Shown here one piece after another: positions 1 to 64,000 of a DNA stretch of 64,000 bases. This DNA comes from a bacterium (GTDB lineage: Bacteria > Actinomycetota > Acidimicrobiia > Spongiisociales > Spongiisociaceae). Under the pieces are notes generated by a model that did not search any database, had not been told where the DNA came from, and worked only from the letters and a program-made list of their open reading frames with translations. Position numbers and translations under genes: made by a program. The DNA lies in NCBI GenBank assembly GCA_028821575.1, contig JAPPFW010000076.1:1-64000 (forward strand), read 5' to 3'. Positions within the stretch are counted from its first letter, which is position 1; every line of letters begins with the position of its first letter.

Positions 1-63
1 CCATCCACCATCCACCATCCACCATCCACCATCCACCAGCCACCAGCCACCAGCCACCAGCAC
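1..63. repeat. Heptamer tandem repeat tract (locus H1)
   Basis: Five tandem copies of CCATCCA are followed by three of CCAGCCA and a final degenerate unit. The tract stops six bases before the start codon of the M3 peptidase and may extend beyond the window edge. It belongs to a family of eight such 7-bp tracts in this window, all intergenic. Confidence 0.9.
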
Positions 64-68
64 TGACC

Positions 69-2021
69 ATGCTATTTGACTACTCCTCCGTTACGGCCGA
101 CTCGGTTTCCGAGGTTGTCGACTCGACCATTGCGCATGGCGAGTCGCGCATCGACGACCTGTTGGCGGTGGACGGTCCGCGCACCCTGGGCAACACACTC
201 CTCCCCCTCGAGGAGGTGGGCCGTTCGGTGGCGGTGGCGTTCGGGAGAGGTCCCTTCCTGGGACGAGTCGCGACCGACGACGCCACCCGGGACGCGGCCC
301 GCGTGGCGGAGGAACGGATCCAGAAGTGGAGCCTGGACCTGGTGTCCCGCCGTGACCTCTACGAAGCGGTTCGCTCGTACGCAGCCACTGAGGAAGCGGG
401 TGCCCTCGCGGGAGAACCCGCCCGGGCCTTGGAACATACGATGCGAGACTTCCGGATGGCCGGACACGAACTCGAGGAGGAGGCGCGCCTCCGGGTCCAA
501 GAGTTGAGGGCTCGCATGGTCGAACTCAAGGTCGCATTCGCCGCCAACCTCGCCGAGTACGAGGACGCGCTGGAAGTCTCCGCCGATGACCTTGAAGGCA
601 TGCCGGAGTCCTATGTGGATCGGCTGACACCAGGTTCCACCGAAGGCGCCTTCCGGATCACGATGGCTTACCCCGATGTGATCCCGTTCATGGAGAACTC
701 GCCGCGCCGCGATCTCCGCGAAGCGCTGGCGTTCAAGTTCGGTAACAGGGCGCGGCAGCAGAACACCCCCATCTTCGAGGAGGTCATGCGCCTCAGGGCG
801 GAGCTCGCCGAGGTGTTCGGAGCACGGTCCTGGGCACACCACAGCATGCAGACCAAGATGGCCAAGAGACCCGAGGCGGTTGCAGAATTCTACGAGGCGC
901 TGTTGGAACCCCTCACGGCCGCGGGGCGGAAGGAGGTGGCCGCGATGGGCCGCCTGCTCACCGCCCAGGGCCACCAACTCCCGGTTAGGCGCTGGGACAG
1001 CGCCTACTGCCACACGGAGCAGATGAAGCGGGACTACGGGGTCGACCCGACCGAGGTTGCCGCCTACTTCCCCTTGGACCGGGTACTGGCCGGCCTCTTC
1101 GATATCACCCAGGCGGTGTTCGGTCTCTCCTACGAGCCCATCGAGGCTCCGGTCTGGCACGAGGAGGTGCGGGTCTACCGGATGACCGACTCGGTCACGG
1201 GCGAACTGCTGGCCCACTTCTACATGGACCTGCACCCTCGAGAAGGCAAGTTCGGCCATGCTGCCGCATTCCCACTGATCCCGTCCGGCTCGGATCTCCG
1301 TGGAGTGCCGAACCGGCCCGTGTCGGCGATCGTGGCCAACCTGACCCGTCCGAGCGGGGAACAGCCCGCGCTACTGCTTCATGATGAGGTGGTGACCCTG
1401 TTCCACGAGTTCGGTCACATCCTTCACATGTCCCTCTCGCAGGCGGACCTGGCCCGATTCAGCGGCGCCCGAACCGAGTGGGACTTCGTGGAGGCGCCCT
1501 CGCAGATCATGGAGAACTGGTGCTGGATCCCCGAGGTTCTCCGGACCTTCGCTCGGCATCATGAGACTGGAGACCCCATCCCGGATGATCTGGTCGGTCG
1601 GCTCGCTGCGGCAAGAGACCTGAACATCGCTCTCTTCAACCTCCGCCAGATGATGCTCGGACAGATCGACATGGACCTTCACATCACCCTGGAACAGGTC
1701 GATCATGAGAGCGTGCTCCGCCGCCGCGCCGAGATCGGCTTGCTGCCTCACCATGACGGCACATTCATGCTCGCCTCGTTCGGGCACCTGCTGGGCGGTT
1801 ACGACGCAGGCTATTACGGCTACCTGTGGGCCGAGGTCTTCGGCCAGGACATGTTCAGCCGCTTTGCCCAGGAAGGGGTGCTCTCTCCTGGGGTCGGCAT
1901 GGAGTACCGCCGCAAGGTACTCGAGCCCGGGGGCACGAGGGATGCCTACGAACTGTTGCGTGACTTCCTCGGCCGGGAGCCGCGCAATGATGCCTTCCTG
2001 AAGAAGCTGGGTATCGGCTGA
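69..2021 (+). CDS. M3 family zinc oligopeptidase (thimet/oligopeptidase A type)
   Basis: A 650-residue cytosolic metallopeptidase with no signal peptide or membrane segment. The zinc motif HEFGH lies at residues 446-450, with the third ligand expected in FVEAPSQIMENW about 30 residues later, as in M3 peptidases. The family degrades short peptides downstream of the proteasome and Clp proteases. Length is near the 650-700 residues usual for PrlC/Dcp/thimet enzymes. The ATG at 69 follows directly on a heptamer repeat tract, so its promoter must lie inside or before that tract, partly outside the window. The alternative is an oligoendopeptidase F-like member; the exact subfamily is not settled. 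Confidence 0.9.
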   Translation: MLFDYSSVTADSVSEVVDSTIAHGESRIDDLLAVDGPRTLGNTLLPLEEVGRSVAVAFGRGPFLGRVATDDATRDAARVAEERIQKWSLDLVSRRDLYEAVRSYAATEEAGALAGEPARALEHTMRDFRMAGHELEEEARLRVQELRARMVELKVAFAANLAEYEDALEVSADDLEGMPESYVDRLTPGSTEGAFRITMAYPDVIPFMENSPRRDLREALAFKFGNRARQQNTPIFEEVMRLRAELAEVFGARSWAHHSMQTKMAKRPEAVAEFYEALLEPLTAAGRKEVAAMGRLLTAQGHQLPVRRWDSAYCHTEQMKRDYGVDPTEVAAYFPLDRVLAGLFDITQAVFGLSYEPIEAPVWHEEVRVYRMTDSVTGELLAHFYMDLHPREGKFGHAAAFPLIPSGSDLRGVPNRPVSAIVANLTRPSGEQPALLLHDEVVTLFHEFGHILHMSLSQADLARFSGARTEWDFVEAPSQIMENWCWIPEVLRTFARHHETGDPIPDDLVGRLAAARDLNIALFNLRQMMLGQIDMDLHITLEQVDHESVLRRRAEIGLLPHHDGTFMLASFGHLLGGYDAGYYGYLWAEVFGQDMFSRFAQEGVLSPGVGMEYRRKVLEPGGTRDAYELLRDFLGREPRNDAFLKKLGIG

Positions 2022-2161
2022 GCACTTTGCGACCGGGAACTGACGCCGTTGAGGTTGGCGTCCAACGTGAGGCTCGGCGTGCGGGCCGCCAGCCCCTGGC
2101 TCTGATCTCCCGGAGGGCCGCTAGGCGCCCCTCGGCAGGCTACCGCTGGTGCTCGGTCGTC

Positions 2162-2359
2162 TTACCTTCCGGTCTCCGCGATGATGTGGCCTCGTACCCT
2201 GGGGAAGTTCACGGGAGCGTGGGCGTTGCAGTACTCCCGGCGGTTGTAGATGGAGATCTTCGTCGAGCAGTCCTGCTTCTTGCAGACCCTGCCGGACGCG
2301 TACGCGCGCGACGGTCGGACGCGTCCGCGTAGACGAGAGCCCCCGAGTGATTCAACCAC
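2162..2359 (-). CDS. Small zinc-finger-like protein, 65 aa
   Basis: A short protein with the Cys/His pattern C-x4-C (CKKQDC), then SIYNRREYCNAH, giving C-x4-C...C-x2-H, a likely single zinc site. The CxxxC-YN-CxxH pattern recalls small zinc-ribbon tails seen in actinobacterial regulators; I cannot name a family. The GTG start at 2359 is preceded by AAAGGGG at proper spacing, and the upstream DNA (2380-2470) is AT-rich, which fits a promoter. It lies alone between convergent and divergent neighbours. The first 24 residues are basic and low complexity, so the true start could be further in. Function unknown. Confidence 0.55.
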   Translation of the reverse strand: MVESLGGSRLRGRVRPSRAYASGRVCKKQDCSTKISIYNRREYCNAHAPVNFPRVRGHIIAETGR

Positions 2360-2702
2360 GAGTACCCCTTTCGGTTACTAACCCGTATAACACCGTTGAG
2401 TCCCCTCTTGTTCCTGATCCATCCGTGATTAGTTCATCCTTATCAGGGTATTTTTCGCGGTTATCGTATCTCGTACAACGTTCCACAAATCTAGATGGGC
2501 CTGACAGCAGGGTAGGCCGCCCGGTAAGAGTGGACAGGTGGAAGCCGGGGCCGAAGTGCCCGGTGCCCTGCACCTAGCGGGCCTCACGTGCGATAATGGT
2601 GTCCGATCCACAACTGGGTGCGAGCGTCACCAATGGGGTTCGCACCCGGTCGGTCGCGGACGCTGGACACGCTGCACAGCGCAGAGTCATGGGAGGTACG
2701 CC
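2360..2702. other. Intergenic region between small zinc protein and copZ-like gene
   Basis: About 340 bases without a supportable gene. The left part (2380-2470) is AT-rich and probably holds the promoter of the leftward small zinc protein. The right part leads into the copper chaperone gene and contains its ribosome-binding site GGGAGGT at 2691-2697. I saw no clear copper-responsive operator. Confidence 0.5.
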
Positions 2703-2963
2703 GTGCGAAATCTCGGGAGCCGGTTGCGCCGACGCGCCGGAAGCCACACCGTCGAATTCGAAGTCGGGGGGATGACGTGCGGCTCGTGCGTGGCGCGCAT
2801 AGAGGGGATTCTTTCGAGACAACCCCACGTGAGGAAGGCGGCGGTGGATCTGGGAGCGAGCCGGGCACGGGTGACGCTCTCCAGGGACGCCTCCCCGGAC
2901 GGAGTCGTGGCGGCTGTGGAAGAGGCCGGCTACACCATGGCCGTCCTGCCCGCGCGCTCCTGA
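2703..2963 (+). CDS. copZ: Heavy-metal-associated (CopZ-like) metal chaperone
   Basis: An 86-residue single HMA-domain protein with the metal-binding loop GMTCGSC followed by VARIE, the classic ferredoxin-like copper chaperone signature. The short basic N-terminal extension (RSRLRRRAG-like) precedes the domain. I chose the GTG at 2703 because GGGAGGT lies six bases upstream; a longer frame opening at 2538 has no such site. It sits 207 bases before a copper P-type ATPase carrying a very similar HMA domain, so it likely delivers Cu(I) to that pump. Both loops share [12 protein letters not shown], which suggests duplication of the domain. Confidence 0.85.
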   Translation: MRNLGSRLRRRAGSHTVEFEVGGMTCGSCVARIEGILSRQPHVRKAAVDLGASRARVTLSRDASPDGVVAAVEEAGYTMAVLPARS

Positions 2964-3170
2964 GTCCCGCCGTCCGGTCCTCCGCGAGGACGTCCTGAGG
3001 CAGGCCGCGGCCCTGGTTCTGGTGCCGAACCCGGAGCCTGCGCTTCGGGCTACAGTTGGAGACCCGGTAACCCGCAGGCGATAGTCGGGTCGCGGCGGCC
3101 GGGCTCCACGGCGGCTTGGAGGTCTCCGGTTCCCGTCGGCTTACCGGGCCCGTGCGCCAGGAGGTTCTTG

Positions 3171-5366
3171 ATGGCAACCATGACCACACCGTCTCTCGGT
3201 GACAGCGAGACGCGTGACGTCGTTTTCAAGGTCACCGGGATGACCTGCGGGTCCTGCGTTGCGAGGATCGAGCAGGTACTTGCCGCCCAGGATGGAGTGA
3301 CCGGGGCGGCGGTCGACCTCGCAAGCAACCAGGCACGTCTCACGCTTGCGCCAGGAGTCTCCCAGGAGCACATAACGGAAGCCGTAGGGGAGATCGGCTA
3401 CGGGATGAGTGCCATCCGTCCCGGTTCGGCTACCCGCGACATCGAGGCCGGTGACGCTGAGGAGCGCCGGGCAGGTCTGCGACGCTTCCTGGTGGCGGCG
3501 GTACTGGCCGTTCCTACCGTCGTTCTCGGCATGGCCGGCCCCGCCTCCGAGTGGAGTGGCCTGGTGCAGGCAGCCCTGTCCACCGGCGTGGTGGTGTGGG
3601 CCGGGCGGGGCTTCCACCAGGTGGCCTGGAAACGGCTGAAGCACGGCGGGGCGAGCATGGACACGCTGATCAGCGTGGGCACGCTCTCTGCATGGCTCTA
3701 CTCGCTATGGGCCCTCGAGGCCGGCGAACCCCTGTTCTTCGAGACTGCCGCCGCCATCATCATGTTCGTGCTCCTGGGCCGCTACCTGGAGGCCCGGGCC
3801 AAGGGAAGGGCCTCTCGGGCGGTCTCCCGGCTTCTCGAGCTAGGAGGCCGGGAGGCGCGGGTGCTCCGCGACGGCCGATGGGTGACCGTGCCGACCGAGG
3901 AGGTATCCGTCGGCGATCGCGTCGAGGTGGTCCCGGGTGGTCGGATACCGGTGGACGGTGAAGTGGTGGAAGGTACTGGTGAGGTCGACGAGTCCATGCT
4001 CACCGGGGAGCCCGTCCCGGTTGCGCGCGGCCCCGGGGACCGGGTGGTCGGAGGGACGGTCAACCAGACCGGTCGGCTGGTGGTCGAGGTGACTCACATC
4101 GGAGATGACACCGTGCTGGCCGAGGTGGTCCGCATCGTCGAGGCAGCAAGAGCTTCGAAGGCGCCGATACAGCGCCTCGCCGACCGTGTCTCGGGAATCT
4201 TCGTTCCCGCAGTGGTGTTGGTGGCAGCCGGGACATTGGTCGGGTGGTTGGCCGCCACCGGGGACATCACCACCGCGCTCCGCAATGCAGTGGCGGTGCT
4301 GATCATCGCCTGCCCATGTGCGCTCGGGCTGGCGACGCCGACCGCCATCGCGGTGGGAGCCGGACGGGGTGCGGAACTCGGGGTGGTGTTCCGCTCGGCG
4401 GAGGTATTCGAACGCATGGAGAAGGTGCGGCGGGTGGCCTTCGACAAGACCGGTACCTTGACGAGCGGCCGGATGGCGCTTACGCACGTGGAGACGGCGG
4501 AGCCGCGCTTCCTCGCCCGTGTGGCCGGGGTTGAGGGTGGAACCGGTCATCCCCTCGGAGAGGCAGTCGAACGTGGAGCGCGTGACCGTGGGGTCACCCC
4601 CTCCACCGCGACCGGCATAGTCGTGTTCCCCGGGTCGGGTGCCCAGGGAACCGTGGAGGGCGTGCAGGTGACCGTGGGTACCCCGGAACTCATGGCGGAG
4701 CGCGGGATCACCCTCGCTCCGAGGTGGGAACGGGAAATCGCTGCAGCCCATGCCCAAGGTTCCACCGCCTTCGCAGGTGCGTGGGAAGGCGAGGTGAAGG
4801 GGGTTCTGGCCGTCACCGACACCGCCCGACCGACCGCGGCGATGGCGGTCGCGAGCCTCCATCGGCGCGACCTTCCGACCACCATGCTCACCGGCGACCA
4901 TGAGAGTTCCGCCCGGGCGGTGGGGGAGGAACTCGGCATAACCGAGATACACGCCCGATTGCTCCCGCAGGGCAAGGCGGCTGTCATCGACTCGTGGCAG
5001 GAGGACGGGACTCCCGCTGCCTTCGTCGGTGACGGGGTGAACGATGCTCCCGCGCTCGCGGCGGCCTCCGTCGGGATGGGTACCGGTACCGGGAGCGACC
5101 TGGCGATCGAGACCGCCGACGTGACGCTCATGTCAGGTAATCCTCTCCTCGCGGTCACCGCCATCGATCTTGCCCGCAGGACCCTCAGGGGAATCCGCCA
5201 GAACCTCTGGTGGGCGTTCGCCTACAACGTGGCGGCCATTCCCCTGGCCGTCGCCGGTCTGCTGGATCCCATGGTTGCTTCGGCGGCGATGGCCCTCTCG
5301 AGCGTGTCGGTGGTCGCCAACAGCCTCCGCATCCGCAGGTGGGCTCCCGAGCAGACTGTCGGTTAG
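3171..5366 (+). CDS. copA: Copper-translocating P-type ATPase
   Basis: A 731-residue P1B-type ATPase that exports Cu(I) across the inner membrane. One N-terminal HMA domain carries CGSC at residues 26-29. The transmembrane metal site is CPC at 381-383. The phosphorylated aspartate is D425 in DKTGT, the actuator loop has TGEPVPV, the nucleotide domain has GHPLGE and the hinge has GDGVNDAPA from D621. These are the full set of catalytic motifs, so the pump should be active. The ATG at 3171 is preceded by AGGAGG at 3159-3164; the TTG at 3168 is an unlikely alternative. It follows the chaperone gene, forming a small copper-efflux unit. Confidence 0.95.
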
Positions 5367-5411
5367 CAGGTCACAGATCGCCGCGGGCGCCATCCGGCTA
5401 CTCTCAACTGC

Positions 5412-6254
5412 ATGGTGACCGAGATCGAGTGGTTCGAAGAACCGACGTTGCGGGATCCGGTTGCGGTTCTCGCTTTCGAAGGTTGGAACGACGCCGCCGA
5501 CGCAGCATCGAGGGCGCTCTACTACCTGATGGAGCGCCACGACGAGACATCGATCGCCAAGCTCGACCTGGAACCCTACGTCAACTACCAGGTTACGCGG
5601 CCTCTCGTGTCCATCGACCGGACCGTAAGGGAGATCCACTGGCCTGCTACGGGATTCTTCGGTCTCACCCTTCCGGAACACGTACATGATCTGGTCCTCG
5701 TGCTCGGCGAGGAGCCGCACCACCACTGGCGTGGGTTCTGCGCGGACGTGATTTCGGTGCTGCGCCGGCTGGGGGTCGGGCGCGCAGTGGCGCTGGGGGC
5801 CTTCGTGGGGCAGATACCCCACACGCTCCCGGTCCCGATCTTCGGCAGTTCCGACGACCCCGACTTCGCCCTGAGGATGGGAATCCACGCGTCCACATAC
5901 GAGGGACCCACGGGAATCACCGGAGTCATGACCAACACCATGGCGGTCGAGGGGTTGGAAGTGGTCGGACTATGGGCGGGGCTGCCGCACTATCTGGCCG
6001 GTAACCCGAGCCCTACCGGTACGCGGGCCCTGCTCTTCGCTCTCGGCGATGTGATCGGTTGGCGGTTCGATGTCGAAGCACTCAACATCGAGGTCGCCGG
6101 TTACGAGGCCCAGGTTCGATCCGCGGTGGCCGATTCCGGCGATCTGGTCGACTATGTGAAGCGACTCGAGCAGGACAGCGAGAGCCGGGCGATATCCCAA
6201 GGAGACGGTCGCCGCCTGGTAGAGGACATCGAGCGTTTCCTACGCAATCCCTAG
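5412..6254 (+). CDS. PAC2 family protein
   Basis: A 280-residue protein of the PAC2 (proteasome assembly chaperone 2) family, common in Actinobacteria. Seen here are the N-terminal AFEGWNDA motif and the central GxxGVxTNxxA-like region (TGVMTNTMAVEG), then a helical C-terminus with DLVDYVKRLEQ. The archaeal relatives chaperone 20S proteasome assembly, but the actinobacterial role is unproven. It starts 45 bases after the copper ATPase on the same strand. The stop codon abuts a heptamer-repeat hairpin that may end or attenuate transcription. Confidence 0.85.
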   Translation: MVTEIEWFEEPTLRDPVAVLAFEGWNDAADAASRALYYLMERHDETSIAKLDLEPYVNYQVTRPLVSIDRTVREIHWPATGFFGLTLPEHVHDLVLVLGEEPHHHWRGFCADVISVLRRLGVGRAVALGAFVGQIPHTLPVPIFGSSDDPDFALRMGIHASTYEGPTGITGVMTNTMAVEGLEVVGLWAGLPHYLAGNPSPTGTRALLFALGDVIGWRFDVEALNIEVAGYEAQVRSAVADSGDLVDYVKRLEQDSESRAISQGDGRRLVEDIERFLRNP

Positions 6255-6345
6255 TTGTGGTTAGTGGCTTGTGGTTAGTGGAGACTTGGTTTCGGATCTA
6301 TAGGTGGTAATCCTCCACAAGCCACAAGCCACAAGCCACAGCCAC
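6255..6345. repeat. Heptamer repeat tract in both orientations, hairpin-forming (locus H2)
   Basis: The left half has units such as TTGTGGT and TAGTGGC; the right half has CACAAGC repeated three times. The two halves are complementary (GTGGCTTGTGG against CCACAAGCCAC), so the transcript could fold into a long hairpin between the PAC2 gene and bS22. It starts right after the PAC2 stop codon. Confidence 0.8.
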
Positions 6346-6406
6346 CGCGCTTGCGACCTTTGTCCGGGTCGGCCACAATCGGGGTATCCCGCCGCGCAAG
6401 GAAGTT

Positions 6407-6499
6407 ATGGGCTCGTTGGTCAAGAAACGCCGCAAGAAAATGAGCAAGCACAAGTACCGCAAGCGGATCAAGGCGAACCGCCACAAGAAGAAGAACTAG
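6407..6499 (+). CDS. Ribosomal protein bS22 (AURKAIP1/COX24-domain miniprotein)
   Basis: A 30-residue, extremely basic protein beginning MGSLVKKRRKKMSK and ending RHKKKN. This matches the actinobacterial bS22 protein of the small ribosomal subunit, about 33 residues in mycobacteria, which belongs to the AURKAIP1/COX24 family. GGAAG lies just upstream of the ATG. The gene is easy to miss because of its size. It converges with homoserine kinase, whose stop is ten bases further on. The preceding heptamer hairpin may separate it from the PAC2 gene. Confidence 0.85.
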   Translation: MGSLVKKRRKKMSKHKYRKRIKANRHKKKN

Positions 6500-6508
6500 C
6501 GGTACCTT

Positions 6509-7354
6509 CTAGCGGGCGCCGGAGGTGTCCGGCTCCAGGATCATCACCCTCCCCCCCGCGCCGATAGCCTGCTCGAGGGCGAGAACCACCTCACCCGTCG
6601 CTGATCGGCGCGCCAGGCAGAGGATCGAAGGACCCGCTCCCGACAGGCAGGCGTGAAGCGCTCCGGACTCCCGTGCCGCCGCCATAAGCCGCCCGGCGTG
6701 AGGATTGCAGGCTGTACGGGGGGCTTCGTGGAGTTCGTCGCCCACGGCCAGGTCCAGCATCCGACCGGATCCGGTCCGTAGTCCCTCCAGTAGGGCGGCC
6801 ACCCGACCGATGGTACGGACGGCGGTCTCGACCGCCACCGAACCAGGGATCATCTTCCTGGAGTCACTGGTCCTGAGCTCGAAGCCGGGGACGGCGACGA
6901 TAGGAACCAGGTCGGGCGACAGGGTCGGATGAATCACCGAGCCGTCGACTACGGCGACCAGCCCGCCGTAGATGGCAGCGGCCGCGTTGTCCGGGTGACC
7001 TTCCAGTTCCATCACGCACCGGAAGAGTTCGCCGTGGCCGGGGTCTTCCCCGTTGGCCCGGTGGGCGGCCAGCGTCCCCGAGGCGTATGCGGCCGCACTC
7101 GATCCCAGGCCGCGGCAGAGGGGTATCTGGTTGGCGACCTCCATCCGCAGCGGCCGCCGGCTCACTCTGCGGGCAGCGGCCAGTATGGCGTCGTCGTCGG
7201 CGCTGCCGCGATAGGACTCGGGGCCGACGTGCCGGATTGACCAGGTGCTGGCCACCTCCGCCCGGACCTCGCATCGCAGGTCGAGCGCGAGGGCGAGGGT
7301 GTCGAAGCCCGGACCGAGGTTGGCGGACGATGCCGGCGCCGAAGCCTCCTTCAC
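6509..7354 (-). CDS. thrB: Homoserine kinase
   Basis: A 281-residue GHMP-family kinase that phosphorylates homoserine in threonine synthesis. The N-terminus has the PASSANLGPGFD motif, the phosphate loop is PLCRGLGSSAAA, and the C-terminal ACLSGAGPSI is the third GHMP motif. The GTG start at 7354 overlaps the stop of the upstream cation transporter by four bases (GTGA), indicating translational coupling. No thrA or thrC lies nearby, which is unusual since these are often clustered. Length is slightly short for the family (290-310) but all motifs are present. Confidence 0.92.
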   Translation of the reverse strand: MKEASAPASSANLGPGFDTLALALDLRCEVRAEVASTWSIRHVGPESYRGSADDDAILAAARRVSRRPLRMEVANQIPLCRGLGSSAAAYASGTLAAHRANGEDPGHGELFRCVMELEGHPDNAAAAIYGGLVAVVDGSVIHPTLSPDLVPIVAVPGFELRTSDSRKMIPGSVAVETAVRTIGRVAALLEGLRTGSGRMLDLAVGDELHEAPRTACNPHAGRLMAAARESGALHACLSGAGPSILCLARRSATGEVVLALEQAIGAGGRVMILEPDTSGAR

Positions 7355-8259
7355 GTCCCCGCCTTCGTCTCGACGAAGATGTTCTTCGCCGCCGGGATCG
7401 CGGAGCGGACAGCTTCCTCCACTTCTTCGATGGTCTGGTGGACTTCCTGCCCGGACAGTCCGTCGACCAGTTCGACATCCAGGTTCACAAGGATCTCCTC
7501 GGGTCCCATATGCATGGTAAGCAGCCGGCCTACCTGCTCGACGTTGTGGTGAGCCAGGACCCTGGCGCGTATCGTGGCGCGGTCCCTGCGCCCCGCCGCC
7601 TCGCCTATGAGGAGCCCCTTCGTCTCGAACGCGAGGAAGAAGGCCACCACGGCCAGCAGGACGCCGATCAGGATCGAAGCGAGTGCGTCCCAAGTCGGAT
7701 CTCCGGTCACCTCCGAGGCGACCACCCCGGCCAGGGCCGCTACCAGGCCTGCCACCGCCGCGCTGTCCTCGAAGAGGACGACCAGCAAGGCCGCGTCCTT
7801 GGTCTCCCGGACCGAACGCCAGACAGAGCGAGAGCCGCGCGCCCGGTTGAACTCCTTGATGGCTATCGCGAACGGGAAGCACTCGAAGACCAGGGCCCCT
7901 GCCAGAACGCTCACCGAGATGACGAAGTTCTCGACCTCGTGGGGATGGCGCAGCGCGTTGATGCCGTGCTGGACGGAGAACACGGCGCCCCCCACGAACA
8001 GCATCACCGCCACCATGAAGCTCCAGAAGTAGACCTCCTTGCCCCGTCCGAACGGGTGGATGGAGCCGCCGTGCCGCCTGGAGACCGCCATACCCCAAAG
8101 CAACATCCCCTGGTTGCTGGAGTCGGCGACGGAGTGGATGCCCTCGGCGAGCATGGCCGCCGAGCCGGTTATCGCGGCGGCCGCGAACTTGGCGACGGCG
8201 ATGCAGGAATTGGCGACCAGTGCCGCGACGACGGCGAGGCGGGATCCTTGCGAAGCCAT
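7351..8259 (-). CDS. Cation diffusion facilitator family transporter
   Basis: A 302-residue CDF protein. The first membrane segments include SAAMLAEGIHSVADSSNQ, which holds the family's HxxxD metal site (H42 region). A longer hydrophobic core follows, and a C-terminal cytoplasmic domain contains EEILVNLDVELVDG. CDF proteins export Zn, Mn or Fe by proton antiport; the metal is not predictable here. The start at 8259 is an ATG. It is translationally coupled to homoserine kinase by a four-base overlap, an operon that looks fortuitous in function. Confidence 0.9.
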   Translation of the reverse strand: MASQGSRLAVVAALVANSCIAVAKFAAAAITGSAAMLAEGIHSVADSSNQGMLLWGMAVSRRHGGSIHPFGRGKEVYFWSFMVAVMLFVGGAVFSVQHGINALRHPHEVENFVISVSVLAGALVFECFPFAIAIKEFNRARGSRSVWRSVRETKDAALLVVLFEDSAAVAGLVAALAGVVASEVTGDPTWDALASILIGVLLAVVAFFLAFETKGLLIGEAAGRRDRATIRARVLAHHNVEQVGRLLTMHMGPEEILVNLDVELVDGLSGQEVHQTIEEVEEAVRSAIPAAKNIFVETKAGT

Positions 8260-8321
8260 GGCCGCAGTGTACGAGGATCGCGACGGTTCGGTGCACCGCC
8301 GGCGGCTACCGTACGCCGGGT

Positions 8322-8537
8322 ATGGCTGACATCCTCGGATTGGACACGCTGCTGGCCCAGATGATGGCGGCCATCGGGCTCGCCATGGTTGCCGGCAACG
8401 GATTCGCCATGTGGAAGCACTCCCGGGGTGAGGGCCCCAAGGGCTTTGCGGGGGTGTACCGGCCCGGTAGGGCGCGCTTCCTCCTGATCGTCGGGATCGT
8501 GATCTGTGTGTGGGGGGTAACAGGCCTCGTCGGATGA
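8322..8537 (+). CDS. Small conserved membrane protein, 71 aa
   Basis: The protein starts MADILGLDTLLAQMM and has two hydrophobic stretches, one near residues 9-25 and one at the C-terminus (LLIVGIVICVWGVTGLVG). A hydrophilic middle (KHSRGEGPKGFAGVYRPGR) separates them. It is probably an inner-membrane protein with two helices. Divergently transcribed from the CDF transporter, 62 bases apart. The family is not recognised; small proteins of this shape precede tRNA or translation genes in other actinobacteria, but that is only an impression. Confidence 0.6.
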   Translation: MADILGLDTLLAQMMAAIGLAMVAGNGFAMWKHSRGEGPKGFAGVYRPGRARFLLIVGIVICVWGVTGLVG

Positions 8538-8609
8538 GCGGGTGTCGGGGGAGTGGGGACCGGGAGAGGTGCGCGGACCCACGGCCCCGGCTAGCATCGT
8601 TATCCGTCG

Positions 8610-8680
8610 GCGGGTGTAGTTCAGTGGTAGAACATCAGCTTCCCAAGCTGAGAACGGGGGTTCGATTCCCCTCACCCGCT
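8610..8680 (+). tRNA. tRNA-Gly (CCC)
   Basis: The acceptor stem GCGGGTG pairs with CACCCGC. The anticodon stem TCAGC/GCTGA encloses the loop TTCCCAA, giving anticodon CCC, and the T arm has GGGGTTCGATTCCCC. CCA is not encoded. This tRNA reads GGG glycine codons. Confidence 0.95.
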
Positions 8681-8692
8681 CCGCTATACCGA

Positions 8693-9001
8693 CTACGAGG
8701 CTACGGGGTGCTCGCCCCGGCCGGGTACGGGTTCGTCAACCCAGAACGCAGGGACCCTGACCCGACCGGAGGGCGCGCCGTTGATCATCGAAGTCACGTA
8801 TATATGGTCCGGCAGGTCGGGATCCAAGCGAACGATCCGGCTCGTTTCGTCCAGGATGTAGCCGTCCGGCAACTGGCTCAGCAGGTAGAGGAGGTGCTCC
8901 GCCAGCACGTCATCGTACGCTCCGGCCTCCGCATCCTCCGCCTGCTTCATCAGTCGGGCCTCGAACTCCTCTGTTGTCTCGGTGTGCTCTGTAGTCACCA
9001 C
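8693..9001 (-). CDS. Hypothetical acidic protein, 102 aa, partner of toxin-like frame
   Basis: A soluble, acidic protein (MVTTEHTETTEEFEAR at the start) with a C-terminal part ending VRVPAFWVDEPV. I do not recognise a family. The GTG start at 9001 has AAGGG upstream. It lies 31 bases downstream of a frame that looks like a BrnT/DUF4258-type toxin, so it may be the second gene of a toxin-antitoxin pair, although it shows no ribbon-helix-helix motif. An alternative is an unrelated orphan gene. Confidence 0.55.
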   Translation of the reverse strand: MVTTEHTETTEEFEARLMKQAEDAEAGAYDDVLAEHLLYLLSQLPDGYILDETSRIVRLDPDLPDHIYVTSMINGAPSGRVRVPAFWVDEPVPGRGEHPVAS

Positions 9002-9032
9002 TATCGAACCCTTCCAGAGTGCGTCGGCTTTG

Positions 9033-9305
9033 TCAATGCCTACCGCCCATGTACCGGCGGACTATCCCTTCCGACGCCTTCTGCGCGTGAAAAACCACTA
9101 GATCGCCCGTAAGGCGATCGTATTCGCCCATGACTTCTATGGCGATGCCCTGAACAGACGGTCCCAGCAACGACAGGCCGCGGCCTCCCCGTCTCATGAT
9201 GCCTTCGACGTAGCGGAATGCGTTGGCAAGCGCACACTCGATGTCTCTCTCCGAGACGCCGTGTTTGAAGGCAGAGGGCAGATATCGGGGTATGTTGGTA
9301 TATGT
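9033..9305 (-). pseudogene. BrnT/DUF4258-like toxin-type reading frame without a normal start
   Basis: The frame reads IPRYLPSAFKHGVSERD, then ALANAFRYVEG, LSLLGPSVQGIAIEV and a final VVFHAQKASEGIVRRY. The order HGVSExDI...GPxxxGxxLEV...HA resembles RNase-fold toxins of the BrnT/DUF4258 kind. In frame, a TAG lies at 9306-9308 and no ATG, GTG or TTG occurs before mid-protein. The gene is therefore either N-terminally damaged, initiated at ATA/CTG, or subject to a sequencing error. The downstream 102-residue gene could be its antitoxin. Confidence 0.45.
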
Positions 9306-9474
9306 CTACGATAAATACAGTAGGAAAACAAGTGGTTGAAGCCTGTAGACAGGCGGTCCACACCGCTACGGTCCGATGGTGTCGGAGACCTATACTTTCC
9401 TTGACGAGCACCTCGCCCGACTTCCCGCCTGACATGAGGGTCTGCGTGTGCTTGCCGAAAGAGGGAGCGGGTAG

Positions 9475-10038
9475 GTGATACTTTCAGACCGGGACATCAA
9501 GGCGGCCTTCGAATCCGGCCGGATCGGGATCGATCCCTACGTTGCAGACCATGTGCAGCCTTCATCCGTTGACCTACGGGTGGACCGGGTGTTCCGTGTG
9601 TTCGAGAACCACCTTTACCCGTTCATCGACCCCAAGACCTACCAGCCCGACCTGACCAAGGAGATGGCGGTGGAGCCGGACGGGCGGTTCATCCTGCATC
9701 CGGGCGAGTTCGTACTCGGCTCCACCCACGAGCGGATCCGCCTGGCCGACGACATCGTGGCCCGGCTCGAAGGCAAGTCCAGCCTCGGGAGGATCGGCCT
9801 CCTCATCCACTCGACGGCCGGGTTCGTCGATCCGGGTTTCGACGGCTACCTGACGCTCGAGCTGGCCAACGTCGCCAACCTTCCGATAGCCATCTACCCA
9901 GGGATGCTGATCGGCCAGGTCAGCTTCTACCGGCTGTCCAGTCCCGCCGAGCATCCCTACGGGTCGCTGACGGCCCGCTCCAAGTACCAGGGCCAGCGGG
10001 GACCCACCGCATCCCGGATCCACGAGAACTTCCGCTAG
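9475..10038 (+). CDS. dcd: dCTP deaminase, bifunctional Dcd-Dut type
   Basis: A 187-residue homotrimeric enzyme of pyrimidine metabolism. It matches the mycobacterial type nearly motif for motif: [62 protein letters not shown]. In that type one active site converts dCTP directly to dUMP by deamination and dUTP hydrolysis. Start is GTG at 9475, in the GTGATACTTTCA context, with GGGAGCGGG upstream. It stands alone on the plus strand. The AT-rich stretch 9290-9330 upstream probably holds promoter elements. Confidence 0.95.
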
Positions 10039-10102
10039 CAGGGTTGTCTCCGTCGGGCTTGTGAGGAGGATCTTCTACGGGAGTGGTCTACCGTCGGCGC
10101 CG

Positions 10103-10885
10103 TTATCCGCTGCACCTCGCTCTGGCGAGGGCCTTGCGCATATCTAGCTCGGGGATGGGTCCGCTGCGTACCGCCTCATCAGCCGGGCGGCCCTCGTGCA
10201 GCACCTGTCCCAGTATCTCCGCTGCCTGGGCGAGCCTGCGACGCTGGTCCTCCACGTCTTCAGGGGTGAGCAACTCGCCGTGGCCGGGGACCACCGTCGG
10301 CCGGAGCGTGGAGCGGGCGGCGACCAGGGTGTTCGGCCAGTCGAACGGGTAGGAGTCGCCCATCTTGGGGGAGTCCCCCTCCTCCACGAGGTCGCCCATG
10401 AAGGTCACCCCGCCGCAGTGGATCAGGATGTCGGCGTCCGTGTGGCCACGGCCGTGGTACGTGGCCTCCACCTTTCTCCCGCCCACGTCTATGGAGGTGA
10501 GGGCCTCGAACGTCTCCTCCGGCGGGACGATCTGCACCCGTTCGATCTCGCAGAAGCGACTTCGCGGCATCCACATGCGGGCGTCGCGCCGGTGCTGTTC
10601 GGGACTGTCCCGCAGCGCCAGCCGGCAGAGCCGGTGGCCCCAGATGGCGGCGTCGGGGAATACGGAGTTGCCGAAGGCGTGATCCCAGTGCCAGTGAGTG
10701 TTCATGACCCAGCGCACCGGTTTGGACGTGAGGGTTCTGAGTTCACCGGCCAGCTCACGGGCTGCTTCGTGGCTCTCCCGGGTGTCGACCAGCAGCACGC
10801 CGTCCTCGCCGACCACCACCCCGATATTGAGGCGGAGGAACGGGAACCGGCGCCGGAACACCCCCTCGGACAGTTCTTGGAACAT
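10103..10885 (-). CDS. MBL-fold metallo-hydrolase
   Basis: A 260-residue metallo-beta-lactamase-fold protein. The zinc motif HWHWDHAFGN (HxHxDH) lies after strand VRWVMNTHW; later ligands are in HGRGHTDADI and MGDLVEEG, and the last histidine is probably in VVPGHGE. The overall pattern fits class B beta-lactamase-like or quinohaemoprotein-associated (SoxH/PqqB-like) hydrolases rather than glyoxalase II. Substrate unknown. There is no signal peptide, so it acts in the cytoplasm. It diverges from the TGS GTPase gene with about 120 bases between starts. Confidence 0.85.
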   Translation of the reverse strand: MFQELSEGVFRRRFPFLRLNIGVVVGEDGVLLVDTRESHEAARELAGELRTLTSKPVRWVMNTHWHWDHAFGNSVFPDAAIWGHRLCRLALRDSPEQHRRDARMWMPRSRFCEIERVQIVPPEETFEALTSIDVGGRKVEATYHGRGHTDADILIHCGGVTFMGDLVEEGDSPKMGDSYPFDWPNTLVAARSTLRPTVVPGHGELLTPEDVEDQRRRLAQAAEILGQVLHEGRPADEAVRSGPIPELDMRKALARARCSG

Positions 10886-11005
10886 CGGGAGAGCTTACGT
10901 GCGATCCGGCTCGGGCGCCGCCGGCGGCTCGGCAGCCACGTTCCGCATCGAGAGAGCCCGGATCGGCTGCCGTAGCGGTCGAGTGTGAGGCATGATTATG
11001 GGTAC

Positions 11006-12010
11006 ATGCCCACGAACGTCACCCCGGAGTACAAGAAGGCGGAGGCCGAGTACAAGGCGGCCCGGGAGCCCAGGGAACGGTTGGTGGCTTTGCGCGCGAT
11101 GCTGCGGAGCATCCCGAAGCACAAGGGAACCGAGCATCTGCAGGCGGGAATCAAGACCAAGATCAAGGAACTGACCGAAGAACTAGCCGGCCCGAGGAAG
11201 GGGGGAGCCCGCGGCGGTCCCGTGTTCACCATCCGTCCGGAAGGCGCCGCCCAGATCGCGCTGCTCGGACCTCCCAACAGCGGGAAGTCGTCGCTCCACG
11301 ACGCGCTCACCGGCTCGGGAGCGCCCGCCGGCCCGTACCCCTTCACCACCCATCACCCGCAGCCGGGAATGGTGCCGGTGGAGGACATCGGCATCCAGCT
11401 GATCGACCTTCCGCCGCTGGCCGAGGAGCACCCGCTGCCGTGGATCGGCAACGCACTCCAGCCGGCCGACGGGGCGCTTCTGGTGGTGGACCTGTCGTTG
11501 GCGGACTGCGTCACCGGCGTGGACGAGTTGGTGCGCATGCTGGCCGATAGGAGGATCTATCTGACGGGTGAGTGGCCCAGAGGCGTCGGGGCGGTTCCGG
11601 ACCCCGACGATCCCTTCTCCAAGTTCCTCCCCACCGCCCTGGTGGCCGCCCAAGCGGAACTCATCGACGATGTGGAGGGGGAAGCGGAGGTCCTGCTCGA
11701 ATTGCTCGAACTGGAGCTACCGATTCTCAGGACGTCGGTCGCCGACCGGGAGTTCGAGCATGTGGGTGCGTGGCTGTTCGAGGCTTTGGGCGTGGTCCGC
11801 GTCTACACGGAGTCGGCGGCCAAGAAGGGGGACGACCGGCCCTACACCATCAGACAGGGTCAGACACTGGAAGATGTGGCCGCCCTGATACACAAGGACT
11901 TCGTCCGGGGCCTCAAGTTCGCCCGCCTTATGCGCACCGGTTATCCCGACCGGCGCATCGGGCGCGCCTTCCCCCTACGGGACGGGGACCGCATCGAGAT
12001 CCACACCTGA
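11006..12010 (+). CDS. Obg/DRG-like GTPase with C-terminal TGS domain, degenerate G motifs
   Basis: A 334-residue protein. A helical N-terminus (EYKKAEAEYKAAREP) precedes a G domain with the P-loop LLGPPNSGKSS. A C-terminal TGS domain begins near VYTESAAKKG and ends FPLRDGDRIEIHT. Where DRG proteins have DxPG for G3 and NKxD for G4, this protein has IDLPPL and LVAAQAEL, so guanine specificity may be weak or lost. The family binds ribosomes. The ATG at 11006 is preferred over a GTG at 10985 because the latter adds only a nonconserved extension. Function in Actinobacteria unknown. Confidence 0.8.
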   Translation: MPTNVTPEYKKAEAEYKAAREPRERLVALRAMLRSIPKHKGTEHLQAGIKTKIKELTEELAGPRKGGARGGPVFTIRPEGAAQIALLGPPNSGKSSLHDALTGSGAPAGPYPFTTHHPQPGMVPVEDIGIQLIDLPPLAEEHPLPWIGNALQPADGALLVVDLSLADCVTGVDELVRMLADRRIYLTGEWPRGVGAVPDPDDPFSKFLPTALVAAQAELIDDVEGEAEVLLELLELELPILRTSVADREFEHVGAWLFEALGVVRVYTESAAKKGDDRPYTIRQGQTLEDVAALIHKDFVRGLKFARLMRTGYPDRRIGRAFPLRDGDRIEIHT

Positions 12011-12104
12011 CGATCCGGAGTCTCCGGTCCCGCCTAGCGACCTGGAGGTGCGAACCTTTCGGTCGGCCAGAGCCCTGAGTGGCGCGGTCACCGCGCTACG
12101 GCGC

Positions 12105-13490
12105 TCAACCCTGCTGACCGATGGTGTTGGTGTAGCCGTGGGGGAGGTTGTCGAAGCGGGTGTACTTGTCGGCGAAGGTGGTCTTGATCATGCCGGTGGG
12201 TCCGGCACGCTGCTTCGCGATGATGATCTCGGCGATGCCCAGCTCGCGGGTGTCCTTGTTGTAGTACTCGTCGCGGTAGATCATCAGCACCACGTCGGCG
12301 TCCTGTTCGATAGCGCCGGATTCGCGCAGGTCGCCGAGCTGGGGTCGCTTGTCCTGGCGGGACTCGAGCGCCCGGTTGAGCTGGGACACGGCGATTACGG
12401 GCACGTCGAGTTCCCGGGCCAGGGCTTTGAGGTTGAGGCTGATCTCGGCGATCTCCTGCTGGCGGTTCTCGCGGCTGCGGCCCTGCATGAGCTGCATGTA
12501 GTCGACGACCACCAACTTCAGGTCCGTTTTGCGCTTCAGGCGGCGGCACTTCGCCCGGATGTCGGTGACCGTGCGGGACCCTTCATCGGCGTGGAGGGGA
12601 ACCTTGTACAGCTTGGACGTGGCTTCCACCAGCGACGACCAAACCCGCGAGTGGTCACCCCCGCCCAGGCCGGAGCGCAGCTTCATGGAGTCCACCCGGG
12701 CTTCGGAGCCCAGCCACCGGTAGGCGATCTCTGTGGGGGACATCTCCAGGCTGAAGTACGCCACCGGCCCGTGATGCATCGCAACATGTGAAGCGATGTT
12801 CATGGCCAGGGCGCTCTTTCCCATGCCCGGGCGGCCCGCCACCACCACCAGGGTGGACGGCTGCAACCCGCCGAGTTTGCGGTCCAGGTCGACGAGGCCG
12901 GTAGGGAGGCCGGTCACGTCGAGGCCCTCGGACTCCACCTTCTCGAGCCGTTCCAGCACCTGGGCCAGCACGTTCCCCAACGCCTCCATCCCGCCGCCCA
13001 CCCGACGCTCCGCCACCCCCAGCATGGCTTGTTCCGCCTGGTCCAGCACCATGTCCACCTCGGAGTCGAGGTTCATCGCCAACGCCGATATCTGGTTGCT
13101 GGCATCCAGCATCCGCCGCCGCAGGGAATGCTCCTCCACCACCCCTGCGTAGTAGCCCACGTTCGCTGCGGACGGCACCGCGTCCCAGAAACGGACCACG
13201 AAACCGGGACCACCCGCCGCCTCCAGCTCACCACCCCGATGCAGGCGGTCCACCACCGTCACGGTATCGATCGGCTGGTTCTCGTCATACAACCGGCGCA
13301 TCGCCTCGAAGATCGTCCGATGCGCCGGCACGTAGAGATCCTCGACCGTCAAACGCTCGAACACCTCATCCGCCGCCGGGCGGGACCTCAACATGGCACC
13401 GATCACCGACTCCTCCGCCTCCACGCTGTGGGGCGGTGCGAGATGGCGGCGCGCGGGGGTCGGGCCCGTGACCCGTTCGGGCATTGTCAT
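12105..13490 (-). CDS. dnaB: Replicative DNA helicase DnaB
   Basis: A 461-residue hexameric 5'-3' helicase of the replication fork. The N-terminal domain starts HSVEAEESVIGAML; the RecA-fold motor has Walker A GRPGMGKSA and Walker B LVVVDYMQLM, with the arginine-rich SQLNRALESRQDKRP and DLRESGAIEQDAD motifs. There is no intein, though mycobacterial DnaB often has one. I chose ATG at 13490 (MTMPERV); the frame opens upstream at 13595 but lacks conservation. It is separated from rplI by 379 bases that hold tandem repeats and a TGTCACAC-type promoter. Confidence 0.95.
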   Translation of the reverse strand: MTMPERVTGPTPARRHLAPPHSVEAEESVIGAMLRSRPAADEVFERLTVEDLYVPAHRTIFEAMRRLYDENQPIDTVTVVDRLHRGGELEAAGGPGFVVRFWDAVPSAANVGYYAGVVEEHSLRRRMLDASNQISALAMNLDSEVDMVLDQAEQAMLGVAERRVGGGMEALGNVLAQVLERLEKVESEGLDVTGLPTGLVDLDRKLGGLQPSTLVVVAGRPGMGKSALAMNIASHVAMHHGPVAYFSLEMSPTEIAYRWLGSEARVDSMKLRSGLGGGDHSRVWSSLVEATSKLYKVPLHADEGSRTVTDIRAKCRRLKRKTDLKLVVVDYMQLMQGRSRENRQQEIAEISLNLKALARELDVPVIAVSQLNRALESRQDKRPQLGDLRESGAIEQDADVVLMIYRDEYYNKDTRELGIAEIIIAKQRAGPTGMIKTTFADKYTRFDNLPHGYTNTIGQQG

Positions 13491-13572
13491 GCCGGTGTCC
13501 CCATGCCGGGTCGCCCCCGACGGACCCTTCTCATTTCCCCTTCCCTTCGCTCTTCGCGTGTGCCTGCCCCTA

Positions 13573-13595
13573 AGTGTGCCGGGAGGGTGTGACAT
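13573..13595 (-). promoter_or_regulatory. Candidate RecA-NDp/PafBC-like promoter of dnaB
   Basis: On the minus strand the sequence is ATGTCACAC, then eight bases, then CACACT. The same architecture recurs at five other places in the window. The -10 is weak (CACACT). The site lies 83 bases before the dnaB start codon. It shares a run of about 25 bases with the site at 32844. Confidence 0.45.
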
Positions 13596-13600
13596 TCCTC

Positions 13601-13632
13601 TCGATCACTCGATCACTCGATCACTCGATCCA
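13601..13632. repeat. Octamer tandem repeat upstream of dnaB
   Basis: Three exact copies of TCGATCAC and a fourth partial one. Each unit carries GATC. It is the only 8-bp tandem tract seen here and lies just upstream of the candidate dnaB promoter. No DnaA-box pattern was seen in it. Confidence 0.85.
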
Positions 13633-13869
13633 GGCCTCGGCCGGTCCCGGAGGCGCGGCGACCGACGCCTCCCGGTCGGGTGGGGAAGTCACTCGGGGAA
13701 GTCGCTCGGGGAAGCGGGAAGTGACGGGACAGAGAGACAGTCCGGCCCGCCTCTCGTCCAAGCTTGCAATAGCTTACGCGGCCGCGATCGCCCGTAGTCG
13801 CCTGTTCGGCCCCCCAAATTTGTCTTTCTGCTCTGGATCCGGGTCTGACCAGGTGCGAGTGGGTGGGCC

Positions 13870-14316
13870 TCAGGCCGGTATGACGTCCAGAGTCAGCAGG
13901 ACCTCGACTTCCGGGTCAAGCGTGATCTTCACCTCGTGGAAGCCGATCGTCTTTATCGGTTCGGGCAGCGTGATCATCTTGCGGTGCAGCTTGACCTGCG
14001 ACAGGCTACGGACGGCGTCTATCACCTCGCTTCTCCCGATCGACCCGAACAGGCGGCCCTGGTCGGTCACCTGAGCGGCGATGACGATCCGGGTGGCGGC
14101 GAGTTGGTTTCTCAGGTTCTCAGCCGCTTCGAGCTCCCGCCGGCGAGCCGCTACCTTGACCCGGCGTGCCTCCTGGATCTGGTTGATCGCGCCCTGGGTG
14201 GCCTTGACAGCCAGCCGCTTGGGGAGCAGGTAGTTCCGACCGTAGCCGTTGGCGACCTCCACGACGTCGCCCTTGACACCCAGGCCGGAAACGTCGGCGG
14301 TGAGGATGAGCCTCAT
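13870..14316 (-). CDS. rplI: 50S ribosomal protein L9
   Basis: A 148-residue bL9 with the N-terminal rRNA-binding domain ([29 protein letters not shown]), a long connecting helix and the C-terminal domain ([18 protein letters not shown]). Its ATG overlaps the rpsR stop by four bases (ATGA), so it is translationally coupled. It is the last gene of the rpsF-ssb-rpsR-rplI unit. Confidence 0.97.
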
Positions 14317-14597
14317 CGGTGGCTACCTGCGTAGGGGAGGAGTGCCATCTCGCGGGCGTTCTTGATGGCGGTGGCGACCCGGCGCTGGTATTGGGCGCAT
14401 GCACCGGTGACCCGGCGGGAGCGGATCTTGCCGCGATCGGAGACGAACCTGCGTAGGGTCGCCAGGTCCTTGTAGTCGACGTAGGGAACCCGGGTGTTGT
14501 CGCACTTCAGTTGGCCGCACCCTGGGCAGACCCTCTTCCGGACCGTCTTCGGTCCCCTGGGTCGCCGCCTCCGCCTGCTGGGCGTTCTTCTTGCCAT
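14313..14597 (-). CDS. rpsR: 30S ribosomal protein S18
   Basis: A 94-residue bS18. The N-terminus is arginine-rich, and CPGC with a further Cys (GQLKC) suggests the zinc-binding form. The core [18 protein letters not shown] and [11 protein letters not shown] is typical; it binds S6 in the platform of the small subunit. It lies 15 bases downstream of ssb and overlaps rplI by four bases. The cysteine-containing form is often paired with a cysteine-free paralogue expressed in zinc shortage, which is not in this window. Confidence 0.97.
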
Positions 14598-14612
14598 GAT
14601 CCTCGACTCCTT

Positions 14613-15071
14613 CTAGAAGGGGGCCTCGTCAGGCCCGTAGGTCTCCCGGGCCACCGGTCCGGGCGGTCGGGCTGCGGGCCGTCCGCCGCCGCCCCAGTTG
14701 TCCCCGCCCCTGCGAGGGGTGCGTGTCACCGACGCCGTGGCCCACCGGAGGCTGGGTCCGATCTCGTCGATACGGATCTCCACTACCGAGCGTCGCTCAC
14801 CTTCCTGGGTCTCCCAGGACCGCTGCTGGAGGCGGCCGTTGATGATCACCCTCGATCCCTTCTGGAGCGACTCCGACACGTTCTCGGCCATCTCCTGCCA
14901 GCACGTTCCTGAGAAGAAGCTCGCCTCCTCCTCCCACTCATTGGTGTTGCGGTTCATCCATCTCCGGTTCACCGCCACACTTATTCGGGCCATCGCCACG
15001 CCGGATGGCGTGAAACGCAGTTCGGGATCCTGCGTCAGATTGCCGACCACCGTCACTGAGTTGTCTGGCAT
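14613..15071 (-). CDS. ssb: Single-stranded DNA-binding protein
   Basis: A 152-residue SSB. The OB fold starts NSVTVVGNLTQDPELR and includes FSGTCWQEMAENV and GSRVIINGRLQQRSWE. A Gly/Pro-rich linker follows, ending in the acidic tip PDEAPF, the tail that docks repair and replication partners. It sits in the ribosomal operon between rpsF and rpsR, as in most actinobacteria. A TGTCACAC-type site in the rpsF-ssb gap would give it a separate, possibly damage-induced, promoter. Confidence 0.97.
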   Translation of the reverse strand: MPDNSVTVVGNLTQDPELRFTPSGVAMARISVAVNRRWMNRNTNEWEEEASFFSGTCWQEMAENVSESLQKGSRVIINGRLQQRSWETQEGERRSVVEIRIDEIGPSLRWATASVTRTPRRGGDNWGGGGRPAARPPGPVARETYGPDEAPF

Positions 15072-15122
15072 CAGTTCTTCCTACCTCTCGTCGTGTGTGT
15101 CCTGTTGCTCTCTTCTCATGTC

Positions 15123-15145
15123 ACCATGCCCTGAGGGTGTGACAG
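15123..15145 (-). promoter_or_regulatory. Candidate RecA-NDp/PafBC-like promoter of ssb
   Basis: On the minus strand: CTGTCACAC, eight bases, CATGGT. It fills the 77-base gap between the rpsF stop and the ssb start, 52 bases before the latter. TGTCACACCCTC is shared exactly with the dnaB site. The -10 is weak, so this is the least certain member together with dnaB. Confidence 0.4.
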
Positions 15146-15148
15146 GCG

Positions 15149-15478
15149 CTATCCGTCCCGCTTCGCACCCTTCCGGGAGGCGCGAGGCGGCCCGGCTTCG
15201 GGCCGGATGATCTTGTGTCGCATCACCGTGTCGGAGAGGGACAGCGCCCGGTCCAGGGCGGTCACATGATGCGGCTCCCCCGCGAAGGTGAGGACGGTGT
15301 AATAGCCCTCGTTGGCCTTGTCGATCTCGTAGGCGAGGCGCCGCTTGCCCCAGAAGTCGATATCGGCGACGCTAGCCCCGACCTCGGTGAGGAACTTCTC
15401 GAGGATCCGCGACTGCCACCGGGCATCGGGCTCGGCCATCTCGGGCCGGTGGATGGTCATCAACTCGTACGTGCGCAT
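15149..15478 (-). CDS. rpsF: 30S ribosomal protein S6
   Basis: A 109-residue bS6 starting MRTYELMTIHRPEM, with the ferredoxin-like core DFWGKRRLAYEIDKANEGYY and a basic C-terminus. First gene of the rpsF-ssb-rpsR-rplI operon. The ribosome-binding site AGGAGGTGA is close to perfect and sits nine bases before the ATG. In many bacteria this leader carries an RNA bound by the S6:S18 complex; a CCG directly before the ribosome-binding site is compatible, but I could not fold it with confidence. Confidence 0.97.
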   Translation of the reverse strand: MRTYELMTIHRPEMAEPDARWQSRILEKFLTEVGASVADIDFWGKRRLAYEIDKANEGYYTVLTFAGEPHHVTALDRALSLSDTVMRHKIIRPEAGPPRASRKGAKRDG

Positions 15479-15807
15479 CGAAGTGCGTCACCTCCTTCGG
15501 ACATCCCGACCGGCGGTTCGCCAGGCCCGGGAAGGCACCTTCTCAGGGTGCAGGATCGTTTGTGGGAGCCACATGCAAGACATGATGCACGAGTGGCACC
15601 CGCGATTCTAGGGGTATGTAGGGCGATAACACCAAAAGGGGGCACCGTGACCGCCCGGGTCGCATGGAGCGGGGCGGGGGCGTGGGGCGGCTTCGGCCGT
15701 CCGGTGGCGACCGGTCCTGTCACCGCACCCATGCGAGGCGGAACCGGCCACTCATGTACCCGAGCCGGGCCGGTAGCATCCCGCCTGTGATCAGGGAGTT
15801 GAACTCT
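15479..15807. other. Divergent intergenic region, rpsF operon leader
   Basis: About 330 bases without a supportable gene. The left 120 bases are the presumed leader and promoter of the rpsF operon. The right half leads into the CPxC membrane protein. I saw no perfect -35/-10 pair and no obvious riboswitch. Confidence 0.5.
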
Positions 15808-16254
15808 ATGCCCGCGAGCACGTGGCTCCGTGCCCTCCTGTACGGCGGGGTGGCGGCGGTTGTGATCGCGGTGCCCTCCGACCTGATCGACACGCCCATC
15901 TTCGGCCGTCCCGTGGAGACCCGCTGGATCGACTACGTGATCCTGTTCGTTACCTCCGCGCTGATCGGGCTCATATTCGCCATCCGGCCGGCCGTGTCCG
16001 GCTCCGGCGAGCTTGCCCGGTCCCGGGATCGTGAGGGCACGCGTACCATCTGGGGCGGTTTCACTTCGTTCCTCGCGGTTGGCTGCCCGGTGTGCAACCA
16101 GGCGGTGGTAGCCCTGGTAGGCACCTCCGGAGCCCTGACATGGTGGGCGCCGGTACAACCCGTAGTCGGGTTGGCCGCGGTCGCGCTGCTGCTCTACACG
16201 CTCCGCAAACGCCTGCGGACCTACAGGCTGGCTGCCTGCCCCGTGCCTTCCTAG
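15808..16254 (+). CDS. Membrane protein with CPxC motif, 148 aa
   Basis: About four membrane segments: near residues 8-23, 42-58, 90-110 and 118-135. Between segments two and three is a cytoplasmic-looking stretch (SRDREGTRTIWGG). The third segment begins FLAVGCPVCNQAVVALVG, a CPVCN motif that could bind a metal or form a redox pair. I do not recognise the family; the motif recalls small metal or thiol-redox membrane proteins. The ATG at 15808 has GGAG ten bases upstream; an in-frame GTG at 15787 is an alternative. Its stop codon overlaps heptamer tract H3. Confidence 0.65.
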   Translation: MPASTWLRALLYGGVAAVVIAVPSDLIDTPIFGRPVETRWIDYVILFVTSALIGLIFAIRPAVSGSGELARSRDREGTRTIWGGFTSFLAVGCPVCNQAVVALVGTSGALTWWAPVQPVVGLAAVALLLYTLRKRLRTYRLAACPVPS

Positions 16255-16287
16255 GTGGTTGGTGTTGGGTGCTAGGTCTTCGGTGTA
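16253..16287. repeat. Degenerate heptamer repeat tract (locus H3)
   Basis: Five 7-bp units of the form NGGTNNN: AGGTGGT, TGGTGTT, GGGTGCT, AGGTCTT, CGGTGTA. The first overlaps the stop codon of the membrane protein. The tract at 63484 has nearly the same unit order, which points to a common origin. Confidence 0.65.
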
Positions 16288-16509
16288 AGGGGGCTCGTGG
16301 GACGCCGGTGTCTCCGGTTTCCTTTGACCTGGAAGGGTGGTGTGAAACCCCTCTGCGGGCCGTCGGCCGATGACATCTCACAAAACCCCATGTCAGAGGC
16401 TTGCATATTCCGAGAAACGCGTCTGCACCAGCCTCCCGGTGTCCTGAATCCTGCGTTCGTCGAAGTGTCCCTCGACCAACGGACCGCACCGCCGGCCCGG
16501 TGCCAAGAC

Positions 16510-16678
16510 CGCGAAAACCGCCGGGAGGGTCGCCTCCGGCGGGTCCCAACCCCGGCCGCCGCCTCCTCGGCGCCTGAGCGCGTCCCGCCGTCCCCTCTCC
16601 GAGGGTCGAAGAACAGGATGGTCCCGGCACTGGTCCGGTCGGTACCGAAACACGGACCGTTGGTGCTTCGCAACTACC
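16510..16678 (-). ncRNA. Candidate small RNA between damage-type promoter and terminator
   Basis: The 480-base gap 16255-16735 has no convincing gene. On the minus strand a strong promoter of the TGTCACA class (16683-16705) fires into it, and 160 bases on a GC-rich hairpin followed by TTTT ends the unit. A transcript of about 165 nt is predicted. A reading frame beginning TTGCGAAGCACC runs through it but has random-looking, Arg-rich translation. The start and the GGTTTTCGCG segment resemble the region downstream of the similar promoter at 32844. This is an inference from signals only. Confidence 0.35.
16514..16542 (-). terminator. Candidate intrinsic terminator of the small RNA unit
   Basis: On the minus strand CCGCCGGAGG, a short CGAC loop, then CCTCCCGGCGG followed by TTTT. 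The stem is about ten GC pairs with one bulged base. Confidence 0.55.
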
Positions 16679-16682
16679 TTCC

Positions 16683-16705
16683 AGTATGCGGCGGGCCTGT
16701 GACAG
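16683..16705 (-). promoter_or_regulatory. RecA-NDp/PafBC-like promoter facing a gene-less region
   Basis: On the minus strand: CTGTCACAG, eight bases, CATACT, with TTGAT just upstream at -35 spacing. It points away from the gamma-glutamylcyclotransferase gene and into the 16255-16678 gap. No protein gene follows it. Confidence 0.5.
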
Positions 16706-16735
16706 ATCAATCCCTCGTATGGCGAAAACGGTCGC

Positions 16736-17215
16736 ATGAAGTCAAAAGAAACAAAGATTCAGGACACGCGGAGGGCGGCTGCGATACTCGGCGCCTCCGA
16801 ACGGCTGCCTCTGGCGGTGTACGGCACTCTCCGCCCCGGGTTCGGTAACCACCGGCTGCTGGCCGGACGGAGCCGCCGGGAGGAACCGGGGCTGGTCGAA
16901 GGATACGAACTGCTGGTGGATCGCATTCCCTTCGCCCGCCGCCGCGCTGGCCGGTGTGTGGTGGTGGAGGTCGTCTGGCCGATTCCCGCCGTCTACGACA
17001 AGGTGCTCGCCGATGTCGACTACCTGGAGGGATACGATCCCTCCGGAGATCCGGCCGAGAACCTCTATCGGCGAGTCGCGGTAACCGCGACGACCGGGCA
17101 GGATGAGCACGTCCGGGCATGGCTGTACGAGGTCGGTCCCTTGGGCGAGTCCTTCCTCCCCTCGCGGGTTGTCCATGTACCGAGCGGAGACTATGCCGAC
17201 GTGGAGTACCGCTGA
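16736..17215 (+). CDS. Gamma-glutamylcyclotransferase-like (AIG2/GGCT fold) protein
   Basis: A 159-residue protein. The N-terminal YGTLRPGFGN (residues 29-38) is the substrate-binding loop of the GGCT/AIG2 fold, and the middle has DVDYLEGYDP with an acidic residue at the expected catalytic place. Such enzymes release 5-oxoproline from gamma-glutamyl compounds, though many bacterial members are uncharacterised. It starts at ATG 16736 with a lysine-rich N-terminus of about 20 residues before the domain. The neighbour on the other strand makes pyroglutamate from N-terminal glutamine, an interesting but possibly accidental pairing. Confidence 0.85.
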   Translation: MKSKETKIQDTRRAAAILGASERLPLAVYGTLRPGFGNHRLLAGRSRREEPGLVEGYELLVDRIPFARRRAGRCVVVEVVWPIPAVYDKVLADVDYLEGYDPSGDPAENLYRRVAVTATTGQDEHVRAWLYEVGPLGESFLPSRVVHVPSGDYADVEYR

Positions 17216-17260
17216 GGGGTGGCTGCCGGCCCATCCGGTCCTGCCCCGGATGCTCATCGG

Positions 17261-18322
17261 TCAGGCAGCCCTGTCGATCCGGACCTCGAAGATCTCCGGC
17301 CAGAGCTTCCCGGTCAGGTAGAAGACCCGGCGATCCGGATCGTGGGCGATCCCGTTCAGTACGTCTATCCCCTCGATCGACGACAACTCGCCGCGAAGGG
17401 ATGACGCGTCCACCCGCGCCACGACCTTCCCGGAGTCGGCGGCGATCACCACGATCTCGTCGGTGAACCACACGTTGGCGTAGACGAGTTCCCCCACGCA
17501 TTCGAGCTCGTTCAGCTTGTCGACCGGTTGTCCCGAAGAGACCACTTCCACTGTCCCGACAACCTGGAAGCTGTCGAGGTCGCGGAAGGTCAGAGTCGAT
17601 GATCCGTCGCTCATCACGAAGCGGTCCTCCATCGCGCACAGGCCCCAGCCCTCCCCGGAGTACGTGTAGGTTCCCAGCGGCTCCAGCGTGGCGGCGTCCC
17701 ATATGAAGGCGGTCTGCTCCTTCCAAGTCAGTTGAACCACCCGCCCATCCACCACCTCCAGACCTTCCCCGAAGAAACCGTCGTCGAGGATCACCGAGGA
17801 CAGCACCTCGCCGGTCTCCCGATCCACGATCCGGACGGACGAGGCGCCGTAGCGGCCGGTGCTCTCGTAGAACACCCCGCCGTGCAGCACCAGACCCTGG
17901 GTGAAGGCTGCGGGGTCGTGGGGTAGGGCGTCCAGTACGAGGACCTCCCGGGTTCCGGACGGTTCCGCGGTCGCGGGGTGGTCACCGGGTTCTGGTGGCG
18001 CGGCAGCTTCGGTGGTGGTCGGAATGGTTGAAGCGTCGGGTGCGACGGCCGTCGTCGCTGCCGACGTGGAGGGGGTGACCCTCTTGGAATCTGCCTCCGG
18101 CTCCGCCTCGGGCACCGAGACCGGTCCGGTCTCGGGAGGGCCGGTGGTCGAGGTCGAAGCGACGGAGGTCGGCTCCGAATCGGCCCTCCCTTGTTCGGGC
18201 TCGGCGGTCACGGGTGGCTCCGGGGGAGAAATGCCGGCGCACCCCGACAGGAACACCAGGGCGAGTGCCGCCACGATGTAGCCCGCCCCGCCGGCTCGCC
18301 GGGGATCGAACCGCCGCGTCAC
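17261..18322 (-). CDS. Glutaminyl-peptide cyclotransferase-like lipoprotein
   Basis: A 353-residue secreted protein. A signal peptide ends in the lipobox LSGC, with the lipidated cysteine at residue 28, followed by a low-complexity Glu/Ser/Thr/Pro linker to about residue 125. The rest is a five-bladed beta-propeller of the plant-type glutamine cyclotransferase family: HDPAAFTQGLVLH, FYESTGRYGASS, FFGEGLEVV, LNELECVGELVYANVWF, LNGIAHDP. The family converts N-terminal Gln to pyroglutamate. The calcium and catalytic regions look intact. The linker suggests anchoring in the cell envelope. Confidence 0.9.
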   Translation of the reverse strand: MTRRFDPRRAGGAGYIVAALALVFLSGCAGISPPEPPVTAEPEQGRADSEPTSVASTSTTGPPETGPVSVPEAEPEADSKRVTPSTSAATTAVAPDASTIPTTTEAAAPPEPGDHPATAEPSGTREVLVLDALPHDPAAFTQGLVLHGGVFYESTGRYGASSVRIVDRETGEVLSSVILDDGFFGEGLEVVDGRVVQLTWKEQTAFIWDAATLEPLGTYTYSGEGWGLCAMEDRFVMSDGSSTLTFRDLDSFQVVGTVEVVSSGQPVDKLNELECVGELVYANVWFTDEIVVIAADSGKVVARVDASSLRGELSSIEGIDVLNGIAHDPDRRVFYLTGKLWPEIFEVRIDRAA

Positions 18323-18347
18323 TTCCCCACCTCATGTGCACTACGGA

Positions 18348-19208
18348 TCACGGGGTTGCCGACGCGATCATCCCGACCGCCAGCAGCGCCAGCAGGAGCC
18401 CTACAACCTGCAGCCGGGTCGGCCTCTGGCCCCAAACGAGGGCCGCCATCAGCACGGTGAAGGCCGGGTACTGGGACACCAGTACGGTTCCGGTGGCGAC
18501 CGACCCGTACTTCACCGCGAACAGCAACGCACCGAGATGCAGGCCGGACAGCGCCGCGGCGGCCAGCGAGATGCCGAGCGCCGAACCCCTCGGCATCACG
18601 GGACCCGGTCGTAGAGGGGCCGTGACCAGGAGCAACAGACCTGCGGTGGCGGCCACCACCGCCACTACGGTCGGATCCCCGTTCTCGCCTCCGGTGACGC
18701 CGATCAGAACGTAGAACAGGGCGAACGACCCACCGGCGCCCAGACCGGCTCCAAGGCCGCGTAGAGAGACCTTCCCGATCTCCACGCCTCCTCCCGCCAC
18801 GAGCACGATGGCTGGCACGGCGAGCGCGATGCCTGCCCAGGTGACCGCGGGTAACGCCACCCCGCTCACTGCGTCGTACAGGGCAGCCCCGCTCGAGGCG
18901 AGGACCCCGGAGGTCGCGGCGACGATGGCGACGTCGCCGCGGGCGATGCCGCCGTAGAGAAACACCCCTCCGACCGCACCGGCCACTCCGGCCACCAGAC
19001 CCGGGCCGATCGCCGCTGCATCCAGACCACCCTTGAGCAGGTAGGCGAGTGCCACCATCATGGGGGCCTGGCCCAACCAGGCTACGGTGGTGACCCCCCA
19101 CGCAGTGGACCTCCGGCTGGCCACACCCCCGAGAAAGTCGCCGACTCCTACCGCGACGGCGCCGAGAACTCCGAACGCGACTCCGACGAAGGCGACCGCG
19201 GCTAGCAC
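18348..19208 (-). CDS. EamA/DMT superfamily transporter
   Basis: A 286-residue protein with about ten hydrophobic segments, arranged as two EamA repeats. The first repeat includes GDFLGGVASRRSTAWG and the second VAATAGLLLLVTAPLR to the C-terminal WGQRPTRLQVVGLLLALLAVG, typical of drug/metabolite exporters. Substrate unknown. The GTG at 19208 is four bases before heptamer tract H4. It ends 25 bases before the glutaminyl cyclase gene starts, so the two may be co-transcribed. Confidence 0.85.
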   Translation of the reverse strand: MLAAVAFVGVAFGVLGAVAVGVGDFLGGVASRRSTAWGVTTVAWLGQAPMMVALAYLLKGGLDAAAIGPGLVAGVAGAVGGVFLYGGIARGDVAIVAATSGVLASSGAALYDAVSGVALPAVTWAGIALAVPAIVLVAGGGVEIGKVSLRGLGAGLGAGGSFALFYVLIGVTGGENGDPTVVAVVAATAGLLLLVTAPLRPGPVMPRGSALGISLAAAALSGLHLGALLFAVKYGSVATGTVLVSQYPAFTVLMAALVWGQRPTRLQVVGLLLALLAVGMIASATP

Positions 19209-19211
19209 TAG

Positions 19212-19274
19212 TTCACCGTTTACCGTCTGCCGTTTACCGTTTGCCGTTCACCAGCCACCAGCCACCAGCCACCG
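19212..19274. repeat. Heptamer repeat tract (locus H4)
   Basis: Nine consecutive 7-bp units: TTCACCG, TTTACCG, TCTGCCG, TTTACCG, TTTGCCG, TTCACCA, GCCACCA twice, GCCACCG. The units keep phase without gaps while the bases drift, the hallmark of this family. Confidence 0.9.
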
Positions 19275-19290
19275 TTTCGCGGACGGACCA

Positions 19291-20400
19291 CTAAGCCTCC
19301 ACCCTGACCACAGAGTCCTGATCGGGTCCGGTGATCACCCGGCGGTATCCTGCGACGGACCGGTCGCACTCCGGGTCGCCGGTGTCGACCCGCAGCGGCC
19401 CGGCCAGCGCGGTCAGCTTCTCCGTGGTGGCCAGGATCATGATGTTGGCGGCGCCGACCTTTCCTATCACTCCCGGGCTGATCTGCTGGTTGCCCCGGCC
19501 GAGTACGTAACCCTGGCCTCCGACCGCGGCGACCACCACCTTGCAGGGGTAGGCGTCCGCCAGCTCCAGCAGTTGGGACTCGGCCAGATCGCGACCCACC
19601 AGCCCGCCCCGGTACACCGCGTCCACGCCCAGCAGGGTCTTGTCGATCCCCATCGCGTCCGTGATCGCCCGGACGGTCGTTCCCGGCCCAAGGATGTAGC
19701 AGGTCTCCGGGTCCATCTCCTCCACCAACCGGCGGGCGATGCCCGACGCGTCAGCGCTCCGGCGCGAAGGGCTCTTGGTGCCCTGGACGAGGCGGGGCTG
19801 GTCGGGCACCCGCAGGTACCCGTGCAGCTCTGCCGACAACCGGCCGGCCCTGGCCATGTCCTCGTCGATGTCCATGACCTCGCCGGGCCGGGTTCCGGTC
19901 CGGCCGTCGAGGTAGGCAGCTATGACCTCGGCCGCCCTCCTCGGATTGAGGGCGAACACGCTGGAGTGCATCTTCACACCGGCGGGAACCCCGATGACCG
20001 GAACCTCGGTACCGACCGCATCGAGCACGTCACGGGCGGTCCCGTCGCCGCCTACGAAGGCGAGGAGGTCGACCCCGGAGTTCGTGAGTTCGGTGGCAGC
20101 ACGCATCGTGTCCTCCGCGGTGGTGTCGCCTGCCTCGATGGATCCCAGCACCCCATGGTCCAACCCGGCCTCAGCAGCCGTGTCAGCGCCCATCTCGGCC
20201 GGGTAGGTGATCAGCGGCGGCGGATCCGACGACCTGAGGGCCGCCAGCATCTGCAGGGCGCGCCTGGGTGCCACGGGCACCGCCCCGAGCCGGCGGGCCC
20301 GGTCCAGTGTGGCAGCCCCGTCCGAGCCCTTGAGGCCGACCGGCCCTCCGATCCCGGCCCAGGGATTGACCACCAGCCCGAGCCGGCCCGGTCCTGCCAC
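19291..20400 (-). CDS. ATP-NAD kinase family protein (AcoX-like)
   Basis: A 369-residue protein with a diacylglycerol/NAD kinase fold. The N-terminus reads LGLVVNPWAGIGGPVGLKG and the nucleotide motif GGDGTARDV is present, followed by GVPAGVKMHSSVFA. AcoX-type proteins of this length occur beside 2-oxoacid and acetoin catabolic genes, and their substrate is usually not NAD itself. It lies two bases downstream of the enolase-superfamily gene, so the two are probably one transcript. The actual substrate is unknown. Confidence 0.85.
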   Translation of the reverse strand: MAGPGRLGLVVNPWAGIGGPVGLKGSDGAATLDRARRLGAVPVAPRRALQMLAALRSSDPPPLITYPAEMGADTAAEAGLDHGVLGSIEAGDTTAEDTMRAATELTNSGVDLLAFVGGDGTARDVLDAVGTEVPVIGVPAGVKMHSSVFALNPRRAAEVIAAYLDGRTGTRPGEVMDIDEDMARAGRLSAELHGYLRVPDQPRLVQGTKSPSRRSADASGIARRLVEEMDPETCYILGPGTTVRAITDAMGIDKTLLGVDAVYRGGLVGRDLAESQLLELADAYPCKVVVAAVGGQGYVLGRGNQQISPGVIGKVGAANIMILATTEKLTALAGPLRVDTGDPECDRSVAGYRRVITGPDQDSVVRVEA

Positions 20401-20402
20401 TT

Positions 20403-21509
20403 TCAGGACGCGGCGGTCGCGTACCGGGCCAGCCGCTCCCGGTCCAACTCGACCCCCAGCCCGGGCCGATCAGGGAGCCGGACTCTCCCCTGGTGGATCT
20501 CGATGGGGTCGACCAGGACGTCGCCGTCGATCAACTGAGGCCCCACCAACTCGCTGGCATAGGTGACGTTGGGAGTCGAGATGGCGACGTGGGCGCCGCA
20601 GGCGGTGCCGGGGCCCATCTCGATCATGCTCCCGACCAGGCAGTCCATCCCGGCCCCTTCGGCGATGGCTGCCATCCGCTTGGCCTTGAGGATGCCGCCG
20701 CACTTCACCACCTTGATGTTGACCAGGTCACCGGTGCCGAGGTCGGCGGCCAGCATCACGTCGGCGGGTATCTCGATGCTCTCGTCCACCAGCAAAGGGA
20801 TCGAGATCGTCTCCCGCAGCCGGGCCATCTGCCGGTGGTGGTGGCGGGAGATCGGCTGGGAGAGCAGCTCCACCTCCAACTCCTCGAGCCGGCGCGCGAT
20901 CCGCAGGGACGTCTTGAGGTCGTAGCTCTCCTCGGCGTCGACCCGCACCGATGCCGATCGACCCACCGCGCCGACCACCGCGGCCACCATTGCCACGTCG
21001 GTGGCGGGATCGAATCCGATCTTCACCTTCAGGTGCCGGTATCCGGCCTCGACGCGGTCCGCGGCTTGGGCAGCCATCGCCGCGGGGCGTCCGTTGTCAA
21101 GGAGCGCGATCACCTCCACCGCGTCCCTGACGCTGCCCCCGAGCAGCCGGTAGACGGGAACACCGAGGGCCTTGCCGATGATGTCCCACAGGGCCATCTC
21201 GATGGCGGCCTTCGAGAAATGGTGGCCGTCCACGACCGTGTCGAACAGCCTGTTCAGCCTCTCGGTGTCGAAGGGGTCCAGGCCCCGGACCATCGGGGCC
21301 AGGTGGTTGGTCAAGGTCGCGACCACGTCCTCCTGGGTCTCGGCCGCGTAGTAGAGGAACGGTGAGGCCTCGCCGATCCCGCTGATCCCCTCGTCGGTGT
21401 GCACCTCCACGATCACGTGGTCCTTGGTCCGGGCCACCCCCCTCCACACCTCGAAGGGCTTGACGAACGGGATGCTCACCGGCCAGACATCCACGGAGGT
21501 GATCTTCAT
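20403..21509 (-). CDS. Mandelate racemase/muconate-lactonizing (enolase superfamily) enzyme
   Basis: A 368-residue enolase-superfamily enzyme. The lysine of the KxK motif is in LKVKIGFD; metal ligands are in VDAEESYD, the ELLSQPIS strand and LLVDESIE; the second catalytic lysine is in LVNIKVVKCGG. This pattern (lysines on both sides of the site) matches the muconate-lactonizing/dipeptide-epimerase subgroup. Substrate not predictable. Next downstream is the AcoX-like kinase and upstream, across heptamer tract H5, the gcvPA-gcvPB pair; all read leftward. A degradative role is a guess from context. Confidence 0.87.
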   Translation of the reverse strand: MKITSVDVWPVSIPFVKPFEVWRGVARTKDHVIVEVHTDEGISGIGEASPFLYYAAETQEDVVATLTNHLAPMVRGLDPFDTERLNRLFDTVVDGHHFSKAAIEMALWDIIGKALGVPVYRLLGGSVRDAVEVIALLDNGRPAAMAAQAADRVEAGYRHLKVKIGFDPATDVAMVAAVVGAVGRSASVRVDAEESYDLKTSLRIARRLEELEVELLSQPISRHHHRQMARLRETISIPLLVDESIEIPADVMLAADLGTGDLVNIKVVKCGGILKAKRMAAIAEGAGMDCLVGSMIEMGPGTACGAHVAISTPNVTYASELVGPQLIDGDVLVDPIEIHQGRVRLPDRPGLGVELDRERLARYATAAS

Positions 21510-21521
21510 GGGCCGACCCTA

Positions 21522-21605
21522 GTTGGTGGCTTGTGGCTGGTGGTTTGTGATTGGTGATTCGTGGTGTGCTTCGCCATCCGCCATCCGCCATCCGCCATCC
21601 GCCAC
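21522..21605. repeat. Heptamer repeat tract in both orientations (locus H5)
   Basis: Twelve 7-bp units. The first six are of the GTG type (GTTGGTG, GCTTGTG, GCTGGTG, GTTTGTG, ATTGGTG, ATTCGTG), then a junction unit, then TCGCCAT and CCGCCAT repeats. It fills the whole gap between the enolase-family start and the gcvPB stop. Confidence 0.9.
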
Positions 21606-21608
21606 TAG

Positions 21609-23171
21609 TCAGGTGCTGTGTCGCTTCTTCCAGGCCCTCCAGGTGGTGACAACCCGTGCCGGGTCGACCAGCGGACCATCGTCCATCCCTGAGATCGAGC
21701 TCCGGCGGGGTCCCGATCTGACCTGCTGCGGGTCCGTATAGGCCTCCTCGACCACTCTGGCGATGATGGCTGCGTACTCGTCCAGGTCCTCCTTCGAGTA
21801 GGACTCGGCGGCCTCGGGGGTGAAGGGTTCGGCGACCAGCCAGGGTTCGTGGCTGGTGAAGTAGCTGTTGACGCCGTAGTCCAGCATCCGGTTCTTCACG
21901 TCGTTGGTCCCGACTCCCGTCTCCTCGTGGAGTTGTTCCCAGCTGTAGCGAACTTCTTGGAGCCGGTAGCCGGCCGCGTCCCCGTACGGCACGCTGATAC
22001 CCCTTATCTCGTCGAGTTTCCTGGCCAGGTAGTTGTTGTTCAGCACCGCGGTCTCGGCGACGGTTCGCAGGCCCTCCGCGCCGTGCGCCATGATCCAGGC
22101 GTAGGCCCGGACGGCGGTCCCCACATTGCCGAGGAAGCCCTTGACCTTGCCGATCGAGTGGGGCCGGTCGTAGTCCAGCCGGTAGCCACTGTCGGCTGAG
22201 CGGGTGATCACCGGCACGGGCAGGTACCGGGCGAACTCCTCTCGCACGCCGACCGCGCCCAGTGCCGGGCCCTCGGAGTTGTGCGGGGTGGAGAACGTCT
22301 TGTGCAGGTTGAAGTGGCATAGGTCGAACCCGAGTTCCCGGGCCCTCGTGATACCGAGAGTGCCGTTGGCGTTGGCCTGGTCGATGGCGCACACGCCTCC
22401 GGCGGCGTGAACCGCCTCGGTGTAGTCGCGGACTCTCGGGTTGAAGATTCCAGTGTCCTCCGGATTTGTGAGTATCAACCCGGCGGTCCGGTCCGAGATG
22501 GCAGCCTTCAGGGCCTCGAAGTCGGGATAGCCGTTCCCGCCGGGATACAGCGTGATCACCTTGAAGCCGGCGGTAGCCGGACCGGCGGCGTCGGCCGGGT
22601 GTGAGAACACCGTCGTGATGATCTCGTCCCGCCGCCCGCCCTCGCCGTTGCGCTTGTGGTGGGCCCGCATGATCGAGGCGTTGGTGAAGATGGCGGCTGC
22701 CCCTCCCGCAGGCTGGAGGCTGAAAGCGTCCATTCCGGAGATCTCGCACAGCTGCGACTCGAGGGCGTGAAGGATCCGGAGCAGCCCCTGGATCGTCTCG
22801 GGCGGTTGGTTGGGATGGACCCTGGTGACTCTCGGATCGCCCCCGACGACGTCGTTGACCACCGGGTTGTACTTCATCGTGCAGGTACCGAGCCCGATGT
22901 CTATGTTCACCGCCGCGCCCAGGGTCTCCTGGGAGAGGCGCAGGTAGTGGCGCAGCACCTGGGGCTGGGACAGTTCGGGAAGCTCCGGGGGCCGGGCCCG
23001 CCGCAAGCGTGGCGGGATCGATTCGAGGACCTCGCCCACCGCTTCCCGGATGGCGGGTTCGGCGGCGGGAGGTATCACGCCCCGCTCGCCGGGCGTTCCG
23101 AGTTCCGTTATGAGCGGCTCCAGCCACCTGGCGGCGTGGAAACCGTCCCTGAGGGGGCCCGAGCCGGTCAC
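21609..23171 (-). CDS. gcvPB: Glycine dehydrogenase (decarboxylating) subunit 2
   Basis: A 520-residue PLP enzyme, the beta half of a two-part P-protein. The cofactor lysine is in CHFNLHKTFSTPH, and substrate-binding segments include GTCTMKYNPVVND, HPNQPPETIQG and LQPAGGAAAIF. With subunit 1 it decarboxylates glycine and loads the H-protein lipoyl arm. The GTG start overlaps the gcvPA stop by four bases (GTGA), showing coupling. No gcvT or gcvH is nearby, so the rest of the glycine cleavage system must lie elsewhere or this is a paralogue with another role. Confidence 0.93.
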   Translation of the reverse strand: MTGSGPLRDGFHAARWLEPLITELGTPGERGVIPPAAEPAIREAVGEVLESIPPRLRRARPPELPELSQPQVLRHYLRLSQETLGAAVNIDIGLGTCTMKYNPVVNDVVGGDPRVTRVHPNQPPETIQGLLRILHALESQLCEISGMDAFSLQPAGGAAAIFTNASIMRAHHKRNGEGGRRDEIITTVFSHPADAAGPATAGFKVITLYPGGNGYPDFEALKAAISDRTAGLILTNPEDTGIFNPRVRDYTEAVHAAGGVCAIDQANANGTLGITRARELGFDLCHFNLHKTFSTPHNSEGPALGAVGVREEFARYLPVPVITRSADSGYRLDYDRPHSIGKVKGFLGNVGTAVRAYAWIMAHGAEGLRTVAETAVLNNNYLARKLDEIRGISVPYGDAAGYRLQEVRYSWEQLHEETGVGTNDVKNRMLDYGVNSYFTSHEPWLVAEPFTPEAAESYSKEDLDEYAAIIARVVEEAYTDPQQVRSGPRRSSISGMDDGPLVDPARVVTTWRAWKKRHST

Positions 23172-24589
23172 GGGACGACCTCTGCCAACGTCCCGATCAA
23201 CCGGTCGATGTGCTCCAGTGGCGTTACCTCGGTGACGCAGTAGAGGGCGCTCTGGCCCAGTTCGGGGAAGTCCGCCGACAGGTCCTGGCCACCGAGGATC
23301 CCGGATTCCAGCAACGCCCCGTTGATCCCGGCGACCGTCCGTCCGGTTCCGGTGAAGTCGACCACGAACTCTTTGAACGGCGCGGCAGTCGGCCCGACGC
23401 CCACTCCCGGCAGCTCCTCGAGACAGGCCATCGTGTAGTGGGACTTCTGCATGATCGTCTCGCCGACTTCCCGGATACCCTGGGGTCCCAGCAGCGCCAG
23501 GTAGACGGCTGCGGTTATCGCCCAAAGGCCGCTGGTGGTCCCGGTGAAGTCATCCGACAAGCCTCTCTTGGTGAAGGACGTGCGTTCGAACGTGGCCCAT
23601 CCGAAGCCCCACGAGCCTTCGCGCTCGGTGGTGGTGATGGTCTCCAGCAGGGTGGGGTACTCGGCCGCGAAGCGGGGGTCGTCGTCGCCGGCGATGAATC
23701 CACAGGTCGCGCCGCCTGCCTGCAGGTGGGCGCCGAGCGGCTGGACCTCGCCCACCACCAGGTCGGCCCCGTACGCCGCGGGCGGGGCGAGGACTCCCAG
23801 CGAGATCGGGTCGACTCCAACCAGGCAGAGGGCGCCGACCTCGTGTGCCGCCTCCACGATCTCGGGGGCCCGTCCCTCGATCGTGCCGAGGAAGGTCGGG
23901 TTCTCGAAGTACACCGCGGCGGTCGACTCGGACAGCTGTTCCCGGAGTTGGTCGAGGTCCATCTCCCCGGTGGAAGGGTCGAAGGGCACGGTGTGGATGG
24001 CCCCGAGACCTGCCCGGCAGTAGTTGCTCATGTGGGAGAGCTTCTCGGGGTTCAGGTTGCGGGGTACCACCACCTCGCTCCTCCCGGTCAGGCGGGCGGC
24101 CATCAGCAGGGCGCTGGAGGTCGCGGCCATCCAGTCGTAGGTGGGCAGGGACACGAAGTCCGCCTCCAGGAGTTCGCCCATCAGGCTCTGCCACTCGAAC
24201 CAGGCCTGGTGCTTGCCGTGGTCCGAGTACGCCTCGCCGGCGTAGGCGGTCACGAACTCCCGACGGTTGTTGATCTCGTCGCAGATCGCCGGAACGAAGT
24301 GCCTCCAGCACCCGCCTCCGAGGAAGCTCGCAACGTCCTCCGTGCTCACCACATCCTCGAGCAGGCCCAGGACGTGAGCCTTCAGATCGTGCTCCGGGAG
24401 GATCGCCTCCGGGAGTCGGAGCGCCCTGTCCAGCCGGAGCTCGGCGGGAATGGCACCGTAGAGTTCCGAGACGTCGCCGAGGCCCAGGTAGTCGAGCATC
24501 TCGCGCCTCACTCCGGGCGCCGAGTTGGGAATGTACGGATGGACCCGCCCGCCCGGCATCGGCATCCGGATCCCTTCCACGGCGGTCAT
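23168..24589 (-). CDS. gcvPA: Glycine dehydrogenase (decarboxylating) subunit 1
   Basis: A 473-residue alpha half of the two-part P-protein. It starts with HPYIPNSAPGVRREMLDYLG; typical motifs include FLGGGCWRHFVPAI, YDWMAATSSALLMAARLT and FTKRGLSDDFTG. It forms a heterotetramer with GcvPB. First gene of the leftward run gcvPA-gcvPB, then the enolase-family enzyme and AcoX-like kinase, the first two coupled. The upstream gap contains heptamer tract H6. Confidence 0.92.
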   Translation of the reverse strand: MTAVEGIRMPMPGGRVHPYIPNSAPGVRREMLDYLGLGDVSELYGAIPAELRLDRALRLPEAILPEHDLKAHVLGLLEDVVSTEDVASFLGGGCWRHFVPAICDEINNRREFVTAYAGEAYSDHGKHQAWFEWQSLMGELLEADFVSLPTYDWMAATSSALLMAARLTGRSEVVVPRNLNPEKLSHMSNYCRAGLGAIHTVPFDPSTGEMDLDQLREQLSESTAAVYFENPTFLGTIEGRAPEIVEAAHEVGALCLVGVDPISLGVLAPPAAYGADLVVGEVQPLGAHLQAGGATCGFIAGDDDPRFAAEYPTLLETITTTEREGSWGFGWATFERTSFTKRGLSDDFTGTTSGLWAITAAVYLALLGPQGIREVGETIMQKSHYTMACLEELPGVGVGPTAAPFKEFVVDFTGTGRTVAGINGALLESGILGGQDLSADFPELGQSALYCVTEVTPLEHIDRLIGTLAEVVP

Positions 24590-24603
24590 GCCGGGAAACG
24601 ATA

Positions 24604-24652
24604 GTCAGTGGCTGGTGGCTTGTGGTCCGTGGTCGGTTGCCCGTTGCCCGTA
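24604..24652. repeat. Heptamer repeat tract (locus H6)
   Basis: Seven units in phase: GTCAGTG, GCTGGTG, GCTTGTG, GTCCGTG, GTCGGTT, GCCCGTT, GCCCGTA. It lies just upstream of the gcvPA start. Confidence 0.8.
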
Positions 24653-24713
24653 GCAACCCTCGATTCCACCGACTACGGGCGGCGAGGTCCTGACGATGGA
24701 CTCGGGGTGGTGG

Positions 24714-24986
24714 TTACGAGTCCGACTCTTGATGTAGTTCGGCTGGTATTGACTCTGCCCTTGCCATTTCAGCAATGAACTTCTCGGTAGCGATAGCGGC
24801 ATCTTGACGAAGGATCTGCCAATCATGGCGGACCGTTCCCCAATCCATTCGCAGCGCGTGCATATCTGCGTCGGTGGCTGACTTGAACCACTTACATGAG
24901 CCGAGTACGTTGCCAATATCGACTAGTCCGGCCATTCCATCCAGGAGCGGAACCCTTTCCCGGTGTCTACGGACTAGCCCACTCAT
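24714..24986 (-). CDS. Hypothetical protein, 90 aa
   Basis: A soluble, mostly helical protein with an internal LRMDWGTVRHDWQILRQDAA and an acidic tail. No family recognised. GAGGAGT lies seven bases before the ATG, a good ribosome-binding site, which supports a real gene. Its codons are less GC-biased than those of gcvPA. It stands alone between heptamer tracts H6 and H7, so it may be a late insertion. Confidence 0.6.
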   Translation of the reverse strand: MSGLVRRHRERVPLLDGMAGLVDIGNVLGSCKWFKSATDADMHALRMDWGTVRHDWQILRQDAAIATEKFIAEMARAESIPAELHQESDS

Positions 24987-25011
24987 ACGAGTACTCCTCT
25001 ACGAGGGTCAA

Positions 25012-25053
25012 GTGGTCAGCGGTGAGTGGTCCTCGGCCACAAGCCACAAGCCA
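25012..25053. repeat. Heptamer repeat tract in both orientations (locus H7)
   Basis: Units GTGGTCA, GCGGTGA, GTGGTCC, then TCGGCCA, CAAGCCA, CAAGCCA. The last three are complementary in type to the first three. The tract ends exactly at the stop codon of the GPP34 gene. Confidence 0.8.
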
Positions 25054-25695
25054 CTAATAAATCATCGCCGAGGCGATGGAGATCTCGATGTCGTGGATCG
25101 CTTGGGAGACCGCCTGGCCGATCAGGTCGAGTTTGCGCACCTGCTCGATCCGGCTGGAGGCCTGGTCGAGTTCCCGCTTCGAGAGAATCTGGCGGAACAG
25201 GCCGCACACGTCCGCAAGGCAGATGATCACCACGTCGCGGGGATCCGGGATCTCGTCGCTGAGCAGCACTCCCATGATGCGGAGCTTCACCTCTCGCTCG
25301 GCCTTGCCGTCGACCATCGGGTAGCGGCGCGACCTGAAGACCCACAGGAAGCGATCGTCGTGCTGCTCGAGGATCCCGCGCTCGACGAGCCGGGACAGGG
25401 CAGCCTCGCGGATCTCGGTGGCCTGCTGAGCCGTGTGCTCGATCCAGAAACGGGCGTCGCGCGTCTCGCCCGCTTCGATCGTGACCAGGGTCGGGTCCAG
25501 GAGCTCGTCGCCCACCGGGCTGGCGTCGATGAGGACGAGGCTCTCCAGGTCCGTGTCGATCCGGTTCTCCATCGCCAGATCCATCAGGACGGCACCGGCG
25601 ATCGCACGGTCCATCGCCAACCTCGAAACCGGGGCGAATTTCCCGTCGTCATCACGTAGCAGCAGAAGGATGATTTCCTCGACGAATGTCAGCAT
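25054..25695 (-). CDS. GPP34 (GOLPH3/VPS74-like) family protein
   Basis: A 213-residue protein of the GPP34 family, widespread in Actinobacteria. Visible signatures are MLTFVEEIILLLLRDDDGKF, AIAGAVLMDLAMENRID, LIDASPVGDELLD and the C-terminal helical region. Eukaryotic relatives bind phosphatidylinositol-4-phosphate at the Golgi; the bacterial function is unknown. I chose the ATG at 25695 because GGGGG lies upstream and the family begins with this leucine-rich stretch. Confidence 0.88.
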   Translation of the reverse strand: MLTFVEEIILLLLRDDDGKFAPVSRLAMDRAIAGAVLMDLAMENRIDTDLESLVLIDASPVGDELLDPTLVTIEAGETRDARFWIEHTAQQATEIREAALSRLVERGILEQHDDRFLWVFRSRRYPMVDGKAEREVKLRIMGVLLSDEIPDPRDVVIICLADVCGLFRQILSKRELDQASSRIEQVRKLDLIGQAVSQAIHDIEISIASAMIY

Positions 25696-25844
25696 GTTGT
25701 TGTAACCCCCGTGACGTGTTGCCAACCCGGCAACTCTCTTGGTCCTTACACGGGCGCGCGGCCATCCGCAGTATCGCCCGCATCGGGTGCAAGGACAACC
25801 CGTAGTCTATCCGACGCCGCGATCGACCCTGGTATACAGGCATC

Positions 25845-26615
25845 ATGGTTCCCGATCGTTTCGACCTCCGGAGCCGGACGGCCCTCCTGACCGGCACCGG
25901 GAGCGGCCTGGGCCGGGCCGTCGCGGAGGCGCTTGCCGAGCACGGCGCCCGGGTGGCGATCCTCGACCGGGATCCGGACGCGGCCGCCGACGCGGCACGC
26001 CGCATCGAAGGCGCCGGCGGGAGTGTCCTGACGATCGTCGAAGACGTGTCCGGGGACGGTGTCGCCGCGGCGGCAGTCGGACGGGTGGTCGACGCCTGGG
26101 GCCGTCTCGACATCCTCGTCAACAATGCTGGGATAGGCGAGTTGGGCCCGGCCGAGGATGTCGATCCGGCCCGGTTCCGCCGGATCTTCGAGGTCGACGT
26201 CTTCAGCCCCTTCGCCTTCTCCCAGGCCGCGTTCCAGCCCATGTCCGAGCGGGGGGACGGCTGCATCATCAACATGGCCAGCATCGCCGGCATGCAAGCC
26301 CTCCATCCCGACCAGGACGCGGCCTACCACTCGGCCAAGGCGGCCCTCATCATGCTCACCCGGTCCCTGGCGGTGGAATGGGCCGGCCACGGCATACGGG
26401 TCAACGCCATCGCCCCCGGTTTCATGCTTACCCCACCGGTCATCTCCCAGCAGGCGCAGCCGGAGGTGTGGGACTACCACATGGGGAGGGTCCCCCTGGG
26501 GCGGCCCGGCCGACCCGAGGACATCCAGGGCGCCGCCGTATTCCTGGCGTCCCCGGCCGCCTCCTACGTCACCGGCGCCGTGCTGGTGGTGGACGGTGGC
26601 CACACCAGCATGTAG
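25845..26615 (+). CDS. SDR family oxidoreductase
   Basis: A 256-residue classical short-chain dehydrogenase. The cofactor loop is TGTGSGLG, followed by an acidic DRDPD that suggests NAD preference. NNAGIG, the catalytic serine in NMASIAG and the YHSAK motif are present, and the C-terminus is VTGAVLVVDGGHTSM. Substrate unknown. It is divergent from GPP34, and the stop is followed by a MITE 48 bases on. Confidence 0.93.
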   Translation: MVPDRFDLRSRTALLTGTGSGLGRAVAEALAEHGARVAILDRDPDAAADAARRIEGAGGSVLTIVEDVSGDGVAAAAVGRVVDAWGRLDILVNNAGIGELGPAEDVDPARFRRIFEVDVFSPFAFSQAAFQPMSERGDGCIINMASIAGMQALHPDQDAAYHSAKAALIMLTRSLAVEWAGHGIRVNAIAPGFMLTPPVISQQAQPEVWDYHMGRVPLGRPGRPEDIQGAAVFLASPAASYVTGAVLVVDGGHTSM

Positions 26616-26663
26616 GAGGGTGCCTCAGAGTGATGCAGGCTGCGTGGCGGCGGCGCGCGTCCC

Positions 26664-26783
26664 CCTAGGAGGGTGCTGAAGAAGCCCGGGCAAAAAGGGG
26701 TCCGCTGGCAGATGACAGCTCTGGCATCAGGTGGTTTACGAGGCAGCGAACCTCGTTAGATAGCTTTTCAGCACCCTCCTAGG
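26664..26783. mobile_element. MITE-like element with 17-bp terminal inverted repeats
   Basis: A 120-bp element bounded by perfect inverted repeats CCTAGGAGGGTGCTGAA at 26664-26680 and 26767-26783. It encodes nothing. If the terminal CTAG is a target duplication, the repeats proper are GAGGGTGCTGAA and insertion was at a YTAR-type site, as in some IS5-family elements. It lies between the SDR gene and the AT-richer DUF5131/TcmP pair. Confidence 0.75.
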
Positions 26784-26841
26784 CGCCGTCACAGTTGATT
26801 GATACGCTTCGAAATGTTCTCGTTCCTCTGGGAGAAGGACC

Positions 26842-27588
26842 ATGAGCGACCAGTCGAGCATCGAGTGGACCGACGCAACCTGGAATCCGACCACCGGCTG
26901 TGACCAGGTGTCGGCTGGGTGTGACAACTGCTACGCCCTTACTCTCGCCAAGCGTCTCAAGGCGATGGGAGTGGCCAAGTACCAGAGCGACGGAGATCCC
27001 AGGACCAGCGGTCCCGGTTTCGGCCTGACCTTGCATGACGGAACGCTTACCGCGCCGTATAGATGGAGGTCACCGCGCCTCGTCTTCGTGGACTCGATGA
27101 GCGATCTGTTCCATCCAGGCGTGCCATTGGACTTCATCAGGCGTGTATTCGACGTTATGGCCGACACACCTCGCCACACTTATCAGATCTTGACCAAGCG
27201 CTCCAAGAGGCTCGCTTCGATCGCGTCCGAATTGGACTGGCCTCCCAATGTATGGATGGGCGTGAGTGTTGAGAACGAACGTTACGCTTTCCGTATCGAT
27301 CACCTGCGCACTGTGGGCTCAGCTGTTCGATTTGTAAGCGCCGAGCCTCTACTGGCTCCTCTCCCCAGTCTCGACCTTTCTTCCATCCATTGGGTGATCG
27401 TGGGCGGCGAAAGTGGTCCGAACGCCCGACCGATGGACATCTCGTGGGTTCGTGACCTTCGTGACCAGTGTCGAATCGCCGAGGTCGCCTTCTTCTTCAA
27501 GCAGTGGGGCGGACGTACACCCAAGTCCGGCGGCAGGGAGTTAGATGGTAGGCATCACGACGGGATGCCGAGAAGAGCTGCTTGCTAA
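26842..27588 (+). CDS. DUF5131 (phage Gp37/Gp68) three-cysteine protein
   Basis: A 248-residue protein of the phage Gp37/Gp68 (DUF5131) family. The N-terminus is IEWTDATWNPTTGC and the three-cysteine motif C20-x6-C27-x2-C30 (GCDNCYA) resembles an iron-sulfur site of radical-SAM type. Later motifs are FVDSMSDLFH, YQILTKRSKR, NVWMGVSVEN, VIVGGESGPNARPM and FFKQWGG, the complete family pattern. The gene is followed two bases later by TcmP, its known partner. Biochemical function is unknown. It is found in phages, plasmids and genomic islands, so transfer is likely. Confidence 0.92.
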   Translation: MSDQSSIEWTDATWNPTTGCDQVSAGCDNCYALTLAKRLKAMGVAKYQSDGDPRTSGPGFGLTLHDGTLTAPYRWRSPRLVFVDSMSDLFHPGVPLDFIRRVFDVMADTPRHTYQILTKRSKRLASIASELDWPPNVWMGVSVENERYAFRIDHLRTVGSAVRFVSAEPLLAPLPSLDLSSIHWVIVGGESGPNARPMDISWVRDLRDQCRIAEVAFFFKQWGGRTPKSGGRELDGRHHDGMPRRAAC

Positions 27589-27590
27589 CT

Positions 27591-28595
27591 ATGACGGATC
27601 GAGCGTGGGGCTATTGGACTAAAGGCAAGCTGGACATCCTACGGCGTTACCTGGCTGCATTCACGACAGCGACCAAGTTAAGGACATCCGAACGGATCTA
27701 CATAGATGCCTTTGCCGGAACTCCGGAGAATCGTGACCGGCTTACTAACGAACCGCTTGAAGGATCCGCAGCGATAGCTCTGTCCGTAGATGATCCTCCC
27801 TTCACGAAACTTCGGTTCTTCGAGATTAGAGCCAATGCTCCGAGATTAGAGGCTTATCTGCGGCAGAACTATCCTGGTCGTGACCTGCAAGTGTTCGGAG
27901 GAGACTGCAATGAACTGATCCCGATGGAGTTGCATCGACTACGGAATCTTAACTGGGCACCTACCTTTGCCTTTATCGATCCGAACGGTATGGAGGCGAA
28001 GTGGAATACACTCAGGGCACTTGCTAGATTCAAGAGCGGACGTAAATACAAGGCTGAGCTCTTTTTGCTATTTGCCCCACCGATGTTCAGTCGTGTGTTA
28101 CCAGTTGACGGTCGCGAAGTTAGACCGATTGACGCAGACATGATCGATCAGATGTATGGTACGACTGAATGGCGCCGTATATACGTGGCACGCCTCCGAA
28201 ACAAGATTGAGCCCTTTCAGGCACGCGAAGACTATCTCAATCTAATGAGATGGAGACTCGAAACCGACCTCAACTATCGGTGGACACATCCCATTGAAGT
28301 TCGGAATGAGCGCGGGCACATAATATACTACATGATATTCGCAACGGACAACGAGGCGGGCGATCGAATCATGCGGTCGGTGTACGCGCAGGCGGCGGAA
28401 GAGTTTCCAAAGATGCGCGAGGAGGCACGTCGACTTCGGGCACGACTAGACAATGAGAGTATGGGAATGACGAGCCTATTCGGTGATGACGATGAGTCCT
28501 TGTGGGCACCGGTGCAGCAGGGGGAACGCTTCTACGATCACTCTCCACCATCGAGACCCTGGTTCTTGGGGCCGGATCTACCTCAGGGGCACTAA
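27591..28595 (+). CDS. tcmP: Three-Cys-motif partner protein TcmP
   Basis: A 334-residue protein named for its regular pairing with the DUF5131 three-cysteine protein. It starts AWGYWTKGKLDILRRYL. YIDAFAGTPEN and FAFIDPNGMEAKW resemble motifs I and IV of SAM-dependent methyltransferases, so it may transfer a methyl group, though this is not shown. The base composition is clearly richer in A and T than the flanking genes, a sign of transfer. ATG at 27591 is two bases after the DUF5131 stop; a TTG at 27582 is an alternative. The two form a compact two-gene operon. Confidence 0.92.
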   Translation: MTDRAWGYWTKGKLDILRRYLAAFTTATKLRTSERIYIDAFAGTPENRDRLTNEPLEGSAAIALSVDDPPFTKLRFFEIRANAPRLEAYLRQNYPGRDLQVFGGDCNELIPMELHRLRNLNWAPTFAFIDPNGMEAKWNTLRALARFKSGRKYKAELFLLFAPPMFSRVLPVDGREVRPIDADMIDQMYGTTEWRRIYVARLRNKIEPFQAREDYLNLMRWRLETDLNYRWTHPIEVRNERGHIIYYMIFATDNEAGDRIMRSVYAQAAEEFPKMREEARRLRARLDNESMGMTSLFGDDDESLWAPVQQGERFYDHSPPSRPWFLGPDLPQGH

Positions 28596-28668
28596 GGGCT
28601 AGCCGTCTGCATTGGAGACAAGCAGCTAATTGCTCTATCGTTTCTGTGTCTCAGACCAGAGGTGACGG

Positions 28669-29904
28669 TTGAACTTCGAATTCCCGGGGCGGGTCAAGGA
28701 GCTTCAGGCGACTCTCTCGGCGTTCATGGACGACTTCGTGTATCCCGCCGAGGCCGTGTACGAGCGGCAGATGGCGGAGGCCGGTGATCCGCATCACCAC
28801 CCGCCGATCATGGAGGACCTGAAGGCCGAGGCGAGGTCCCGGGGTTTGTGGAACCTGTTCCTGTCCGATCCCGACCTGGGGGCCGGGCTCTCGGTGCTCG
28901 AGTACGCTCCGCTGGCCGAGATGACCGGGCGGAGCCCATCCCTGGCGCCCGAGGCACTGAACTGCTCGGCGCCCGACACCGGCAACATGGAAACCCTGTA
29001 CCTGTTCGGCACCGACGAGCAGAAGCGACGCTGGCTGTATCCGCTGCTCGACGGCGCCATCCGTTCCTGCATCTCGATGACCGAGCCGGATGTGGCTTCG
29101 TCGGATCCACGCAACATCCGGACCCGGATCGTCGAGGAGGGCGGTGATTTCGTGATCCATGGGCGTAAGTGGTTCTCCACGGGGGCGGCCAGCCCCAGGT
29201 GCCGGGTGGCGCTGGTGATGGGGGTGAGCGAGCCCGAGGGCCATCCCTACCGTCGCCAGAGCATCGTCCTCGTACCGCTTGACACCCCCGGAGTCGAGAT
29301 CGAGCACGACTCCTCGATATTCGGCTACCACGAGCGGGGCGGGCACGCCACCATCCACTTCGACGGCGTGCGAGTACCGGCAACCAATCTGGTCGGCGAC
29401 AGGGGAGCGGGCTTCGCAATCGCCCAGGCCCGGCTCGGACCGGGCAGGATCCACCATTGCATGCGCGCCATCGGTATGGCGGAGCGGGCCTTCGACATGA
29501 TGTGCTCGCGCGCCAAGGCCAGGGAGGCCTTCGGGTCGACCCTGGCAGGCCATGGAGTGGTCCAGGACTGGATCGCCGACTCCCGCATCCTGATCGAGCA
29601 GGCGCGGCTGCTGGTGCTCAAGACCGCGTGGTTGATCGACACGGTCGGGGTGCGGTCGGCTCGCGTCGAGATCTCTGCCATCAAGGTTGCGGTCCCCAGG
29701 ATGGCCAAGGTCGTGCTCGACCGGGCCATCCAGTTGTTCGGTGCCGCCGGCGTGTCGGATGCGTTCCCCCTAGCGCAGATGTACGCACAGGTGAGGGCGC
29801 TGCAGATAGTCGACGGGCCCGACGAGGTACACATAATGGCGGTCGCCCGCCGGGAACTTGCCCGTTACGACCCCGGGCACGTTCCGCCTTCCTACCAGGC
29901 CTGA
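28669..29904 (+). CDS. Acyl-CoA dehydrogenase family protein
   Basis: A 411-residue flavoenzyme of the acyl-CoA dehydrogenase fold. The helical N-terminus begins FEFPGRVKELQATL; FAD-region motifs are SMTEPDVASSDP and KWFSTGA; the C-terminal domain has ARLGPGRIHHCMRAIG, KVAVPRMAKVVLDRAIQLFGAAG and ends RRELARYDPG. The length fits the long-chain/ACAD10-like group. The start is TTG at 28669, preceded by AGAGGTG. High GC resumes at this gene after the AT-richer TcmP pair. Confidence 0.9.
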   Translation: MNFEFPGRVKELQATLSAFMDDFVYPAEAVYERQMAEAGDPHHHPPIMEDLKAEARSRGLWNLFLSDPDLGAGLSVLEYAPLAEMTGRSPSLAPEALNCSAPDTGNMETLYLFGTDEQKRRWLYPLLDGAIRSCISMTEPDVASSDPRNIRTRIVEEGGDFVIHGRKWFSTGAASPRCRVALVMGVSEPEGHPYRRQSIVLVPLDTPGVEIEHDSSIFGYHERGGHATIHFDGVRVPATNLVGDRGAGFAIAQARLGPGRIHHCMRAIGMAERAFDMMCSRAKAREAFGSTLAGHGVVQDWIADSRILIEQARLLVLKTAWLIDTVGVRSARVEISAIKVAVPRMAKVVLDRAIQLFGAAGVSDAFPLAQMYAQVRALQIVDGPDEVHIMAVARRELARYDPGHVPPSYQA

Positions 29905-29955
29905 CACCCACGGTTGTTTGTTACCTAACGTTTAACTGTTCGTTCCCAAATCTTT

Positions 29956-29985
29956 TTGGTTCGGTACGGAACAAACGGCTATCGT
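29956..29985 (+). promoter_or_regulatory. whiB promoter, probably leaderless transcript
   Basis: TTGGTT at 29956-29961 and TATCGT at 29980-29985 are spaced by 18 bases. The ATG at 29994 lies eight bases after the -10, so transcription would start at or next to the start codon. Between the hexamers is a near palindrome, GTTCGGTACGGAAC, which could be an operator. Confidence 0.55.
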
Positions 29986-29993
29986 CCGCTGTT

Positions 29994-30326
29994 ATGCGGG
30001 GTATGGAAGAGCAGCAGATCCTCATCAGCACACCGGCTCTCGACGTAGTCGCATCGGCCGTCGAGCCCGCCGTCGATGACATGACCTCGTGGCGGGACCG
30101 GGCCGCATGCCGGGCCCTCGATCCGGGAATGTTTTTCCCCGACGAAGGGGACTACGTAGGAGTCGAGAGGGCCAAGCAGACCTGTGCACCCTGTCCCGTA
30201 GCGTGGGATTGCCTGTCGTACGCCGTGTTCACCAACCAGACCGAGGGCATCTGGGGCGGCACCACGAAAGGCGAGCGCCGCAGGTTGCGGCGCCACCTCG
30301 TGAGGAAGTTCCGCGAGGTCGGTTGA
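29994..30326 (+). CDS. WhiB family transcriptional regulator
   Basis: A 110-residue WhiB-like iron-sulfur regulator, a family confined to Actinobacteria and their phages. The four cluster cysteines are in WRDRAACRA, KQTCAPCPVAWDC (C-x2-C-x5-C). The GIWGGTTKGERRRLRR motif is the G[I/V]WGG turn followed by the basic DNA-binding tail. WhiB proteins act with the principal sigma factor and sense redox or NO. The N-terminal 30 residues are not conserved. The start is chosen from the leaderless promoter; ATG at 30003 is also possible. Subclass not assigned. Confidence 0.95.
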   Translation: MRGMEEQQILISTPALDVVASAVEPAVDDMTSWRDRAACRALDPGMFFPDEGDYVGVERAKQTCAPCPVAWDCLSYAVFTNQTEGIWGGTTKGERRRLRRHLVRKFREVG

Positions 30327-30388
30327 CCGGAGATCCAGAATCTGACGACCCGCCGCGCAGGCCGGTCATGGGTTAGCCTCTCCGGGAG

Positions 30389-31282
30389 ATGGAACGACTC
30401 CCGAGCCTGATCTCCGACAACTCGCTCAACCTCGGCCTCAGTCTTCTCTTTCTCGTTCTGATCTTCACGCTCCGGTACCTCGTCCTGCGCACCGTGGTGA
30501 CCCGCCTCCATGATGCCGAGGCCGCCTTCCGGGCCCGAAAGCTCTCCTTCTACATATCGGTGGCGGTGGCGATGCTCGTCCTGGCGTCGATATGGACCCA
30601 GCACCTCGGCGGCACCGGTTCGTTCATCGGTCTCCTGTCCGCCGGCATCGCCATCGCCCTCTCGGACGTGCTCAAGAACATGGCCGGCTGGGTGCTGATC
30701 CTCTTCCGGCGGCCCTTCAAGGTCGGCGACCGGATCGAGGTGGGTCCGAACGCGGGGGACGTGATCGACATCGGGGTTTTCCGGTTCACCCTGATGGAGA
30801 TCGGGAACTGGGTCGATGCAGACCAGACGACCGGGCGGGTGCTCCACATTCCCAACGGCATCGTCTTCGTCGAGCCGCTGGCGAACTACAACGAGGGATT
30901 CCCCTACATCTGGCTGGAGGTCCCCGTGACGGTCACCTTCGAGAGCGACTGGGAGGCGGCCCGTGAAATCGTCCAGGGAGCCATCGAACGCCACGCGGCC
31001 GATCCCGGGCAGGTGGTGGAGGTAGCCGACCACGAGCGGGCCGCGAACCAGTATTTCAGCCTCTACCGGGATCTGGCGCCCGCGGTGTACGTGAAGGCGA
31101 TCGACTGCGGCGCCACGGTGACCGGACGCGTGCTGGTGCCGGCGCGCGGCCGGAGGATCATCGAGTCCAGGATCTGGCAGGATCTGCTTCGGGCGATCAA
31201 CGAGACCCCCGGGGTCGATCTGGCCTACCCGACGACCCGCTTCTTCCGGGCCGACCTCGAAGGATCCGGATCCGGCACGTAG
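30389..31282 (+). CDS. MscS-family mechanosensitive ion channel
   Basis: A 297-residue protein. Three membrane segments precede the pore-lining helix GLLSAGIAIALSDVLKNMAGW, then the beta domain FKVGDRIEVGPNAGDVIDIGVF and HIPNGIVFVEPLANYN, as in small MscS channels. It would open under membrane tension to release solutes in osmotic downshock. The ATG at 30389 is 62 bases after whiB, so the two may be co-transcribed. Confidence 0.92.
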   Translation: MERLPSLISDNSLNLGLSLLFLVLIFTLRYLVLRTVVTRLHDAEAAFRARKLSFYISVAVAMLVLASIWTQHLGGTGSFIGLLSAGIAIALSDVLKNMAGWVLILFRRPFKVGDRIEVGPNAGDVIDIGVFRFTLMEIGNWVDADQTTGRVLHIPNGIVFVEPLANYNEGFPYIWLEVPVTVTFESDWEAAREIVQGAIERHAADPGQVVEVADHERAANQYFSLYRDLAPAVYVKAIDCGATVTGRVLVPARGRRIIESRIWQDLLRAINETPGVDLAYPTTRFFRADLEGSGSGT

Positions 31283-31371
31283 CGGGCGTATCCGGCTGCG
31301 GAAGCGTCCCCGACTCCGCGACGTTCGAAACGCGGGGTGGCAGTGATCTCCGGGGCGGTTAGGTTGAGGGG

Positions 31372-32097
31372 ATGACGGAACGGATCTACTCAACCGACGC
31401 GTACATATCCGAAATGACAGCGGCGGTCCTCGCCTCCGACCCCGGCGACGGGAGGGTGCTGCTGGACCGGACGGTCTTCTACCCGGGAGGGGGTGGCCAG
31501 CCCATCGATCGGGGGTCTCTGTGGGTGGGCGACGACCGCTTGGATGTGGTCAGGGTCACCCAGGACTCCGACGGGGTCTGGCACTGGCTCGACGGGGCGC
31601 TGCCCGGAGTGGGCACCCGGGTGGAGGGACGGATCGACTGGGACCGGCGATACCTGCTGATGCGTACCCACACAGCCATGCACGCCCTGTGCGGCGTGGT
31701 GTGGGACTGGTTCCGCAGCCCCGTGACCGGGGGGAACATGGAGCCAGGACACGGTCGGCTCGACTTCGAGCTACCCGACTGGGACCCGGAGAACCGCACC
31801 CCGCTGGAGGAGGCACTCAACGCCGCCATCGCACGCCGGCTCCCCATCCACGTGTCGTTCATGCCGCGCGAGGATGCAGACCAGGATCCCAGCCTCATAC
31901 GCACCAAGGTCAACCTCATCCCGCCCTCGGTGCGGACCATCCGCGTCATCGACATCGTGGGTCTGGACCGCCAGGCAGACGGAGGCACCCACGTCGGATC
32001 CACCGCCGAGGTGGGCAGGGTGAAGATCACCAAGATCCAGTCCAAGGGCCGGGGCTTCAGGAGAATCCGCGTCGCTCTGGAGGAAACCGGCACCTGA
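31372..32097 (+). CDS. Alanyl-tRNA editing protein AlaX family
   Basis: A 241-residue free-standing editing domain that hydrolyses mischarged Ser-tRNA(Ala). Zinc ligands include HTAMH in RTHTAMHAL, and the C-terminal DGGTHVGST. Where classic AlaX has CGGTH, an Asp replaces the Cys, so the metal site is altered or another residue substitutes. FYPGGGGQP is the substrate-side motif. The N-terminus IYSTDAYISEM is typical. It follows the MscS gene by 89 bases. Confidence 0.9.
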   Translation: MTERIYSTDAYISEMTAAVLASDPGDGRVLLDRTVFYPGGGGQPIDRGSLWVGDDRLDVVRVTQDSDGVWHWLDGALPGVGTRVEGRIDWDRRYLLMRTHTAMHALCGVVWDWFRSPVTGGNMEPGHGRLDFELPDWDPENRTPLEEALNAAIARRLPIHVSFMPREDADQDPSLIRTKVNLIPPSVRTIRVIDIVGLDRQADGGTHVGSTAEVGRVKITKIQSKGRGFRRIRVALEETGT

Positions 32098-32235
32098 AAC
32101 GAACCGTTCTCCCCGGCCGCGGGCGCCGACCTCGGTAGCCCACCCGGTTGGGCAGGATGCCGTCCATGGGTGTCCAGGGCGCCATTGCCGGACCCCGGTC
32201 GCCGCGGTTAGCGTCGTCCCGACGGAGGAGATCTG

Positions 32236-32676
32236 ATGGGTGTCAAGGAAGACCTGGAGGCGAGGATCGGTGAGGTGACCGGCGTGGGCGAATGGCACAC
32301 CGTCACCCAGGCCGACATCGACAAGTTCGCGGACGCGACCCGGGACCACCAGTGGATCCACGTGGATGCCGAGCGTGCAACCCGGGGTCCGTTCGGATCG
32401 ACGATCGCCCACGGCTTCATGACCCTCGCCCTGATCCCCGGTATCGGCCCCCGCCTCGAAGTGACGGGGGTCGCGATGATCATCAACTACGGCCTCGAGA
32501 GGGTCAGGTTCGTCTCGCCCGTTCCCGCCGGTTCGAGGGTGCGGGTCGTCTCGGAGTTGGCCGCGGTCTCGGAGACCACCAAAGGGGTGAGGGTCAACGA
32601 GAGGGTCACGGTCGAGTTGGAGGGAAGCGACCGGCCCGCCTGCGTGGCGGAGACCGTGATCCTGCTGGTGCCCTGA
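32236..32676 (+). CDS. MaoC/NodN-like hot-dog fold dehydratase
   Basis: A 146-residue single hot-dog domain. The hydratase motif DHQWIHVDAERA carries the catalytic Asp and His, followed by FGSTIAHGFMTLALIP. This is the (R)-specific enoyl hydratase/NodN pattern. Substrate is probably an acyl-CoA. GGAGG-like sequence precedes the ATG (GGAGGAGATCTG). No fatty-acid genes are next to it. Confidence 0.9.
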   Translation: MGVKEDLEARIGEVTGVGEWHTVTQADIDKFADATRDHQWIHVDAERATRGPFGSTIAHGFMTLALIPGIGPRLEVTGVAMIINYGLERVRFVSPVPAGSRVRVVSELAAVSETTKGVRVNERVTVELEGSDRPACVAETVILLVP

Positions 32677-33256
32677 AGGGGCACCGAACCATCGTGACCG
32701 GATCCTGGTCATCGGCCGTTGCCGGCTCCCTCTGAGGGATGCCGACCGCGGCGCACGTCCCCGGGAGGGTCCGGCGCCGCTAGATGGGAGGTGTGGCGCT
32801 TGCCCGTTCCCGGCAGACCCGGACGGCGACAAAGGGGTTGTACCTGTCACACCCGCCGGGCATAGTTCGGGGTGTCGCAAGCACAAACATCGCCGCAGTT
32901 CCGGACGCGGTGATCATCTCCGGATCTTCCGCATGGAGCAGGCGGCCGTGCCCGGACGGCACACCACCCACTCCGCTGCGGGGGACTCCGACTAGGCGTT
33001 GTCGAGGGACGGACGGCCGCGGTCGGTCGACGACCCGACATGGCGTGGTGGCGGCGGGGGAGGGCCCTCCGCGGCGGTCTCCGAGTCGTAGGTTTTCGCG
33101 ATCTTCGCTACGGGCGGGAGGTTTCGCGCCGGCCGGGAGTGGTGGTGTGAAGGTTTTCGATCCTGGCGGCCTCGGCTACCCAACTGCGTTCTCACCGGAG
33201 GGCCCGGTGTTGGAGTTGCTCGTAAGCCAAGCCGGTGCACCCCACCCGTGCGCGGA
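32677..33256. other. Gene-less region downstream of a damage-type promoter
   Basis: A 580-base gap with no convincing gene on either strand. A promoter of the TGTCACA class at 32844-32866 points rightward into it. About 225 bases later is GGTTTTCGCG (33091-33100), also found after the similar promoter at 16683-16705. Frames here have Arg/Pro/Gly-rich translations with no recognisable domain. It may hold a small RNA or the remains of a lost gene. Confidence 0.4.
32844..32866 (+). promoter_or_regulatory. RecA-NDp/PafBC-like promoter facing a gene-less region
   Basis: CTGTCACAC, eight bases, CATAGT. Upstream, GGGGTTGTAC matches the DUF222/HNH promoter: GGGGTTGTAYCTGTCACA is shared over 18 bases. 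TTGTAC gives a -35 at 17-base spacing. Confidence 0.5.
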
Positions 33257-34552
33257 TCAGTCCAGTGGGAGATCCCGGTGTGTGTACGACCTCTTCCCGG
33301 GCCCGTAGTCACCCACCACATGCCCGTTCCCGGTGAGCACCCACTTGGTGGTGAACAGACCCTCCGCACCCATCGGGCCTCTTGCATGTACCCGGCCGGT
33401 AGCGATGCCCACCTCGGCTCCGAGCCCATACCGGAAACCGTCGGCGAAGCGGGTACTGGCGTTCCAGAAGACCGAAGAGGCATCGACCGATTCGAGGAAC
33501 CGCCGGGCGACCTCGGAGTCACCGGTGACGATGGTGTCCGTGTGGGCCGATCCGTACGAATGGATATGGTCGATGGCGGTCTCGAGTCCGTCCACCACCC
33601 GGGCGGCGATGACCAGATCTCCGAACTCGCGTCCGAAGTCCGACTCGATCGCCGCGATCACACCGTCCGCCATGCCTTGAACGGCGTCATCCCCCCGGAC
33701 CTCCACCCCGGCCTCGAGCAAGGCCTGCACCACGGCGGTGCCCGCCGGGAAGTCCCGATGGAGCAGGAGGGTCTCGGCGGCGTTGCACACTGCTACGTAG
33801 TTGGTCTTGGCGTCGACGGTCACCCGCGCAGCCATCGCGGGATCGGCGGCCGCGTCGACGAACACGTGGCAGATCCCGTCGGCGTGACCCAGCACCGGGA
33901 TGCGCGACGACGACTTGATGGAGCGGACCAACTCGGCGGACCCGCGGGGGATCACCAGGTCTATGTACTCGTCCAACTCCAGCAGGTCGGTGACCGCCTC
34001 CCGGCCCTCGACGTTCTGGACCACATCCGGGTCCGCGCCCGCCTCGGTGACCGCGTCTCGGAGCAGGTCGGTGAGCACCCGGTTGGAGTGGAGGGCTTCC
34101 GAGCCACCCTTCATCAGGACGGCGTTGCCGGTCCGTAGAGCCAAGGATCCGATCTGGATGACCGCGTCCGGACGGCTCTCGAAGACGATCAGCAGCACGC
34201 CGATCGGAACCCTCACCTGTTCCAGGACCAGTCCGTCGTCCAACTCACGGCGGAGCAGGGGCTGTCCTGCCGGGTCGGGGTCTTCGATCAGCACCCTCAC
34301 GCCCTCCCGGAGGGTCTCCAGCTTCGACGGTGTCAACGCCAGTCGTTTCAGGATGGGGCCGGGAAGCTCGTCGGCGCCGGGCGCGTCCAAGTCGAGTTTG
34401 TTGGCCGCGAGGAGGTCCGCCTCCCGCTCTCGAAGCAGGCGCTCGAGGTGGCGGAGCACCTCGGTTCGGGTGCTTGCGCCTGCCGCCGCCAGCCTCCTGT
34501 GGGCGCCGCGCGCCAGCGTTCCCCTGTCCATGGCCGTGAACACTGTTGACAT
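33257..34552 (-). CDS. proA: Glutamate-5-semialdehyde dehydrogenase
   Basis: A protein of about 431 residues, catalysing NADPH-dependent reduction of gamma-glutamyl phosphate in proline synthesis. Typical motifs: PIGVLLIVFESRPDA, LKGGSEA (as LMKGGSEAL), the catalytic cysteine in AVCNAAETLL, and the C-terminal FGAEVGI-like GLGAEVGIATGRVHARGPMG. Start uncertain: ATG at 34552 (MSTVFTAM) chosen; 34582 and 34528 are alternatives. No proB is adjacent, unlike many genomes. Confidence 0.93.
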   Translation of the reverse strand: MSTVFTAMDRGTLARGAHRRLAAAGASTRTEVLRHLERLLREREADLLAANKLDLDAPGADELPGPILKRLALTPSKLETLREGVRVLIEDPDPAGQPLLRRELDDGLVLEQVRVPIGVLLIVFESRPDAVIQIGSLALRTGNAVLMKGGSEALHSNRVLTDLLRDAVTEAGADPDVVQNVEGREAVTDLLELDEYIDLVIPRGSAELVRSIKSSSRIPVLGHADGICHVFVDAAADPAMAARVTVDAKTNYVAVCNAAETLLLHRDFPAGTAVVQALLEAGVEVRGDDAVQGMADGVIAAIESDFGREFGDLVIAARVVDGLETAIDHIHSYGSAHTDTIVTGDSEVARRFLESVDASSVFWNASTRFADGFRYGLGAEVGIATGRVHARGPMGAEGLFTTKWVLTGNGHVVGDYGPGKRSYTHRDLPLD

Positions 34553-35057
34553 ACCGGTGGGCCAGTCTAGTGAGGCTTCCACCGGGCCGGATCGGCCGTG
34601 TGGCGAGTCTCATGGCATGAGCCTTGGGGGACGGTCGTGAGGCATCCGTAAGGGCACCGGGAGACGTCGACCCGACAACCGGATCCTTGGCAGTAGTCCG
34701 CTGGTCGGGCCGTTCATCCGCATCGGCCGGGCGAGGTGCGGGTCCGGTGACCTGGTCGAGTCACCGGTCGCACAATTCCTGCGAACTATCCTTCCGGTGT
34801 GGATGAGGGGACGGTCCCGAGAGCGCCCGGACACCATCGAACCCTGGAAGGAGTGACCGCGGGTGGGTACCGCTTCACGTTCCGGTTTACGGACCGGTCC
34901 ATGACCGCCAGAACGGACTGGTCGGTCCCGGAGGTGGAGCATCCGGATGTCGACATGCTCGAACGCCAGCGTCGAGCACTCCGCCACGGACGCAGTCCCC
35001 TGCCGTAGCGGGGACTACCCCGCGACTGGGTCCGGCAGGCGATCGACGTGGCCCTGA
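34553..35057. other. Region between proA and the MNT/HEPN pair
   Basis: Just over 500 bases with no confident gene. A frame at 34799-35008 (GTG start, 69 residues, RFTFRFTDRSMTART in its middle) could encode a small protein, but I see no family or strong ribosome-binding site. The piece 35009-35057 encodes WVRQAIDVALMF in another frame and may be the displaced N-terminus of the MNT protein. Confidence 0.4.
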
Positions 35058-35348
35058 TGTTCGATCGACAAGGTATACGTATTCGGGTCGACGGTGCGTC
35101 AAGAGGACACGCTCCGGTCGGATATCGACCTTCTCGTCGCCTTCGACTGTATGCCGGTGGAGACCTGGGACCGGTGGGAACAGGAGATCAGATACGTTTC
35201 GAGGTTCTTCTGCCCCTACCCGGTGAACGTCTTCGTGACCGATGTCGAGGACCTGACCCGGATGCGAGACCTGGTCGTCAGTCCCTGCAGGTGGGCCCAG
35301 GAAGACGGACAACTGGTGTTTGACAAGCAGGCGGGCACCGGGACATGA
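35058..35348 (+). pseudogene. MNT-domain nucleotidyltransferase (antitoxin type), start lost or frameshifted
   Basis: The frame reads IDKVYVFGSTVRQEDTLRSD, then IDLLVAFDCMPVETWDRW, giving the GS...DxD nucleotidyltransferase motif of minimal MNT antitoxins. A TGA sits at 35055-35057 and there is no ATG, GTG or TTG ahead of the GS motif. A plausible N-terminal piece (WVRQAIDVALMF) is in a different frame directly upstream, so a one-base frameshift near 35060 is likely. The stop overlaps the HEPN start (ATGA), as in intact MNT-HEPN operons. Confidence 0.5.
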
Positions 35349-35806
35349 GCAGCCTCCCGAACAGCGGACGCGAGATTGCCGAGGAATGGCTGGCACGGGC
35401 CGAGTGGCGGCACTCCACCGGTCTGAGGGCTCTAGACGAGACGGGGGATACGAAGGAAGCGGTCAGGGACTTCGCCTCAGCCGGGGAGTTGGCGCTCAAG
35501 GCCGTCTACATCAAGCTCGGAACCCCGTTCCCCCGGACACACAGCGTGTGGGAACTGATGGAGGAGTGTCCCGACCAGAGCGTGCAGGACGTGCTGGAGG
35601 GACACTCCGAGAGGTTCGTGAAAGAGTTCTCCCGCAATTACCTGGCGCCGTGCGTGCGGGCGCGACCCGTACCCGCGGAGGACATCGAGGTGTGCAGACG
35701 CTTCTCCCGCCGCATGATGCGGTGGGCGTCGGGTGTCGTCGGGGACTTAACATCCGATCCCAGCCCGACCGGCCACCTTCGCGATTCGAACCCGGACAGG
35801 ATGTAG
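35345..35806 (+). CDS. HEPN domain protein
   Basis: A 153-residue all-helical HEPN protein. The segment EEWLARAEWRHSTGLRAL and ASAGELALKAVYIKLGTPFPRTHSVWEL match the family's AxExxLKAxxxxxGxxxPxTHxLxxL pattern. The start overlaps the MNT frame by four bases. In MNT-HEPN pairs the HEPN protein is the RNase toxin or is AMPylated by MNT. I see no clear RX4-6H motif, so RNase activity is uncertain. With its partner damaged, it may be inactive or a harmless relic. Confidence 0.78.
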   Translation: MSSLPNSGREIAEEWLARAEWRHSTGLRALDETGDTKEAVRDFASAGELALKAVYIKLGTPFPRTHSVWELMEECPDQSVQDVLEGHSERFVKEFSRNYLAPCVRARPVPAEDIEVCRRFSRRMMRWASGVVGDLTSDPSPTGHLRDSNPDRM

Positions 35807-35827
35807 CCGCCCTGCGCATGTCGAAAC

Positions 35828-35864
35828 CCGAGTGGTCCACCGACCCTCCTCACTCGGTGGCGGG
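35828..35864. terminator. Candidate bidirectional terminator
   Basis: CCGAGTG at 35828-35834 and CACTCGG at 35851-35857 form a 7-bp stem; an overlapping alternative pairs CCACCGA with TCGGTGG and is followed by GGGGGTTTT. It lies between the HEPN stop and the convergent sulfatase stop, where both transcripts must end. Confidence 0.45.
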
Positions 35865-35869
35865 GGTTT

Positions 35870-37399
35870 TCAGCCGGAGGCCGGGAGCCGGTACCGGGGG
35901 CCTACGACATCCCAGTCCATGTGGTTGCGCACGAACTCGTTGGCCGCGTCCCGTACCGGGGCGTAGTCCCAGGAGGTCCGCTCGCCGGTCTCCATGGCGT
36001 CATGGATCAGCTGCCGGGTACGTTGCGAGGTGAGCACCTGCTCCCGGATGGCGCCGCTGTCCCATCGCTGTCCCACCTCCGCGGCGAAGGCGGCTGATAG
36101 CCCGGCGTGGTCGGGGTCACCGGCCAGGTTCACCCGTTCCAGCGGGTCGGCCTCCAGGTCGTAAAGGAGGGGCGGGTCGGTGTCGCAGTGGATGTACTTG
36201 TGGCGCCCCCGGCGGATCATGAACATCGGTTGGGTCGTCATCTCGGCCATGTACTCGCAGGTCGTCTCGTCGACCGGGTCCCGGCCTCCGGCCGCGCTCT
36301 CCCACAGGCTGCGCCCGGCGGGGGGTTCGGCCAACTCCGGCCCGACTCCGCCCCCCGCCGCGGCATCGAGCAGCGTCGGCAGCAGATCCAGCAGAGAGCA
36401 GGCGTTGGGGACGGTGCGTTGCACTATGTCAGGTCCCGCCATGATGAGCGGAACCCTCGCCGAGCGCTCGAAGAACGACATCTTGAACCACGTACCCCGG
36501 TCACCCAGCATGTCGCCGTGGTCGCTGGTCACGATCACCACCGTTTCGTCGAGCTGTCCCGTCTCGTCGAGCGTTCTCAGGAGGGCGCCCAGCCATGAGT
36601 CGAAGTAGCTCGTGTTGGCGTAGTAGGCGTGGCGGGCGTTGCGGCAGCCGGGCTCGTCGTAGCCGATGCTCTCGACCTGGATGCCACGGCGGATGCGCCG
36701 CGTGTGGGGATCGAGGGAATCCTCCGGTGGCACGTCGGGAAGGTCGATGTGGTCATGGTCGTAGAGGTCCCACCACTCCGGTCTGGCCACGTAGGGGTCG
36801 TGGGGATGGATGAACGAAGCGACTAGGAAGAACGGCCGGTCGTCTCGGTCGCGGGCCATGTCGTACAGGTGCCTCACCGCGGCGAAACCCACTTCCTCGT
36901 CGTAGTCGATCTGGTAGGTCGCCGACGCCCGGCCGGCCTCGGCCAGGCTGTCCATTCCGTGGTACCACTTGTCGATCCGGTCGCCGGACAACTGCCACTG
37001 GGGTGTCCAGGCGAAGTCCGCCGGGTAGATGTCGGTGGTCAGCCGGCGCTCGAAACCGTGCAGCTGGTCCGGCCCAACGAAGTGCATCTTCCCCGACAGG
37101 GTGGTGCGGTATCCGGCCCTCCGGAGGTAGTGGGCGAGAGTCGGTACCGATGCGGGTAACTCGGCCGCGTTGTCCCAGGCGCCGATGGCCGACACTGGTT
37201 GTCCGGTCATCATCGCGAACCGCGACGGGGCGCACAGCGGCGAGGGACAGTAGGCGCTGTCGAAACGGGCGCCCCGCTCGACCAGGCTGTCCATGGCCGG
37301 TGTCCGGACCAGCGGATGCTCGTAGGCTCCGGTGAAGTGCGGCGCCAGCTGGTCTGCCATCACCAGTAGGACGTTGGGCTTCCTCGTCGAGCCGGACAT
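35870..37399 (-). CDS. Sulfatase, choline-sulfatase-like
   Basis: A 509-residue arylsulfatase-fold enzyme. The formylglycine precursor is C56 in CAPSR, and metal ligands are in NVLLVMADQL and VIVTSDHGDMLGDRG. The N-terminal PHFTGAYEHPLVRTPAMDSL and the C-terminal region are closest in style to choline sulfatases, which release choline for glycine-betaine synthesis. No signal peptide, in keeping with a cytosolic choline sulfatase. GGAGGT is seven bases ahead of ATG 37399. No betaine genes are near, so substrate is uncertain. Confidence 0.85.
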   Translation of the reverse strand: MSGSTRKPNVLLVMADQLAPHFTGAYEHPLVRTPAMDSLVERGARFDSAYCPSPLCAPSRFAMMTGQPVSAIGAWDNAAELPASVPTLAHYLRRAGYRTTLSGKMHFVGPDQLHGFERRLTTDIYPADFAWTPQWQLSGDRIDKWYHGMDSLAEAGRASATYQIDYDEEVGFAAVRHLYDMARDRDDRPFFLVASFIHPHDPYVARPEWWDLYDHDHIDLPDVPPEDSLDPHTRRIRRGIQVESIGYDEPGCRNARHAYYANTSYFDSWLGALLRTLDETGQLDETVVIVTSDHGDMLGDRGTWFKMSFFERSARVPLIMAGPDIVQRTVPNACSLLDLLPTLLDAAAGGGVGPELAEPPAGRSLWESAAGGRDPVDETTCEYMAEMTTQPMFMIRRGRHKYIHCDTDPPLLYDLEADPLERVNLAGDPDHAGLSAAFAAEVGQRWDSGAIREQVLTSQRTRQLIHDAMETGERTSWDYAPVRDAANEFVRNHMDWDVVGPRYRLPASG

Positions 37400-37857
37400 G
37401 ACGCTACCTCCATACCGTTCCGGTGGCCTTCGAAGCCCCCGGCCGTAGCGTGGGGCGCCACCGAGTGTACGGGGTTGCGGTGAGCTCATCGCGGCAGAGC
37501 CGGATCCGGTCGGTACCGGAATGCGGGCCGGGAGCCCGGGCCGATGGCGACCCCGCCGGCTCCCATGGCCGGACCGAGAGCGGCTCCCTTGTCCTGTCCG
37601 GTTCCCTTATGCAACGGTTTAGAGTGCACCGAGCTTTCGGACAATCATTAGCCGAGACCGACAATCCGGATTGGCGGGGAAGGCTTCTACCCTACGGCTA
37701 AGCTCCAGACGGCAAAGTCCCGGATTCTCGAGGCTGCGCATCGAGGGTCTGTCCAGGTTTGGGCAATCGACCCCCGCGGTGGCCTCCATCCCGGTCGAGA
37801 CGGCGGAGATCGATGCTGTTCGAGCCCGCCCGGCGAACCGAAAGGGGAAGTCATTCC
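37400..37857. other. Divergent intergenic region between sulfatase and MMPL genes
   Basis: About 460 bases without a supported gene. It holds the promoters of both divergent genes. Around 37610-37700 the DNA is AT-richer, with TTTCGGACAATCATTAGCC, and is the best place for the rightward promoter, but I find no clean hexamer pair. Confidence 0.45.
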
Positions 37858-40062
37858 ATGATCGGCGTTCTGGCCCGCTTCTCAGCACGGAGGCCACTGC
37901 TCACCATCGGTCTCTGGGTGCTGGCGCTGGTGGTCTCGTTGGGTCTCATCGACCGCCTGCTCGACACCGCCACCACCACCGACTTCCGCCTCGCGGGTCG
38001 TTACGAGTCGGAGAAGGCTTCCGCCCTGCTGGAGGATCGGCTACGGGGGCCGAAGCAACTGACCGAACTGGTGGTGGTCCAGTCGCCGTCCCTCACCGTG
38101 GATGACGCGGCCTTCCGTGCGAAGGTCGAGTCGATCGCAGCCGACGTGACCGCCCTCGGACCCGACAAGGTGACCCTGCTGGACCACTTCTACCTGACCT
38201 CCAACCCCGTCATCGTGTCCCTGGACCGCCAGACGACCATCCTGGTGTTCGGCATGACCGGGAACGCCGACGCCGCCACGGTGAACGTGGAGGAGGTGGT
38301 CCACATTGTCGAGGAGGCGAGTGCGGCCGACGACTTTCGGGTGCTGATCGGGGGCGACGCCAGCGTTGCCTACGAGACCAACGAACTGGCGCTCGAAGAC
38401 CTGGAGAAGGGCGAGCGGTTCGGTGTTCCGGTTGCGCTGATCATCCTCCTCGTGCTTCTCGGCGCCGTCGTCGCCACCCTGCTTCCGCTGGGGCTCGCCG
38501 CGTTCGCCATCGTTCTGGCAACGGCTGGCATAGCGGTCATAGGCCAGCAGTTCCAACTGGTCTTCTTCGTCCGTCTGATGGTGGTGATGATCGGCCTGGC
38601 CGTGGGAATCGACTACTCGCTTCTCATCGTGTCGAGGTTCAAGGAGGAACTGGCGCGTGGCCTGGATACGTTCGACGCCGTGGTGCGGGCCGCCGCGACC
38701 GCCGGGCGCACCGTGGTGTTCAGCGGGGCCACCGTCGTGCTGGCTCTCGTCGGTCTCCTCATCACGCCGGCGTCCTTCTACCAGTCTCTGGCCTTGGGCG
38801 CGATCGTGGTGGTCATCTTCGCGCTGTTGGGGACCCTCACGCTGCTGCCTGCCGCCCTGTCACTGCTCGGTCCGAGGGTCGATCTCCTCCCCATACCGTT
38901 CCTGGCCCGTTTCTCCCTCAAGAGTCCCGACGTGAGCCAGGAGGGGTTCTGGGAGAACGTGACGCGGGTGGTCATGCGGCGCCCGGTCATCAGCATCCTC
39001 CTCGTCGGCATACCGATGCTGGCCCTGTCCTACTTCTACCTGGACATTCGGACGGGCCTGAACGACGTCAACACCTTCCCCGACGGCGCGCAGGCCAAGG
39101 AAGCCTTCCTCCTCCTCGAGGAGAAGTTCTCCGTGGGGAGTGTCAGCCCGGCCGGGGTCCTCAGCCCCGCCGAGATAGTCATCGACGGCGACGCCGACGA
39201 TCCGCAAGTGGCAGCGGCGATAGGCGACCTGCAGAGGGAACTGTTCGTCAACCCCGCCTTTCCCGTCCCCCCGACCAAGACAGTCAACGATGCCGGCGAT
39301 CTGACCCTCCTGTCCCTCCCCTTCCCGGGACAGCCGAGCAGTCCTGAGGCCGCCGACCAGGTGACCGTTCTCCGCGAGGAGATCATCCCCGCCTCCTTCG
39401 AGGGCGTACCGGCAGAGGTCCACGTTGGCGGTCTGACGGCGGAGGTGGCCGACTTCTACGGAATAGTCAGGTTCTACACGCCGATCGTCTTCGCCTTGGT
39501 GCTCGGCCTGAGCTTCATCATCCTGATGATGGTCTTCCGGTCGATAGTCATCCCGCTGAAGGCCATCATCATGAACCTCCTCTCGGTCGGCGCGACCTAC
39601 GGGTTGCTGGTGCTCGTCTTCCAGAAGGGAATCGGGATCGACCTGTTCGGGTTCCAGCGGGCCGAGGTGATCGACGCCTGGATGCCGCTGTTCCTCTTCG
39701 CGGTGCTCTTCGGGCTCTCGATGGACTACCACGTGTTCCTGCTGAGCCGGATCCGTGAACGCTACGACGAGACCGGCGACAACACCGAAGCGGTCGCCTA
39801 CGGGTTGCGCTCCACCGCCGGTATCATCACGGGTGCCGCCCTCATCATGGTTGTGGTGTTCGGGGCGTTCGCGACCGGGCGCACCGTCATCAACCAGGTG
39901 ATGGGGTTCGGATTGGCCATTGCAGTTCTTCTCGACGCCACCCTCGTCAGATCGATCCTGGTCCCGGCGAGCATGGAGGTGCTGGGGGCGCGCAACTGGT
40001 ACCTGCCGCCCTGGATGGGCTGGCTGCCCGATCTCCGGGTGGAGGCGGAGGACGGACACTGA
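37858..40062 (+). CDS. MMPL/RND family transporter
   Basis: A 734-residue integral membrane protein with two repeated halves of six membrane segments and two large extracellular loops. The first half has GIDYSLLIVSRFKEEL and the second GLSMDYHVFLLSRIRERYDE, the conserved Asp-Tyr pairs of the proton relay. Mycobacterial relatives export envelope lipids. AAAGGGGAAG precedes ATG 37858. A DUF2236/MpaB gene follows after 34 bases, a possible co-transcribed partner. Confidence 0.92.
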   Translation: MIGVLARFSARRPLLTIGLWVLALVVSLGLIDRLLDTATTTDFRLAGRYESEKASALLEDRLRGPKQLTELVVVQSPSLTVDDAAFRAKVESIAADVTALGPDKVTLLDHFYLTSNPVIVSLDRQTTILVFGMTGNADAATVNVEEVVHIVEEASAADDFRVLIGGDASVAYETNELALEDLEKGERFGVPVALIILLVLLGAVVATLLPLGLAAFAIVLATAGIAVIGQQFQLVFFVRLMVVMIGLAVGIDYSLLIVSRFKEELARGLDTFDAVVRAAATAGRTVVFSGATVVLALVGLLITPASFYQSLALGAIVVVIFALLGTLTLLPAALSLLGPRVDLLPIPFLARFSLKSPDVSQEGFWENVTRVVMRRPVISILLVGIPMLALSYFYLDIRTGLNDVNTFPDGAQAKEAFLLLEEKFSVGSVSPAGVLSPAEIVIDGDADDPQVAAAIGDLQRELFVNPAFPVPPTKTVNDAGDLTLLSLPFPGQPSSPEAADQVTVLREEIIPASFEGVPAEVHVGGLTAEVADFYGIVRFYTPIVFALVLGLSFIILMMVFRSIVIPLKAIIMNLLSVGATYGLLVLVFQKGIGIDLFGFQRAEVIDAWMPLFLFAVLFGLSMDYHVFLLSRIRERYDETGDNTEAVAYGLRSTAGIITGAALIMVVVFGAFATGRTVINQVMGFGLAIAVLLDATLVRSILVPASMEVLGARNWYLPPWMGWLPDLRVEAEDGH

Positions 40063-40096
40063 GGCATGGGTTTGTAGAGGACGGGCCCGGAGGAAC

Positions 40097-41275
40097 ATGT
40101 TGCTTACCGTACCGACGGACTACGCGGAGGGCTTCGAGAAGGCCCGGTTGATCGACCCGCAGTTGGCGTCGAACTACATCGCCCACATGCTCATCACCGA
40201 TCCGGCTGCGGACGCTTTCGTCGAACAGCTGTACTCGCAGAGACCCCGGCAGATAAACCAGACACTCCGCGTCGCCATGGATATGGACGAGGATGCGCTA
40301 AGGGACAGCCCGGCCTTCGTACGGGAGTTCTTCGACCACGCATCCACCCCACCGGACTGGCTAGACCCGGCCGCCTTCCTGCCCGGTATCCGCATGTTCC
40401 ACCGGAATTCACCGGTCGTTCTGGCCTCGATGCTGGCCGGAACGTTGGTGGAGGGTTTCTCGACCAATATCAGCAAGTCCTTCTTCATAACGGGCCGGCT
40501 CCGGGATCAAGGTGTGCGGCGGCTCAAGCAGAACAACCGGCACATGATCGAGTGTTTCATGCCCGGTGGGCTGGAGAGGACCGGTGACGGGTGGAAGCTC
40601 TCGGTCCGCGTCCGGATCATCCATGCACAGATCCGCAGGCTCCTGGACAACTCGGATGACTGGGATCACGACGCTTGGGGGGCGCCCGTCAGCGCCGCGC
40701 ATCTGGGCTTCGCGATCACGGCGTTCTCGGCCAGGTTGCTCAGGCACATGGCGAACCTGGGGGCGACCTATAACGACGAGGAGAGCGAGAGCTTCATGGC
40801 CGTGTGGCGCTACACCGGTCATCTGATGGGGATACCCGACACGATCCTGTTCGAGGACGAGGCGGCGGCGCTGAGGCTGTTCGAGATCGGCGGGATGTGC
40901 GAGCCCACCCCTGGAGTCGAGTCGATGGTGATGGCAAACGCACTGATCAATTCGGGGCCTCTGTTGGTGGGTATGACCGAACCCGAAATCCGGCGAAGCT
41001 TCAGCAAGTACGTCTATCGCGTGTCGCGGGCCCTGGTCGGCAAGCCGCTGTCCGACCAGCTCATGTATCCGGCCACACCGGTGGTCGGCGTTCTTCCCTG
41101 GTTCAGGATGCAGATGCGTTACAAGGCCTTCGTCCGCAAGTATCTGGCGAAGGTAGCCAAGCAGACCAACTTCACCGCTTTCACCTCCCTGCTGGAGGTG
41201 TCCGCATTCGACGAGGCAGGAATCAGCTACCGGCTCCCCGACCACGTGCACTCCGAAGAATCAAGCTTCTGGTAG
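40097..41275 (+). CDS. Oxygenase MpaB (DUF2236/latex-clearing-protein) family
   Basis: A 392-residue mostly helical protein of the DUF2236 family, b-type haem proteins related to rubber oxygenase Lcp and fungal MpaB. RVRIIHAQIRRLL carries the histidine expected to ligate haem; YTGHLMGIPD and LRLFEIGGMCEPTPG follow the family pattern. Substrate unknown. GGAGG lies just ahead of ATG 40097. Its stop codon is ten bases before the CRISPR array. Confidence 0.82.
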   Translation: MLLTVPTDYAEGFEKARLIDPQLASNYIAHMLITDPAADAFVEQLYSQRPRQINQTLRVAMDMDEDALRDSPAFVREFFDHASTPPDWLDPAAFLPGIRMFHRNSPVVLASMLAGTLVEGFSTNISKSFFITGRLRDQGVRRLKQNNRHMIECFMPGGLERTGDGWKLSVRVRIIHAQIRRLLDNSDDWDHDAWGAPVSAAHLGFAITAFSARLLRHMANLGATYNDEESESFMAVWRYTGHLMGIPDTILFEDEAAALRLFEIGGMCEPTPGVESMVMANALINSGPLLVGMTEPEIRRSFSKYVYRVSRALVGKPLSDQLMYPATPVVGVLPWFRMQMRYKAFVRKYLAKVAKQTNFTAFTSLLEVSAFDEAGISYRLPDHVHSEESSFW

Positions 41276-41284
41276 CGGTCCGGA

Positions 41285-44200
41285 GCCGCAATGGAGGGGC
41301 AGTCGTAAGACTGCCCGTTCGAGGGGTCGGGCTAAGTTGACTCAAGAAGATAAAGTGCCGCAATGGAGGGGCAGTCGTAAGACTGCCCGTTCATGTGCAG
41401 ATGCTGCTGGGCGCACACGGTACCCGGCCGCAATGGAGGGGCAGTCGTAAGACTGCCCGTTCAAATCCCTTCCATGTTATAAGCTTCGCTGTCATATGCG
41501 GCCGCAATGGAGGGGCAGTCGTAAGACTGCCCGTTCTCGCTCGCCTCCGTAGCGAGAGGGCCAGTACCAGTGCCGCAATGGAGGGGCAGTCGTAAGACTG
41601 CCCGTTCGCTCCCGGCCGGATCGGGCGGCACCGCGTTTGTGCCGCCGCAATGGAGGGGCAGTCGTAAGACTGCCCGTTCTTAGTCGGCGGTTCAGAAGCA
41701 AGATCCGAGTGATCGGCCGCAATGGAGGGGCAGTCGTAAGACTGCCCGTTCACCGTTGGGCAGCCTATCGCCTGGCGATGGCCCAAATTGCCGCAATGGA
41801 GGGGCAGTCGTAAGACTGCCCGTTCTTACACTTGTGACGGTAGCTTGATCCGGGTGTGTAGGCCGCAATGGAGGGGCAGTCGTAAGACTGCCCGTTCCTA
41901 CGGTAATCGATCCCAGGGCCGCAGCTCTGTACCTGCCGCAATGGAGGGGCAGTCGTAAGACTGCCCGTTCCAGCCCCGGCGCTGGTCGGTGGCGGTCAGT
42001 GATGCTGCCGCAATGGAGGGGCAGTCGTAAGACTGCCCGTTCCTTCACAGCGGCGTACAGATTCTGCTGGGTCGGGCTGCCGCAATGGAGGGGCAGTCGT
42101 AAGACTGCCCGTTCCGCCGGTGCCGCGTTCTCCCAGGCGACCGGAGCGATGCCGCAATGGAGGGGCAGTCGTAAGACTGCCCGTTCGCTACCGGAGCGAC
42201 TACCAACATGATATCGCCTAGTGCCGCAATGGAGGGGCAGTCGTAAGACTGCCCGTTCCCAGATTCAACAGCTCTTTCATTAGCATTCTGAACTGCCGCA
42301 ATGGAGGGGCAGTCGTAAGACTGCCCGTTCCTCCTGAACAATTTCGTGTCCATGGAAGGCCGAAGGCCGCAATGGAGGGGCAGTCGTAAGACTGCCCGTT
42401 CCTTTCCCACGCCGGCCGTCCTCGTCGTACATGTACAGGCCGCAATGGAGGGGCAGTCGTAAGACTGCCCGTTCTCGCCACCGGTCCGCCACCACCAAAC
42501 TCGGCCGACCGCCGCAATGGAGGGGCAGTCGTAAGACTGCCCGTTCTTCGCATACCTTATGAACCCACGAGTGGTTGGGCTGCCGCAATGGAGGGGCAGT
42601 CGTAAGACTGCCCGTTCCATTGGAACTTGTACGCCGACCCGACAGCCACGTCGGCCGCAATGGAGGGGCAGTCGTAAGACTGCCCGTTCCTTACAGCGCC
42701 ATTATAGCAGGGTCACGCCAGGGCGGCCGCAATGGAGGGGCAGTCGTAAGACTGCCCGTTCCACCACGTTCACTCCGTCCCAGCAGAATCTGTATGCCGC
42801 CGTGCCGCAATGGAGGGGCAGTCGTAAGACTGCCCGTTCCTTCACAGCGTCGTACAGATTCTGCTGGGACGGCACGCCGCAATGGAGGGGCAGTCGTAAG
42901 ACTGCCCGTTCCAGATGGCTGCACTCGGAGGTGGGATACCTATGGAGACGCCGCAATGGAGGGGCAGTCGTAAGACTGCCCGTTCCCGCACGGCCCGGAC
43001 TACGGTGTCCACCACGATCTGCCGCAATGGAGGGGCAGTCGTAAGACTGCCCGTTCCCCGGGGACGGAGCATCGATCGGCAACGGCGCGAACGCCGCAAT
43101 GGAGGGGCAGTCGTAAGACTGCCCGTTCCTGGCGGGCGGAGCCGTCGCCGTACAGGCCAGTTGAGCCGCAATGGAGGGGCAGTCGTAAGACTGCCCGTTC
43201 ATCCGGCTACGGCTCCGGCGACGGCTGGGGCGCTGGGCCGCAATGGAGGGGCAGTCGTAAGACTGCCCGTTCGCGTCCGCCGCTGGTACAGTATTTTGGC
43301 CCGCAGGGCCGCAATGGAGGGGCAGTCGTAAGACTGCCCGTTCCCGGCTATGGCGGCGGATCGTGGCCGACTACGGCGACCGGCCGCAATGGAGGGGCAG
43401 TCGTAAGACTGCCCGTTCCGCTGTCAGGGCCGCTTCCGCTAGCGCCCTCGACGCGCCGCAATGGAGGGGCAGTCGTAAGACTGCCCGTTCATCTGCGGGA
43501 TCTGCGGCACGCCGAATGTCTGGCCACCGCCGCAATGGAGGGGCAGTCGTAAGACTGCCCGTTCCAACAACTGTTCACCAAACTCAGCCGACAAGACCAC
43601 AGCCGCAATGGAGGGGCAGTCGTAAGACTGCCCGTTCGGGGAACAGCAGCCGAAACCCGGCAACGAGGCCCTAGGCCGCAATGGAGGGGCAGTCGTAAGA
43701 CTGCCCGTTCCTGTCCCTCTGCAGGTACGTCACGCAGGCCAGACAGGCCGCAATGGAGGGGCAGTCGTAAGACTGCCCGTTCCTAGCTATTTTGGGTTAG
43801 CTATTCTGTTGCCTAACCGCCGCAATGGAGGGGCAGTCGTAAGACTGCCCGTTCCGTGTCCGACTTCCTTCCGCCGTACCCAGGGCGGAGGCCGCAATGG
43901 AGGGGCAGTCGTAAGACTGCCCGTTCGCCGGCCCCGCCGGAGTAGACGGTCGTCGTGGAGGGCGGCCGCAATGGAGGGGCAGTCGTAAGACTGCCCGTTC
44001 CCACGTTCTCCCCGAGCCAGCAGAATCTGTACCCCGCCGTGCCGCAATGGAGGGGCAGTCGTAAGACTGCCCGTTCACGCCGGTGCCGCGTTCAACCAAG
44101 CGACGGGAGCGATGCCGCAATGGAGGGGCAGTCGTAAGACTGCCCGTTCCACGTCCTGCACACGCTCGCCGGGGCGGCGACGCCCAGGCCGCAATGGAGG

Positions 44201-44295
44201 GGCAGTCGTAAGACTGCCCGTTCACTAGCCATTTAATGGGTTAGCTATTCTGCTTAACCGCCGCAATGGAGGGGCAGTCGTAAGACTGCCCGTTC
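41285..44295 (-). CRISPR. CRISPR array, 42 repeats, type I-G
   Basis: Forty-two identical 36-bp repeats alternate with 41 spacers of 34-42 bp (most 36). On the plus strand each repeat starts GCCGCAATGG and ends CCGTTC; positions 13-20 and 25-32 form the perfect stem GGGCAGTC/GACTGCCC around GTAA. Transcription is leftward: the leader and cas operon lie at the right end, and the repeat read that way ends CCATTGCGGC, like other type I-G repeats. No repeat is degenerate even at the far end. I number spacers 1 (41321-41356, oldest) to 41 (44224-44259, newest). Several are related: 11, 21, 22, 38; 12 and 39; 17 and 32; 35 and 41. Confidence 0.99.
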
Positions 44296-44466
44296 GGCTC
44301 GCCCCGAAACCTAGCCCTGACCTGGGGCTTTGTCAAGGTTTGCGAGCGGTACTTGAAAGGGCGGCCATGGTGGAGTCCGTATTCGGTTGTCAAGGAGCCG
44401 GAAACCCCTGGTAGAGCCACGAAACGAGCGCTTACGGGGGTTGCTGGTGTCACCAGACCGCTCGCA
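44296..44466 (-). promoter_or_regulatory. CRISPR leader with crRNA promoter
   Basis: On the minus strand a perfect TTGACA (44336-44331), a 17-base spacer and TAGGTT (44313-44308) place the start site at about 44300, a few bases before the first repeat. The motif CTTGACAA occurs a second time at 44394-44387, about 57 bases upstream, where no -10 follows; it may be an adaptation signal. The leader separates cas2 from the array. Confidence 0.7.
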
Positions 44467-44763
44467 TCAGATAATCACGGCACCGGATGCGGGCAATCTA
44501 GCCGCGACACCCATGAACTGGAAGCACTCGCGGCCGCGCTCCTCCGGGGCACCAAGGTCTACGATAGCTATGGAATCGGCAGCGTGGTGGATCACCGCGC
44601 CGAGGTCTGTCTTCAGCGAGAGCAGTTCCATGGCGTCCAGGTCGCAGATGAACACGCTGTACTGGAGGCTCCATCCGTAGCCCTTTACCGTCTTGTGGAC
44701 TCGGCGCAACCGTTTGTCATCTCGGATATCGTACGCCACTAGGTATCTCTTGCGTTTAGCCAT
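44467..44763 (-). CDS. cas2: CRISPR adaptation protein Cas2
   Basis: A 98-residue Cas2 with the ferredoxin-like fold start KRYLVAYDIRDDKRLRRVHK and YGWSLQYSVFICDLD. The conserved Asp after the first strand is D12. It forms the Cas1-Cas2 integrase that inserts new spacers next to the leader. It lies two bases downstream of the cas4-cas1 fusion and is the last gene of the operon before the leader. Confidence 0.97.
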   Translation of the reverse strand: MAKRKRYLVAYDIRDDKRLRRVHKTVKGYGWSLQYSVFICDLDAMELLSLKTDLGAVIHHAADSIAIVDLGAPEERGRECFQFMGVAARLPASGAVII

Positions 44764-44765
44764 CT

Positions 44766-46401
44766 CTATCTCGTCATGAACGGTACGTATTCGGGAATCT
44801 CGCCCAGAAGATAGGCACCGAGCATTCGAGCTTGAACCTCCAGCACACGACGGTAGGTGATGCGGTACTTGTACGTCGGATGGATCACCTGATGATCCAT
44901 CCGTCTCTCGTAGGCAGCAAGGAACGAGCGTCGGGCCTGTTGATTCAGGGCCACTCCTTGGGCACGGATGATGAAACCGGATGAGCGGATCTCGCCGTTG
45001 TTGATCACGTTGACTACTACGGAGTCGGCGACGAGGGGGCGGAACTCTTCGGCCAAGTCGAGGGCTAGAGCAGGTCGGCCGAATCGAGGTCGGTGGTAGA
45101 GCCCTAGGTAAGGGTCGAAGCCGACACCCAGCACCGTGGCGGTCAGGTCTTTGACGAGAAGCGAGTATCCGTAGGAGAGGAGGCAGTTTACCGCGTCGCG
45201 TGGGGGCCGCCGGTTACGCCCGTTGACATCGAAGGTGCCAAGTTCGTCATTCTTGAGCATTCCTGAGAAACGTCCGAAATAAAGACGAGCTGCTGTTCCC
45301 TCGATGCCGAGCAGCGACTCAACTGATGTCGCGGAGACTGCCTGATCTGCCAGTCGCTTCAGTTGCGGGAGCACGGGGCCTGTGTTGGTACGGGAGTTCC
45401 TTCGGAGGAACGTACGACAGTTGCGGATCTTGCCTTCGACCAAGCGTCTCGCTACAGGAAGGCCGGCTTGAGCAGCGATTGCAGCTTGGCGCCTGCGAAG
45501 TTCCACGTGCTTGGAGGGGAGTCCTTCGGCGATACCCTGGAACCATCCTCCGTAGGAGAACCAGCAAACCGGTATCTGTCTGCTAAAGGCGGCACGCATC
45601 AGCTGTGAGGACAGTTGGACATTGCCGTACACGGAGATCTGAGACACGTCGATCGCCCGAACCTGCGTGACTGTCTTGTTGTGGTGAGTCACGGTGACCC
45701 GTCCCCCACGCATGCCGACCTTCGCTCCCTGCTCGGTTATATATAGAGGTCTCGCAGCGGAATCGCGCGGCGTGAGTCGCCGAGGTCGTCTTCTGGATCG
45801 GCGGGTGTGGAGGTTGGTCTCATCAGGTAGGCAGATACCAACCAGGGAACATCGCGGGCACTTGGGACTATCGACAAGCGGCGGCGGAGGATCCGGTGCG
45901 GCCGCCACCGACCGGAGCGGTTCGAGCACCCCGAGCGTCCTCGAGACAAGCTCGTTGTCGAATGGCACGGTCACGCGGTGTCGTGTCTCCGCAAAGTAGA
46001 TCTGACCCTCTGTGCACTCGTATCCGTTGTCCCTCAGCAGCAGGCCGATCGCGCAGAGCTGGATCAGTTCCGGGGACCAGGCCGGTCCGTGGGAAGGTGG
46101 CCGACCCCGCTTCACCTCGATCGGAGTAACACTGCCATCAGCAGTTCCTTCGACGATGTCCGCCTTGGCGGTCAAGCCCAGCCGCTCCGAGCCGAGCGCC
46201 ACCGAACGAGCGATACGTACCGGCTCGTCCTCCGACGAGTCGCCTATAAGTCCTCCACCTAGGTCAACCCGTCGATGGACAAACCGTCCTTCAACGGTAT
46301 CGGGGTTGTCCTCGAAGCGGGCCTGCACCCATTCCAAATAAAAGAGACGTGGACAGTACTCGAATTCGTTGACCATTCGAACTGGTACGAGCTTCGGTAC
46401 C

Positions 46402-46409
<8 letters not shown>
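44766..46409 (-). CDS. cas4-cas1: Cas4-Cas1 fusion protein
   Basis: A 547-residue fusion typical of type I-G. The Cas4 part (about 1-205) has iron-sulfur cysteines C19 (FEYCPR) and C184, C187, C193 (CPRCSLVGIC), and RecB-type nuclease residues D84, E98 and K100 (PIEVKRG). The Cas1 part starts at PLYITEQGAKVGMRGG (about 221); its catalytic acidic/His residues lie in LGIEGTAARLYF and GLYHRPRFGRPALALD. Cas4 trims prespacers and selects the PAM; Cas1 integrates. Its start overlaps csb3 by eight bases. Confidence 0.97.
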
Positions 46410-51729
<5,320 letters not shown>

Positions 51730-51731
51730 GT

Positions 51732-52955
51732 TCAGTCCGATGGCTGTTGAGTGGTCGAGAGCGCTCGGCTGCGCTTGATGAGTTCCACGAGCTTCGGCGC
51801 GGGGACCATGACCATTTCGTCCGTCTGCCAGCCGATTCCTTCATCGGAGGCGTGGGAGGAGGCGCGGTCGAGAATGTTCCTGGCCGCGTGCCGGTCAATT
51901 GTGACCACTTCCGCAGGAGATCCGTCCCGACCGACCAACTCGACACGTGGAGGGTGCTCCGGGATCAACAAGCAGCGGGAGCGGAGGTCATAGTCCATCT
52001 CGTGCTGGTATGCGATCGAGGCAACACCCAGAGCCGCTACGGCGGTCCGGGCCGCGATCTCGGCGGCTCGACTGTGCCCAGAAAACCTCAGGCGCCGAAG
52101 GGCGGCTAGTGAAAGGACGGTGGTCTGTACGGCCTGGGAGATGGTTACCCCTCCGGCATCGGTGTCGATGGAAGGCGCGATATTCCCGTGGTTGATTTCC
52201 GCCGGCCTGCCGTCGCCCTTGATCTCTGGCTTACCCTTCTTCCGGGCGGCTTCGGAGTGCTCGAGAGTCCACACCTGGTCAGGGTCTTTGTGTATGAAGA
52301 TCTGCCGGGCTACCGCCTCCCGCTCGATCTGGAGTGGGTCGAGACGGCTACCGACCTTCTTGCCGATCTGGGCATCGAGACCGACGATTTCCGATACGTA
52401 CGCTCGTTGGAACTTGGAACCCAGTCCGCCCTTGGGACCTGTCGAGTCCCACATCCCGAATACGAGCGCGGTCGGCGAGTATTGGAAGAGTGCTGTCGCG
52501 TTCCGTGGTTGTGCATCCGTGATGGCACGTCCGGCATCAGACAGACGGAAAAGTGTTCCTCCGAGCAGGCTATCTCGGAAGATGGCGTCCGCCAGTCGAT
52601 GTGGTGCTTCCAGGACGGTCAACCGACCGATGTCACCGATCTCCCTTTCTTGCCCGAAGTCGACCAAAGGCACCGGGAACTTCAGTTCCCCCGACTCCCA
52701 ACCTTCGAGCAACGCCAGTTCGGCGCGGTTGGCCTGGGACGCAACCGAGTCGAGCAGAACGCTGGTGGACACTTTGCCGTCGTGATGCCGCTCCTCCACG
52801 GCGTACCTGTGTTCGGCGTTCTGTGCAACAGCGTAGGTCGGAGGGAACACCTTGTCGCCCTGGCCCCCGGCTGGCTGGAGCGTGGTCCGAGACCTGAGGG
52901 CAACCGCATCACCGGCGACGGCGTCCCGGAGCCGTTCGAACGTGAGTTCTGCCAT
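51732..52955 (-). CDS. csb1: Type I-G Csb1 (Cas7-like backbone subunit)
   Basis: A 407-residue GSU0053-family Cas7, beginning LTFERLRDAVAGDAVALRSR with the QPAGGQGDKVFPPTYA segment and VLLDSVASQANRAE, both typical. Multiple copies coat the crRNA spacer. First gene of the six-gene operon csb1-csb2-cas3-csb3-cas4/1-cas2, in which all junctions overlap or are two bases apart. GAGGAAGAGAC precedes the ATG. A TGTCACAC-type promoter lies 39 bases upstream. Confidence 0.96.
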   Translation of the reverse strand: MAELTFERLRDAVAGDAVALRSRTTLQPAGGQGDKVFPPTYAVAQNAEHRYAVEERHHDGKVSTSVLLDSVASQANRAELALLEGWESGELKFPVPLVDFGQEREIGDIGRLTVLEAPHRLADAIFRDSLLGGTLFRLSDAGRAITDAQPRNATALFQYSPTALVFGMWDSTGPKGGLGSKFQRAYVSEIVGLDAQIGKKVGSRLDPLQIEREAVARQIFIHKDPDQVWTLEHSEAARKKGKPEIKGDGRPAEINHGNIAPSIDTDAGGVTISQAVQTTVLSLAALRRLRFSGHSRAAEIAARTAVAALGVASIAYQHEMDYDLRSRCLLIPEHPPRVELVGRDGSPAEVVTIDRHAARNILDRASSHASDEGIGWQTDEMVMVPAPKLVELIKRSRALSTTQQPSD

Positions 52956-52993
52956 GTCTCTTCCTCCACTTCATATCGCGCCTTGGTCTCCCA

Positions 52994-53016
52994 AGTATAG
53001 GGCGGAAGTGTGACAA
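52994..53016 (-). promoter_or_regulatory. RecA-NDp/PafBC-like promoter of the cas operon
   Basis: On the minus strand TTGTCACAC, eight bases, TATACT: the best fit in the window to the mycobacterial TTGTCRGTG-N8-TANNNT DNA-damage promoter. The predicted start is about 32 bases before the csb1 ATG. No classical -35 is present at the usual place (CAGGAT), which suits an activator-dependent promoter. Confidence 0.55.
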
Positions 53017-53275
53017 ATCCTGGTCTTTTCTGAAGAGAACGCGAAGATTCTCCCCTAGATCGCGAATAGTTCGTAAATTCACTCCTGTCGCCCTGGCAGG
53101 CTCGGGATCAGGCAGTATGACGGCATCTGGACATCGCAACATTCGAGGAAGATCGTGGGCCGCATCCCTACGGTCTTTCCGGAGAACACGCGTGGGGTGC
53201 GCAGCTAAAGCGGATCGCGTTCGGGACAGTACGAGTCAGTGGCCGGTTCGTGAGTTATCAGAGGGATCGAGCTCC

Positions 53276-53304
53276 TTGGCATCGAAGCTGGCCGGTAGTA
53301 CGAT
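53276..53304 (+). promoter_or_regulatory. Promoter of small membrane protein gene
   Basis: TTGGCA at 53276-53281, 17-base spacer, TACGAT at 53299-53304. It points away from the cas operon. The rest of the 52956-53370 gap holds the csb1 promoter and no supportable gene. Confidence 0.6.
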
Positions 53305-53370
53305 GACCAACGACGGCATCAGCATTGGCTATACACTTTTAACGGTGGAGGAGAAGGAAGGAAAACACTC

Positions 53371-53541
53371 ATGGATGCGGTAGCGATTACCGCTGTCGGC
53401 TGGATAGTGGTCATCGCGCTCAACCTGTTCACCGTGGTGATGAGCCGACGCGACAAGGTTGGCGAGCGTCTCGGTCAGCTGGAGCAGCGAGTTGCCCGGA
53501 TCGAGGGTCGGCTAGGCATTGGTGCCGGTGACGTGACCTGA
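53371..53541 (+). CDS. Small single-pass membrane protein with coiled coil, 56 aa
   Basis: The protein starts MDAVAITAVGWIVVIALN with one membrane helix over about residues 5-24, then SRRDKVGERLG and a heptad-like QLEQRVARIEGRLG. GGAGGAGAAGGAAGG lies just before the ATG, one of the strongest ribosome-binding sites in the window, and a good promoter precedes it. It is divergent from the cas operon. I recognise no family. The shape recalls small membrane anchors or phage spanin- and holin-like proteins, but that is speculative. Confidence 0.75.
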   Translation: MDAVAITAVGWIVVIALNLFTVVMSRRDKVGERLGQLEQRVARIEGRLGIGAGDVT

Positions 53542-53792
53542 CTCCGCCGTCGCCACGGCTCTCGGCTGGAGCGTGCGTTCCGCCAGAAACGAGTACCGCA
53601 CCGGATGCTACCGGAACAATCCGTCGAGGCCCGGACCGGGATAGGCACTCCAGAACCTGGTATCGAGGGCTTTCCACGCGGCAGCACCCGGATGCCCCCG
53701 AGTACCTGCCGGGTCTCAAGTGGTCACGCGCAACCAAGGGAGTCTGGTCACCATGGAGTGGTCCTGCCAGATGTGGCAACATTGGGCGGTAG

Positions 53793-54395
53793 ATGGAAAC
53801 GATGCCTGGCTCGGAGGGAATACCACCGGAGGGTTCTGACGCGGGTGAGGAGTTCACGTCGCTGGCCGGCCGGTTACTGGTGGCGATGCCCGGGATGCTC
53901 GACCCGAACTTCTCGAGGACCGTGGTGTTGATGGTCGAGCACAGCCAGGAGGGGGCGGTGGGGTTGGTGCTGAACCGACCTACCCAGGCCGATCTGCTGG
54001 ATCATCTCCCCGGCTGGTGGTCGGCGGCGGTCAATCCTAGGGTGGTGTTCGTCGGGGGGCCGGTGGGGGAAGGAGGGGGGATCGGTCTGGCTCGTGGTGC
54101 CGGTTCGGCGCCGTTGGAGGGTTGGCCGGAGGTGCTGGGCGTCCGGGCCGTCGATCTCGAGTCCGTACCGGAGCCCGACTCGGGACTCGAAGCGCGGGTG
54201 TTCACCGGATACAGCGGGTGGGGTCCGGGGCAGCTGGAGTCGGAGTTGTCGTCCAACGGCTGGTTCGTGGTCGACGCCCTACCCGACGACGTGTTCACGC
54301 CGGCTCCCGAACAGCTGTGGGAGGAGGTCCTCCGCAGAGCCGGCGGCCGCTATGCCTGGTTCTCCACCTATCCGGCCGATCCGAGAATGAACTAG
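53793..54395 (+). CDS. YqgE/AlgH family protein
   Basis: A 200-residue protein of the DUF179 (YqgE/AlgH) family. LAGRLLVAMPGMLDPNFSRT, EGAVGLVLNRPT and FVGGPVGEGG are the family blocks, with the C-terminal GYSGWGPGQLESEL. Role unknown; in Pseudomonas AlgH affects alginate and virulence regulation. Starts at ATG 53793, which adds about 20 nonconserved residues. Confidence 0.93.
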   Translation: METMPGSEGIPPEGSDAGEEFTSLAGRLLVAMPGMLDPNFSRTVVLMVEHSQEGAVGLVLNRPTQADLLDHLPGWWSAAVNPRVVFVGGPVGEGGGIGLARGAGSAPLEGWPEVLGVRAVDLESVPEPDSGLEARVFTGYSGWGPGQLESELSSNGWFVVDALPDDVFTPAPEQLWEEVLRRAGGRYAWFSTYPADPRMN

Positions 54396-54529
54396 GGATT
54401 CACCTACCTTTGGAAGGACGGTGGTTTCGGGGATCCGCCATGCGGCATGGGTGGTCGGTCGCCCTTGTTCTCGTTGTCACCACCAGGTGCATTTCAGTGA
54501 GCTGATAGACGGTTTTCGATATTTGGGGG

Positions 54530-54558
54530 TTGTATCTGTCACAGGGGCATGATACAAC
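54530..54558 (+). promoter_or_regulatory. RecA-NDp/PafBC-like promoter of DUF222/HNH gene, leaderless
   Basis: CTGTCACAG (54536-54544), eight bases, TACAAC (54553-54558). TTGTAT at 54530 gives a -35 with 17-base spacing. The arms TTGTATC (54530-54536) and GATACAA (54551-54557) are a perfect 7-bp inverted repeat. The ATG at 54566 is seven bases after the -10, so the transcript is probably leaderless. Confidence 0.55.
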
Positions 54559-54565
54559 TAGGATC

Positions 54566-55850
54566 ATGAGAAACGAACAGATGTTCGTACCCATCGATCG
54601 CGCTGCTACCGAGACGCTCGAAGATTCCCTGGATCGCGAGGGCACGGGTGTTGGTGTGGATGACCGGATAGCGGTTCTCCTGGGCCAGTTGGAACGCGTC
54701 GAGATAGGGCCGATGCCCCGCCACCGAGCGGACCGGACACTCGACCTGCTGGGCCGGATACAAACCCGGGTGGCCTCGATGATGTGCGACGTGACCCGAA
54801 CGGTGTCGGAAGCGGACTCCGGCTCCGACCCGGTCGAGGTCCTGCGCACGAAGGCGCGCCTTCCGCGGCGGGAGTCCAAGCGGATGGCGACGGTAGCCCG
54901 CCGGCTGTCGGACATGCCGAAGGTGAGGGAGAAGTTCGCCGAGGGCGACATCACCCTGGACCAGGCTTCTGCTCTGGCCGATGCGGCGGAGAAGGTGGGA
55001 CCGGATGTGGTGGAGGCCGATGCTTCCCTGCTGGAGTCCGCCGACCGGCTGTTGCCGGACAAATTCGGGCGGCATGCGAGAAGGTGGGCAGAGCGCAAGC
55101 TGATCGAAGCGGGCCTGAGCCCCCTGGAACGGCAGCGTCGGGCCCGGGAAGCCAAGCTGTGGGTGGAGAAGGACACCGGACTCGGCGTACTCATGGCCAA
55201 GCTCGCGCGGCCCCCAGTTCGAACACCTGCGACAGGCTGTCGACGGCCATTTCCTGGAACTGCTGCGCCGCGACGGGGCCGACGGGCGGGATCCCGACCA
55301 GGTTCGCAACCCCAGGCAGCGTCTGGCCGACGCGGTCTACGAATTGCTCACGAACCGGGATTCGCAGACCGGGAAGTTCATCGACGGGTTGTCGGGTGTG
55401 AAGGCCAAGGCGTCGACCCAGGTGATCCTGGTAGCGCCGATGGGTGTGGTGGACGGCACCGACCGGACCGCTCATGTCGAGATGATCGGGATCGGTCCGG
55501 TTCCCCGCGAGATCCTCGGAACCTTGACCCCCGATACCGAACTGGCCGGGATGGTCTTCGACCGGGCGGGCCGTCCCTTGTGGCTGGGCCGCAGGCAACG
55601 GCTCGCCAACGCCGCCCAGCGGCTGGCGGTGGCTGTCCGAGACGGTGGCTGCTTCGAGTGCGGCGCCCCGATGCACAGATGCGAGCTCCATCACATCCGG
55701 GAATGGCACCGCGACGGCGGCCGGACCGATGTAGACAACCTGGTCGCCGTCTGCCGCAAGCATCACGGCTGGCTCGAAACCGAGAACCTCGTGGTCCGGC
55801 GGACCGCTGGCGGATATGAGGCTCGGCCACGGGATGGACCGCCCGCTTGA
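54566..55850 (+). pseudogene. DUF222/HNH endonuclease, frameshifted
   Basis: The first frame (54566 to about 55205) carries the DUF222 helical domain: DRIAVLLGQLERVE, EVLRTKARLPRRESKRM, EGDITLDQASALADAAE. The second frame resumes in GPQFEHLRQAVDGHFLELL and runs to 55850, ending in the HNH domain with CFECGAPMHRCELHHIREWH and VAVCRKHHGWLE. The break is near a run of Cs at about 55205-55213, so a single-base indel is likely; it may be a sequencing error. In actinobacteria such genes are multi-copy and mobile (REP13E12-like). Confidence 0.85.
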
Positions 55851-56200
55851 CCGGAGCGGGCCCCACAACCTCTCGCTCGATGCTTCGAGATGTTGATGTC
55901 CGCCCGGCTGTGTCCGTCGAGATTCCGGCCTGGGCGTCGGGCGTAGCTGAACGGGTCCGCGACGGCGGGTAGCCACGGCAGGGGCATAGGGTAGGCCGGC
56001 GGGATCTGCCTGCCGCGGCCGGGATCGTGTTCGAGCCGCTTCCCGACCTGATCGCGATCGATCATTTGTCGGTCCCTCGCCGAGTTCGCCTCCGAGAAAA
56101 CTCCGGGATGGTGGGAACCGGGTCGGGCCTTCCGAACGTCTATGCGATAAGAGCGGTTAGTGACCGCTCCGGCAATGAGACGTTCGAGGGGAGGTACACG
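55851..56200. other. Intergenic region upstream of VWA lipoprotein
   Basis: About 350 bases without a supported gene. The right end carries an ECF-type promoter and the ribosome-binding site of the VWA gene. A Cys-free, low-complexity stretch around 55980-56040 shows nothing recognisable. Confidence 0.5.
56114..56142 (+). promoter_or_regulatory. ECF sigma-type promoter of VWA lipoprotein gene
   Basis: GGAACC at 56114-56119, a 17-base spacer and CGTCTA at 56137-56142. This matches the general ECF pattern GGAAC-N16/17-CGTC. It lies 59 bases before the ATG and suggests envelope-stress control. Confidence 0.55.
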
Positions 56201-58063
56201 ATGAATGGGGCTAGGACAGGGGGATTGAGAATCAGCCAACGGGTGGTGTCCGCATGGGCGGGGAGGCGAGTTCTCATCCACATCGCCCTGGGATGGCTGC
56301 TGGTGCTGGCACTTGCGGCCTGCGGGGAGGACGACGAGGTGGCGTTGACCACCGCCGCGCCCGTCACCGCTGCGCCCGCCACGACCTCGGCGGCGTATGC
56401 GCCGGCTACGACTGCGGCGATCGTCGAGACCGGCTCTTACGCGGCCACAACGACCGTGGCTGCAACGATGGCTCCGGCGACCACCGCTGCCGCTGCGACG
56501 TACGCTATGGAAGAAGAGGCGATGGTGGCCATGGAGGAAGCGGATGCCATGGCTGATTCGTCCGAGGACGCCGTGGCCTTCAGGGCTTCGCCTACCACCA
56601 CGGTCTACAGGGCGCCCGAGCCTGCTCCGTCCGCCACGAACTTCAGGGACTACCAGCAGTCGCGCTTCGTGTCGACCTCGAGGGACAGGACGTCGACCTT
56701 CAGCCTGGACACCGACCGGACCTCCTTCCAGCTGGCCCTCAACTGGGCCCGCTCCGGATACGAGGTGAACCCGGACTCGGTGAGGGCCGAGGAGTGGATC
56801 AACGCCTTCAACTACGGCTACGAACACCCCAAGCATCTGGACAGCTTCGCCATCGTCACGGATCTGGTCAGGCATCCGCTGGACGACCGCAAGCACCTGG
56901 CCCGAATCGGCTTCCAGGCGCCGGAGTTCCGCGACGACCGGCCCTTGAACGTGACATTGGTGCTCGACGCGTCGGGTTCCATGCGGGAAGGCAACCGGGT
57001 TGCGATCGCCCGCGAGGCCGCAGAGAGCATCCGGAGGGGCCTGCGGACCCGGGACCGTATCGCGGTGGTCCACTTCACCGAGGATGTCATCGACCGGTTC
57101 ACAGTCGAGCACAGGTCCCCGGATGACCGGGCGGTCAGGAACTCCATCAGCCGGCTCGCTCCCCACTCCAGCACCAACGTGCAGGCCGGATTGGACGAGG
57201 GTGTCTGGCTGGCCGACCAGGCCAGGAGGCAACGACCGGACGCCCACAACTACATCATCCTGATGTCCGACGGGGTGGCGAACGTGGATGCCACCGACCC
57301 GTTCGCCATACTCGAGTCGGCCTACGATCCCGACACCGGCAACCCGCTCCGCCTCATAACGATCGGCGTGGGGATCGCCAACTACAACGACTACCTGCTC
57401 GAGCAGCTCGCCCAGTACGGCAACGGCTGGTACCGGTACCTGAGCGACACCGGCCAGGCGCGCTCGACCTTCAGCCGTGACAGCTGGCTGGCCCTCTCGG
57501 TGCCGTTCGCCGACCAGACCCGGGCCCAGGTGACCTGGAACGACCAGGTGGTGGAGTCGTGGAGGATGATCGGCTACGAGAACCGGGTCACCTCCGACGA
57601 GTCCTTCCTCGAGGACCGAAAGGAGTTCGCCGAGATTCCGGTCGGGGCGGCCACCACGGTGTTCTACGAACTCCAACTGAGCGACCGGGTCCGGCGGAGT
57701 CCGGCCCGGACGGTCGAGTTGGCGGACGTGGATCTCAGGTGGGTGACCCCGGTGAGCGGTCTGTCCAACCGGCAGTCCACCATGATGAGGCTGCGGCCGG
57801 ACATGGAGTTCCACGCCGCCGATCCTCTCCTGCAGTTCGGCGCGGTGGTCGCCCTGGCGTCGGATCGCTACGCCAGTCTCCCCTACGTGGAGGCGGACGC
57901 GGGGTCGGTTGGAAGCGACCTCTGGTCGTTGACGGATCGGCTCCGTCCGTTGGGTAGGCAACTCGGCGGACTGGACTCCTTCGACGACTTCACCTTCCTG
58001 CTGGACCACATCACGGCCTACGTTCCGGCCACCAGCCCGGACAGCAGCGGTTACAGCCGGTAG
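56201..58063 (+). CDS. VWA-domain lipoprotein, YfbK-like
   Basis: A 620-residue envelope protein. The signal peptide ends LALAAC with the lipidated cysteine at residue 41. An Ala/Thr-rich linker follows to about residue 120. A YfbK N-terminal domain (SRFVSTSRDRTSTFSLD, VRAEEWINAFNYGYE) precedes a von Willebrand A domain with MIDAS DASGSM at 256-261 and IILMSDGVAN, then the DUF3520-type C-terminus. The family binds ligands through Mg2+ at the MIDAS; function unknown. GGGGAGG precedes ATG 56201, and an ECF-type promoter is upstream. Confidence 0.93.
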   Translation: MNGARTGGLRISQRVVSAWAGRRVLIHIALGWLLVLALAACGEDDEVALTTAAPVTAAPATTSAAYAPATTAAIVETGSYAATTTVAATMAPATTAAAATYAMEEEAMVAMEEADAMADSSEDAVAFRASPTTTVYRAPEPAPSATNFRDYQQSRFVSTSRDRTSTFSLDTDRTSFQLALNWARSGYEVNPDSVRAEEWINAFNYGYEHPKHLDSFAIVTDLVRHPLDDRKHLARIGFQAPEFRDDRPLNVTLVLDASGSMREGNRVAIAREAAESIRRGLRTRDRIAVVHFTEDVIDRFTVEHRSPDDRAVRNSISRLAPHSSTNVQAGLDEGVWLADQARRQRPDAHNYIILMSDGVANVDATDPFAILESAYDPDTGNPLRLITIGVGIANYNDYLLEQLAQYGNGWYRYLSDTGQARSTFSRDSWLALSVPFADQTRAQVTWNDQVVESWRMIGYENRVTSDESFLEDRKEFAEIPVGAATTVFYELQLSDRVRRSPARTVELADVDLRWVTPVSGLSNRQSTMMRLRPDMEFHAADPLLQFGAVVALASDRYASLPYVEADAGSVGSDLWSLTDRLRPLGRQLGGLDSFDDFTFLLDHITAYVPATSPDSSGYSR

Positions 58064-58124
58064 CCGGGGGTGGGTTGACGCCTCGGAGTGGGGAGTTCCC
58101 GCCGGCAAGGCGTCTGCGGATGAT

Positions 58125-58160
58125 GCTCGGGTCCGTCGAGTGACGGGCCCGAGCTTCTTT
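58125..58160 (+). terminator. Intrinsic terminator after VWA lipoprotein gene
   Basis: A 13-bp stem, GCTCGGGTCCGTC with GACGGGCCCGAGC (one G-T pair), a GAGT loop, then TTCTTT. It lies 61 bases after the stop codon and is the clearest terminator in the window. Confidence 0.85.
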
Positions 58161-58338
58161 GGTGGTTGGTGGTCCGGCCTGCATCTGTAGAGGGTCCGCT
58201 GCCCACTGCCACTGCCGGCCGGCTCGTGGTCCGTGTCCGGCGTGGATCCTGTTTGGCTTCGTCGACGGGGTCCTGTGCGGTTGCGCCGGCATCCTCCGGT
58301 GAGATTCCGGGTAGCGGCGGACCACTAGTGTTACGCCC

Positions 58339-59400
58339 ATGCGAAAAGTGGATCCGGATCTCCTCAAGGCCTACGTATTCAAGGTTTGGAAGTACAAGCA
58401 GGGCGAGGTCGTGAGCCTCATGGTCCACCTGGGGGACCGCCTTGGCCTCTACGAAGCCATGGCCGGCGGCGCGGAGTTCACGCCGGAGGAGCTGGCGGCC
58501 ACCAGCGGTCTGGCCGAACGCATGGTCCGGGAGTGGTTGATGGGACAGGCGGCGGCCGGACTCCTAACCCGCAGCCCCGAGGGCACCTACTCCCTCGATC
58601 CGGAGGGGGAGCGGGTTCTGGTCGACGACAGCACCGTTTCGTTCGCGGCCGGGGCGTTCATAGGGGGGTTCCCACCCGACCAGGTGGATGGCATCCTGGA
58701 GTCGTTCCGCACCGGAATGGGTGTGACCTACCACGACATGGGAGACACGGTGGCTCGCCAGATCGACCGGATGAACAATGCTTGGGTGAGTACGTACCTG
58801 CTCGACAGAGTGCTTCCCCAACTGCACGGCGTCGTCGACAGGCTCGAGGCCGGAGCCGAAGTGGCGGACATCGGTTGTGGGGGAGGCATCTCGGTCCGGG
58901 CGATGGCTCGCCGGTTCCCCGCCAGCAACTTCGTCGGCTACGAGCCTTCCGGACACGCCGTTGCTCACGCCCGCCAGCGGCTGGCGGACGTGGACAACGC
59001 CAGGCTGGTGCAGGCGGGCGGCGAGGAGCTTCCCGGCGATGCCCGGTTCGACCTCGTCCTGACATTGGACTGCATGCACGACGTTCCCTTCCCGGATCGG
59101 ATCGCCGCCAACATCCGGGGTGCCATCAAGCAGAGCGGCACATGGTTGATAAAGGACATGAAGTGCTCGGAGGTCTGGGAGAGGAACCTGAAGAACCCGA
59201 TGCTCGCCCTGCAGTACGGCTACAGCGTGTCGGCCTGCCTCCTGTCGGGGGCTTCGGCCGAGGGGGGCGCCGCTCTGGGGACGCTGGGGTTGCCCCCGGT
59301 GGTTGCCGAGCGGATCGCTCGCGATGCTGGATTCGGCTCCTTCCGCGAGTTCGGCCTGAAGGATGATCCGATGCATCTCTACTACGAGGTTCGGGTTTGA
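58339..59400 (+). CDS. SAM-dependent methyltransferase with winged-helix N-terminus
   Basis: A 353-residue protein. The N-terminal 90 residues are a winged-helix dimerisation region (LGDRLGLYEAMAGG, GLAERMVREWLMGQAAAGLL). The Rossmann part has the SAM motif VADIGCGGGISVR near residues 175-187, then VGYEPSG. The layout resembles O-methyltransferases and the animal-like CG2614/METTL-type bacterial proteins. Substrate unknown. The gene follows the terminator of the VWA gene. Confidence 0.9.
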   Translation: MRKVDPDLLKAYVFKVWKYKQGEVVSLMVHLGDRLGLYEAMAGGAEFTPEELAATSGLAERMVREWLMGQAAAGLLTRSPEGTYSLDPEGERVLVDDSTVSFAAGAFIGGFPPDQVDGILESFRTGMGVTYHDMGDTVARQIDRMNNAWVSTYLLDRVLPQLHGVVDRLEAGAEVADIGCGGGISVRAMARRFPASNFVGYEPSGHAVAHARQRLADVDNARLVQAGGEELPGDARFDLVLTLDCMHDVPFPDRIAANIRGAIKQSGTWLIKDMKCSEVWERNLKNPMLALQYGYSVSACLLSGASAEGGAALGTLGLPPVVAERIARDAGFGSFREFGLKDDPMHLYYEVRV

Positions 59401-59468
59401 TGCGTTTCCCTCGACGACCCGGCGCGGCCTCCCCTCCCGTTCTGCCTTCCGGCCGTTCCTAGACCCAT

Positions 59469-60029
59469 ATGGGTGTCGACCTCGCCGGGTTCATAACCGA
59501 TATGAAGGCCCACGCCGTGGAGCATGGATTCCATGTGCACGCCGAGCGCCACTTCATCGAGTCCTACTCCCTCGGCCAAGCCTGGGAGGTGGACCTGCAT
59601 CCCGAGGAGGCCTGTGAGGGACCGCTCGAGATGCTCATGGTGCTGGAGGTGGATCCCAGGGTGATCCTCGCCTTCGAGGATCTGGTGGCCGGACACCACG
59701 AATTCGACGACGAGCAGGACGAGCGACTGCAACTGCCCATGTTCTTCAAGTGGGCGCTGCCACCCTTGCCCAAGCCACCCGATCTGCTGATCCTCGCCAC
59801 GGAGTTGGCTGGCGTGTCGGGCACGACCCTTCCCGTGGAGGTATCGGCCACCGACACCTACATGTCGGTCACCGACCCGGCCACGCGGAGCCTGTCACTC
59901 GTATGCCGGATCGACCTGCCCCTGCAGAAGATATTCCTGCGGGAACTCAAGACCTGTGACGTGCTCGAGTGCGCCCACGGCGTGAGCACCTGGTTGCTGG
60001 ACCGGTCGGCGGCATGGCTGGACAGCTGA
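59469..60029 (+). CDS. Hypothetical conserved actinobacterial protein, 186 aa
   Basis: A soluble acidic protein beginning MGVDLAGFITDMKAHAVEHG, with histidines in HVHAERHF and a GPLEMLMVLEVDP segment. No family recognised. It follows the methyltransferase after 68 bases on the same strand and could be co-transcribed. It converges with hisC. Confidence 0.65.
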   Translation: MGVDLAGFITDMKAHAVEHGFHVHAERHFIESYSLGQAWEVDLHPEEACEGPLEMLMVLEVDPRVILAFEDLVAGHHEFDDEQDERLQLPMFFKWALPPLPKPPDLLILATELAGVSGTTLPVEVSATDTYMSVTDPATRSLSLVCRIDLPLQKIFLRELKTCDVLECAHGVSTWLLDRSAAWLDS

Positions 60030-60141
60030 GCCTTGTGGTCCGAGGCGGCCAGCGCCGCGGCGCCGGTGTGCGAGACGGGATGCTCGCCAACCCGGGATCT
60101 GTTCGGTCCAGGCGGGCGGGCCTTGATCGCCGGCTAGCGCC

Positions 60142-61236
60142 TTACCGGCATGCTTCAGAGGTTGCCAGCACCGCGTCCAGGTCGGCCACGAACCGGCGGT
60201 TCTCCCGTGGTGTGCCGATGCTGACCCTGGCCCATTCGTCGGATACCGGCCGGATGATCGTGCCCCGCTCGAGAAGGGCCTGGATGATGGGCCTGGTCCC
60301 GGGTCCGAGGCGTGTCCAGACATAGTTGGCCTGCGTGTGGGCGAACTCGATCCCGCGCTCCCCGAAGGCCGCCTCGACGTAGGCGACACCGGCTCGGTTC
60401 ATGTCGAACCGTTCCCGCACCCGCTCCGGGAAGCGGAGGGCTGTCGTCGCCGCGACCTGGCCGAGAGAGTTGACCACGTACGGGATCTGTGCCTTGCGCA
60501 GCGAGCGAAGAGTCTCGGGGCGGCCGACCATGTAACCGATCCTCAGTCCCGCCAGACCGTAGATCTTCGAGAAGGTGCGCGCCACCGTGACGTTGGGCCG
60601 CTCGACCGTCAGCGGTATGGCGCTCGGCCGGTCCTCGGCGGCCACGTACTCTCCATAGGCCTCGTCCACCACCACCAGTGTGCCGTCCGGGACCTGGTCG
60701 ACGAAGGCCTGTATCTCGGACAGCGGCAGGTAGGTGCCGGTGGGGTTGTTGGGGTTGCAGAGGTACACGAGGGTGGTGTCGTCCCTGATGGCTGCGAGTA
60801 GGGCGTCGAGGTCGACCCCATGGGTCTCGTCGAGTGGCACCGTGACGCTCTCGGCGTTGGCCAGCGTCGAGTTGATCGGGTACATGGAGAAGGAAGGCCA
60901 CGGGTAGACGCAACTGCGCCCGCGTCCGCCCAGGGCGATGGCTGTGGTTGTCAGCAGTTCGGAGCTTCCCGCCCCGAACCAGAGGTGGTCCGGCGCAACT
61001 CCGACTGTATCCGCCAGACTCTCGGCTAGCCGCACCGCTCCATGGTCGGGATACCTGTTGATGCCCGCGGCCGCGGCGACCAGCGCCTCCTGGACTTCGG
61101 GGAAGGGGGGTAGCGGGTTCTCGTTCGCACCGAGCTTCACGATGTCCTCGACACCGTACCGGCGGGCTATCTCGTCGATGGTCGCCCCGCCTTCGTAGGG
61201 CGTGAGCGAGTCGATCTCCGGGCGGATGCGGGCCAT
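60142..61236 (-). CDS. hisC: Histidinol-phosphate aminotransferase
   Basis: A 364-residue fold-type I PLP aminotransferase. NENPLPPFPEV, GAGSSELL, LCNPNNPTGTY, DEAYGEYV and the cofactor lysine in RTFSKIYGLAGLRIGY are present. The substrate-binding Arg lies in the last third. It converts imidazole-acetol phosphate to histidinol phosphate; in the absence of other his genes here, related aromatic aminotransferase activity is possible. ATG at 61236 chosen over 61260 because the family starts near this point. Confidence 0.92.
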   Translation of the reverse strand: MARIRPEIDSLTPYEGGATIDEIARRYGVEDIVKLGANENPLPPFPEVQEALVAAAAGINRYPDHGAVRLAESLADTVGVAPDHLWFGAGSSELLTTTAIALGGRGRSCVYPWPSFSMYPINSTLANAESVTVPLDETHGVDLDALLAAIRDDTTLVYLCNPNNPTGTYLPLSEIQAFVDQVPDGTLVVVDEAYGEYVAAEDRPSAIPLTVERPNVTVARTFSKIYGLAGLRIGYMVGRPETLRSLRKAQIPYVVNSLGQVAATTALRFPERVRERFDMNRAGVAYVEAAFGERGIEFAHTQANYVWTRLGPGTRPIIQALLERGTIIRPVSDEWARVSIGTPRENRRFVADLDAVLATSEACR

Positions 61237-61343
61237 CGGCTCACGATAACAGCGCGGCACGACCGGCCTTCCGTCCCCGTCTCCACGGGGCCGGTGGGTG
61301 CAATGCGACTATCGGGAAGGACTCCCGAGTGTGCGGTCCCGGC

Positions 61344-61373
61344 CTGACAGGACCGGAGGCGCGGTCTTACAAT
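61344..61373 (+). promoter_or_regulatory. Promoter of the E1 alpha/beta gene
   Basis: CTGACA at 61344-61349, 18-base spacer, TACAAT at 61368-61373. A GGGAGG ribosome-binding site follows before the GTG at 61416. Confidence 0.55.
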
Positions 61374-61415
61374 GTCGTTTCGCAGGCTTGTTCGGATCGT
61401 CGGGAGGGCGTGTAA

Positions 61416-63485
61416 GTGTTGCAGATCCTCGATCCATCCGGTCGCCTTGTCGGGGGGGTACCGGACCTGGACGACAAGGACCTCGTGGAGATGTACCGGT
61501 TGATGGCTTTGGGTCGCCAGTTCGACCGTCGCGCGATGAACCTGCAACGCCAAGGCCGTCTCGGGACCTTCCCGCCCGGAGAGGGTCAGGAGGCCACCCA
61601 GATCGGCTCCGCCTACGCCATCGGACCGGAGGACTGGATCTACCCCAGCTACCGGGAGCACGCTCTCCAGCTCGCCAGGGGGATGCCCCCTTCGGTGATG
61701 CTCTCCTATTTCCGGGGCATGCCCAACCGGGACTGGGATGTGCATCGCTACCGGATGAACATCCACACGATCCCGATCGCCACCCAGCTGCCCCACGCGG
61801 TCGGCCACGCCCAGGCCGCCCGGCTGGCCGGCGAGAACCTGATCACCGTGGTCTACTTCGGGGACGGCGCAACTTCCGAGAGCGATTTCCACTCCGCCAT
61901 GAACTTCGCAGGCCTCTGGAAGACCCCCACCGTGTTCCTGTGCTCCAACAACGGGTGGGCCATCTCGATGCCGGTGCGGAACCAGACCGCGGCGGCTGCG
62001 CTGGCCGACAAGGCAGTCGGGTACGGCATGCCGGGCGTGCAGGTGGACGGGATGGACGTGCTGGCGGTGTATGCGGCGACAAGAGAGGCGGTCGAGCGGG
62101 CGCGCAGCGGCGGCGGGCCCACCCTGATCGAAGCCATCACCTACCGGTACGGCCCCCACGCCACCGCCGACAACCCGAGCCTGTACCGCGACGAAGAGGA
62201 GGTCAGCGCTTGGCGGGACCGGGATCCGCTGGTCCGGTTCAAGCGCTTCCTGGTAGGCGAGGGACTGTGGTCGGACGAGATCGACGACCAGGTGAAGGCC
62301 GAGGCGGCCAAGTTCGACGAGGCGCTGGCGGATATCGAGACACGTGAGGAACCGCCCCGGGAGGAGGCCGTCCGCCATATCTACGCGCGGATCCCCCGGG
62401 GTCTCGCCCGCCAGTTCGGCACCGCCATGAAGAGGGAGGGTGGAAGGCCGTCGGCGGTGGAACCGGACGAGTTGTGGCGCATCGGATACGACCCGCCCCT
62501 ACGCGGGCCTACGAGCCGCTGGACAATGGCCGAAGCGCTCAACGCGGCGCTCCGCGAGGTCATGGATCGGTACGGGAACGCAGTGGTGATGGGGGAGGAC
62601 GTGGGCAAAACCGGAGGCGTGTTCCGCATCACCGAAGGCCTCCTAGACCGGTACGGTCCCGAGCGGGTGATCGACACGCCTCTCTGCGAGACCGGTATCG
62701 CCGGCACCGCGGTGGGCATGGCCATCGGCGGCGCCATCCCGCTGGTGGAGATCCAGTTCGACGGGTTCGTCTACCCGGCCTTCGACCAGATCGTCAGCCA
62801 CATGGCCCGTTTCCGTTTCCGCACCAGGAGTAACGTCTCGCTGCCGATCGTCGTTCGCTGGCCCAACGGCGGGGGGATCGCCCCCCACGAGTTCCACGCC
62901 GACAGCCCGGAGGCCTACTTCGTCCACACCCCGGGCCTCACCGTGGTGATTCCCTCCACCGCGGTCGACGCCAAGGGCCTTCTCACCGCGGCCGCGGAGA
63001 GTCCCGACCCGGTCCTGTTCCTGGAGCCCAAGGTCCTGTACCGGGCCGGCCGGGAGGATGTGCCCACCGGTTACTACAGGCTCCCGATCGGCCGGGCCCG
63101 GATCCGGCGGCCCGGTTCCGACGTGACTGTGGTCACCTACGGGGGCATGGTGAGGGTGGCTCTGTCCGCGGCGGAGGATCTGGCCGCCGAAGGGGTGGAC
63201 TGCGAGGTGATCGACCTGAGGACGCTCAAGCCGTGGGACCGCGAGGCCGTGCTGGAGTCGGTGGCGAGGACCGGTCGCCTGGTCCTGGTGCAGGAGCCCC
63301 CCAAGACGGCGGGAATGGCGGCCGAGGTGGCTGCCACCGTGGCGGAGGAGGCTCTCTACGACTTGGAGGCGCCCATCCTGCGGGTGGCCGGGTTCGACGC
63401 ACCATGGCCCCAGTTCGGGGTGGAACACCATGCCATCATCACACCCCAGCGGGTCGTGTCGGCGATCCTGGAGACGTTGGTCTAG
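61416..63485 (+). CDS. 2-oxoacid dehydrogenase E1, fused alpha-beta subunit
   Basis: A 689-residue fusion of E1 alpha (about 1-335) and E1 beta (about 365-689). The alpha part has the TPP motif GDGATSESDFHSAMNF ending in SNN, and the phosphorylation-loop region YRYGPHATADNPS. The beta part starts WTMAEALNAALREVMDRYG and has VVMGEDVGKTGGVFR and CETGIAGTAVGMA. It decarboxylates pyruvate or a branched-chain 2-oxoacid in a multienzyme complex; E2 and E3 genes are not in the window. Alpha and beta are usually separate genes, so the fusion is notable. The start is GTG 61416. Confidence 0.92.
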   Translation: MLQILDPSGRLVGGVPDLDDKDLVEMYRLMALGRQFDRRAMNLQRQGRLGTFPPGEGQEATQIGSAYAIGPEDWIYPSYREHALQLARGMPPSVMLSYFRGMPNRDWDVHRYRMNIHTIPIATQLPHAVGHAQAARLAGENLITVVYFGDGATSESDFHSAMNFAGLWKTPTVFLCSNNGWAISMPVRNQTAAAALADKAVGYGMPGVQVDGMDVLAVYAATREAVERARSGGGPTLIEAITYRYGPHATADNPSLYRDEEEVSAWRDRDPLVRFKRFLVGEGLWSDEIDDQVKAEAAKFDEALADIETREEPPREEAVRHIYARIPRGLARQFGTAMKREGGRPSAVEPDELWRIGYDPPLRGPTSRWTMAEALNAALREVMDRYGNAVVMGEDVGKTGGVFRITEGLLDRYGPERVIDTPLCETGIAGTAVGMAIGGAIPLVEIQFDGFVYPAFDQIVSHMARFRFRTRSNVSLPIVVRWPNGGGIAPHEFHADSPEAYFVHTPGLTVVIPSTAVDAKGLLTAAAESPDPVLFLEPKVLYRAGREDVPTGYYRLPIGRARIRRPGSDVTVVTYGGMVRVALSAAEDLAAEGVDCEVIDLRTLKPWDREAVLESVARTGRLVLVQEPPKTAGMAAEVAATVAEEALYDLEAPILRVAGFDAPWPQFGVEHHAIITPQRVVSAILETLV

Positions 63486-63600
63486 GTGTTAGGTGTTTGG
63501 TCTTCGGTTAATTTAACATTAGTTACAGTCACCAATCACCAATCACCAAATCACCAAATCACCAATCACCAATCACCAATCACCAATCACCAATCACCAG
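63484..63600. repeat. Heptamer repeat tract (locus H8)
   Basis: The left end has AGGTGTT twice, TGGTCTT, CGGTTAA, like H3. After a 17-base AT-rich linker come ten or more copies of TCACCAA/ATCACCA, two of them lengthened to eight bases. It separates the E1 fusion gene from the DM13 gene and overlaps the former's stop codon. Confidence 0.9.
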
Positions 63601-63601
63601 C

Positions 63602-64000
63602 CTATGCCAGGGGGGCGGTTGCGAACACGACGTGGAACGGTACGCAGTAGATGACCACGGTCATCTCCTCGGGGATCGGGTAGTCGGACGGTACCTCGTA
63701 GTTCTGTGAACCCTTGTTCCCCTTGAGTGGTCCCAGGTCGATGTATCCGGCGGACTGCAGATCATCACGGCTGCCCACGCTTGGTATGGGCGTGAGCAGC
63801 ACATGGAGCTGGGGCCCGTTGGTGACCGAGATGTCCTCCATGCGCACCAGGTGCGTGCCGTCCTCCAGGCGATAGAGCGTCACCTCCCCGGAACCCTTGT
63901 GGAAGGAGTCGGCGTCCATGAGTGCCCCGGTCGCCAGGGCTATGGGACGAGCCTGCTGCGGTGCTGTGGTAGGTGTGGGGCTCGCCTCCTCGGAAGTCGG
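63602..64000 (-). CDS. DM13-domain protein, N-terminus outside the window
   Basis: The C-terminal 132 residues of a protein entering from the right. A Thr/Pro-rich linker (SEEASPTPTTAPQQ) is followed by a DM13 domain: HKGSGEVTLYRLEDGTHLVR, GPQLHVLLTP, GYIDLGPLKGNKGSQNYEVP, and VVIYCVPFHVVFA with the conserved cysteine. DM13 domains are predicted to take part in redox or electron transfer at the cell surface. The linker suggests an exported, membrane-anchored protein. Confidence 0.85.
   Translation of the reverse strand, partial: PTSEEASPTPTTAPQQARPIALATGALMDADSFHKGSGEVTLYRLEDGTHLVRMEDISVTNGPQLHVLLTPIPSVGSRDDLQSAGYIDLGPLKGNKGSQNYEVPSDYPIPEEMTVVIYCVPFHVVFATAPLA

Follow-up and report, generated by a model that had tools for sequence, protein, structure and literature searches.

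Type I-G CRISPR-Cas systems (formerly I-U) with a Cas4-Cas1 fusion have been described in Geobacter sulfurreducens, Thioalkalivibrio sulfidiphilus, Methanosarcina barkeri and Bifidobacterium lactis. The PAM for I-G interference is TTN, and processing cuts the repeat 4 nt 3′ of the hairpin base to leave an 8-nt 5′ handle (PMC9638904); with the Cas4/1 of M. barkeri the PAM strand carries GAA, equivalent to TTC (PMC10274657). The window examined here, a whole stretch of 64,000 nucleotides, carries a locus that resembles the known I-G systems in its gene set, its 36-nt hairpin repeat with an 8-nt handle, its spacers of about 36 nt and its TTC/TTN PAM, and nothing essential differs (PMC9638904, PMC10274657).

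The cas genes adjoin the high-coordinate end of the array and all lie on the minus strand (Table 1). Judged from these genes the locus is a complete type I-G system, for which interference is a predicted function. The Cas1g profile match spans the full length of the Cas4-Cas1 fusion, and the closest relatives of this protein are in Acidimicrobiia genomes, with 91% identity in locus L072, which makes the host a probable Acidimicrobiia member. There is also a 77% identical Cas4-Cas1 in L075, a contig labelled Gemmatimonadetes, reflecting either misbinning or transfer. The csb2 and cas3 open reading frames as listed share 116 bases on the same strand (50068-50183), and cas3 may start later.

Table 1. 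Coordinates of the CRISPR array, selected spacers, leader and cas genes in the window.
Feature	Position	Strand	Remarks
CRISPR array	41285..44295	crRNA strand minus	42 identical 36-nt repeats and 41 spacers (34-42 nt)
Spacer 11	42043..42078	-	Family A, site 1; crRNA orientation AGCCCGACCCAGCAGAATCTGTACGCCGCTGTGAAG
Spacer 12	42115..42150	-	Family B; adjoins spacer 11; 32/36 with spacer 39, offset 0 from PAM end
Spacer 13	42187..42222	-	Tentative 12/14 overlap with PAM end of spacer 12; corrected P 0.48, unclaimed
Spacer 21	42762..42803	-	Family A, site 2, opposite strand to site 1; 42 nt
Spacer 22	42840..42875	-	Family A, site 1; shares 31/36 positions and the PAM-side end with spacer 11
Spacer 35	43783..43818	-	Family C; AT-rich; inverted repeat GGTTAG...CTAACC
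Spacer 38	44001..44040	-	Family A, site 2; 40 nt; shares 34/40 positions and the PAM-side end with spacer 21
Spacer 39	44077..44113	-	Family B; adjoins spacer 38
Spacer 41	44224..44259	-	Family C; leader-proximal, newest
Leader	44296..44466	-	Aligned with 11 other Acidimicrobiia type I-G loci
cas2 (putative)	44467..44763	-	98 aa; by position and sequence; same place in L072
cas4-cas1 fusion	44766..46409	-	547 aa; PADLOC Cas1g 637 bits; Pfam Cas_Cas1 and Cas_Cas4
cas8g	46402..47337	-	311 aa; PADLOC Cas8g 195 bits
cas3	47334..50183	-	949 aa; C-terminal HD domain; PADLOC Cas3g 789 bits; Pfam Cas3_HD at residues 781-939
csb2 (Cas5-Cas6 fusion)	50068..51729	-	553 aa; PADLOC Cas56g 405 bits; Pfam Cas_GSU0054
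csb1 (Cas7)	51732..52955	-	407 aa; PADLOC Cas7g; Pfam Cas_GSU0053 177 bits

On the crRNA strand the repeat reads GAAC-GGGCAGTC-TTAC-GACTGCCC-CTCC|ATTGCGGC, that is, GAAC, an 8-bp hairpin (from a computed fold), CTCC and then ATTGCGGC. This layout of hairpin, 4 nt and 8-nt handle fits the I-G processing rule, and most related arrays have the same one. The sequence that separates the array from cas2 can be aligned to the leaders of other I-G loci (L072, L073, L076-L078, L080, L082, L083, L089, L101 and L117) through the conserved blocks TTGACAA, ACCGCTCGCAA, CCCAGGTCAGG and GCGAGC, and the alignment stops at the repeat. Because the conserved leader lies at this end, spacer 41 is the newest in the array and spacer 1 the oldest.

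An earlier note on this DNA had described spacers 11, 21, 22 and 38 as variants of one phage coding sequence, and the coordinates that it gave for them are exact. Spacers 11 and 22, which it had put at 30 or more matches in 36 positions, agree at 31, and its observation that spacers 21 and 38, when reverse-complemented, cover the locus of spacers 11 and 22, such that both strands were sampled, is borne out by overlaps of 27/32 between spacer 11 and each of the two, and of 26/32 (spacer 21) and 24/32 (spacer 38) with spacer 22. The matches within these four spacers, which we refer to as family A, have P values from 1e-9 to 1e-3 after Bonferroni correction for 75,640 ungapped comparisons, and their best local scores (29 for 11/22, 28 for 21/38, and 19-24 across strands) compare with 18 or less in 1500 shuffled arrays. 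These data support the conclusion that one homologous locus was sampled four times, independently and from both strands. All four spacers have an invariant 14-nt block in common, wobble positions included, which would be unusual under simple coding drift.

The overlaps also disclose the sequences flanking each site. Spacers 21 and 38 run past the start of spacers 11 and 22 and show that it is preceded by TTC, which can be read before spacer 11 from both 21 and 38, and before spacer 22 from 21. On the other strand it is spacers 11 and 22 that reach beyond the point where 21 and 38 start, and there too the preceding three bases are TTC. In an unrelated I-G array (L107) spacers 26 and 28 overlap by 21 identical bases at an offset of 15, and TTC precedes the second of them. 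The TTC at both site A PAMs and in L107 agrees with the TTN of I-G interference. The same-site pairs have an offset of 0 at the PAM end, whereas the distal end makes them unequal in length (42/40 nt for 21/38, and 36/37 nt for the pair 12/39 described below), and because they share this exact PAM-side end while varying in length at the opposite one, the related spacers represent independent acquisitions and not duplications within the array.

The coding capacity of the locus is less clear than its homology. The reading frame TA-x-YRFCW-x-G that had been proposed is present in all four spacers and continues to NV in 21 and 38, but it cannot be taken as established, as a frame on the opposite strand, TF[T/S]PSQQNLYxAVK, is also present in all four and fits at least as well. 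The two frames are about equal in their synonymous changes, with 10 synonymous and 13 nonsynonymous among the differing codon pairs of one and 10 and 11 in those of the other, and the codon usage of the window's genes moderately favours TF[TS]PSQQNLYxAVK (11.9 versus 4.9 bits, summed over four related sequences). The proposal that the differences fall at the codon positions expected for homologous genes finds no support in the nine variable columns of family A, which are distributed 3/3/3 over the codon positions in every frame.

Two further families, B (spacers 12 and 39) and C (spacers 35 and 41), were absent from the earlier description. Two of the four differences in family B are at third codon positions. 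Spacers 35 and 41 are related by a gapped match with a local score of 19, the best score in 1500 shuffled arrays being 18. Both family C spacers are AT-rich and keep the inverted repeat GGTTA(G)...(C)TAACC; their sequence suggests a non-coding target that may be operator- or terminator-like. Other overlaps (13/12, 2/22 and 17/32) fail the multiple-comparison correction. Each of the six A and B spacers has another of the six as its neighbour (11-12, 21-22 and 38-39; P=0.002 for random placement), and because they pair in this way sites A and B can be linked to one invader lineage, with family B, acquired back to back with A twice, probably riding on the same invader. The pairing also suggests that several spacers were gained per encounter.

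Phages are the usual source of spacers, and we infer a phage as the source of families A and B. No protospacers were found in 50,697 phage records, plasmids, IMG/VR viral contigs or genome contigs, a weak absence since the pattern scans allow only the listed variants. Families A and B were searched as degenerate peptide patterns in both frames, together with the DNA core of family C, in the viral contigs, and one pattern was searched in the genome contigs; the concatenated spacers were compared with phages and families A-C with plasmids, joined peptides were used in tblastn, and padded peptides were compared with PHROGs and Pfam. Thus of the claim that the four spacers are variants of one phage coding sequence, the single homologous locus sampled on both strands stands, but the phage and the gene are both inferred and the protospacer search is negative. 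All pattern hits in viral contigs were inspected in context and are attributable to chance. An open reading frame of L064 (1376-2107), which by its sequence motifs is like a C26-type glutamine amidotransferase, ends in DPCQQNLYDAL and resembles the alternative frame of family A; at the DNA level it has three mismatches to site A and a reversed control pattern gives equally many hits, so that it is at chance level and a lead only. Tail-terminator (PVAWEN) or lysozyme motifs, considered as candidates, had no support and were dropped. Spacer 27 (43201-43236), which is rich in glycine codons, gives 25/25 matches to hypothetical proteins of Pectobacterium phages, which probably reflect composition and do not mark a protospacer.

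Diverged same-site pairs aligned exactly at the PAM end are also seen in the sibling I-G arrays L117, L083, L101 and L078. There are six such pairs among the 35,820 within-locus pairs of 37 other loci (1103 spacers), compared with 3 of 820 here, and re-sampling thus recurs in related I-G arrays. The rate in the window's array (3 seen versus 0.14 expected, P=4e-4) is biased, as this array was picked for the feature. In L117 and L083 the differences within pairs are concentrated at one codon phase, and the targets of these two are probably homologous genes. In a further array of 132 repeats (L082) there are three identical spacer pairs far apart, and its spacers 92 and 106 are exact reverse complements, the same fragment having been either inserted in both orientations or sampled from both strands.

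Taken as a whole, the observations are best explained by PAM-anchored re-sampling of one locus, most likely from several related mobile elements, and we regard this explanation as likely to be correct. Cas4 would fix the PAM-side end, such that re-samplings of one site begin at the same base, and the distal end would be measured loosely, giving spacers that vary in length. The copies of site A diverge by 14-25%, which would most likely reflect separate encounters over time with a number of related mobile elements, probably phages, and families B and C would represent further re-sampled sites. An old, mismatched spacer may still recognise a new variant and feed local fragments to the integrase. 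Whether interference-driven (primed) re-acquisition of this kind causes the recurrence is a separate matter, and we put it forward tentatively, as the likeliest of the possible causes though at less than even odds; the others are a naive uptake hot spot, or selection that retains those spacers whose target site is conserved. The re-use of sites A and B and their adjacent pairing bear on primed adaptation, in which new spacers would cluster around a site matched by an older one. Escape followed by priming is unproven, because seed mismatches are not enriched over all same-site pairs (10/72 versus 33/261). A more specific proposal, which we consider rather doubtful, is that I-G systems perform primed re-vaccination at the outdated spacer's own site, where a mismatched spacer would trigger uptake at its own protospacer, using either that protospacer's PAM or the one on the opposite side. 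If so, immunity to a diverged virus would be refreshed, and the array described here, with L117, L083 and L101, would be a natural record of the process.

The alternative that best survives concerns the cause of the recurrence and not the homology of the spacers: sites A and B could have been re-used by chance on a small invader genome, or through a naive uptake hot spot, with no priming involved. By our own estimate, about 100 TTC sites on a small element would be enough for several such coincidences, and the studies consulted report no I-G priming. One small genome would, however, predict that the other spacers overlap mutually, which they do not, and the same-site pair rate exceeds that of the 37 other loci, though in an array selected for such pairs; we regard this account as possible but not favoured. 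It is unlikely that families A and B derive instead from a single invader gene with internal domain repeats, encoding for example a tail fibre or adhesin. Such repeats would account for the repeated A and B sites, the adjacent pairs and the 14-25% divergence from a single infection; however, the acquisitions are spread over spacers 11 to 39 of 41, a long history, and the codon-phased differences in the sibling arrays L117 and L083 are typical of homologous genes. Several related invaders encountered over time are the likeliest source, ahead of repeats inside the genome of a single invader.

That the spacers target a gene or repeat of the host, whether through self-targeting or a host mobile element, is very improbable, and nothing in favour of it was found. 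Identical matches to a host repeat, which the earlier note had named as evidence against its reading, are not seen: in the assembled genome the A and B sites occur nowhere but in the array, which also accounts for every significant match that the spacers give there. Among 395 genomes of the class, family A gives two three-mismatch hits outside the window's genome compared with two in a reversed control, the level of chance, and no family B site was found. A history in which repeat-spacer units were copied within the array and then mutated, for which there is precedent in identical neighbouring spacers of related arrays (L073 11/12 and L113 12-14), retains almost no probability and is in effect excluded because spacers 21 and 38 are on the opposite strand to 11 and 22 and carry up to 10 flanking bases missing from them; moreover, all 42 repeats are identical whereas the spacers differ by 11-25%.

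PAM-anchored re-sampling suggests a cell that was immunised time and again against one invader's diverged relatives. From overlapping diverged spacers, the array alone yields the PAM, the rule of cutting and the sequence in which infections occurred, without a virus genome, an advantage where the viruses of a host are unsampled, as they are here. Re-sampling recurs in several I-G arrays from related hosts, so that primed re-acquisition by I-G systems can be tested. Primed adaptation in types I-B, I-E and I-F yields several spacers per encounter, clustered near the older target site, a pattern that the array described here may resemble. In Sulfolobus, overlapping protospacers have a fixed PAM-side end and a variable distal end, just as in this array, although there they derive from one plasmid in an experiment, and here from diverged natural copies (PMC4390879). 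The arrays of B. lactis, whose I-G PAM is TAT, unlike the TTC here, likewise hold spacers that differ by a few bases, whether adjacent or distant (PMC12915315); compared with these, the window's array shows greater divergence, draws on both strands, and allows the PAM of one spacer to be read from another. Re-sampling is ordinary CRISPR behaviour, unusually well documented at this locus.
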